From NCBI RefSeq assembly GCF_001904615.1, contig NZ_MRBY01000043.1, forward strand, positions 1 through 35,086: a DNA stretch of 35,086 nucleotides, in the 5' to 3' direction. Shown here piece after piece: positions 1 through 35,086 of the stretch; positions within the stretch are counted from its first letter, which is position 1; each line of letters begins with the position of its first letter. The position numbers were made by a program, and so were the translations under genes. The notes beneath the pieces are model-generated. The model had not been told where the DNA came from. It made no database searches and saw only the letters and a list, made by a program, of their open reading frames with translations. The stretch comes from [Limnothrix rosea] IAM M-220 (GTDB lineage Bacteria > Cyanobacteriota > Cyanobacteriia > Cyanobacteriales > MRBY01).

Positions 1-54
1 GCTCTCCCATTCACCGCGTCGTACTTCCGAGCATGCTTAAGCAAAACTCACGTT
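1..54. repeat. Left copy of the window-end repeat
   Basis: The first 54 bases match the last 55 bases of the window in the same orientation. The first 22 positions (GCTCTCCC, one mismatch, then TTCACCGCGTCGT) are almost identical, and the similarity continues more weakly through CTTAA and AACTCA. It lies outside any gene, beyond the terminator of the thrC/sulfur-carrier unit. It looks like a dispersed repeat family of this genome. Confidence 0.6.
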
Positions 55-100
55 ACAGTAAGTGTAGGCTGTTTTTTATTTATCCTTTCCTTACAAAAAT

Positions 101-130
101 AAAAAAACGAGGAAAGTAGAACTCTCCTCG
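101..130 (-). terminator. Rho-independent terminator of the thrC/sulfur-carrier unit
   Basis: Read on the minus strand, CGAGGA and TCCTCG form a stem around an 11-base loop, followed directly by seven T residues. It lies about 30 bases past the stop of the MoaD/ThiS-like gene and closes that leftward transcription unit. Confidence 0.75.
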
Positions 131-161
131 CGCCAAGCATTCATGGTTATTACTTAAAACC

Positions 162-437
162 TTAGCCGCCAGCTACCGCAGGTACGATACTAACTTCATC
201 GCCATCACTTAAAGCAGTATCTACATTATCGAGGAAGCGGATATCTTCTTCGTTGACATAGATATTGAGGAAACGACGAGGCTTACCTTGGTCATCACAA
301 AGACGAGCTTTGATACCAGGGCAGTTTGCTTCTAGGGAATCGAGCAATTCTTTAACAGAAGAACCATCACATTCAACGGTTGGTTGATCCTTCGTGAATT
401 TTTGAAGAGGAGTGGGGATTAAAACTTTAACGGCCAT
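162..437 (-). CDS. MoaD/ThiS-family ubiquitin-like sulfur carrier
   Basis: A 91-residue protein beginning [10 protein letters not shown] and ending in AVAGG. The C-terminal Gly-Gly is the hallmark of beta-grasp sulfur carriers (MoaD, ThiS, CysO), which are adenylated and then thiocarboxylated at that end. The frame stays open 20 codons further upstream, but that part is a hydrophobic run not typical of the family, so the start at 437 is preferred. The gene lies 81 bases behind thrC on the same strand and ahead of a terminator, so the two are probably co-transcribed. No E1-like adenylase is visible in the window. The family assignment is firm, but the pathway (molybdopterin, thiamine, or cysteine/homocysteine sulfur) is not. 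The neighbour hints at sulfur delivery near threonine/methionine metabolism. Confidence 0.85.
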
Positions 438-518
438 TTCAAATAGGACAAACTTTAAATAGGTAAACAATAGAAAACTGGGCAAGAAAGAAAACACTCA
501 CCCAATTCAGAAAGGCAA

Positions 519-1832
519 TTATACAGAAGTCTCTTGCCAATCTAGACGCTCAAGGGTACGCGCACGGTCGAGAGCTGCTTCGAAGGAGCTGAGGTTCGCA
601 TCGATGGTGTAAGGCTCACCAGCGGAGTTTTGTACTGCTTCCTGAGTCTTGAGACCGTTACCAGTGATGTACACAACAGTCTTTTCGTCAGGATTGATTT
701 TGCCAGCTTCCACAAGCTTCTTGAGCACAGCGATTGTTGTACCACCAGCAGTTTCAGTGAAGATGCCCTCTGTTTCCGCGAGGAGCTTCATGCCTTCAAC
801 GATTTCTGCATCAGTTACATCTTCGATGTTGCCGTTAGTCTTGCGGGCAATTTCAAGGGCGTAGACACCGTCCGCAGGATTACCAATTGCAATGGACTTG
901 GCAATCGTGTTGGGCTTCTGAGGCGTGATAAAGTCGCGACCTTCTTTAAAGGCTTGGGAAATCGGAGAACATCCTTCTGCCTGTGCACCGCTGAAGCGGA
1001 CATCTTTGGCTTCTACCAGACCAGTTTCAACAAATTCATTAAAGCCTTTGTAAATCTTGCCGAAGAGAGAACCGGAAGCGAGAGGCGCAACGATATGGTC
1101 GGGGAGTTCCCAACCGAGTTGCTCAATTACTTCGTAACCGAGGGTCTTAGAACCTTCGGAGTAGTAAGGACGGAGGTTGATGTTCACGAAGCCCCAGCCT
1201 TTGGAGTTCGCGACTTCAGAGCAGAGACGGTTGACTTGGTCGTAGTTACCGTGAACTGCCATCAAAATGGGGTTGTAGATTAGCGTACCGAGGACTTTTC
1301 CTGATTCAAGATCGGAAGGGATAAAGACGCAACAGTCGAGACCAGCATGGGCGGCGATCGCCGCAGTGGAGTTGGCAAGGTTACCAGTACTTGCACAGGA
1401 AACGGTAGAAAAACCCAGCTCTTGGGCACGGGTTAGAGCAACGGATACCACACGATCTTTGAAGCTCAACGTGGGCATATTCACCGCATCGTTTTTGATG
1501 TAAAGCTCCTTGAGGCCGAGGCGACGCGCTAAACGGTTTGCTTTGAGCAGGGGAGTCATGCCTGTACCGACATCAATGGGCGTGTCAGTTTCAACGGGCA
1601 AAAATTCTTTGTAACGCCAAATGGAGTTAGGACCCGCTTCGATTGTTTCACGGCTAACTTTACTCTTGATTTTCTCGTAGTCGTACTTAACTTCGAGGGG
1701 GCCAAAACAAAACTCACAAACGTGCTTTGCTTCTGCTTCGTATTCCGCGCCACACTCTTTACAAGCGAGATTAGTGAAGTTCGCTGTGTCTAGGGTTTTG
1801 AGAGCGTCGTGATTAATAGGTGCCTGAACCAT
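519..1832 (-). CDS. thrC: Threonine synthase
   Basis: A 437-residue PLP enzyme of fold type II that converts O-phospho-L-homoserine to threonine in the cytoplasm. The N-terminus carries a CxxC-x11-CxxC zinc-ribbon-like element (C24, C27, C39, C42), seen in one class of threonine synthases. The PLP lysine is K125 in PTLSFKDR. A substrate or phosphate loop, ASTGN, follows at 147-151, and a glycine-rich segment (TGNGLK) lies near the C-terminus. The length is normal for the family. It is divergent from the secreted-protein gene at 2056, with a 220-base promoter region between them. The gene behind it encodes a sulfur carrier. I see nothing damaged in it. Confidence 0.95.
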   Translation of the reverse strand: MVQAPINHDALKTLDTANFTNLACKECGAEYEAEAKHVCEFCFGPLEVKYDYEKIKSKVSRETIEAGPNSIWRYKEFLPVETDTPIDVGTGMTPLLKANRLARRLGLKELYIKNDAVNMPTLSFKDRVVSVALTRAQELGFSTVSCASTGNLANSTAAIAAHAGLDCCVFIPSDLESGKVLGTLIYNPILMAVHGNYDQVNRLCSEVANSKGWGFVNINLRPYYSEGSKTLGYEVIEQLGWELPDHIVAPLASGSLFGKIYKGFNEFVETGLVEAKDVRFSGAQAEGCSPISQAFKEGRDFITPQKPNTIAKSIAIGNPADGVYALEIARKTNGNIEDVTDAEIVEGMKLLAETEGIFTETAGGTTIAVLKKLVEAGKINPDEKTVVYITGNGLKTQEAVQNSAGEPYTIDANLSSFEAALDRARTLERLDWQETSV

Positions 1833-2055
1833 AATTTTTTCTCCGTTTCCATGAATGCTGAATGCTTGAAAGCAATAGTAATCAGTAAAAATCCCTACGT
1901 CAACTATACCCGATGAAAATAGTCGGGATTGGTTCTGTTCTTTGTGTTGTCGGCGATCGCCCGATGTTTGGGCAAACTTTTAAAGGGGAGTTAAAAAAGA
2001 AGTTTTACAATTGAGCTTGTGTTGTGGCGTTGCTTGGTGAAGTAGGAGACGTTTG

Positions 2056-3435
2056 GTGAATCAATTATTAAAAAATGGCTTAATTGGCGGTTTTATGACT
2101 GTTTTGGCGACATCGATAGCAACCCCGGCGATCGCCCAGAATGGTAAATCAACGTTTTACGATGCGGGCTGGGAACAGTCCGTCAGTCTGGCTCAGGAGC
2201 AAATTGAGTTGCTCACGGCAGTGGAAGAATCTCTCTACAGCACTAAAATCAGCTTTGTGCAGGGCAGTTATCGCAAACTGTTTTTCCATATCGGCAAGCT
2301 CGATACCTACCTAGAGCGATTTGGGACTAGCTCAACTCCAAACTGTACCGGACAAGAACTAGACGGCGCAGAACTCAACATCTATTGCACCCTATCCAAC
2401 TCCCGCCCATTACTCTTTCAACTGCTGGCCGCAACAGAGCAACGCCAAAGCAAACTGGGGAATGCAGAATCTAGTGTGCTCAATCGTTCCGGTGGTGATC
2501 CTTTGCTATCCCCCAGCCTCACATCCCAAGAAGCATGGCAAAGTGAGCAGGATACCTTTGATGTGCTGGTGATCGAGGATGCCAAACCTGCCCAAAATCA
2601 AGGGGATATTACTCGTCCGGCGATCGCCCCTCTCCCCCAAACAATTCAGGCGATCGCCCATCAAAAAAACGCTCTATTAACATTAAATCCCAGTCTTCCC
2701 AGCAGTTTTACCCTGACAGAAGACACTACCTTTACAACCACCACCACACGCTACCAATACGTACCCGTCGCCCAAGAATATACATGGCATGCCGACTTTT
2801 TAGCACAGCCCAACACAGGCCTAACCCGCTTAATGCCGAGGGCTGCCTACGAAGAAAACTACCAAGCCAGCAGTCTCAAACCAGAATTACTAGAGAAATT
2901 TCCCTTTCCCACCTTAGGCGAAACAGCACCCTTCCCCAACTTGCCCCTGCTCGTTGAAGATGACATGCTTAAATTTGTCCCAGAATCTTTCAACATAGGA
3001 TTAATTGTGGATCTCGGCGCAACAGACTTTGACAATATCCAAAATCTCGACATTGCCGTCCCCCTAACCGAGTACGAATCCCCCACAACCTTTGCAGCCC
3101 TACAACAGGAACAACGGCGCTTACTATTCCAAAAAGACCAGCGATCGCCAAGTACCGCACCAATACAACTCAATCACCTCTACCTAGTGCGCCTCATCCA
3201 ATACGATTTTGCCGAAGAAATCCTCACAGGCGAACCCTTACCCCGCCATCGCTTTAAAGAATTAAACCTACTAGCTGACCCAGATAGCTATGACGTTTTA
3301 GTCGCCATTAAACCCGTAAAACAATGGCTCGACGGCGGCTACACATTACTCTGGCAAATCATTGACCAATCAGAAGCAACAGCCCTCGAAGACCTCGCCG
3401 ACCACATAGCCGTTGATTCTCCAATACAACCTTGA
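2056..3435 (+). CDS. Secreted protein of unknown function
   Basis: About 459 residues. The first 27 form a clear signal peptide: a hydrophobic core followed by ATPAIA before Q, a good signal peptidase I site. The GTG at 2056 is chosen because AGGAG at 2044-2048 is 7 bases upstream; a TTG one codon earlier is also possible. The mature part is rich in Gln, Leu, Pro and Thr, has two cysteines about 14 residues apart near residue 100 that could form a disulfide, and has no membrane segment or motif that I recognise. It lies upstream of acsF on the same strand with a 200-base gap, so it is probably a separate unit. I would expect a periplasmic or surface protein restricted to cyanobacteria, but cannot assign a function. 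Confidence 0.8.
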   Translation: MNQLLKNGLIGGFMTVLATSIATPAIAQNGKSTFYDAGWEQSVSLAQEQIELLTAVEESLYSTKISFVQGSYRKLFFHIGKLDTYLERFGTSSTPNCTGQELDGAELNIYCTLSNSRPLLFQLLAATEQRQSKLGNAESSVLNRSGGDPLLSPSLTSQEAWQSEQDTFDVLVIEDAKPAQNQGDITRPAIAPLPQTIQAIAHQKNALLTLNPSLPSSFTLTEDTTFTTTTTRYQYVPVAQEYTWHADFLAQPNTGLTRLMPRAAYEENYQASSLKPELLEKFPFPTLGETAPFPNLPLLVEDDMLKFVPESFNIGLIVDLGATDFDNIQNLDIAVPLTEYESPTTFAALQQEQRRLLFQKDQRSPSTAPIQLNHLYLVRLIQYDFAEEILTGEPLPRHRFKELNLLADPDSYDVLVAIKPVKQWLDGGYTLLWQIIDQSEATALEDLADHIAVDSPIQP

Positions 3436-3635
3436 TACCCCAAAAAAAGGCGATCGCCCAGAGACAAACTGAAATACTTTGTAACAATGTGTATAAACTA
3501 TTCACACAAAAGGGTTTAAAGCCTCCACATAGGCTTGTTAAACTGTAACCTAACCAAATACGACCAGTTATAGTGGTTGCACCGAGTCGGCGAATACCAC
3601 TCACTGTTTTAATACGGACGCAATAAATTACAGAT

Positions 3636-4715
3636 ATGGTAAGTACTGTTAACAAACCCTCTGGAGCAGATGAGCTACGCCCCGGCGTTAAAGTTCCAGC
3701 AAAGGAAACAATCCTCACACCCCGCTTCTATACCACCGACTTCGACGAGATGGCAAAGATGGATTTGTCCGTCAACGAAGAAGAGATGGAAGCCATCATC
3801 GAAGAGTTCCGCGTAGACTACAACCGCCACCACTTTGTCCGTGACGAATCCTTTGATGTATCCTTTGACAGCATCGAAGGCAAAACGCGCGAACTATTTG
3901 TCGAGTTCCTAGAGCGCTCTTGTACTGCCGAATTCTCTGGTTTTCTTCTTTACAAGGAACTAGGTCGTCGTCTCAAAGACAAAAATCCCCTTTTGGCTGA
4001 AGGCTTCACCCTCATGTCCCGCGACGAAGCGCGCCATGCTGGATTCCTCAACAAAGCCATGACAGACTTCAATCTGTCCCTCGACCTTGGTTTTCTCACG
4101 AAGAGCCGCAGCTACACATTCTTTAAGCCGAAGTTCATTTTCTACGCAACTTACCTTTCTGAAAAGATTGGTTACTGGCGTTATATCAAAATTTATCGTC
4201 ACCTCGAAAAGAATCCCCAGGATCAGATTTACCCCATCTTTAAGTTCTTTGAAAACTGGTGTCAGGACGAAAATCGTCACGGTGATTTTTTCGACGCTTT
4301 GATGAAGACCCAGCCCGGTATCCTTAACGACTGGAAAGCGCGTCTCTGGTGTCGTTTCTTCCTGCTTTCTGTATTTGCAACGATGTATCTCAACGATATT
4401 CAGCGTTCTGGCTTCTATGAGTCCCTCGGCCTCGATGCCCGTCAGTTTGATAAGGAAGTCATCTACGAGACAAATAATACTGCTGGTCGTGTCTTCCCCA
4501 TTATTCTTGATGTGGAGAAGCCTGAGTTTTATGAGCGCCTTGAAACTTGTGTCAGTAACAATGAGAAATTGCGCGAGATTGCCTCTTCTGAAGCACCTGC
4601 ACCTGTGAAGTTCCTCAAAAAGCTGCCTAAGTATGTTTCAAATGCAACGAATTTAATTAGCTTGTACTTCATGAAGCCTATTCGTGTTGATCAGCTTGAA
4701 GGTACAGTTCGCTAG
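3636..4715 (+). CDS. acsF: Mg-protoporphyrin IX monomethyl ester oxidative cyclase, AcsF
   Basis: A 359-residue diiron protein that builds the isocyclic ring of (bacterio)chlorophyll, using O2 to turn Mg-protoporphyrin monomethyl ester into divinyl protochlorophyllide at the membrane surface. The expected ligand motifs are present: E98 in CTAEF, E131xxH134 (DEARHAGF) and E212xxH215 (DENRHGDFF). The length and the N-terminal sequence around [12 protein letters not shown] match the cyanobacterial family. The ATG at 3636 has only a weak ribosome binding site. A strong terminator follows 45 bases after the stop, so the gene appears to end its own unit. The presence of the oxygen-dependent cyclase fits an oxygenic phototroph. 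Confidence 0.97.
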
Positions 4716-4759
4716 ATAGCGGTCTGGACTCAATTAAGTTTATTTTGTAAAAGTTTAAG

Positions 4760-4787
4760 ATCTCCCCATAGCTATGGGGAGATTTTC
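4760..4787 (+). terminator. Terminator after acsF
   Basis: Perfect inverted repeat: ATCTCCCCATAG followed immediately by its complement CTATGGGGAGAT (4760-4783), then a short T-rich tail. It folds as a long GC-rich stem with a tight loop and lies 45 bases after the acsF stop. Confidence 0.8.
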
Positions 4788-4835
4788 TATTGGTGTGGTC
4801 ATTGCGCCTAAGAAGTCATACCAAATGAGTTTGAA

Positions 4836-4940
4836 GACTCTATAAATGAAATCTTGAATCGCTTATAAAATAAGGATTTCGGTTTACTTATTTGTAGAGT
4901 CAAAGCCAGTAAGTTTAGGACTATAAAGTCGGGGCTTTTT
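4836..4940 (+). ncRNA. Possible structured RNA or small RNA downstream of acsF
   Basis: GACTCTATAAAT (4836-4847) pairs with ATTTGTAGAGTC (4890-4901) with one G-T pair. Inside it, GAAATC (4848-4853) pairs with GATTTC (4875-4880). Next comes AAAGCC (4902-4907) against GGCTTT (4933-4938), enclosing GACT...AGTC and ending in a T run, like an intrinsic terminator. Together these could be a small RNA of about 100 bases. No promoter is evident, and the strand is inferred only from the T run, so this remains a suggestion. Confidence 0.3.
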
Positions 4941-5070
4941 CCACAGATTTTGTTTACTGCGCTAAATTTTTACAAATTCCCGGCCTTTGAACCCCAAGGC
5001 TTTTGTTCTAATCTTGCTAGTCTTGGCTAGGGCTCTAATTTTAAAAATTAGTATAAGTAAGACAAGCGAA

Positions 5071-5256
5071 ATGAGTGCCCTAAAGATGATTGAATTCTAA
5101 GATGATGGTGATTTGTTAGAACAATTTACCGACAAAAATGGTGCTTGGAGTTATCTTATGGCCTCAGAGCAAACTAAAAATATTTGTGTACAACAAACAG
5201 GGCTGAGGGTAATGCGGGCTATCGTTTTGAGCGCCATCGTTAGTATCCGAACGTAA
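5071..5256 (+). pseudogene. Possible small gene interrupted by a TAA
   Basis: An ATG at 5071 opens nine codons (MSALKMIEF), meets TAA at 5098-5100, and the same frame then stays open for 51 more codons to a TAA at 5254. The later part reads like ordinary protein (DDGDLLEQFTDKNG, then WSYLMASEQ). It overlaps the end of the convergent peptidase gene by 17 bases. I do not recognise the family. It may be a nonsense-inactivated small gene or chance. Confidence 0.3.
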
Positions 5257-6244
5257 TACGTCTGGCGATCGGCCGAATATCCATATGCCAAAAACCTTTA
5301 TGGGGGCCTGCAATACCAATCCCTTTAATTTCAGGTACAGCTTTAACGGCGTTCAATAAACCTTGATAATTACCATTCATGGGACTGATATCAAGGGCGC
5401 GGGCGTATTTGTGCTGGGATCGCGATGCACCAATTCTGAGGTTGGGGGGGCGATAGGCACTCGTGATGCGAATGGGCGAGCCGAATTTTTGGCGCACTTT
5501 ACCAAAGGCTTTCGCTGTGGCAATCATATTTTTCACAATTTGCTCTTCACTGCCGAACTGGTTTGTTGCCATGGGTAGTCGCGTAAAGCCTCTGGTCATT
5601 TCGCCCCATGTGATATTGCTATTGGGGACAATCATTTCGTTTTCGTAGATTAAACCAACGATGGGTAAAGTTCGTGATTTGCCTGTTTTTGTCCCAGCAT
5701 TACCGCTGATGGGTAATTCAAGTCCCTGTTTTTGCTCGGAAATTTCGTGTTTGGGCATCAGCTCGTCTAGTGCTTCAATCGTGCTACCACCTAGGGCTTC
5801 TGGATAAGCTAAATAGCTTTCTTCTTTAAATTGTCGTAAAGCACCGATAGTCTTGGCTCCGACGATTCCATCTACGTCGCTTGGAGCAAGATAGCCGCCG
5901 TTTGCGAGTTTTGATTGCACCCATGTAATGATTTTGGGATCGCTGACATCTTTGAGAAGAATTGCTTTGGTAATTTGGGGAATATATTCTTGGGAGTTGG
6001 AAGATTTGGGGGAAAGTTTTTCTAGGGCATCAATGGTGCCAGCGCCGATCGCCTCAGGATAAGCGAGCAGCAGTTCTTCTTTAAATTCTCGTAAAGCGCT
6101 GATCGTCTTTGCTCCGGCGACACCGTCTATATCGCTTTGTTCTAAATATTTTCCGTCTGCGAGCCTTGCTTGAACCCATTTTACTGTGTCTATTTCTTGC
6201 ACGTCTTTAAGTAAAATGGCCTTAGTAATTTGCGGTTTGTTCAT
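5240..6244 (-). CDS. M15-type peptidase with two N-terminal repeats
   Basis: 334 residues. Residues 4-76 and 89-161 are tandem copies of one module (PQITKAILLKDV..., ...DGVAGAKTISALREFKEE...AYPEA), which resembles a peptidoglycan-binding repeat. Residues 240-334 carry the zinc-peptidase pattern of family M15: SAYRP, SQHKYARALDI (H278, D285) and WHMDI (H320, D322). Such enzymes cleave D-Ala-containing peptide cross-links or endolysin substrates. There is no signal peptide, which is odd for a wall enzyme. It may leave the cell by another route, act like a phage or toxin lysin, or have changed its substrate. It is a lone gene flanked by gene-poor stretches on both sides. Calling the repeats cell-wall binding is inference. 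Confidence 0.8.
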   Translation of the reverse strand: MNKPQITKAILLKDVQEIDTVKWVQARLADGKYLEQSDIDGVAGAKTISALREFKEELLLAYPEAIGAGTIDALEKLSPKSSNSQEYIPQITKAILLKDVSDPKIITWVQSKLANGGYLAPSDVDGIVGAKTIGALRQFKEESYLAYPEALGGSTIEALDELMPKHEISEQKQGLELPISGNAGTKTGKSRTLPIVGLIYENEMIVPNSNITWGEMTRGFTRLPMATNQFGSEEQIVKNMIATAKAFGKVRQKFGSPIRITSAYRPPNLRIGASRSQHKYARALDISPMNGNYQGLLNAVKAVPEIKGIGIAGPHKGFWHMDIRPIARRITFGY

Positions 6245-6672
6245 GGCTTGACCTTTTTTTCGCTTTATTTTCTTGATAGTAGCGAACGAGTCAGACCACG
6301 GCGCATAACGTAAAGATAGTCAACGCAAAGTTGATACTTTTTTTATTGGTTCTTAATGGCGATCGCCACAGTTTTAGGGATCATGATTTTGCTGCTGTTT
6401 TAATTAGTGGTGAATTGTTCAAGTGGAAATGGCGTTCACTCTGTTCAACCGTAGAATGAGCTGAAATTAGGTTGAGGCTGGGACATCTAGATGGGTTTTT
6501 GAGTTTCTATATAAACGAAATGTTTTTGGTTAAGTGACAGATTCTAGTTTTCCATTGGAACCTCAATCTTTCTTGATTGAAAAAAACAGAAGATCTCCTT
6601 TTTGATTTTAATGGATACGACATTGATGGTTCAAAGAATCTAGGGTGAGTTATTCAATTTGCATGTCATGTC
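6245..6672. other. Intergenic stretch without a supported gene
   Basis: This 428-base stretch lies between two leftward genes. It holds a HIP1 site at 6359, a short hairpin (CAATC/GATTG near 6570) not followed by T residues on either strand, and only very short open frames. The right part lies downstream of the kinase fusion gene, where I see no clear terminator. The left part should hold the promoter of the M15 peptidase gene. Confidence 0.4.
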
Positions 6673-7989
6673 CTAAACAGTTTGAAGAGGGGCAAATACA
6701 GTGAGACCTTTAGGAATACAGGTGAATTCAATGGGGTTGGCTTCTAGGATTTCGCCGTCAACGACTAGGGGCTGTGCTGGATCGGTGGTAACTTTGACTT
6801 TTTTTGTGCGTAGACAAACGAGATTGTTGTCTTCAACTTGGTCTTGTTTTTTCTGATTATCTTGGGACTTGACAAGGGCAGAAGCTAATAATTTTAAAGA
6901 CGAATTTAAACCTTGTAATAAATTACTTGAAACGGGAATTGTGACCTCTAGCAAACCATCGTCTGGAATAACGCGGCCAAAGCCTTGCGCCATAATTGAT
7001 GTTGTGGGGGCTGCATTTGCTACGGTTACTGCTCCTGTTTTAACTTCTAAGATTTGGCCATCTAGTTCAATGGTTGCGTTGAAATCTTCTTGGGTGAAAA
7101 ATTGCTGTGCTCCTGACAAAATATATGCCAGACTACCCAAGCGATTTTTGAGTTCGCGGTTGGCATTGGTGACCATCCCTGCTTCAAAGCCGACACCAGC
7201 TAATAAAACCATGGGGATATTGTTGCAATAGGCGGCATCAATCATACGTGTGTTGCCTGCTGCTATGGTTTCACAGGCTCGTTTTAAGTTGGTTGGTAAA
7301 CCTAGTGCCACAGCAAAAGCATTGGCCGTCCCGCGCGGTATTATGCCTAAAGGAATGCCTGTCTCGATGGTCACGCCGGCGATCGCCGACACTGTGCCAT
7401 CACCACCGGACGCAATAATGCAGCCCTGCTCATCTTCTGCTTGTAATGTCTGAATGGTGGCGATCGCCTCTTTTGCTTGGTCTACTGGATCAACCTCAGG
7501 CTTCGTAAAAATGACATGGAGATTCATTTGGGGTTCGAGAATTTTTAAAATTAAGGCCAAGTCCTGATCCGGGTTACCTTGTCCTGCCACTGGATTAAAA
7601 ATGAGATATGCTTCCCGACGTTTGGCGATCGCCTGAATTGACAATTCTGCTGTCGTTAAATTTGTGGCTAGGGGAATATCGTAGAAATTACAAATTCGGA
7701 GCAAAGCCCGTTGATCCACATCATTAGGTTGGGGCGTAACAGCATCCATCAGAAAAATTACCCCTTCCACCTCGCCTGTAACCACACGAGCAGCAATCTG
7801 TAAAATGCCACCCTGTATGGCGCTCGCTAGACATGCAACCTTGAGATTCGTCGCCTCTTCAATGCGTTTGCCCGTGTCATAGGTCGCAATCAAGTCATAA
7901 CGGGAAAAAACAGCTTCGTATTTCTTTGCCAGTTCAACAATCTCTGCTTTTTTGTTGTCATGGGCAATGAGCGCCACACATATCGACAT
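6673..7989 (-). CDS. Methylglyoxal-synthase-like domain fused to a diacylglycerol/lipid kinase
   Basis: 438 residues in two parts. Residues 1-122 match methylglyoxal synthase (ALIAHDNKK at 6-14, then GG at 60-61 and DVDQRALLR at 90-98). Residues 127-438 form a YegS/DgkB-type lipid kinase, with FNPVAGQGN at 131-139, the nucleotide loop GGDGT at 195-199 and PRGTANAFA at 218-226. The kinase part should phosphorylate a diacylglycerol-like lipid at the inner membrane face. In the synthase part, D11, D82 and D92 are kept, but the position of the catalytic base (E. coli Asp71) is I62 and that of His98 is N89. That half is therefore probably a sensor or relic rather than an enzyme. It lies 56 bases behind mscS on the same strand and is likely in the same unit. 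Confidence 0.88.
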   Translation of the reverse strand: MSICVALIAHDNKKAEIVELAKKYEAVFSRYDLIATYDTGKRIEEATNLKVACLASAIQGGILQIAARVVTGEVEGVIFLMDAVTPQPNDVDQRALLRICNFYDIPLATNLTTAELSIQAIAKRREAYLIFNPVAGQGNPDQDLALILKILEPQMNLHVIFTKPEVDPVDQAKEAIATIQTLQAEDEQGCIIASGGDGTVSAIAGVTIETGIPLGIIPRGTANAFAVALGLPTNLKRACETIAAGNTRMIDAAYCNNIPMVLLAGVGFEAGMVTNANRELKNRLGSLAYILSGAQQFFTQEDFNATIELDGQILEVKTGAVTVANAAPTTSIMAQGFGRVIPDDGLLEVTIPVSSNLLQGLNSSLKLLASALVKSQDNQKKQDQVEDNNLVCLRTKKVKVTTDPAQPLVVDGEILEANPIEFTCIPKGLTVFAPLQTV

Positions 7990-8045
7990 GATTCTTGCCT
8001 CTAGATTCTATGATTTATGCCCAAAACCTTAAATTGATTAATACT

Positions 8046-8876
8046 CTAAAAGAACATTTTTTTGAGCATTTTCAAAGGATAAAGATAGGCATCCTGTTGA
8101 GAAGAAGGAATAGTAAAACCTTTGCGATCTAATGTCTTTTTTACCTGTTCAGTAATGTGTTCACGCACTGCACCATAATTGCTGCTGTCTACCCAGACAT
8201 TCACATTAAATAAAACACCTCGCTCACCAAGCTCAGAGATGGAAATTTTGGGTGCTGGCTCAGATAAAATACGCCTTTCTTTACTAATTACCTCTGTGAA
8301 AATTTGTTTGGCTTGGTCGATATTATCTTCATAGCTAATCGTAAATATAAGCTCGACTCGGCGGGTTGTATTCGCCGTGAAATTAATAATATTATTGTTA
8401 TAAACTTTGCCGTTGGGGATAATGATTTTTTTGTTATCAGAGGCATTTAATGTTGTTGTAAACAGAGAAATTTCTTCAACTTTTCCTGTGGCTCCACTAA
8501 TTTCTACCACATCACCGACTTTAAATGGACGGAAAATAACTAACAAAAAACCGGAGGCAAAGTTACTGAGGGAGCCTTGTAATGCTAAACCAATAGCTAA
8601 ACCCGCAGCACCAAGCACCGCCACAAAGGAGGTGGTAGAAATCCCTATTTGTTCGAGGACGGCGATCGCCACAATCGCGATAGAAGCAATGTAGACTAGG
8701 TTGCCGATAAATTGAGTAATGGTGGCATCAACCTTTGCCTTTGACATGAGTTTTCTGACAAAACCACGGATAACTTTAGCGAGGAGTAAGCCGACTGCCA
8801 AAATCACAACAGCAGTGACAAATCGGACACCAAAATTTATGCCAAGCTCAATGGCTTTATCCAAATATTTTTCCAC
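8046..8876 (-). CDS. Small-conductance mechanosensitive channel, MscS family
   Basis: 276 residues, close to the E. coli MscS length. There are three membrane helices, at about 15-37, 60-80 and 84-115. The last is the glycine/alanine-rich pore helix (VLGAAGLAIGLALQGSLSN) running into FASGFLLVIFRPFKVGD, the family signature. A soluble beta domain follows, with VEEISLFTT and IIIPNGKVYNN. It opens under membrane tension to release solutes during hypo-osmotic shock. It is followed by the lipid kinase fusion, 56 bases on, and separated from thrS upstream by a strong terminator, so its promoter must lie at 8877-8931. Confidence 0.93.
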   Translation of the reverse strand: MEKYLDKAIELGINFGVRFVTAVVILAVGLLLAKVIRGFVRKLMSKAKVDATITQFIGNLVYIASIAIVAIAVLEQIGISTTSFVAVLGAAGLAIGLALQGSLSNFASGFLLVIFRPFKVGDVVEISGATGKVEEISLFTTTLNASDNKKIIIPNGKVYNNNIINFTANTTRRVELIFTISYEDNIDQAKQIFTEVISKERRILSEPAPKISISELGERGVLFNVNVWVDSSNYGAVREHITEQVKKTLDRKGFTIPSSQQDAYLYPLKMLKKMFF

Positions 8877-8932
8877 AATGGTTAGCGCAAGATGAAATAG
8901 ATGGCATAAGCATAGCGAAAAAAAGTAGTTAT

Positions 8933-8969
8933 AAAAAAGTCTCCGCAGGTTAGAGATAGTGCGGAGACT
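8933..8969 (-). terminator. Terminator of thrS
   Basis: On the minus strand AGTCTCCGCA and TGCGGAGACT form a perfect 10-base stem with a 12-base loop, followed by a run of T residues. It lies 37 bases past the thrS stop and upstream of mscS. Confidence 0.9.
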
Positions 8970-9005
8970 GAATGTTTTTCTTTAGAAAATGTTGTGGTTA
9001 AGGGT

Positions 9006-10820
9006 CTAGAAATTGGTGTGGTTTGTATTCGCTTCTACCAAACGTTCAACCACTTCTGCCATGGGCAAAGCTCCTAATTCACCGGAGGCACGGGTACGAA
9101 TGCTTAAGCTATTGGCTTCAACTTCCTTTGCGCCAGCGACTGCCATGACGGGAATTTTTTGCTTCTCGGCGTTACGAATGAGTTTACCGAGGCGATCGCC
9201 GGATGTATCAGCGACGGCACGAATCCCAAGGGCTTGGAGTGCTGCTGCTTTTTCTTTGGCATAGGGCAGGAAGTCATCGCCGACGGCAAGAATACGAACT
9301 TGCTCCGGTGCTAGCCACAATGGGAAATCTCCGGCATATTCTTCGATGAGAATGCCGATGAGACGTTCTAAAGATCCAAAGGGCGCACGGTGAATCATTA
9401 CAGGACGTTGGCGATCGCCGCTTTCATTGACATATTCCAGCTCAAAGCGTTCGGGGAGATTGTAATCCACTTGAACTGTTCCTAATTGCCATTCCCGCTC
9501 CAGTACATCTTGGAAAATGAAGTCCAGCTTAGGGCCATAGAATGCCGCTTCCCCTTCCGCTTCAAAGTGCTCCATATCAAGATCTACCACCGCTTTACGG
9601 ATGGCATTTTGCGCCTTTTCCCAAACCTCATCGGAACCAATATATTTGTCGGAGTTGGGATCGCGGAAACTCAAACGCGCCTTGAAATTTTTGAGCTGTA
9701 AACTCTTAAAGACCGTCAAAATCAGATCAACAACGTTAAAGAATTCTTTCTCAAGCTGATCAGGCGTAACGAAGAGGTGAGAGTCATCCACGGTAAAGCC
9801 GCGCACACGGGTTAAACCACCCAACTCACCGGATTGCTCATAGCGATAAACCGTACCGAATTCCGCCAAGCGCATCGGCAAATCACGGTAGGAACGTAAC
9901 TGATCCTTATAAATCTGGATGTGGAAAGGACAGTTCATCGGCTTCATCACAAAGCCCTGTTCTGCCAATTTCGCTTCTTCGCTTTCCGCCATCATGGGGA
10001 ACATATCTTCGCGATAGTTCTGCCAATGACCAGATGTTTTAAATAGATCAACCCGCGCAATGTGGGGAGTGACAACGCCTTGGTAGCCGCGCTTAGTCTG
10101 TTCGTCCTTTAGGAAATTTTCGAGGGTAGACCGAATCAAAGTTCCCTTGGGAGTCCAGAGGGGTAAACCAGGGCCAACGACATCAGAAAACAAAAATAAA
10201 CCGAGGTCTTTACCTAATTTACGGTGATCCCGCTTGAGGGCCTCTTCCTTACGGCGTTTGTATTCTTTGAGCTGTTCTGGGGTTTCCCAAGCTGTGCCAT
10301 AAATCCGCTGGAGCTGTTGATTATTTTCATCACCACGCCAGTAGGCTCCCGCTACCGATTCGAGGGCGATCGCCTTCGGATTTAGCTCACCAGTCGTTTC
10401 GACGTGGGGGCCAGCACAAAGATCCCACCACTTATCCTCCATGTGATAGAGCGTGATTGGTTCTTCGAGACCTTCAAGGATTTCGAGTTTGTAGGGTTCA
10501 TTGATTTCCTTGATGCGCTTTTCTGCTTCCTCGCGAGAAACCTCTTCCCGCACAACTGCATACTTTTTCTTGATGATCTTCACCATCTCTTTTTTGATGG
10601 TTTTGAGATCTTTATCAGTGAAGGGTTCTTCTTTATCGAAGTCGTAATAAAAACCGTTTTCCGTCCAAGGACCAATGGTCACCTGTGCATCGGGGAAAAT
10701 CTTTTGTACAGCCATGGCCATCACGTGGGATGCCGTGTGACGAATGCGCTTTAAATTCTCCGATTCACTGGTTTTCGGAAGTTTCATGGGTTCATGTTGA
10801 TCACCATTCGCTTCAGCCAT
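9006..10820 (-). CDS. thrS: Threonyl-tRNA synthetase
   Basis: 604 residues from the preferred start at 10820, which has AAGGAGAG about 10 bases upstream; an ATG at 10877 would add 19 residues but has no ribosome binding site. The enzyme charges tRNA-Thr. The editing-domain zinc-type motif is complete (HTASH, H28 and H32; CAGPH, C135 and H139). The class II catalytic core has motif 2 (TVYRYEQSGELGG) and the zinc ligands C297 (MNCPFH), H348 (DSHLF) and H477 (MIHRAPFGS). The C-terminal anticodon-binding domain is present. The N-terminal TGS domain found in E. coli ThrRS is missing, and the protein starts almost directly at the editing domain. It is a single-gene unit closed by the terminator at 8933-8969. 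Confidence 0.96.
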   Translation of the reverse strand: MAEANGDQHEPMKLPKTSESENLKRIRHTASHVMAMAVQKIFPDAQVTIGPWTENGFYYDFDKEEPFTDKDLKTIKKEMVKIIKKKYAVVREEVSREEAEKRIKEINEPYKLEILEGLEEPITLYHMEDKWWDLCAGPHVETTGELNPKAIALESVAGAYWRGDENNQQLQRIYGTAWETPEQLKEYKRRKEEALKRDHRKLGKDLGLFLFSDVVGPGLPLWTPKGTLIRSTLENFLKDEQTKRGYQGVVTPHIARVDLFKTSGHWQNYREDMFPMMAESEEAKLAEQGFVMKPMNCPFHIQIYKDQLRSYRDLPMRLAEFGTVYRYEQSGELGGLTRVRGFTVDDSHLFVTPDQLEKEFFNVVDLILTVFKSLQLKNFKARLSFRDPNSDKYIGSDEVWEKAQNAIRKAVVDLDMEHFEAEGEAAFYGPKLDFIFQDVLEREWQLGTVQVDYNLPERFELEYVNESGDRQRPVMIHRAPFGSLERLIGILIEEYAGDFPLWLAPEQVRILAVGDDFLPYAKEKAAALQALGIRAVADTSGDRLGKLIRNAEKQKIPVMAVAGAKEVEANSLSIRTRASGELGALPMAEVVERLVEANTNHTNF

Positions 10821-11028
10821 GCTCACTTTCTCTCCTTGGATATTTTCTTCTACAAAAGTTGTTCTGAACTTATCCATGGTATCCGTTCTGCGTTCTCTCT
10901 ATCCATGGTTACGGTATTTTTCCTGAATTTCTCTGGCATTCGCTGGACTTCTCAAACAAGTAAGACTGATTGAAAAAGGTTTAATTGGGGATGGGACAAG
11001 ATGGATAAACACGATTCAGCAGCAAATT

Positions 11029-11343
11029 ATGGCATGCCAAGGTCATTTAGAAGCTTATGGGGAGCAGCGTTGGGAAGGTCGTATCGAATTCTGTTTTTTT
11101 GATACCGACCAAAATGAACTGGTTTTCCTCAAAAACGGCGATCGCCTCACAATCTATGCAGAAGATAATTCTGTCCTGTGGTCTGGCGAGATTCAGTTTG
11201 TACGATGAGGTTGGTTTGACCGACATCAATTAGACCTAGACATCGGGTCAGGTATTAAGCAAAAGACTGTTTCCTACAGCGATTGGATGGCATGGTTTTG
11301 GCACAAACCATCTTTCAAAGCTTTCTTAAAAACCAAAGAATAA
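11029..11343 (+). pseudogene. Conserved-looking hypothetical gene with an in-frame TGA
   Basis: From ATG 11029 the frame reads MACQGHLEAYGEQRWEG..., stops at TGA 11206-11208 after EIQFVR, and continues in the same frame with GWFDRHQLDLDI... to ...SDWMAWFWHKPSF and a TAA at 11341. The 103-residue whole reads as one compact protein: an acidic beta-rich first half and a WFWHKP motif near the end. I seem to recall similar small proteins in other cyanobacteria but know no function. A CGA to TGA change would explain the stop. The frame is also open for about 37 codons before the ATG, without a good start. The product may be truncated or the gene dead. Confidence 0.6.
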
Positions 11344-11353
11344 ATAATGGCGA

Positions 11354-11574
11354 TCACCATTCAAAGTCTGACAGTGGTTCGTCAAAGTTATCGGCAATCC
11401 AAATAAGATCTTGATCAGACCCGAATAAAAGTGGGCGTTGTTTTACAAGGATCAGAGGCGAAATTTTGATCGACTCTTGATCATTTTTTTGATGATAATT
11501 TCTTCGCCAGTAAATGCTTTCTCTAAAAGTTCGGAAATTTGGGCGATCGCCTGTTTTAGTTGGATAGTTTCCAT
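11354..11574 (-). pseudogene. Phd/YefM-type antitoxin gene with a frameshift
   Basis: The ATG at 11574 has GGAG about 10 bases upstream and encodes METIQLKQAIAQISELLEKA then FTGEEIIIKK, the usual start of a Phd-family antitoxin. A run of seven A residues (11484-11490) then shifts the frame, giving an early TGA. With one extra base the frame continues as NDQESIKISP, ...RPLLFGSDQDLIWIADNFDE and PLSDFEW, the typical C-terminus of cyanobacterial antitoxins of this kind. No PIN or RelE toxin follows; the next sequence is the convergent broken gene ending at 11343. It is therefore an orphan. Transcriptional slippage on the A run could still give some full-length product. Confidence 0.7.
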
Positions 11575-11655
11575 CGTTTTCTACTCCAGTTGGAAGCGAT
11601 TGTTTTAATTTTAATTCGTAATTCTAATTATTTTTTGCTCCTCTATGATTAGGAT

Positions 11656-12222
11656 TTACTCTGAAAGCCACCCGAATAATTCACCAATCGTTAAAGCTCG
11701 CCCATCCATAAAATCTGGCATTAACAGAGAATCATTTGATTGATCAAACACTGCCATTTCTTGGCGTGGTTGATAGACAAAGATAGTTCGTTCGTGAGAA
11801 TCAATCAGCCAACCCATCTGAGTGCCATATTTGAGGCAATGCACAATATTTTTGGTGACTTTAGTTTGACTTTGGCTCGGCGATAAAATTTCAATTGTCC
11901 AATCAGGAGCCAGACTAAATATATTCGCAATTTCCCCATTTTTATCGCGGGGCAACTGTTCCCACCGAAAGACGGCAATATCTGGCACAACAGAGCGATC
12001 GCCAAAAGTACATCTCAGCTCTGGCAAAGCGCGGGCGATCCGTTGCCGTTTCACTGCCCCATTAATGAATGGCACTAGTTCACCTTGGAGCAGACTATGC
12101 CTGCCTTGGGGCATGGGTTTTTGGATAATTTGACCGTCGAGATATTCGCTAGCAGGCGTAGTTTCAGGTTGTTGCAAAAATTCAGTCAGGGTAAGCACTT
12201 TGCCGTGGATTTTCTGTGCCAT
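11656..12222 (-). CDS. Uma2-family (DUF820) protein, restriction-endonuclease fold
   Basis: 188 residues of a family that is very abundant in cyanobacteria and has the PD-(D/E)xK nuclease fold. The core motif is visible: VVPDIAVF with D81, then WTIEILSPSQS with E111, and a following lysine (K121 or K124). The start has GGAG six bases upstream. The gene ends 82 bases before the broken antitoxin gene on the same strand, so they may share a transcript. Its biological role is unknown. Members occur in dozens of copies per cyanobacterial genome and are often viewed as mobile or selfish, which fits the decayed surroundings. Confidence 0.9.
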   Translation of the reverse strand: MAQKIHGKVLTLTEFLQQPETTPASEYLDGQIIQKPMPQGRHSLLQGELVPFINGAVKRQRIARALPELRCTFGDRSVVPDIAVFRWEQLPRDKNGEIANIFSLAPDWTIEILSPSQSQTKVTKNIVHCLKYGTQMGWLIDSHERTIFVYQPRQEMAVFDQSNDSLLMPDFMDGRALTIGELFGWLSE

Positions 12223-12337
12223 ACGTTCTCCCTTAAATCTCGATAGTGCGCAACGATGCCATTATTTTAGCGACTCCCAAAAGACAAGATTCCTGACAAC
12301 AAATCAAGTTCGTTAATCTTCCCTCAGAAAACGTAAT

Positions 12338-12365
12338 ATCCTGCAAGGCGATCGCCTTGCAGGAT
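12338..12365. repeat. 28-base perfect palindrome centred on a HIP1 site
   Basis: ATCCTGCAAGGCGA followed by its exact reverse complement TCGCCTTGCAGGAT. The centre is the octamer GCGATCGC. It lies 63 bases before the crtE start and about 115 bases before the Uma2-family gene, which reads away on the other strand. No T run follows on either strand, so it is not a typical terminator. It could be an operator or a decayed mobile repeat. Confidence 0.7.
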
Positions 12366-12428
12366 CAAAGATGGCGACAAAGAATTGTAGAATAATCTTG
12401 AAAAAATCATCAGTCCCAAAACATAGAA

Positions 12429-13337
12429 ATGGTAGTAGCAGACGCTCAGGAACAGGAATTCTCTCTGGATCAGTACCTCAAAGAAAAAAAGACCATTGTT
12501 GAAGCCGCCCTTGATCAGTCTGTGGTGATTGACGAGCCTGTCACTGTCTATGAGGCGATGCGCTATTCCCTACTAGCAGGTGGTAAGCGTTTACGACCCA
12601 TCTTATGTTTAGCAGCCTGTGAGATGCTCGGTGGCACAGCGGAGATGGCAATGAATACAGCCTGTGCCTTGGAAATGATTCACACCATGTCGCTGATTCA
12701 CGACGATTTACCCGCCATGGACAATGACGATTTGCGGCGCGGTAAACCCACAAACCATAAAGTTTACGGTGAAGATATTGCGATTTTGGCGGGAGATGGA
12801 TTGCTGTCCTACGCCTTTGAATATGTGGCTCGCACCAAAAATGTCCCTGCGGAACGGTTGTTGCAGGTGGTGATTCGTCTCGGTCAAGCGGTCGGTGCAG
12901 AAGGCTTGGTTGGCGGTCAAGTGGTCGATCTTCAGTCAGAGGGAAAGACAGATATTACTGAGGAAACCCTTACCTTTATTCATACCCATAAAACTGGGGC
13001 ATTGCTGGAAGTCTGTGTGACATCGGGCGCAATTTTAGCGGGTGCAACGGAGGCAGAAATTTTGAAGCTGCAAAAATATGCCCAAAATATTGGTCTCGCA
13101 TTCCAGATTGTCGATGATATTCTTGATATCACCCAGACGGCAGAAGAGCTAGGGAAAACGGCGGGGAAAGACCTTGATGCCCAGAAGGCAACTTATCCGA
13201 GTATTTGGGGTTTAGAAAAGTCTAAAGCTGAAGCTCAACGGCTTACTGAGGAGGCGATCGCCTCCCTAGGGGAGTATGGTGAAGGAGCGGCTCCGCTAAA
13301 AGCCCTTGCTGAATACATTGTTAACCGCAAAAATTGA
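12429..13337 (+). CDS. crtE: Geranylgeranyl diphosphate synthase
   Basis: A 302-residue trans-prenyltransferase that adds isopentenyl diphosphate units to make the C20 precursor of carotenoids, phytyl chains and quinones. The first aspartate-rich motif is DDLPAMD (92-98) followed by DDLRRG. The second is DDILD (229-233) followed by K and the AGKD motif. GGKRLRP (51-57) binds the diphosphate. The length is typical. It is followed after 22 bases by a DUF212 gene on the same strand, an arrangement I recall from other cyanobacteria, and the two are probably one operon. Carotenoid and chlorophyll supply links it functionally to acsF, though not by position. Confidence 0.94.
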
Positions 13338-13359
13338 GCCTGACGACAGCCAAAGTATC

Positions 13360-13815
13360 ATGCAAGAACTTAACTCGGTTTTCCACAACCAAATTTTAAT
13401 TGTCGCACTGGTCGCCTGTGTCACTGCCCAGCTCCTCAAAGTCCCCATTGACCTAATTCGTCATCGAAGGGTTAATATTCGCTCGATGTTTAGTTCTGGT
13501 GGGATGCCCAGTGCCCACTCAGCCCTTGTGGGTGCTTTAGCGACTAGTGTGGGACAGGCCAAAGGTTGGGATACGTCGGAGTTTGCGATCGCCTGTTTAT
13601 TTGCGGTGATTGTCATGTATGATGCCGCTGGAGTGCGTCAGGCTGCCGGAAAGCAAGCAAAAATCCTCAATCAAATTGTAGAGGATATGTTCCAAGAAAA
13701 AGAGTTCAGCGAAGAACGACTAAAAGAACTTTTAGGTCATACCCCCGTACAGGTGCTTGTGGGATTGTCCCTCGGTATTTCTATTGCCTTTATCGCCAGC
13801 ACACGATTTGCATAA
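13360..13815 (+). CDS. Divergent PAP2-family (DUF212) membrane protein
   Basis: 151 residues starting MQELNSVFHNQ. The frame is open a further 18 codons upstream into crtE, but the ATG at 13360 follows the crtE stop by 22 bases and matches the family start. The motif SSGGMPSAHSALVGAL (about 45-60) is the phosphatase/haloperoxidase-like core with its conserved histidine, and DAAGVRQAAGKQA follows. There are two or three membrane helices (about 10-30, 75-92 and 130-148). Its closeness to crtE suggests work on a prenyl diphosphate or lipid phosphate, but that is inference from position only. Confidence 0.9.
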   Translation: MQELNSVFHNQILIVALVACVTAQLLKVPIDLIRHRRVNIRSMFSSGGMPSAHSALVGALATSVGQAKGWDTSEFAIACLFAVIVMYDAAGVRQAAGKQAKILNQIVEDMFQEKEFSEERLKELLGHTPVQVLVGLSLGISIAFIASTRFA

Positions 13816-13946
13816 CACAACAAAACGATCAAGTACTTTATTCAAAGCAGATTTTTTGCTTGTATTTTAGTAAGTTGCATATAGGGAAGTAGAATTGATG
13901 CCCCTAATTTTCACGCTATCTTCATTTTTTTGACCAACTTTTTGTT

Positions 13947-14495
13947 ATGAAATATTCTGCGGCTTTGAGTTTTGCGGCGATCGCCACTTGCACCACGGTA
14001 GGTATCGCAGTAGCACACCAGCAACCCTCCACCTCTGTTTCCCCTCATCCATCAGCGAACTTCATTGCTCACCACCACCCTGCTGAGGTCATTACTCACC
14101 ACCAACCAACAGAATCCCTTTCCCACCACCAACCGACAGAATCCTTTGCTCACCATAAACCAGATATAAGTGTTGCCCGCAACTCCACCATTAACTGGGA
14201 CACCGCCCCAAACGACTTTAATTTACGCGGCAAATCTGGACAATATTTCAGCTTCAACTGCCCTCCCGGCAATGCGGATCAACCTGTATGGGGCACAGAT
14301 ATCTATACCGATGGCTCCTCTATTTGCGCTGCCGCTGTCCATGCAGGTCACCTAGATGCCCAGAGCGGCGGCAATATCACCCTAGAGCTCATGGGGTCGC
14401 AAAACTATTATGAAGGGAGCGATCGCCACGGCATTGAAACCAACAGTTATGGCTCTTGGAGTGGGAGTTTTCGCTTTGTGAAGGCTACCGAATAA
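13947..14495 (+). CDS. Secreted LCCL-domain protein with histidine-rich 9-residue repeats
   Basis: 182 residues. A signal peptide ends near residue 23 (IAVA before H). Residues 42-77 are four tandem 9-residue units: HHHPAEVIT, HHQPTESLS, HHQPTESFA and HHKPDISVA. Residues 82-178 are an LCCL domain, recognisable from FSFNCPPG (C105), PVWGTDIYTDGSSICAAAVHAG (C127), the GG at 141-142, YYEGSDRHGI and SGSFRF. LCCL domains are extracellular and thought to bind lipids or polysaccharides. The histidine pairs could bind Zn, Cu or Ni, which is inference. It is a single gene with its own upstream region of 130 bases. The repeats use near-identical codons and may be a recent expansion. Confidence 0.88.
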   Translation: MKYSAALSFAAIATCTTVGIAVAHQQPSTSVSPHPSANFIAHHHPAEVITHHQPTESLSHHQPTESFAHHKPDISVARNSTINWDTAPNDFNLRGKSGQYFSFNCPPGNADQPVWGTDIYTDGSSICAAAVHAGHLDAQSGGNITLELMGSQNYYEGSDRHGIETNSYGSWSGSFRFVKATE

Positions 14496-14860
14496 CCAAT
14501 TTCACAACTCAACTCTCACAACTCGCTGATAAAACGCGCTGATAAAAAAATAAAAAAATCTTTCTCTTTCGTTATCTACTAGGGAGGAGGATTTTTTTTC
14601 TGCCAATAATGGCGGCGATTAGGAAAGAAACCATGGCAATACTTCTAGGGAATCAACGTGTATTCGGGTGAAAGAATTGCACCGAAAACCTTTAGAGAAA
14701 CGGACTTATACTAATCTGGCTAGCCTTAACCATAACCGTTTTTTTACATAGTCAAAGTCATCAAGATTAAGACATTTGATAAATTTTGAAGCTTTATTCT
14801 ATAAAGGTTGAATCTGTTAAACCCCTACTAATCTTGCCGACTACAGCTATAAACAACAAT
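14496..14860. other. Intergenic stretch without a supported gene
   Basis: AT-rich spacer between the LCCL gene and the convergent aminotransferase gene. GCTGATAAAA occurs twice (14525 and 14539), then an A-rich run and a T-rich run (about 14555-14600) that might end transcription of the LCCL gene. I see no coding frame of useful length and no RNA gene. Confidence 0.4.
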
Positions 14861-14898
14861 CAAAAAAAATAAAGCCCAACTTTACTAGAAAGTTAGGC
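14861..14898 (-). terminator. Terminator of the aminotransferase gene
   Basis: On the minus strand GCCTAACTTT pairs with AAAGTTGGGC (one T-G pair), followed by TTTATTTTTTTT. It starts 42 bases past the aminotransferase stop. Confidence 0.8.
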
Positions 14899-14939
14899 AA
14901 AATTAGACCTAAATCATGATTTGGATTGACAACAATAAA

Positions 14940-16091
14940 TTAGGATTGTTGAAACACACTGGCCGCAGCTTTAAGACCAGCACCCGCTTCAAAATCTGTA
15001 TGACCAAGACTTTGTAATGTGGCTTCGAGCGCGGCGATCGCCGTGATGACATCCCGTTCATGGACAAAGCCAAGGTGACCGATGCGGAAAATTTTACCTT
15101 TGTAATCATCTTGACCACCCGCTAAAGCAATATCAAACTGCGATCGCATCGCCTTCCGAATATCCTCAGCACCAATGGGCGAAGGATCAACAGATGTCAC
15201 AGCCTTACTGGCATTGCTATCCGGCGCAAAGGTTTTGAGACCAAGAGCTTTGATTGCGGCGCGAGTCGCTTCGGTGAGACGTGCGTGGCGGGCAAAGATA
15301 TTTTCTAAGCCCTCTCGCTTCATCATTTGTAATGCTGTTTGTAAACCAAAAATCAGATTCACTGGCGGTGTAAAAGGCGTTGTATTCTTCGCGAGGCTCT
15401 TTTTCGCTGATTTTAAATCAAGGTAAAAACGAGGAATTTTGGCGTTTTCGTAGGCCGCCCAAGCTTTATCGCTGACGGAGACAAAACCCAAACCCGGTGG
15501 CAACATAAAGCCTTTTTGGGAGCCGGTAGCAACAACATCTAGACCCCATTCATCAACGGGGACATTGCAAGATCCCATGCTGGTGACAGAATCGACGATC
15601 ATTAATGCGCCATGGTCTTTGACGTAACCGCTAATGGTTTCAAGGTCATTTAAAACACCTGTCGATGTTTCAGAGTGGGTGACCACAACACCTTTAATTT
15701 CTTTATTAGTATCCGCTGCTAATTTTGCTTTAAAGGCTTCTGGATCGAGAGCTTCTCCCCAAGGTGCTTCGATACGCTCGACATCCATGCCGTAGGTTTC
15801 GCAAATAATTGCCCAGCGATCGCCGAATTTACCATTAGTGCCGACAAGAACCTTATCACTAGAGTCGAGGAAATTAATTAAACCAGCTTCCATCGCGCCA
15901 GTACCACTAGCTGCGAGACAAAACACATCATTTTTCGTTTGGAAGAGCCACTGGAGATTTTCGGTTACCTCCGCCATAATTTCGCTAAAGGCTCCGCTGC
16001 GGTGACCGATGGGATGCTTTGCCATCGCCAAGAGGACGCTTTCCGGTACCGGTGTTGGCCCCGGAATCATCAACATATGTTTGTCTTCCAT
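14940..16091 (-). CDS. Alanine/serine-glyoxylate-type aminotransferase (class V)
   Basis: A 383-residue PLP enzyme of fold type I. The PLP lysine is K193 in GSQKGFMLPPG, the ring-stacking aspartate is D167 in IVDSVTSMG, and the N-terminal MIPGPTPVPESV is typical of the alanine-glyoxylate/serine-pyruvate group. In cyanobacteria these are often annotated as soluble hydrogenase 42 kDa subunit, a historical misnomer. The likely job is transamination of glyoxylate to glycine in photorespiration. The exact amino donor cannot be read from the sequence. It forms a single-gene unit with its own terminator and is divergent from the TMEM43-like gene, with a 278-base spacer between them that holds no supported gene. 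Confidence 0.92.
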   Translation of the reverse strand: MEDKHMLMIPGPTPVPESVLLAMAKHPIGHRSGAFSEIMAEVTENLQWLFQTKNDVFCLAASGTGAMEAGLINFLDSSDKVLVGTNGKFGDRWAIICETYGMDVERIEAPWGEALDPEAFKAKLAADTNKEIKGVVVTHSETSTGVLNDLETISGYVKDHGALMIVDSVTSMGSCNVPVDEWGLDVVATGSQKGFMLPPGLGFVSVSDKAWAAYENAKIPRFYLDLKSAKKSLAKNTTPFTPPVNLIFGLQTALQMMKREGLENIFARHARLTEATRAAIKALGLKTFAPDSNASKAVTSVDPSPIGAEDIRKAMRSQFDIALAGGQDDYKGKIFRIGHLGFVHERDVITAIAALEATLQSLGHTDFEAGAGLKAAASVFQQS

Positions 16092-16369
16092 GGTTTATTT
16101 TTCCTCACATAAATTTTGTCTGAGAACGCCGCCACCCAATAGGGTTCGATGGTTTTGCAGAGCTAAATCCTATCCTATGGGATCGCCCAAATCAAGAATT
16201 GATTCTCCTCATAGACATTCACGAAGAGTAACATCCTGCCAAACAGAGGTCAGACAACGTTACAGATGGTTGCAAAGGATCACAAAACTCGAAAATTTAT
16301 CACCTAAGACCTATCCTAAAATCATCATTTTTTAAATCAACTCACCACCATAAAAATTTAGCTTTCGCC

Positions 16370-17497
16370 ATGAGTGATCAAGTCGTTAGAACGGAAACCA
16401 CAGGTTATTTTGAGCGCATTAAAAACTCCATTATTGGTGTGTTCTTAGGCATTGTGCTGTTTTTGGCAGCCTTTGGTGTTTTGTACTGGAATGAGGGACG
16501 AGTTGATTTATCGAAGGTGGTAAAAAAGGCCACTGAAATTCCAGCCACAGGTGTGCCGACAGTCGATATTGGCGAATTTGTTTCCGTCACTGGCACTTTA
16601 GCCAGCCCTGAAACCCTTGGCGATAACCCCTATTTGAGTGCGGGCGATTATATCGCTCTGAGACGACGCTCAGAAATGTTTGCGTGGGTAGAAAATACCC
16701 AAACGGAAACGAAAAAAAATACAGGTGGCTCCGAAACAAAAACGACGACTTATTCCTATTCAAAGCAATGGGAGAGTAACCCTGCTAATTCTTCTGGTTT
16801 TGAGCGGCCTGCTGGTCATAAAAATCCAACTAAAACTATTGATGATGCTAGTTTGAAAGTGAGGACAGCCAATGTTGGTGATTTCAAATTAGATTTAGCG
16901 AATTTGTCTTATCCGATTTCAGACAACGTTAAGCTTTCGCCCCAAAATGTTTCGCCAGAGTATCAATCTCAGCAATCGGGTAACTATATTTTTCTCGGCA
17001 CAGGGACGCTACAAGCTCCTAATGTTGGTGATATACGCCTTAGCTACAAGGCGCTACCTGGCAATATTCAAACTACGGTTTTTGGGGAATTTTCAGCGCC
17101 ACAGAATCTATCACCCCACAAAATTCGCGGTATTTCTGTTTATCGTCTCCTAAAGGGAACCCGTGAACAGGCGATCGCCTCCCTTGCCTCCTCCCACAAA
17201 ACAATGACTTGGATTTTACGCGGCGTAGGGTTTGGCATGATGTGGATTGGCCTAACCATGATGGTTGAACCCTTAAGTGTTGTGCTTGACTTTATTCCAT
17301 TTATTGGCGGACTCAGCCGAAATGCGTCAGGATTTGTCGCGTTTATCCTTGCCGCAATTTTATCGAGCGCAACAATCCTCATTTCAATTGTTTTGCACAG
17401 CCCAATTATGATCTTTTTAGCCCTTGGACTCAGTGGCTTTGTTGCCTACCGTTGGACAAAACGCCGCAAAAATAAAACTGCCGACGCATCTGCTTAG
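16370..17497 (+). CDS. TMEM43/LUMA-family membrane protein
   Basis: 375 residues. One membrane helix lies at about 22-41 (IIGVFLGIVLFLAAFGVLYW) followed by the family signature WNEGR. A long soluble middle section of about 230 residues follows, then three helices near the C-terminus (about 280-300, 318-342 and 344-360) and a basic tail. This arrangement is that of TMEM43, a eukaryotic inner nuclear envelope protein with scattered bacterial homologues of unknown function. The middle part should face the periplasm or lumen. The gene stands alone and is closed by a hairpin terminator. The family call is good; no function can be offered. Confidence 0.85.
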   Translation: MSDQVVRTETTGYFERIKNSIIGVFLGIVLFLAAFGVLYWNEGRVDLSKVVKKATEIPATGVPTVDIGEFVSVTGTLASPETLGDNPYLSAGDYIALRRRSEMFAWVENTQTETKKNTGGSETKTTTYSYSKQWESNPANSSGFERPAGHKNPTKTIDDASLKVRTANVGDFKLDLANLSYPISDNVKLSPQNVSPEYQSQQSGNYIFLGTGTLQAPNVGDIRLSYKALPGNIQTTVFGEFSAPQNLSPHKIRGISVYRLLKGTREQAIASLASSHKTMTWILRGVGFGMMWIGLTMMVEPLSVVLDFIPFIGGLSRNASGFVAFILAAILSSATILISIVLHSPIMIFLALGLSGFVAYRWTKRRKNKTADASA

Positions 17498-17520
17498 ACT
17501 GAGATTGTGAAGTTTTTAAG

Positions 17521-17557
17521 AGTGGCGATTATCAAAAATGATCGCCACTAGCTTTTT
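17521..17557 (+). terminator. Terminator after the TMEM43-like gene
   Basis: AGTGGCGAT (17521-17529) and ATCGCCACT (17541-17549) form a perfect 9-base stem with an 11-base loop, followed by GC and five T residues. It lies between convergent genes and may serve both. Confidence 0.85.
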
Positions 17558-17587
17558 ATATTTTATTTTTCATTAGGCTGATGAAAG

Positions 17588-17854
17588 TTACTGATCTGCA
17601 TTCTCTAGGCTTTGACATTGCTGCTGTAAATAGTTGAAAATTTCTTTTTTTCCTATTCGCTTTCCTTTTTCTACTCCTAAGTTATGTATTGTTTCAAGAA
17701 AGTTCAGCAATTGAGGGATTTCTTCGGCATCAATGTCTCTGGGTAATGTTCCAATTTTTTTTGGGACTCCCTGATCCATCCACAACACTGAATAATCTTC
17801 GTCCTGCGGTGGAAAAGTCATAAATCGTCTTGAGCTGCTAAGAATAGGTTCCAT
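17588..17854 (-). CDS. Small protein of unknown function
   Basis: 88 residues from ATG 17854 (MEPILSSSRRFMTF...). A GTG 11 codons upstream is also possible, and neither has a clear ribosome binding site. The sequence is soluble and acidic in the middle (PPQDEDYSVLWMDQG, ...RDIDAEEIPQLL) and ends with a helical, lysine-rich part (GKRIGKKEIFNYLQQQ). I do not recognise the family. Convergent with the TMEM43-like gene, separated by the terminator at 17521-17557. Confidence 0.55.
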   Translation of the reverse strand: MEPILSSSRRFMTFPPQDEDYSVLWMDQGVPKKIGTLPRDIDAEEIPQLLNFLETIHNLGVEKGKRIGKKEIFNYLQQQCQSLENADQ

Positions 17855-18039
17855 AGTTTGTTTTATACAAAAATGTCTGTATAACACTACAGAACTCTGT
17901 GTGAGTATTCGGCGATCGCTGTGTACCTAACAACATGATCCCCGTCACAATATTGCATGATTTAATTTTAGATGGTTACTTTTATTCAGATAGCTTACCG
18001 AATCCCTTCGATTCAACTACCTGAAATGAAGCTATAAAT

Positions 18040-18435
18040 TTAAACCGTGTCTTTTTTCATTTGAATTAGCTCGATTTTGTAGCCGTTAGGATCTTCAACA
18101 AAAGCAATCACTGTTGTGCCATGCTTCATCGGGCCGGGTTCGCGGGAGATTTTGCCACCGAGTTCGCGGATTTTTTCGCAAGTGCCATAAATATCATCAA
18201 CGCCCAGAGCCACGTGACCAAAGCCATTGCCAAGGTCATAACTGTCGGTATCCCAGTTGTGGGTAAGTTCGATAACGGTATTGTCTTTCTCGTCGCCATA
18301 GCCCACAAAAGCAAGGGTGAATTTACCGCCGGGATAGTCCTTTTTGCGGAGCAGTTTCATGCCGAGGACATCGCAGTAAAAGTTGATCGATTCGTCGAGG
18401 TTTCCCACGCGAATCATGGTGTGTAGCATTTTCAT
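18040..18435 (-). CDS. gloA: Lactoylglutathione lyase (glyoxalase I)
   Basis: 131 residues, in the normal range for the bacterial enzyme. It isomerises the methylglyoxal-glutathione hemithioacetal to S-lactoylglutathione in the cytoplasm. All four metal ligands fall at the E. coli positions: H5, E56, H74 and E122. The short form without extra loops fits the nickel/cobalt-dependent bacterial class. It lies 52 bases behind pbpC on the same strand and may share its transcript. The window also has a methylglyoxal-synthase-like domain at 6673-7989, but that one appears to lack catalytic residues, so a linked pathway should not be assumed. Confidence 0.95.
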
Positions 18436-18487
18436 GGTTTTGGGGTCTCTATAAAAATCTAGAAACTATTGTAAAGAGTCTGTCGGT

Positions 18488-20818
18488 TTAGTTCACGGAA
18501 AACCCTCGTTTACTTTCAGTTAGTTCACCTTGCTCCACTACAAAATTTACCTGATGTTCAGCGTTGCCTTGTTGAACTTTTAGGCTCCAGTTACCGGGTT
18601 TTATTTCTAGTTTTGGATGATTCGGCTCGGTGGGTTGCCAAGGCTGATTATTTAAAAACCACTGCACAGGTTGATTATTCATAGTCTGATATTGAATTTG
18701 CAATTCGTTTGTGTCTCCGGAAAAACTCAACAGCCGATCGCCATCATTAGGAAACAATATTTGCAAACCGCTTTGGGGCACATCGATGCGGGTTTGGGTG
18801 GCGAGCCAATCGTTATATTCGGCGGGTAAAGTGAGTTGGATTTCGCTGTTGATCTCTTGATAAAAATCGTCGGTATCGGTCTCATATTGAGCGAGATCTT
18901 CGGGATAAAAATATTCTTGGGCGATCGCCGGACATAGACCCGTGGATTTTTTGCCGGAGAGGGCACAAATAGGCTTTTTCACCATGTCAGTAGGTTCAGG
19001 GAAAGCACTAGGTTCTTGGTTTTTGTGGAGCTGCAACATAATTTCTCGCCACAACGGAGCTGCCCCCATCACCCCAGAAACGCCATTCATCGGCGACCCA
19101 TCAAAATTACCGACCCAAACCGCCACCGTATATTTTTCTGTAAAGCCCACTGTCCACGTATCGCGATAATTGGAGGAAGTTCCAGTTTTCACTGCGGCAG
19201 GAAAGGGCAAATTTAACGCTGAATCTACCCCAAAGGCGATCGCCCGTGCCTGTTTATCACTGAGCATATCCGTAATAAGCTGCCAGCTAGAACTCTCATT
19301 CCCCCCTTCGACAAGGGGAGCTAGGGGGGATCTTTCTCCTTCCAACACACCTGTAATCTCTCCAAAATTTCCTTGATTGGCGATCGCCCGATACGCATTA
19401 GCCAACTCCAGTAAATTCACCTCGCCACTACCGAGGGTCAAACCTAAACCGTAATATTCGGGGTCTTGGTCGAGATGCCCAAAACCCAAATCCTGTAATC
19501 GCGTCAGAAAATTTGCCACGCCAACATCCTCCAACACCCGCACCGCCGGAATATTTAAGGAATTCGCCAACGCCAAGCGCACCCGCACAGGCCCCAAAAA
19601 CGTTTCGCTGTAATCGGTGGGTTCGTAGAGTTTTTCGCCGGGAATCGCGTAATAGGTCGGGATATCAGCCAAAACCGTATTTGCTTGCATCGTTCGCTGC
19701 TCTAACGCCAGTTGATACAAAAAAGGTTTGAGGGTAGAACCCGGTTGCCGCAAAGCTTGTACACCATCATTTTGTCCCCCATTAGCTTGATCGAAATAAT
19801 CCCGCGAACCCACGTAAGCCAAAATTTCTCCCGTTTCGTTATCGAGGGCGATCGCCGCCGCTTGGGTAACATCCCGTTGTCCTAAATTCAAAACCGTTTG
19901 TTGAACTTGCCCCGTCACAAATTTCTGTAACTCGCGTTCAAGGGACGTTTTAACGGTGGGATGGTCAGCAGAATCGAGTTGATCCGTTAACCAAAAAAGA
20001 AAATGAGGCGCAGCTTCAATGCCTTGGTGACGGGGTTGCAACGTTAGATTTTCCGCAAAGGCTTGATCGGCTTGAACTTGGGAAATATAGCCATCGACGA
20101 CCATGCGATCCAGCACGTATTTTTGACGCACCTTGAGGTTTTCCCAATATTCGTAAGGGTTTAAATAAACAGGATTATTGGGCAATGAAGCCAACACCGC
20201 CGCCTGTGCCACACTCAAATCTGCCGCCGACACCCCAAAATAAATCCGCGCTGCCGCCTCTACGCCATAAATATTGCCGCCCATGGGCAGACGGTTGATA
20301 TAAGCCGCCAAAATCTCATCATGGGTCATCCCCGCCGCTAATCGCCATGACAACCAAATTTCCTGTAACTTCGCCGGAATTGTCCAAGGGTTTGGCTCTA
20401 GCATCCGCGCCAATTGCATGGTTACCGTTGATGCACCGCTGACAATTTTTCGATGTTTGGCTGCTTGGAGCATGGCACGGGCGATCGCCTTTAGATCTAG
20501 CGCCCCATGGCCATAAAAATTCTTGTCTTCTGCCGAGAGGATTGCTTGTTTAAAATAGGGCGAAATTTCGTCAAGCTCAACAACCGACGTTTCCTCTTGA
20601 TTTTCACTGAGGACTGTTCCCAACCGTAAACCGTGGCGATCATAAAACGTAAAGGCTTGATCCGTTTGGGCAATATCTGCGGCGCGCATCGGGACGAAAT
20701 AGGGAGTCACTCGAATAGACAAGGCGATCGCCCCCATCACCCCCAGCACTTTCACCGGGAAAGGAGATTTCTGCCAAACTTGCCGACCCAACGAAAAAAT
20801 TTGCCCCATTAAAAGCAT
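18488..20818 (-). CDS. pbpC: Penicillin-binding protein 1C, bifunctional glycosyltransferase/transpeptidase
   Basis: 776 residues anchored by an N-terminal helix (about 22-38). The family 51 glycosyltransferase domain has E97 in SAEDKNFYGHG and GASTVTMQLARM (128-139). The transpeptidase domain has SxxK at S361-K364, SLN at 420-422 and KTG at 544-546. The C-terminal PBP1C-specific domain covers about 690-770, with paired cysteines at about C644 and C655. The enzyme polymerises and cross-links peptidoglycan in the periplasm. Residues 496-508 (RSPLAPLVEGGNE) are encoded by an inserted palindromic repeat, listed separately. The reading frame is kept and all catalytic motifs are present, so the protein is probably active. 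Confidence 0.94.
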   Translation of the reverse strand: MLLMGQIFSLGRQVWQKSPFPVKVLGVMGAIALSIRVTPYFVPMRAADIAQTDQAFTFYDRHGLRLGTVLSENQEETSVVELDEISPYFKQAILSAEDKNFYGHGALDLKAIARAMLQAAKHRKIVSGASTVTMQLARMLEPNPWTIPAKLQEIWLSWRLAAGMTHDEILAAYINRLPMGGNIYGVEAAARIYFGVSAADLSVAQAAVLASLPNNPVYLNPYEYWENLKVRQKYVLDRMVVDGYISQVQADQAFAENLTLQPRHQGIEAAPHFLFWLTDQLDSADHPTVKTSLERELQKFVTGQVQQTVLNLGQRDVTQAAAIALDNETGEILAYVGSRDYFDQANGGQNDGVQALRQPGSTLKPFLYQLALEQRTMQANTVLADIPTYYAIPGEKLYEPTDYSETFLGPVRVRLALANSLNIPAVRVLEDVGVANFLTRLQDLGFGHLDQDPEYYGLGLTLGSGEVNLLELANAYRAIANQGNFGEITGVLEGERSPLAPLVEGGNESSSWQLITDMLSDKQARAIAFGVDSALNLPFPAAVKTGTSSNYRDTWTVGFTEKYTVAVWVGNFDGSPMNGVSGVMGAAPLWREIMLQLHKNQEPSAFPEPTDMVKKPICALSGKKSTGLCPAIAQEYFYPEDLAQYETDTDDFYQEINSEIQLTLPAEYNDWLATQTRIDVPQSGLQILFPNDGDRLLSFSGDTNELQIQYQTMNNQPVQWFLNNQPWQPTEPNHPKLEIKPGNWSLKVQQGNAEHQVNFVVEQGELTESKRGFSVN
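19295..19333. repeat. Nested palindromic repeat inserted in frame in pbpC
   Basis: On the plus strand CCCC-TTCGACAA-GGGG is nested in CCCCCC...GGGGGG, then ATC. It resembles the short CCCCCTT...AAGGGG-type palindromes scattered through many cyanobacterial genomes. Inside pbpC it encodes RSPLAPLVEGGNE between the SxN and KTG motifs without breaking the frame. Confidence 0.7.
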
Positions 20819-20959
20819 GCCCTCGGACTTACTTCCCTTGTAGCGTTTAAAAAAGGGCGATCGCCAAAGAGCGTTAGATTTTGCAATGTTTTAACGTTCC
20901 GCCGGAGAACAAAAAACACCGAAGAACCTAGCTACCAAGCAGGTTTGAATTAAATTAAA

Positions 20960-21031
20960 CTCCCCAGGCAAGATTCGAACTTGCGACCAATCGATTAACA
21001 GTCGACCGCTCTACCGCTGAGCTACTGAGGA
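20960..21031 (-). tRNA. tRNA-Asn (GUU)
   Basis: 72 bases. The acceptor strands TCCTCAG and CTGGGGA pair (one T-G), with discriminator G. The D-arm GCTCAGCGGTAGAGC, the anticodon loop CTGTTAATC with anticodon GTT, and the T-loop GTTCGAATC are all present. CCA is not encoded. Confidence 0.95.
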
Positions 21032-21209
21032 TTGGGGTCGTTGAAGTTGACGCTAACTCCAACGGTTATCTATCATAGCCATACTTCTGGGTTTTGACAA
21101 GACTTTTACGAAAAAGATTTCTAGGATGGGGATTTACGGCGTTTTTGAACCTTTCCCCGGCGGCTCTGGTCTAAAAAACTGTGCCATGACTAAGCGACCG
21201 GAGTAGGGG

Positions 21210-21788
21210 ATGTCCCGTTTGTCTACGGAACAATTAGCCGCAGTCTCAGACGAGATTTTGGTGGATCACTGTCAAAAGGGCGATCGCCAAAGTTTTCAGA
21301 TGCTCTATCGGCGCTATCAGAAAAAAGTGCGATCTACCCTCTACCAACTTTGTGGCGAAGCGGTACTAGATGACTTGGTGCAAGATGTATTTTTAAAGGC
21401 GTGGCAAGGTTTACCGAAGCTGAGAAATCCCCAGTATTTTTCAACTTGGCTCTACCGTATCTGTTGGAATGTGGCCACAGACCAACGGCGACGTTTTGCT
21501 AAACGACAAACTACGTCCATTGACATGTTACCAGAGTCATCATCCCAGTTTGCGGCAGCTGATTCCGGTGGTTTGGCAACGCTACATTATCAAGATTTAG
21601 TGCAGCAGGGTTTGCAAATGCTTAGTTTGGATCAGCGGGCTGTGTTGGTGCTTCATGATCTTAAAGATCTCCCCCAAAAAGAAGTGGCTGAAATTTTATC
21701 GGTACCAGTGGGTACGGTAAAGTCTCGTCTCCACCACGGTCGGCGATCGCTGCGTCAGTTTCTCGAATCCCAAGGAGTTCAATTATGA
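21210..21788 (+). CDS. sigG: ECF-type RNA polymerase sigma factor, SigG-like
   Basis: 192 residues with sigma region 2 at about 20-98 (KGDRQSFQMLYRRY, DDLVQDVFLKAWQ, FSTWLYRICWNVATDQRRR) and region 4 at about 134-186 (LDQRAVLVLHDLKDLPQKEVA, then the helix-turn-helix VPVGTVKSRLHHGRR). It is an extracytoplasmic-function sigma factor. Its last four bases overlap the start of the next gene (ATGA), so translation is coupled to a protein with anti-sigma layout, and a Spy-like periplasmic protein follows. This order fits the cyanobacterial SigG system as I remember it. It would respond to an envelope or metal signal. Confidence 0.9.
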   Translation: MSRLSTEQLAAVSDEILVDHCQKGDRQSFQMLYRRYQKKVRSTLYQLCGEAVLDDLVQDVFLKAWQGLPKLRNPQYFSTWLYRICWNVATDQRRRFAKRQTTSIDMLPESSSQFAAADSGGLATLHYQDLVQQGLQMLSLDQRAVLVLHDLKDLPQKEVAEILSVPVGTVKSRLHHGRRSLRQFLESQGVQL

Positions 21789-22207
21789 AATCCAACCATG
21801 ATCAGTCTTTCGTTAATTTTCTCAAGCAGTATGAGCCTGTGCCGCCGCCGGCTGCCTCCCATGCTGAGGCTTCTCTCATGGCTTTAATTGCTGAAAAGTC
21901 CCCAAGCTCGCAATCTCGATCATCGGGTCGGGCGAAAGTGGTTTGGCTCATTCCCACGGCGATCGCCGCCGGGATGACCTTGGTATGGGGGCGTTACCAG
22001 TCCTATTTACAGACACCACAGATTGCCGACTATGACTGGCAACCACCGACATTGACAATGCTGCAACCAACGCTGCAACCATCGATGAACCAAACCCCTA
22101 CCGAAGATTTTGCTACGTATTTAGAAACGGCTTGGAGTGATCCATTCCGCGGTACAGAGTCCTCTGAAACGTATTTAGGTTATGAAGAGTTAATGTCTGT
22201 GCCCTAG
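21785..22207 (+). CDS. Probable membrane anti-sigma factor
   Basis: 140 residues. A cytoplasmic N-terminal part (1-50) should hold the sigma factor. One membrane helix (about 52-68, VVWLIPTAIAAGMTLVW) and a roughly 70-residue periplasmic part rich in Pro, Gln and Thr follow. There is no zinc-binding HxxxCxxC motif, so it is not a ZAS-type anti-sigma factor. The call rests on the 4-base overlap with the sigma gene, the single-helix layout and a similar gene behind sigG in other cyanobacteria. Confidence 0.75.
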   Translation: MKSNHDQSFVNFLKQYEPVPPPAASHAEASLMALIAEKSPSSQSRSSGRAKVVWLIPTAIAAGMTLVWGRYQSYLQTPQIADYDWQPPTLTMLQPTLQPSMNQTPTEDFATYLETAWSDPFRGTESSETYLGYEELMSVP

Positions 22208-22318
22208 CTCTAACAAGTTTTTTCTGAATTGATGATTGCGATGTTGTCATTGCCCGGAATCAATCTGTTTTTTAATAGACGGCCACAATCTATTTCGCTT
22301 ATTTTTTGGAGTAACACT

Positions 22319-22807
22319 ATGTTAAGACAATCTTTCTTATTCGCCAGCACCACGGCGTTAGTGCTGAGTAGCTTTAGTCCGGCGATCGCCCAAGTTTCAG
22401 ATTTTACCCTTGAGCCATCGGACTCTAGCCAACTTTTACTCGCCAACCGTTTTGCCGAAAATCTTAAGCAAAATCGCGGCGAATTAATGGATAAACTTAA
22501 TCTTTCCAATAGCCAAAAACAACAAATTCAAGGGATTCGCCAACGATATAGCTCCCAAATGAATACCCTGACCTCCCAGATGCGTACAGCTCGCGCAACC
22601 ATGCAAAACCTTGCGCAAAGTAACGCCAGTCGCAGTCAATTGGAAAGGCAATATCGCACCGTTAGTAATCTGCGTGAGGACATTGCAGATTTAAAGTTTC
22701 GACAAATGATGGATATTCGCGATGTTTTAACTGTTTCACAACGGCAAGAAATGGCCGAGTATCTCGAAGCAAAGAAAAAAGTAGGGAGCTGGTTCGGCGA
22801 TCGCTAA
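22319..22807 (+). CDS. Spy/CpxP-like periplasmic protein
   Basis: 162 residues from ATG 22319, which has GGAG nine bases upstream. The frame is open 30 codons further upstream, but the signal peptide (ending PAIA before Q25) fixes the start. The mature protein is almost all helical, with two LxxxQ-type motifs (LNLSNSQKQQI at 60-70, LTVSQRQEM at 137-145) like Spy, CpxP and the metal sensor CnrX. Such proteins bind unfolded proteins or metals and feed back on envelope stress systems. Located 112 bases after the anti-sigma gene, it is either the sensor of the sigma pathway or one of its targets. Confidence 0.82.
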   Translation: MLRQSFLFASTTALVLSSFSPAIAQVSDFTLEPSDSSQLLLANRFAENLKQNRGELMDKLNLSNSQKQQIQGIRQRYSSQMNTLTSQMRTARATMQNLAQSNASRSQLERQYRTVSNLREDIADLKFRQMMDIRDVLTVSQRQEMAEYLEAKKKVGSWFGDR

Positions 22808-22983
22808 CAAAACGTCAGTTTTGCTTAAAGATTACATCTGAAATTCTTGGAAACAAAGCAACGTGGGGACTCGAAGACACAGGGAATATTAAGATTATGC
22901 TCACGATATTTTTGTCCAAACTTATGAGCTGAGGAGATTTCCCCACCACCTTCTCTACTGTCCACTGTGCCAAACTCTGCTTA

Positions 22984-23156
22984 GCCTCACCTCCGGTTAA
23001 CAAACAGCATGGTGCTGGCGATGGGAAAAATATGGGGGCGAGAATCTTTCCCGGAGCGAATCATTACGCCAAGCGCAGTTGAGTTTGCTTAACGGTGCTG
23101 AACACAGCCATCCTTTTGTCTGGGCTCCCTGTGTGATGGTTGGAAATTGGCGATAA
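22984..23156 (+). pseudogene. C-terminal remnant of a CHAT-domain protein
   Basis: From 23010 one frame reads WCWRWEKYGGENLSRSES, LRQAQLSLLNGAEHSHPF and VWAPCVMVGNWR, then TAA at 23154. This matches the C-terminal end of CHAT (caspase-like) domains, which commonly finish with HPYYWAPF-x-x-x-GNWR. Upstream, AS..VNK near 22984-23003 looks like the preceding ASLWQVND segment in a shifted frame. Nothing further upstream is recognisable, so only about the last 55 residues remain. The rest of 22808-23249 shows no supported gene. Confidence 0.6.
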
Positions 23157-23249
23157 AAACAAAAAATTGAACATTCTCTATAGATATGCTCAATCGTAAA
23201 TTCAGAAATTTGATTAGTATTCGCTAACTTGTTTTAGCAGTTTAAAGTT

Positions 23250-23624
23250 TTAGCGATTTAAAACATCATTACGGTGCTGAACGGAGCCGACAATGGTCAC
23301 AACCTCATCGATTAAATCTTGAGGCACACTGAGGTCATTGAGAGTCGCTACCAAATTTTCGGCGATCGCATCAAAATGCTCATCAGACAACCCCTGATTT
23401 GCAATAAGATCCTTATGAGCAGCCCGCATAGAACGTCCGCTAAACGTATCCGATCCACCGAAAGCATAGGTCATAAACATCTTTTGATGCTATTTTTGGC
23501 GATCCATATCCGTGTTCGCAAAAAATGCTTTCACACGATCATCAGCTAAAACCTTTTGGTAAAAATTATCCACCGCAAGATCAACAGCCGCCGCCCCACC
23601 TAACTTTTCGTATAACGTACTCAT
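23250..23624 (-). pseudogene. glbN: Truncated haemoglobin GlbN interrupted by an amber codon
   Basis: ATG 23624 begins MSTLYEKLGGAAAVDLAVDN..., and the frame runs 124 codons to a stop at 23250. Codon 45 is TAG (23490-23492), between ..DMDRQK and HQKMFMTYAFGG. Everything else is intact: the distal heme ligand H46, the proximal ligand H70 (AAH) and H117 (SVQHRN), the residue that in the PCC 7002 protein becomes covalently bound to heme. The PCC 7002 globin, as I recall it, has Gln at position 45, so a single CAG to TAG change suffices. A re-start inside would lack H46. The gene lies 53 bases behind ffh on the same strand. A sequencing error cannot be excluded. Confidence 0.85.
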
Positions 23625-23677
23625 TTGCTCAATCCTCTTTGTCTAAGCAACAGGCACATACTAGCGAAGGGATCAAA

Positions 23678-25138
23678 TTAAAGATCAGCAAAGCCTTTTT
23701 TCTTCTTGTTTTTTTTCTTTTTTTTACGGCCGCCACCACCGCGACCGGGACGACCACCACCCATACCGGGCATGCCGGGCATACCGCCACCAAACATATC
23801 ACCGAGGCCGCCCATGCCACCCATTCCAGGCATGCCGCCCCCTTGACCCATTTGCTGCATCATTTTCCGCATCCGAGTGAAATCAGAGATTAGCTTCGAG
23901 ACATCCTTATCGGACATTCCCGCCCCCTTAGCAATGCGGGTACGACGCTTCGGCGTTTGAGCCAGTAAATCTGGATTTTTTCGTTCCTCTTTGGTCATGG
24001 AGTTGATCATGACTTCGACGCGTTTGAGTTGCTCTTCACCCTGCTCTAACATGCCGCTGTCAAGCTTATTACCCATGCCGGGGATCAGTTTCATCAAACC
24101 GCCCAGTGAACCCATATTCTTCAATAGGCGCATCTGCTTCACGAAGTCGTCAAAATCAAAACGAGCTTCAAGCAACTTCGACTGCATCTCCTCCACATCA
24201 GAAAGATCAATCGCTTCCTGTGCTTTCTCCACGAGGGTCAGAACGTCACCCATATTAAGGATTCGGGAGGCCATCCGGTCGGGATAAAAGGGATCGAGGG
24301 CTTCAACTTTTTCGCCGACACCAATAAATTTAATGGGTTGACCTGAAATGGTTCTGACGGATAAAGCCGCACCACCACGAGTATCGCCATCCATTTTCGT
24401 GAGGATCGCACCAGTTACACCAATCTCAGTGTGGAAAGTCCGCGTTAAGCTAGCCGCTTCCTGACCTGTCATTGCGTCGACAACAAGCAGGATATCGTCG
24501 GGCTGAATCGTGTCTTTAATTTGCTTCAGCTCACCCATCATGTCGGCATCGATCTGCAAACGACCAGCCGTATCTACGATGACGTAATCAACGCCTAATT
24601 CTTTTGCTTTCTCAACACCTTGGCGGGCAATATCAACAGGGTTTGCATCGCTACCGAGGTCAAATACCGGAACATTAATCTGAGCTCCAAGGGTCTTTAA
24701 CTGGTCGATCGCCGCCGGACGATAAACGTCGGTAGCAACCATTAAGGCTGTCTTTTCTTGTTTGCGGAGAAATAGGGAGAGTTTTGCGGTTGCAGTGGTT
24801 TTACCCGTACCCTGCAAACCTGCCATCAAAATAACGGTCGGTTTATTTTCTGCTTCGGCGAGGGGAGCATTACTTTCTCCCATGATTTTGATCAGTTCAT
24901 CGTTAACGATCTTGATGAACTGCTGGCCGGGGTTTACCCCAGAGATAACGTCTGCACCGAGGGCTGCTTTTTCGACATCGCCAATAAAGCCTTTGACCAC
25001 CTGCAAGTTTACGTCGGCTTCGAGCAGAGCGCGGCGCACTTCCTTCAGGGCATCTTTAATATTAGATTCACTGATTTTGTCCTGCCCTCGCAGGGATTTC
25101 CAGGCATCTTCTAAGCGTTCTGCTAGTGCGTCAAACAT
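23678..25138 (-). CDS. ffh: Signal recognition particle protein Ffh (SRP54)
   Basis: 486 residues. The N domain (1-85) precedes the G domain, with G1 at 107-114 (GLQGTGKT), DTAGR and TKMDGD. A methionine-rich M domain covers about 330-450 (MRLLKNMGSLGGLMKLIPGM, RIAKGAG). The protein binds signal sequences together with the SRP RNA and hands ribosomes to FtsY at the membrane. The C-terminus is unusual in detail: about 35 residues of Gly/Met-Pro repeats (GGMPGMGGMGG...) followed by a lysine-rich tail (GRKKKKKNKKKK) before GFADL. Glycine/methionine tails are known for Ffh; the basic tail may bind RNA. It is followed closely by the broken glbN. Confidence 0.97.
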   Translation of the reverse strand: MFDALAERLEDAWKSLRGQDKISESNIKDALKEVRRALLEADVNLQVVKGFIGDVEKAALGADVISGVNPGQQFIKIVNDELIKIMGESNAPLAEAENKPTVILMAGLQGTGKTTATAKLSLFLRKQEKTALMVATDVYRPAAIDQLKTLGAQINVPVFDLGSDANPVDIARQGVEKAKELGVDYVIVDTAGRLQIDADMMGELKQIKDTIQPDDILLVVDAMTGQEAASLTRTFHTEIGVTGAILTKMDGDTRGGAALSVRTISGQPIKFIGVGEKVEALDPFYPDRMASRILNMGDVLTLVEKAQEAIDLSDVEEMQSKLLEARFDFDDFVKQMRLLKNMGSLGGLMKLIPGMGNKLDSGMLEQGEEQLKRVEVMINSMTKEERKNPDLLAQTPKRRTRIAKGAGMSDKDVSKLISDFTRMRKMMQQMGQGGGMPGMGGMGGLGDMFGGGMPGMPGMGGGRPGRGGGGRKKKKKNKKKKGFADL

Positions 25139-25255
25139 AAATCTTGTCTATTTTTGGTGGCTTCTAATTACTGTACCAATTCCGGGGATTTGGCGGAGTA
25201 GGCGATCTCTGTTTATCTATCGCGGCGAGCTTTTTGTCAAGGGAAAGGACACTCA

Positions 25256-25286
25256 TAAATTAAGCCCCCAGAATTAACTGAGGGCT
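25256..25286 (-). terminator. Terminator after the small basic ORF
   Basis: On the minus strand AGCCCTCAG and CTGGGGGCT pair with one T-G, with a 6-base loop, followed by TTAATTTA. It lies 11 bases after the stop of the 25297-25497 frame, which supports that frame as a transcribed unit. Confidence 0.6.
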
Positions 25287-25296
25287 CTAACTATTA

Positions 25297-25497
25297 TCAA
25301 TCAAGCTTGCGGCGTGTCTTTACCTTTCGACGGCGCAGTTTAGCTCTTTTTTTCCGATTGCTTACTTTCGGATCTTCCTTAACCAGAGTGAGTGAAACCT
25401 TTAGAATTTCATCCACATAGGTGTCTTTGAGATCGATATGACCTCCAGCAGCTGCTGCATAGAGAGACATCAGGATCACAATTACTATTTTTCTCAA
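25297..25497 (-). CDS. Small basic protein of unknown function
   Basis: 66 residues from a TTG at 25497, or 57 from the ATG nine codons on (MSLYAAAAGG). The first 19 residues are hydrophobic and small, like a short signal or membrane segment, the middle is mixed, and the last 22 residues are strikingly basic (KKRAKLRRRKVKTRRK). No strong ribosome binding site is visible. The terminator just after the stop is the best support. I do not recognise a family; it could also be chance coding in a decayed region. Confidence 0.4.
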   Translation of the reverse strand: MRKIVIVILMSLYAAAAGGHIDLKDTYVDEILKVSLTLVKEDPKVSNRKKRAKLRRRKVKTRRKLD

Positions 25498-25719
25498 TTG
25501 CCTGTTTAGTTTTCTTGTGCATCAATAGTCGGGCAGCACAACTTCTAAACTCACAGGTTTTAAGTCTTACACCAAAATCAGATTGCCCTCCGGGCATTAC
25601 ACATTACTTGTGTTCAAATCGCAAAATCTTTTTTGTGCTCTCCTAGAGCAAACGTATGCTCCATAATTTTTGCAACAACAGATATCATTGCCGAAACTCA
25701 TTGAGAAAGGGTGAAATAG
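25498..25719. other. Spacer without a supported gene
   Basis: Between the small basic ORF and the first oxidoreductase fragment. A minus-strand frame (from about 25597) runs through part of it, but it overlaps the small basic ORF and has no supporting features. No RNA gene or repeat is seen. Confidence 0.35.
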
Positions 25720-25758
25720 GTTTATGAGGTAACTATGTATGAGCAAGCGACAATCACA
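25720..25758 (+). pseudogene. Fragment of an FAD-dependent oxidoreductase, copy 1
   Basis: Thirteen codons, VYEVTMYEQATIT, match the second beta strand of an N-terminal FAD-binding Rossmann fold (usually GYxVTVYEQA). A stop (TAG 25717) precedes it. The DNA is 27/38 identical to copy 2 at 26400-26437 in the same orientation. Only this piece is recognisable. Confidence 0.4.
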
Positions 25759-25795
25759 TTTTTGCTCTCAATTCCGTATATTTTTAGTCTGAATC

Positions 25796-25999
25796 CTAAG
25801 ACATTGTCAGGTCAGCTATTTTTAATTCCGAGATTGCACTGGCGATCGCCTCCCCAATCACAGCTAAACCGTATAAAACAACCCGCAACGCCTGCTGATT
25901 TTTGACAAAAGTTTTGATGTTTAAATTATTGATCGTATTTTCGATCACCTCAATTTCTGCCAACATGTCCTGTATCCGTAACCTAAATTCTCTAGACAG
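25796..25999 (-). pseudogene. hepT: HepT-like toxin gene, truncated
   Basis: The frame reads LSREFRLRIQDMLAEIEVIE, ...INNLNIKTFVKNQQALRV and VLYGLAVIGEAIAS, then stops at TAG 25796 after about 67 residues. This is the N-terminal half of a HEPN/HepT protein, including the VIGEA motif. The C-terminal half with the RNase motif (R-x4-6-H) is missing. The position of the start, overlapping the mntA stop, now holds CTG instead of ATG or GTG. Both defects point to a dead toxin. It lies directly behind mntA, as in type VII toxin-antitoxin modules. Confidence 0.7.
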
Positions 26000-26282
26000 C
26001 TCGAACCACCTCTTTTAAGACTGTCTCTCGTAAATGAGGGCGTAGAGAATCTGCTGTGCCAATATCGACCTCACATCCCAACAAATCTTCTAAAAATGCT
26101 TTTAATCCTAGTAGCGTAAATAAACCTACTGGACGACTAAAATTCACAAGAAAGTCTACATCACTAGCTGTCGTTGCCTCATCTCGCGCCACTGAGCCAA
26201 ATAAGAACAAATCTTTTACTGCAAAATCATTGAGGCGCTCTTGATGGGCTTTGACAATATCTAAAACTTCTTGTCTATCCAT
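25992..26282 (-). CDS. mntA: MntA-like nucleotidyltransferase antitoxin
   Basis: 96 residues from ATG 26282 (MDRQEVLDIVKAHQ...). A longer TTG-started form to 26348 is unlikely. The minimal nucleotidyltransferase motif is intact: FLFGSVARDEATTASDVDFLV gives GS...DxD, and a third acidic residue is in CEVDIG. MntA proteins AMPylate and silence the HepT toxin encoded by the next gene. Here that partner is truncated, so the antitoxin may be a survivor without a target or act on another HepT. AAGGAG lies directly before the ATG, with GGAGAG 12 bases further out. Confidence 0.85.
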   Translation of the reverse strand: MDRQEVLDIVKAHQERLNDFAVKDLFLFGSVARDEATTASDVDFLVNFSRPVGLFTLLGLKAFLEDLLGCEVDIGTADSLRPHLRETVLKEVVRAV

Positions 26283-26357
26283 CTCCTTAGAATCTCTCCA
26301 ATGTTCGTGCTTTGTTGACTGTATTTTAGTCTTCAGGCTGACTCCCAATCATCCCCA

Positions 26358-26501
26358 GTGATTAGTCTGTTGGCCGCGGGAGTATTACGGGCAAAATGCA
26401 GTTATAACGTCACTGTTTATGAGCAGGCGGCGATCGCCCTTCATTACGTGTGTTTTTTAGAGCAATACATTTTCGACAACCTTATACCATTGTTAGGGTA
26501 A
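26358..26501 (+). pseudogene. Fragment of an FAD-dependent oxidoreductase, copy 2
   Basis: One frame reads VISLLAAGVLRAKCSYNVTV then YEQAAIA, which fits helix 1 and strand 2 of an FAD-binding Rossmann fold (usually GAGIxGLxAAxxLxxxGYxVTVYEQA). The preceding GxGxxG is lost, and from 26439 on the frame no longer resembles the family before TAA at 26499. It starts just beyond the mntA promoter region, on the opposite strand. Confidence 0.5.
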
Positions 26502-26883
26502 ATTATCGCAGAACAAACTATATTTACTAATAATTGATATGCCACTTTGGGCTGATATTTTGGGATAAGACAACAGCTAAAAGTATTCTAGGTTACAATC
26601 TGGTTATGCTAATATTTACCTCCGACAGAAAATGTGTTTTTATCTTATTAATCAAGATATTTGATTAAATTATCATTACTCTTAAGAGTTTTTTGATTTT
26701 ATAGGGACGATTGTCTTTTTTTTGGTTAGATCCGAAATAATAAAAAAGAGCAATTTTTAATAGATATACCTATTTTATGCTTGAAAACATAAAAGAAAAT
26801 ATCAAATTTCAGGAAGGAGCGATGATTTTAAAATAGCTTTTCGAGAATTTTTTGTAATAATTTATTAAAGAGAAGTCTACCTG
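26502..26883 (+). promoter_or_regulatory. AT-rich leader of the DUF1611/racemase operon with several hairpins
   Basis: 382 bases, clearly AT-richer than the surroundings, without a gene. It contains TTAATCAA/TTGATTAA (26648-26668), the palindrome ACTCTTAAGAGT followed by a run of T residues (26678-26694), which looks like a short terminator or attenuator, and TTTTATG/CATAAAA (26773-26794). A Shine-Dalgarno-bearing mini-ORF at 26822 follows. The set suggests regulation by a long 5' leader. No known riboswitch was recognised. Confidence 0.4.
26822..26836 (+). other. Mini-ORF with strong ribosome binding site in the leader
   Basis: AGGAAGGAG (26811-26819) precedes ATG ATT TTA AAA TAG, a four-residue frame. 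It lies 47 bases before the DUF1611 start, which has only a weaker AGAGAAG. It could be a translational start-stop element controlling the operon, or a decayed gene start. Confidence 0.3.
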
Positions 26884-28005
26884 ATGGCAATCACGAAAAA
26901 AACGGCACTGATTTACTGCCAAGATCAATTTGGTTTAGTAGACGGAAAAACAACAGCTGCCTTGGTTCGGCACTCAGAGCTTTATACAATTGTGGGTGTG
27001 ATTGATAGCTTATCAGCAGGTAAGGATGCCGGGGAAACCTTAGGAGAAGCAACGAGTCATATCCCTATATTTTTTGATTTTCAGGATGCCTTAGCCCATC
27101 TTTCAGAAACGCCAAACTGCTATATTTATGGCAAAGCACCATTGGATGCTTGCATTCCTGATGATGAAAGACTTTTGATTTTAGAAGCCATGGAACATGG
27201 CATGGATATTATTAATGGTCTCCACGAATTTTTCTCGGAAGATCCAGAATTTGTTGCCGTGGCTGCCCAAAATAATGTCCAAATTAAAGACATTAGAAAA
27301 TCACCAAATGTAAAAGATCTCCATGTTTTTTCAGGGCGAATTTATGAGGTTACTGTGCCAGTCATCGCCATATTGGGAACTGATTGTGCCTGTGGCAAAA
27401 TGACCACTGCTGTGGAACTAAATAATATTTTAAATAGGCTTGGTATTAAGTCTGTATTAGTGGCGACGGGTCAGACTAGTTTGATGCAGGGAGCGGTTTA
27501 TGGTGCTTCGATTGATGCTCTTATTTCGCAATTTGTCATCGGTGAAATCGAAAATGCTGTGGTTCAGGCGTTCGAGCAAGAAAGGCCGGATATTATTTTG
27601 GTCGAGGGGCAAAGTGCTGTCAGTCATCCTGCTTTTATGAGTTCTTTGGGTATTTTGAAAGGTAGTATGCCGGACGGCATTATTTTGCAACATCCACCAG
27701 CACGGGAGTTTCGATGTGATTTTCCGGCTTTATTGATGCCGACTATTGAGAGCGAAATTCAGCTGATTGAGACAATTTCGAGTGCTAGGGTGTTGGCGAT
27801 CGCCTTAAGTCACGAAAATTTGGCAACGGAAGAGATTTTGAGCACGATTCAGCAATATGAGGCTCAGCTAAATCTGCCGACGACGGATGTATTGAGCTAT
27901 GGCTGCCAAAAATTGATCCAATCATTAGCTGTTCATTTTCCTAAACTGAGTCAAAAGATTAAGCCAGAAAATTTACCAGAGACCCGTGTTTTAGCAAAAG
28001 CATAG
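26884..28005 (+). CDS. DUF1611-family P-loop protein (DgcN-like)
   Basis: 373 residues. The N-terminal half (about 1-155) is the family's Rossmann-like domain. The C-terminal half has a P-loop-like motif GTDCACGKMTT (165-175), then VATGQTSLMQGA (193-204) and ILVEGQSAVSHPA (238-250), the conserved core of DUF1611. One characterised member, DgcN, is to my memory an N-acyltransferase acting on D-glutamate that works with the racemase/epimerase DgcA. Here the partner, 20 bases downstream, is a PLP racemase instead, so the pair probably handles a D- or L-amino acid in two steps. Substrate and direction are unknown. The gene follows a long hairpin-rich leader. Confidence 0.85.
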   Translation: MAITKKTALIYCQDQFGLVDGKTTAALVRHSELYTIVGVIDSLSAGKDAGETLGEATSHIPIFFDFQDALAHLSETPNCYIYGKAPLDACIPDDERLLILEAMEHGMDIINGLHEFFSEDPEFVAVAAQNNVQIKDIRKSPNVKDLHVFSGRIYEVTVPVIAILGTDCACGKMTTAVELNNILNRLGIKSVLVATGQTSLMQGAVYGASIDALISQFVIGEIENAVVQAFEQERPDIILVEGQSAVSHPAFMSSLGILKGSMPDGIILQHPPAREFRCDFPALLMPTIESEIQLIETISSARVLAIALSHENLATEEILSTIQQYEAQLNLPTTDVLSYGCQKLIQSLAVHFPKLSQKIKPENLPETRVLAKA

Positions 28006-28025
28006 ATGATTTTTTAGAAAAATAA

Positions 28026-29093
28026 ATGCAACCATTTATGCCGAGGATGGAAATAGATCTATCCAAAATACGGGCTAATACTCGGATTCTGGCAGATCTT
28101 TATGGGGCACAAGGTATTTCTATTATGGGTGTTTCTAAGGCTGTCCTTGGGGAACCTGCAATTATCGAAGCGATGGTACAAGGGGGGGTTAAATTTATTG
28201 CGGACTCTCGCCTTGAAAATATTCAAAGAATGCAGGCTGCGGGTATATCGACTGATTTTGTGCTGTTGCGTACGGCTCCCAGTCAGGCAGAATTGATTGT
28301 TGAAATTGTCGATATTAGTCTAAATTCTGAGCTGGAAACGATTAGAAAAATTGCCTATTATGCGGGTTTAAGTAATAAGATTCATCGGATAATTTTGATG
28401 GTGGAGTTGGGCGATCGCCGCGAAGGGATATTACCTTGTGATCTAGCCGAATTTATCGGAGAAGTTTTAAAGTTAAGCCAAATCAAACTTGTTGGACTTG
28501 GTTGTAATTTGGCTTGCTATGGCGGCATTAAACCAGATGATCAAAATATGCATGGGCTATCAGAACAAGTTGAGTTACTCGAAAGGAAATTTTTGATTGA
28601 TTTCAGCATTGTTTCAGGGGGAAACTCCGCCAACTATGATTGGTATAAGGAAACCCAAGCTGTAGGGAGAGTTAATAATTTGCGCTTGGGAGAATCCATT
28701 TTTCTCGGCTGTGAAACAGTTTATGGCAATGTGATTCCGGGCTTACAGACTAAGGCTTTTCAGCTGGTGGCTGAGGTGATCGAATCTAAAAAAAAGCCAT
28801 CTTTACCTTTTGGTGAAATTTGCCGAGATGCCTTTGGTAATGTACCAATTTTTCAAGATCAAGGTATACATCAAAGGTCAATCATTGCATTAGGAAAACA
28901 AGATACTTTGGTTTCTGGTTTAAGCTTAGATCGCCCTTTAAAAATATTAGGCTCTAGTAGCGACCATCTTATTCTTGATAGTGGAAAACATAATTTACAA
29001 GTTGGGGATGCGGTGAATTTTAGCCTCAATTATGGCAGTCTACTTCGGGCTATGACTTCTCCGTTTATTCGTAAGCAGTTTATGGATAGTTGA
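28026..29093 (+). CDS. Alanine/ornithine racemase-family PLP enzyme
   Basis: 355 residues of fold type III. The PLP lysine is K38 in IMGVSKAVLG, in the usual N-terminal barrel position after MEIDLSKIRANTRIL. SGGNSANY (about 198-205) and NNLRLGESIFLGCETVYG match the ornithine racemase/YhfX branch more than true alanine racemase. It should interconvert L and D forms of an amino acid such as ornithine, lysine or an acyl derivative. The 20-base gap to the DUF1611 gene marks them as one operon. No biosynthetic neighbour reveals the substrate. No terminator was seen after it. Confidence 0.88.
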   Translation: MQPFMPRMEIDLSKIRANTRILADLYGAQGISIMGVSKAVLGEPAIIEAMVQGGVKFIADSRLENIQRMQAAGISTDFVLLRTAPSQAELIVEIVDISLNSELETIRKIAYYAGLSNKIHRIILMVELGDRREGILPCDLAEFIGEVLKLSQIKLVGLGCNLACYGGIKPDDQNMHGLSEQVELLERKFLIDFSIVSGGNSANYDWYKETQAVGRVNNLRLGESIFLGCETVYGNVIPGLQTKAFQLVAEVIESKKKPSLPFGEICRDAFGNVPIFQDQGIHQRSIIALGKQDTLVSGLSLDRPLKILGSSSDHLILDSGKHNLQVGDAVNFSLNYGSLLRAMTSPFIRKQFMDS

Positions 29094-29276
29094 ATGGCTA
29101 ATCATTTTAATTCGCAACAACGATTTTAGTCTGGAGGTATAGACAGGCGATCGCCGCAACAGATAAGTGAATGACTTTTGACTTTCTAGCTAAATTTAAT
29201 TACTAGTTCGATTTATAAAATAAGTAAAAATGCTCGTTTTCTATTTCATCTTTTCTAAAGATATAATCAACTATTT

Positions 29277-29816
29277 TCAGGTATGAAAAATAGGTAAGAA
29301 ATTTGCTGTGGATATAGAACTCAACGCCATTGCTGCACCACCACCAACCACCAAACCTGTTGTCATTGCAATGTTTTGCCATGAAAAGTTATTGGGATTC
29401 CCTTCTATTTCATCGGGATGCTGTCGCACATAGTTAGATATTGCTTGTTGTGCCTCATGGGCATAAATCTTTTCTACTTTGAAAATAAAGTCTGCCCGAG
29501 TACCCAATCCTTCAGCAATATGATGAAGGGTTAACCGTTCAGTTGCACTGTAGATGCCGTCACAGTAACAAAAGTGAATTAAGAGTTTTGCTAAATACTT
29601 TTTTGCCTTGACTCTCTCAAGATCACTTAAAACTAATCGAATATCATTGGGTAATTGTTTAAATTCCTCTACAGGATTAAATGGACAATAGTGAATTTCT
29701 CTAAGTTGTCTAATAATGGCAAATTCGTTTTCTGAAATATCACCATCTACCTTTGCTAAAAAGAGTAATGTTCTTAAGATAGTTCGTACTTCATTCTGAG
29801 TTAATGAAATATTCAT
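29277..29816 (-). CDS. TerB-like protein with a C-terminal hydrophobic segment
   Basis: 179 residues from ATG 29816, which has GGAG nine bases upstream; a TTG start at 29867 is less likely. The core is a helical TerB-like domain with acidic loops: LLFLAKVDGDISENEFAII near 14-32 and CYCDGIYSATERLTLHHIAEGLG near 82-104. TerB-like domains are thought to bind divalent metal near membranes. The last 25 residues include a glycine/alanine-rich hydrophobic stretch (MTTGLVVGGGAAMALSS) that could insert in the membrane. Its stop faces the racemase gene. It lies 122 bases behind ureC on the same strand. The function is unknown. Confidence 0.75.
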   Translation of the reverse strand: MNISLTQNEVRTILRTLLFLAKVDGDISENEFAIIRQLREIHYCPFNPVEEFKQLPNDIRLVLSDLERVKAKKYLAKLLIHFCYCDGIYSATERLTLHHIAEGLGTRADFIFKVEKIYAHEAQQAISNYVRQHPDEIEGNPNNFSWQNIAMTTGLVVGGGAAMALSSISTANFLPIFHT

Positions 29817-29938
29817 AAAAAGCTCCAAAAAATCGAACTCTATGAATGATGCATTAAAGATATTCAAAAGTAGAATCCGAATAGATATATCACTCGACTA
29901 AGCATTAATTTTTATGCTTGGTTACAAAGCTGATTCAA

Positions 29939-31648
29939 TTAGAAAAGAAAATATCTTTGAGCCATTGGCAAGACTGTCGCGGGTTCGCAGACCAGAAGTT
30001 CACCATCGGCACGCACTTGGTAAGTCTCTGGATCTACTTCCATTTTAGGCAAGTAATCATTAAGCTTCAGGTCGGCTTTGCTGAGATTTCGGCAGCCAGA
30101 AACAGGCAGAACCGTTTTTTGTAAACCAAGTTTTGTGGCGACATCGGCTTCTATTGCTGCTTGGGAAACGAAGGTTAAAGACGTGGGATTAATGGCTCTG
30201 CCGTAGCTGGCAAACATGGGGCGCATATGGACGGGTTGTGGGGTGGGAATGCTGGCATTGGGGTCTCCCATCTGGGCGTAGGCGATCGCCCCGCCTTTAA
30301 GGACGAGTTCAGGTTTTACGCCGAAGAAACTGGGTTTCCAGAGACAAAGATCCGCGTATTTTCCTTCTTCCACAGAACCAACATAATTGGCGATGCCGTG
30401 GGTAATGGCGGGATTAATCGTGTACTTCGCGATGTAGCGTTTAATGCGGAAGTTATCGTTATCGCCTGTTTCCTCTGATAATGCGCCCCGCTGCACCTTC
30501 ATTTTGTGGGCGGTTTGCCAAGTACGAATCACGGTTTCTCCCACACGACCCATAGCCTGAGAATCCGATGCAATCATGCTAAATGCCCCCATGTCGTGGA
30601 GGATATCCTCGGCGGCGATCGTTTCGCGACGGATACGGGACTCCGCAAACGCCACATCTTCGGGAATGCTCTTGTCGAGGTGATGGCACACCATCAACAT
30701 ATCAAGGTGCTCTTCGAGGGTATTCATGGTGTAGGGACGGGTGGGATTGGTTGATGATGGCAATACGTTTGCCTCTCCGCAAACTTTAATGATGTCCGGT
30801 GCGTGGCCGCCTCCAGCCCCTTCGGTGTGATAGGTGTGAATGACGCGATTTTTAAATGCTCCAATTGTTGTTTCCACAAAACCTGCTTCGTTGAGGGTAT
30901 CGGTGTGGATGGCGACTTGCACATCAAAGGCATCGGCAACTCCTAAACAGGTATCAATGGTTGCGGGAGTTGTCCCCCAGTCTTCGTGGAGTTTTAAACC
31001 AATTACCCCGGCTCTAACCTGCTCAATCAGACCTTCGGGTTTCGCGCTATTGCCCTTCCCGGAAAAACCGATATTCATCGGGAAAGCTTCTGCGGCTTCG
31101 AGCATTCGATAAATGTTCCATTCGCCGGGCGTACAGGTTGTTGCATTGGTTCCCGTCGCTGGGCCTGTGCCGCCGCCAATCATGGTCGTAATCCCACTGG
31201 CGATCGCCACCTCGATTTGCTGGGGACAAATAAAGTGAATGTGACTGTCGATGCCACCCGCTGTGAGGATATGTCCTTCTCCGGCGATCGCCTCAGTGCC
31301 GGGGCCAATAATGATATCAATATTATCCTGAATATCTGGGTTGCCCGCCTTACCGATTTTGTGAATTTTGCCATCTTTAATGCCAATATCGGCTTTAACG
31401 ATGCCCCACCAATCAACGATGAGCGCGTTAGTAATCACCACATCAACAGCACCATCTGCACGAGTCACCGCCGACTGACCCATGCCATCGCGGATCACCT
31501 TACCCCCACCAAATTTGACCTCATCACCGTAGGTCGTAAAATCCCGTTCAACTTCGAGCCAAAGTTCCGTATCTGCCAAGCGCAGGCGATCGCCAACCGT
31601 AGGACCATAGGTTTCAGCGTAGGCGCGGCGGGACATACGATAGCTCAT
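29939..31648 (-). CDS. ureC: Urease alpha subunit
   Basis: 569 residues, the standard length of the catalytic subunit that hydrolyses urea to ammonia and carbamate. All nickel-site residues are present: H136 and H138 (DSHIHFI), the carbamylated lysine K219 (GLKLHEDWG), H248, H274 and D362. The mobile flap has C321 and H322 (MVCHHLDKS). The start has AAGGAG five bases upstream. No ureA, ureB or accessory genes are in the window, as is common in cyanobacteria where urease genes are scattered. The spacer to the methyltransferase gene (31649-31925) should hold its promoter; I could not find a convincing NtcA site there. Confidence 0.97.
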
Positions 31649-31846
31649 CAGAACTCCTTCTCATTCAGGCTCAAATTCTCAATTTAGATTACCTTATCTA
31701 TCCGGCTCCGAAACGTAACCGATATGACTTGTTAAATTCGCTCTTTTTCCTTTAAACCTACAGTTGTTAGATTTACGATTATTTTGGTGAAGCTCTTGTC
31801 ACAGGTTTTTAAAGTTGTTTTTCATAAGTGACACAACCTATCGCAA

Positions 31847-31880
31847 CCCCTTCCGCCTTCGGCACCTTCCCCAAGGAAGG
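31847..31880. repeat. Short palindromic repeat upstream of the methyltransferase gene
   Basis: CCCCTTCC, then the hairpin GCC-TTC-GGC (31855-31863), then CCTTCC-CCAA-GGAAGG (31865-31880). This pair of small hairpins looks like a dispersed cyanobacterial mini-repeat. It lies 45 bases before the gene start. Confidence 0.5.
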
Positions 31881-31925
31881 ACATTTATTCAACACCGCAC
31901 TCATTTAGTTTAGGCAAGGACTTCT

Positions 31926-32759
31926 ATGAAAGATTTTGACCGTTTCTTCCAGAAAATTTATGAGCAACCCCTCGAAAATCGCAAAGATTGGTATGCAGCC
32001 AGCACTGTTGATTATGCAAAGTATCGTGCCCCCTATGTACCTAAAGTTATTGACCAAGTTTGCGCAGAATTTCCCGAAACCAAAAACTTAAAACTGCTTG
32101 AAGTCGGTAGTGGACCCGGCAATGCGTCACAACATTTTGTGCAGCGAGGCTATAACCTTACCTGCGTGGAACCCAATACAACAGCTTGTTTATTTGCGAA
32201 GGAACGATTTCAAGATTTTCCTAACGTCAATATCAACAACTCTACCTTTGAGGAATGGTCAGATAATAATCAACAGAAATTTGATGGGGCGATCGCCAGT
32301 ACATCTTTCCATTGGCTTGATGCAGAAACGCGGTGTGCAAGACTTGCCAATTTATTAAATCCTGAAGGCAAGATAGTTTTGCTATGGTGTACTGCGCCTC
32401 AACCCGAAAAGGAAGTTTATCAATACCTTGACCCGATTTACCAAGAATATATGCCGAGTTTTGCAGATTACGAAAACTTTGAAACCCAACGGCAGAATAT
32501 CAATCGCATTGCTCAGGAGCTTGTCACTTCAGGCTACTTTACCCATTTAAAGCATTTTGAAGCCGTCGGCGATCGCCATTATCAGCCAGAAGAATACTTG
32601 AGTTTACTAACAACCTTATCCCCTTATATCGCACTCCCTAAAGAGCGCAGAATAACCTTCTTTAAAAAAATACGCAAAACCTTTGAGTCAAACAACATTA
32701 GAGAATGCCAAACCAAATACATTTGCGCTGCCCACACTGCAACCAAAATTTCAGCCTAG
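31926..32759 (+). CDS. Class I SAM-dependent methyltransferase
   Basis: 277 residues. Motif I is LLEVGSGPGNASQHF (57-71), followed by the acidic residue E82 that holds the ribose (NLTCVEPN). FDGAIASTSFHWLD (about 119-132) is motif IV. This is the Methyltransf_11/25 type that acts on small molecules; the substrate cannot be read from the sequence. AGGA lies five bases before the ATG. It stands alone between divergent ureC and the convergent diguanylate cyclase gene, 30 bases away. Confidence 0.9.
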   Translation: MKDFDRFFQKIYEQPLENRKDWYAASTVDYAKYRAPYVPKVIDQVCAEFPETKNLKLLEVGSGPGNASQHFVQRGYNLTCVEPNTTACLFAKERFQDFPNVNINNSTFEEWSDNNQQKFDGAIASTSFHWLDAETRCARLANLLNPEGKIVLLWCTAPQPEKEVYQYLDPIYQEYMPSFADYENFETQRQNINRIAQELVTSGYFTHLKHFEAVGDRHYQPEEYLSLLTTLSPYIALPKERRITFFKKIRKTFESNNIRECQTKYICAAHTATKISA

Positions 32760-32789
32760 CCCCTAAACCATAAGCATTCTAAAGAACCT

Positions 32790-34655
32790 CTAGGCCGTCT
32801 CACACTTTGTTTCTAGTTCAATAACAATCATTTGATTACGCCCTTGGGACTTTGCCTGATAGAGCGCTTGATCCGCTAAATTTACGAGATGAATCATCTT
32901 TGACTGATCACTAGGAATGCATGTTGCCACACCACAACTAGACGTGACAAATGGCATGACAGAAGAATTTTTATGGGGGATTTTTAGTTGTCTAATGGAG
33001 TCTAAAATCGTATTCGCAATGTGACATGCCCCCATAGAATTCGTATTTGATAAAAGCACAATAAACTCTTCACCACCATACCGCGCCGCAAGATCTGTAG
33101 TTCTCCCAATTTGCTTTTTTAAAACTTGCGCAATTTGAATGAGACATTCATCTCCTTGGACATGCCCATAGGTATCGTTATAAACCTTAAACTGGTCAAT
33201 ATCAAAAAGCAAAAGCGACAGGGGAGCATTATCCCGTCTACACCGTCGCCACTCCCGTTCTAATACCTCATCAAATTTACGCCGATTAGCGATCTTCGTG
33301 AGTCCATCAAGTTGTGCTTGTTTCTGTAAAATCAACTCTAACTGCTTGCGATCACTAATATCTAAGCCAATAAAACCAACACGAAAAATATTGCCCTGCT
33401 CGTCAATAATTGGGAAGTATGACATCAACCAAGTTGATCCGGAATTTAGGCTAGGAAAATACACTTCTTCCCGGAGAGTCGCTTGTGTTTTCTCTAAAAT
33501 AGTCCGACATTTCGATGTGATTTCATGGCGTATGGCTGGATGCAAATCATTATGGTGAACTGTTTGAAAAGTGTTTTGATTCTGCTCAATATCTGCAAGG
33601 AAATTATTGATTTTAACAAAGTTTAAGTTTTTATCGATGATTGCCATACCGAGGGGTGCTGTATCGATAAAGGTATCAAGAATGAGCTGGGTTTGCAGTA
33701 GCTTAGCCGTGCGATCAAATACTCGTTCTTCAAGGAAATCTAAGGTTGCGTTGAGTTTTTGAGAAACACTTTCTTTTTCATGTAAAATTGCAGAAATAAT
33801 TAAGACAGTGATGGAATAAGCGGCAACAAAAGATTCTAAAAATAATAGTGATTCATGGGGAGAGTCTTTGACAAAGGAACCATAGTTATTCGCTGTCGCA
33901 ATGATGCCAATAGCTGAGAGTAAGACAACGAATATTTGTGGTAGTGGCTGTTCTAAACGGAAGACGGAACTAATGAGTAATGGCAGAAATAAATATTCTA
34001 GGGAATAGCCTTGGTAAAAAACAAGATAACTAATGCTTGTTAATAGGCTAAGGAAGAGGATGACTTCTCTATTTAATAAAGAGTCTTTTTTTATGTGAGA
34101 TGATTGCCAGAGTATAATAGGAGGCACAAAAATAAGCTGTGCTAGGCTTGCTCCTAAAAACCAAACAAGCCAAGAAATTACTAATTTTTCGCTAGTGATA
34201 ATGCCAAACCAATGAAAGGTTAGTACTGGTATTATGGCCGAAATACTGTTACTAAAAAGGCTGATACCAAGGAATTCAAAGATACCTTTAGTTGTTTGAA
34301 AAATTGCTGTAATATTTTTATGTCTTTGTTGTAGCCAAGTGGCACACATTAGGGGACTAATGCCTTCGCTCAGGGTAATTCCTACTGTTAGGCTGGCGAT
34401 CGCCCAAAGGGAAAAATCAGGAAACAAGTGACTGAGGGCAAAATAGCTATCAAAAGCTGTACCGATGGCAATGCCAATTAATGCCGGGCGACCTATTTTT
34501 AAGACAACGATCAGACCCAAAACAGCAGGGAGCCACAGCGCTGTCAGTTCACCGGGCAAAGACGCAAAGTTGCTGCTAATGCGAATGGCACAGACATAGC
34601 CAATGGCGATCGCCAGTTGATAAAAAAATGGGTGCTTGGGGAGCCAAAAGAGCAT
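32790..34655 (-). CDS. MASE1-PAS-GGDEF diguanylate cyclase
   Basis: 621 residues. The first ~290 contain about eight membrane helices of MASE1 type (GELTALWLPAVLGL near 35-48 is typical). A linker helix follows to about 320, then a PAS domain (about 325-437, ending ISDRKQLE) and a GGDEF domain (445-610). The active site is GGEEF (527-531), and a complete product-inhibition site RTTD (518-521) sits five residues before it, so the enzyme should make cyclic di-GMP and be feedback-inhibited. LTKIANRRKFDE and FDIDQFKVYNDTYGHVQGD are the conserved core motifs. There is no EAL domain. The signal sensed by MASE1 is unknown. It is a single gene. Confidence 0.94.
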   Translation of the reverse strand: MLFWLPKHPFFYQLAIAIGYVCAIRISSNFASLPGELTALWLPAVLGLIVVLKIGRPALIGIAIGTAFDSYFALSHLFPDFSLWAIASLTVGITLSEGISPLMCATWLQQRHKNITAIFQTTKGIFEFLGISLFSNSISAIIPVLTFHWFGIITSEKLVISWLVWFLGASLAQLIFVPPIILWQSSHIKKDSLLNREVILFLSLLTSISYLVFYQGYSLEYLFLPLLISSVFRLEQPLPQIFVVLLSAIGIIATANNYGSFVKDSPHESLLFLESFVAAYSITVLIISAILHEKESVSQKLNATLDFLEERVFDRTAKLLQTQLILDTFIDTAPLGMAIIDKNLNFVKINNFLADIEQNQNTFQTVHHNDLHPAIRHEITSKCRTILEKTQATLREEVYFPSLNSGSTWLMSYFPIIDEQGNIFRVGFIGLDISDRKQLELILQKQAQLDGLTKIANRRKFDEVLEREWRRCRRDNAPLSLLLFDIDQFKVYNDTYGHVQGDECLIQIAQVLKKQIGRTTDLAARYGGEEFIVLLSNTNSMGACHIANTILDSIRQLKIPHKNSSVMPFVTSSCGVATCIPSDQSKMIHLVNLADQALYQAKSQGRNQMIVIELETKCETA

Positions 34656-34902
34656 TGCGGTTGAGAAAGATAAGTTGTTGATGAAAGAGCATAAAAGCTT
34701 TGATACACCCGAATAATCTTATTTCATTGTATGGCAATTGTTTGATGCCTTTAGATTGATCGTTTAGCTATTAGCTAAAGGGACTTTTTTATTTATTAAA
34801 TATTGCGGTCACTGTTGAGGATGTTTACGCAATATAACAGGCGATCGCCCTAACAAACCTCAGTTTGGGTTAAGGATTTCGCCTCAATGCTTCAGGGAAA
34901 AG

Positions 34903-34975
34903 GAGACACGGGGACATTGGGATCGGGAGACACGGAGAGGGGGAGGCACGGGGACATTGGGATTGGGAGGCACGG
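34903..34975. repeat. G-rich direct repeats
   Basis: Two 40-base units: GAGRCACGGGGACATTGGG, then ATYGG, then a second GAGRCACGG. GAG(A/G)CACGG therefore recurs at 34903, 34927, 34943 and 34967. It lies in the non-coding end of the window, between the diguanylate cyclase gene and the window-end repeat. The spacer 34656-34902 has no gene but should hold the promoter of the cyclase gene. Confidence 0.7.
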
Positions 34976-35031
34976 GATATCAACGGACACCCGCATTAGA
35001 ATTATTTGAATGAAAAATCTCCCCATCACTC

Positions 35032-35086
35032 GCTCTCCCTTTCACCGCGTCGTCATCCTAGACCATTCTTAAACCGAACTCAGGTT
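35032..35086. repeat. Right copy of the window-end repeat
   Basis: Same orientation as the copy at 1-54: GCTCTCCC(T)TTCACCGCGTCGT, then a diverged part ending CTTAAACCGAACTCAGGTT. The sequence probably continues beyond the window. Confidence 0.6.

Follow-up and report, generated by a model that had tools for sequence, protein, structure and literature searches.

A DUF1611 gene and a PLP racemase gene lie side by side

The window, the whole 35,086-nucleotide stretch of [Limnothrix rosea] IAM M-220 DNA analysed here, contains two plus-strand ORFs of 373 aa and 355 aa separated by 20 nt (Table 1). Pfam matches for each confirmed the first-pass annotation of the pair as a DUF1611 protein and a fold III PLP racemase. 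ORF starts were set mechanically, so gene overlaps are approximate. Five other neighbours were scanned, namely ffh, a nucleotidyltransferase gene, a TerB-like gene (just below the cut-off), ureC and a methyltransferase gene. The partner of the DUF1611 gene is a PF01168 protein, not the enolase-type enzyme of the DgcN-DgcA system.

Table 1. Coordinates of the gene pair, its upstream stretch and conserved motifs in the window
Feature	Position	Strand	Remarks
Intergenic stretch before the pair, 535 nt	26349..26883		Divergent nucleotidyltransferase gene at the other end
DUF1611 protein	26884..28005	+	N-terminal Rossmann-like and C-terminal SIMIBI-type P-loop domains (Pfam, model, fold neighbours)
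P-loop GTDCACGKMTT (DUF1611 protein, residues 165-175)	27376..27408	+	DUF1611 row alignment
EGQ motif, residues 241-243 of the DUF1611 protein	27604..27612	+	Kept in 134/134 rows and in 42/42 of A2
PLP-dependent fold-III racemase-like protein, Orr-like subfamily	28026..29093	+	PF01168, racem_Orr, model, fold
Lys38, PLP lysine by homology	28137..28139	+	Invariant in 31/31 rows
NSANYDW, subfamily signature	28623..28643	+	Row alignment
DAFG, with Phe270 at the position of the second-base tyrosine of Alr	28827..28838	+	hhalign profile alignment

The long leader once ascribed to the operon gained no support. The intergenic stretch has no Rfam match and gave no match with E <0.1 in 84 other loci, and from position 26424 it is 76.5% identical to that of the one genus relative, whereas the two genes reach 89.6% and 91.3%. 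A riboswitch or other conserved RNA at this place accordingly found no support from Rfam, the 84 loci or identity within the genus. The accessory character of the region was borne out, as two of six genomes from the genus carry the pair, each time on the same flank of ffh. The racemase of the other genus copy (G706) is frameshifted by one base, and the 265-codon comparison of the two racemases includes about ten codons past this frameshift, which slightly inflates dN. With two of six genomes keeping the pair and one of these copies frameshifted, the pair is not essential in the genus.

The DUF1611 protein has an invariant P-loop

The upstream protein belongs to DUF1611 (PF07755, 216.8 bits, 2.6e-64, cut-off 25) and also matches DUF1611_N (PF17396, 75.3 bits, 4.8e-21, cut-off 22.6). 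Its best NCBIfam match was DgcN (NF041892), scoring 147.1 bits against an equivalog cut-off of 480, so that the earlier label "DgcN-like" is appropriate as long as equivalog status is not implied. Asp167, Gly171 and Lys172 of the P-loop are identical in 134/134 aligned DUF1611 rows. The EGQ motif resembles the EG motif of BioD/CobQ-type enzymes.

In the predicted structure (pLDDT 92.1), the C-terminal domain takes the form of a SIMIBI P-loop NTPase whose nucleotide site is invariant, as indicated by fold matches with Z 13-15 over ~170-190 residues and by the Walker lysine. The SIMIBI neighbours include BioD (3of5, Z 14.6), cobyrinate diamide synthase and cDPGS, along with HypB (Z 14.2), and the same list holds the non-ligases MinD, ParA and SRP; MurD appeared among the structural matches with a low TM-score of ~0.2. 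The protein does not belong to the BioD family itself, since TIGR00347 (cut-off 83.3) gave no match to it at E 0.001 and only 25.9 bits for the relative L112. GNAT-type folds were absent from the listed structural matches, which excludes nothing.

The racemase models with the alanine racemase fold but matches neither Alr nor Orr fully

The downstream protein matched PF01168 (77 bits, 2.3e-21), the sole family found in the Pfam scan; Ala_racemase_C (PF00842), expected of a canonical Alr, was not detected in it. Its model (pLDDT 93.4) has the alanine racemase fold, PLP fold type III (Z 29.8, 328 aligned, rmsd 2.7), with Lys38 lying within the conserved K-containing stretch of the profile alignment to Alr. 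Asn203 and Trp206 of the NSANYDW signature are invariant in 31/31 paired racemase rows, while the nine Orr-type rows displayed carry Leu, Met or Ile at the Trp206 position.

Tyr265 is the second base of Alr. In the profile alignment its place is occupied by Phe in seven of eight paired rows, as by Phe270 here, and in all nine Orr-type rows shown. The proposal that both enzymes keep their key residues therefore stands for the P-loop of the DUF1611 protein and for the lysine of the racemase, whereas the second base is not kept, and inversion by exactly the Alr mechanism is ruled out.

The label "ornithine/alanine racemase" was not supported. The protein scores 386.3 bits with racem_Orr (NF040742), below the cut-off of 480, falls outside the above-cut-off Orr group and diverges from Orr after the conserved GGNS. 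Score and tree together led us to reject Orr as its identity.

The pair is a conserved two-gene unit in one racemase clade

Of at least 578 GTDB relatives of the racemase, the best 80 loci were chosen by similarity, and in 75 of these a DUF1611 gene lies directly upstream (-1), with one more locus having it one ORF away. Because of this choice, the figure holds for near relatives. DUF1611 with a PLP racemase is therefore a real, conserved alternative to DUF1611 with an enolase-type epimerase, and the possibility raised at first, that the two genes are rarely adjacent in other genomes, fails for this racemase branch. The DUF1611-racemase pair is a conserved two-gene unit. In a cyanobacterial phylum sample (291 genomes), 7/7 strong Orr-like matches adjoin DUF1611, and the control genome of Thermotoga maritima gave matches to both families.

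A survey of 199 Bacillota genomes listed 52 strong racemase matches (>190 bits) and a DUF1611 match >32 bits in one genome alone (G291), and in five Bacteroidota genomes DUF1611 lies on one contig and an Orr-like racemase from a different subfamily on another. Survey partners were sought within ~1.5 kb; six archaeal sequences within the racemase clade had neither DUF1611 nor a Ddl-like partner at that distance. No relative of the racemase was found in viral contigs. The pair is hosted by cyanobacteria, Bacteroidota and relatives of Nitrospina, and also by certain bacilli and archaea. Organism names prompted the idea of a link with saline or cold habitats, which was dropped because freshwater hosts are also present.

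An M15 (VanX/VanY-like) peptidase gene is present at 18 of the best 80 loci and fused to the racemase in two, which caused M15 to merge into the racemase cluster during neighbour clustering. These calls used a model derived from seven of the 80 loci and were confirmed by Pfam in L112, L139, L116 and L124; beside the pair in the cyanobacterial loci no M15 gene was found. Besides M15, DUF1611 and the racemase, every neighbour family cluster is limited to nine or fewer of these best 80 loci.

DUF1611 has exchanged its isomerase partner, and a Ddl-like gene can take its place

Trees were built by quick searches and midpoint rooted. In the racemase tree, into which 27 survey rows from Bacteroidota and 29 from Bacillota were entered, a branch with SH-aLRT 100 separates 83 DUF1611-paired and four Ddl-paired rows from 56/56 unpaired Orr-like rows. 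Four rows scoring above the Orr cut-off of 480 lie outside the paired clade. In the DUF1611 tree, which includes 16 rows without a partner in view, the racemase-paired members form one side of a branch with support 93 (not starred), beside members followed downstream by an enolase-type epimerase gene; this arrangement indicates that the isomerase partner of DUF1611 was swapped. Two enolase partners were scanned and matched MR_MLE. DgcN (7xrj) was assigned the enolase-paired label in this tree, and 2g0t sits on a long branch that makes its placement unsafe.

A D-Ala-D-Ala-ligase-like ATP-grasp gene replaces DUF1611 upstream of the racemase at four of the best 80 loci. In a phylum sample labelled Heimdallarchaeota, it lies beside the racemase in 16 of 24 racemase-bearing genomes, including the sample centre, itself picked for its Ddl-like partner. 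On the racemase tree this pattern requires five gains or losses, at least three judged by starred branches. DUF1611 was absent from both Ddl-type genomes checked, those of L114 and L130.

A possible route to N-capped D-amino acids

We propose, at roughly even odds (about 0.5), that the pair is a module that racemises and then caps, with a D-configured, N-capped small molecule as product. The PLP enzyme would interconvert a free amino acid between its L and D forms, and the DUF1611 protein, through its nucleotide-binding P-loop domain, would cap the D form at its amino group with an acetyl or other acyl group or with another amino acid. Capping would pull racemisation one way. Relatives with an enolase-type partner may use the reverse order, capping first and then inverting the N-capped amino acid, and in some lineages the M15 hydrolase, at times fused to the racemase, probably reopens the product. 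From the partner swap, the Ddl-like replacement and the racemase-M15 fusions together, we infer that a D-amino acid is modified at its amino group. Weighed against this reading were the remoteness of the DgcN precedent, the missing M15 gene in cyanobacterial loci, the patchiness in the genus with the G706 frameshift, the Phe at the second-base position, the partnerless archaeal members, the split-contig Bacteroidota and the non-ligase SIMIBI neighbours.

The DUF1611 protein might more specifically be a nucleotide-dependent amino-acid ligase, joining an activated carboxylate to the amine of the D-amino acid to give a D-containing dipeptide, for which Ddl-like enzymes would be equivalents and which M15 enzymes would hydrolyse and enolase-type enzymes epimerise. 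We consider this possible, if somewhat unlikely. It would account for the Ddl-like gene in the same place, with five gains or losses required by the tree and DUF1611 absent from both genomes checked, for M15 being a D,D-dipeptidase/carboxypeptidase family, and for the MR_MLE matches of the two scanned enolase partners; the fold neighbours BioD, cobyrinate diamide synthase and cDPGS, all ATP-dependent ligases or synthetases, the weak MurD match and the Walker lysine and EGQ motif kept in every row point the same way. Adjacency, however, does not prove that the reaction is the same, and MinD, ParA and SRP are fold neighbours too. To our knowledge the only activity described in the DUF1611 family is the N-acetyltransferase activity of DgcN, a distant member with an enolase-type partner. 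DgcN shares the fold (Z 33.6), and the PDB title of 7xrj likewise names an N-acetyltransferase.

A catabolic role is doubtful. Here the M15 enzyme, where present, would free D-amino acids from peptides, the racemase would return them to the L form and the DUF1611 protein would N-acetylate excess D-amino acid. The M15 neighbours and fusions are consistent with such a unit, as are a gene at L115, two places downstream of the racemase, that by eye resembles a permease gene and the part that DgcN-DgcA plays in D-Glu utilisation (PMC10845958, PMC12363236). With a racemase present, however, disposal would not require acetylation, the replacement of DUF1611 by a Ddl-like ligase suggests synthesis over breakdown, and the permease does not recur, other neighbour families reaching at most nine of the best 80 loci.

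It is improbable that the DUF1611 protein serves as a P-loop helper, an assembly or activation factor for its partner, as HypB does for metalloenzymes. The SIMIBI fold and the HypB match would suit this role, but the partners have two unrelated folds, and PLP enzymes and enolase-type enzymes share no cofactor; moreover, a Ddl-like enzyme is able to replace DUF1611, and DgcN is described as an enzyme. Least probable of all, the racemase would be an extra alanine racemase serving the wall and DUF1611 an unrelated neighbour; despite its alanine racemase fold the enzyme lies in a branch where DUF1611 adjacency is the rule, and a separate Alr exists in 18 of 20 genomes checked, the window genome included (canonical, with its one PF00842 match elsewhere), while the two racemase-bearing genomes of the 20 without an Ala_racemase_C match, both labelled archaeal, keep the racemase. 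The separate Alr and these two archaeal-labelled genomes also disfavour the earlier caveat that the enzyme acts on alanine only, for the wall.

The DUF1611 family is widespread but little covered in the literature searched, where the term occurs in two papers, and relatives of the pair hint at its function and yield a short assay list. The searches returned nothing combining DUF1611 and a racemase and nothing for TM0796, PF07755, Ava_3511 or COG3367, and a penicillin paper with dipeptide epimerases does not mention DUF1611. Should the proposal be true, it would point to a D-amino-acid metabolite outside the cell wall in the host groups named above. As a more speculative suggestion, which we rate as doubtful, DUF1611 may represent a further kind of nucleotide-dependent amino-acid ligase built on a BioD/CobQ-type P-loop domain and not on an ATP-grasp or Mur fold, which with the racemase would make a non-peptidoglycan D-dipeptide or N-capped D-amino acid in bacteria and archaea that Ddl-like enzymes could supply in its stead in several lineages and VanX/VanY-like enzymes undo.

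Comparison with known systems

Orr is the ornithine racemase of clostridial oxidative ornithine degradation (PMC8803604). The window racemase shares with it the PLP fold-III family and the Phe in the place of the Alr tyrosine, but differs in its sub-cut-off score, its separate clade and Trp206, and no ornithine degradation gene was found among the five window neighbours scanned. Upstream of racemases from the same clade, the Ddl-like gene sits where DUF1611 otherwise does, although Ddl has the ATP-grasp fold and DUF1611 a different one; the two Ddl-like proteins scanned by Pfam/NCBIfam, those of L114 and L130, fell below the Ddl subfamily cut-offs.

The DUF1611-enolase operons of Bacteroidota, the sister group, have the same order, DUF1611 first and the isomerase second at the same place, and the two genes mostly overlap or lie close together (14 of 20 rows with the enolase in view). 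They differ in their MR_MLE-type partner (one scanned), in a fold-II PLP gene adjoining in six of eight regions (by eye, one Pfam-confirmed) and in His248 of the racemase-paired form, which is mostly Asn there (21 rows compared, 20 from the sister group plus L192, admitted by a loose name pattern). DgcN-DgcA resembles the window pair in the DUF1611 fold of 7xrj, the same P-loop and an adjoining stereochemistry enzyme; what sets the window pair apart is its distance from the DgcN equivalog and a partner that is not an enolase-type enzyme but a PLP racemase, dependent on a free amine.

Sequence and structure of the two proteins

ORF calling placed two plus-strand genes 20 nt apart, as the first-pass annotation had proposed. 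The first encodes a full-length DUF1611 protein with both domains, the only DUF1611 match in this genome, and the second a fold-III PLP protein of the ornithine racemase (Orr)-like kind; their structure models are of high confidence (pLDDT 92.1 and 93.4, respectively). The whole DUF1611 chain matched 2obn (Z 41.7), 2g0t (Z 38.2) and DgcN (7xrj, Z 33.6), and its C-domain resembles SIMIBI P-loop proteins (Z 13-15), including BioD, cobyrinate diamide synthase, cDPGS, MinD/ParA, HypB and SRP. Beyond 2obn, 2g0t and 7xrj, a PDB profile search returned weak matches only. The best was BioD 3of5 (E 0.006), and six other BioD sequences appeared at E 0.4-2.7 amid unrelated ones. D167, G171, K172, T195-G196-Q197, D211, E223 and E241-G242-Q243 are identical in all 134 aligned DUF1611 rows, whatever the partner. 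Position 248 is His in 78/78 racemase-paired rows, His (25/40) or Asn (15/40) in enolase-paired rows, and Asn in at least 90% in the sister-group comparison.

The racemase model has the alanine racemase (Alr) fold (Z 29.8), with D-threonine aldolase also near (Z 27.4), and the PLP lysine is kept. Phe occupies the place of the Alr tyrosine in this protein, in 7/8 paired rows and in 9/9 Orr-type rows shown. Trp206 is invariant in 31/31 paired rows, whereas nine Orr-type rows have Leu, Met or Ile, indicating that the substrate need not be ornithine. A role in supplying cell-wall alanine is disfavoured, canonical Alr being present in 18 of 20 genomes checked, this one among them; it was not found in two MAGs labelled Methanogenium and Heimdallarchaeota, both of which carry the racemase.

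Conservation of the pairing

Strong Orr-like matches (>280 bits) occurred in seven of 291 genomes sampled across the cyanobacterial phylum, and all seven adjoin a DUF1611 gene (ORFs were read for the six other pair genomes, one partly masked); weak matches (at most 54.5 bits) occurred in 104 further genomes. Six of the seven carry a second DUF1611 above the cut-off. None of the 20 best-scoring DUF1611 loci of this survey belongs to the racemase-paired form; an enolase-type gene is in view at 17 of them.

GTDB genomes were then scanned with a seven-sequence racemase alignment, and the best 80 of 578 relatives were kept. The survey bore out the suggested adjacency: among these 80 loci, DUF1611 lies at -1 in 75, with spacing of 30 nt or less (overlaps counted) in 69 of the 75, one ORF away in one (L088), and is absent from four. 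Chance does not account for the pairing. Among the hosts are Cyanobacteriota, Nitrospinota, Desulfobulbaceae relatives, Bacteroidota, bacilli and archaeal MAGs. Two single loci are irregular: in L075 DUF1611 is broken into a pair of ORFs that overlap, through either a frameshift or an error in the assembly, and in L125 the racemase and an M15 (VanX/VanY-like) peptidase gene are flanked by two DUF1611 genes.

The racemases paired with DUF1611 belong to a single subfamily. A tree of 143 rows groups the 83 DUF1611-paired racemases (this one, six survey genomes and 76 of the 80 loci) with four Ddl-paired ones (SH-aLRT 100); each of the 56 unpaired rows, which the Bacteroidota and Bacillota surveys supplied and of which four are above the Orr cut-off, falls outside. 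Those surveys (198 and 199 genomes) showed the adjacent pair only in the centre genome, itself picked for having it. Five Bacteroidota genomes (G361, G376, G418, G426 and G481) carry DUF1611 and an Orr-like racemase on different contigs, and these racemases fall outside the paired clade. A Bacteroidota Orr-like subfamily (L149-L174), which scores about 227-332 bits against the Orr model, has no DUF1611 in view.

Exchange of either gene

In the DUF1611 tree (134 rows), the 78 racemase-paired proteins form one side of a branch with support 93 (not starred), and one change accounts for the racemase-paired label. The nearest group comprises 20 Bacteroidota rows, with an enolase-type gene in view in 14 and not in six; in two of the six (G426 and G361) it lies further downstream. 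In all 14 the enolase gene is downstream of DUF1611, the racemase's place here, which together with the tree grouping indicates a swap of the second gene between isomerases of two unrelated folds. In this sister group a fold-II PLP gene adjoins DUF1611-enolase at L262-L265, L268 and L270 (Pfam for L262 only), and creatininase and CN-hydrolase genes occur in the L268 region.

The first gene is likewise replaceable. At the four loci lacking DUF1611 (L114, L118, L130 and L141), a D-Ala-D-Ala ligase (Ddl)-like ATP-grasp gene lies directly upstream of the racemase (domain scan in two of the four), and no DUF1611 was found in the whole genomes of L114 and L130. Among 227 genomes from the Heimdallarchaeota-labelled phylum to which the L114 genome belongs, 24, centre included, have the racemase, 16 with the Ddl-like gene upstream; of the other eight, six show neither partner in view, one is cut by the contig start and one racemase was missed by the ORF caller. 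DUF1611 was seen at none of the 25 racemase loci of this survey. The Ddl-like partner requires five gains or losses on a tree of 76 rows, at least three forced by starred branches. Upstream of the L130 racemase, octopine dehydrogenase-like, radical-SAM-like (by eye) and Ddl-like genes form a possible natural-product cluster.

An M15 gene occurs at 18 or more of the best 80 of 578 loci, a lower bound because many loci end at contig edges: in 15 it is the next gene downstream, in two it forms a fusion with the racemase, and in one (L121) it is divergent. The M15 motifs SxHxxGxAxD and ExWH are kept in 7/7 sequences inspected. No M15 gene was found adjoining the pair in cyanobacteria, although each of the 14 cyanobacterial carriers checked encodes one at another genomic site.

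Genomic context in the genus

Two of six genus genomes contain the pair, and in both it lies to the same side of ffh. In the second, G706, DUF1611 is intact (93.3% identical, dN/dS 0.07-0.09) and the racemase has a one-base frameshift, which may be a sequencing error, with dN/dS about 0.22 upstream of it; ffh gives 0.02-0.03. A nucleotidyltransferase gene, of the kind occurring in MNT-HEPN pairs, separates ffh from the pair in the window and not in G706. Stops in one frame tried past this gene suggest that a partner may be decayed, and DNA resembling its region follows ffh in the relative G708. A short stretch with GCGATCGC recurs in four relatives from the genus, within about 0.1-1 kb of their ffh match, and in G706 past the pair.

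Coordinates of features in the window and at survey loci
Location	Position	Strand	Feature	Remark
Window	25794-25991		region past nucleotidyltransferase gene	
Window	25992-26348	minus	nucleotidyltransferase gene	NTP_transf_2
Window	26409-26438		recurrent stretch	
Window	31207-31493	+	5_ureB_sRNA (Rfam RF02514)	110 bits; antisense to minus-strand ureC-like gene
L075	5858-6978		broken DUF1611	
L115	8881-10221		permease-like gene (by eye)	follows the racemase and the M15 gene
L116	5421-7199		natural racemase-M15 peptidase domain fusion	Zixiibacteriota-labelled MAG
L124	6998-8737		natural racemase-M15 peptidase domain fusion	Celaenobacter-labelled MAG
L125	2668-6903		racemase and M15 gene between two DUF1611 genes	
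L130	1562-5605		genes preceding racemase	

Proposed function

A PLP racemase requires a free amino group, and the enolase-type epimerase of the DUF1611-partner kind acts on N-capped amino acids. Were DUF1611 the amino-group capper, both partners would lead to the same product class, with the two steps reversed. A Ddl-like enzyme standing in for DUF1611 would consume a D-amino acid with ATP. The different substrates of the partners and the Ddl-like replacement favour a module that would racemise, then cap (probability about 0.5). Nucleotide-dependent ligation as the way in which the cap is added is a narrower proposal, which we regard as rather unlikely. For an acetyl cap, the main evidence is the activity of DgcN, which is reportedly an acetyltransferase, in agreement with the PDB title of 7xrj (N-acetyltransferase).
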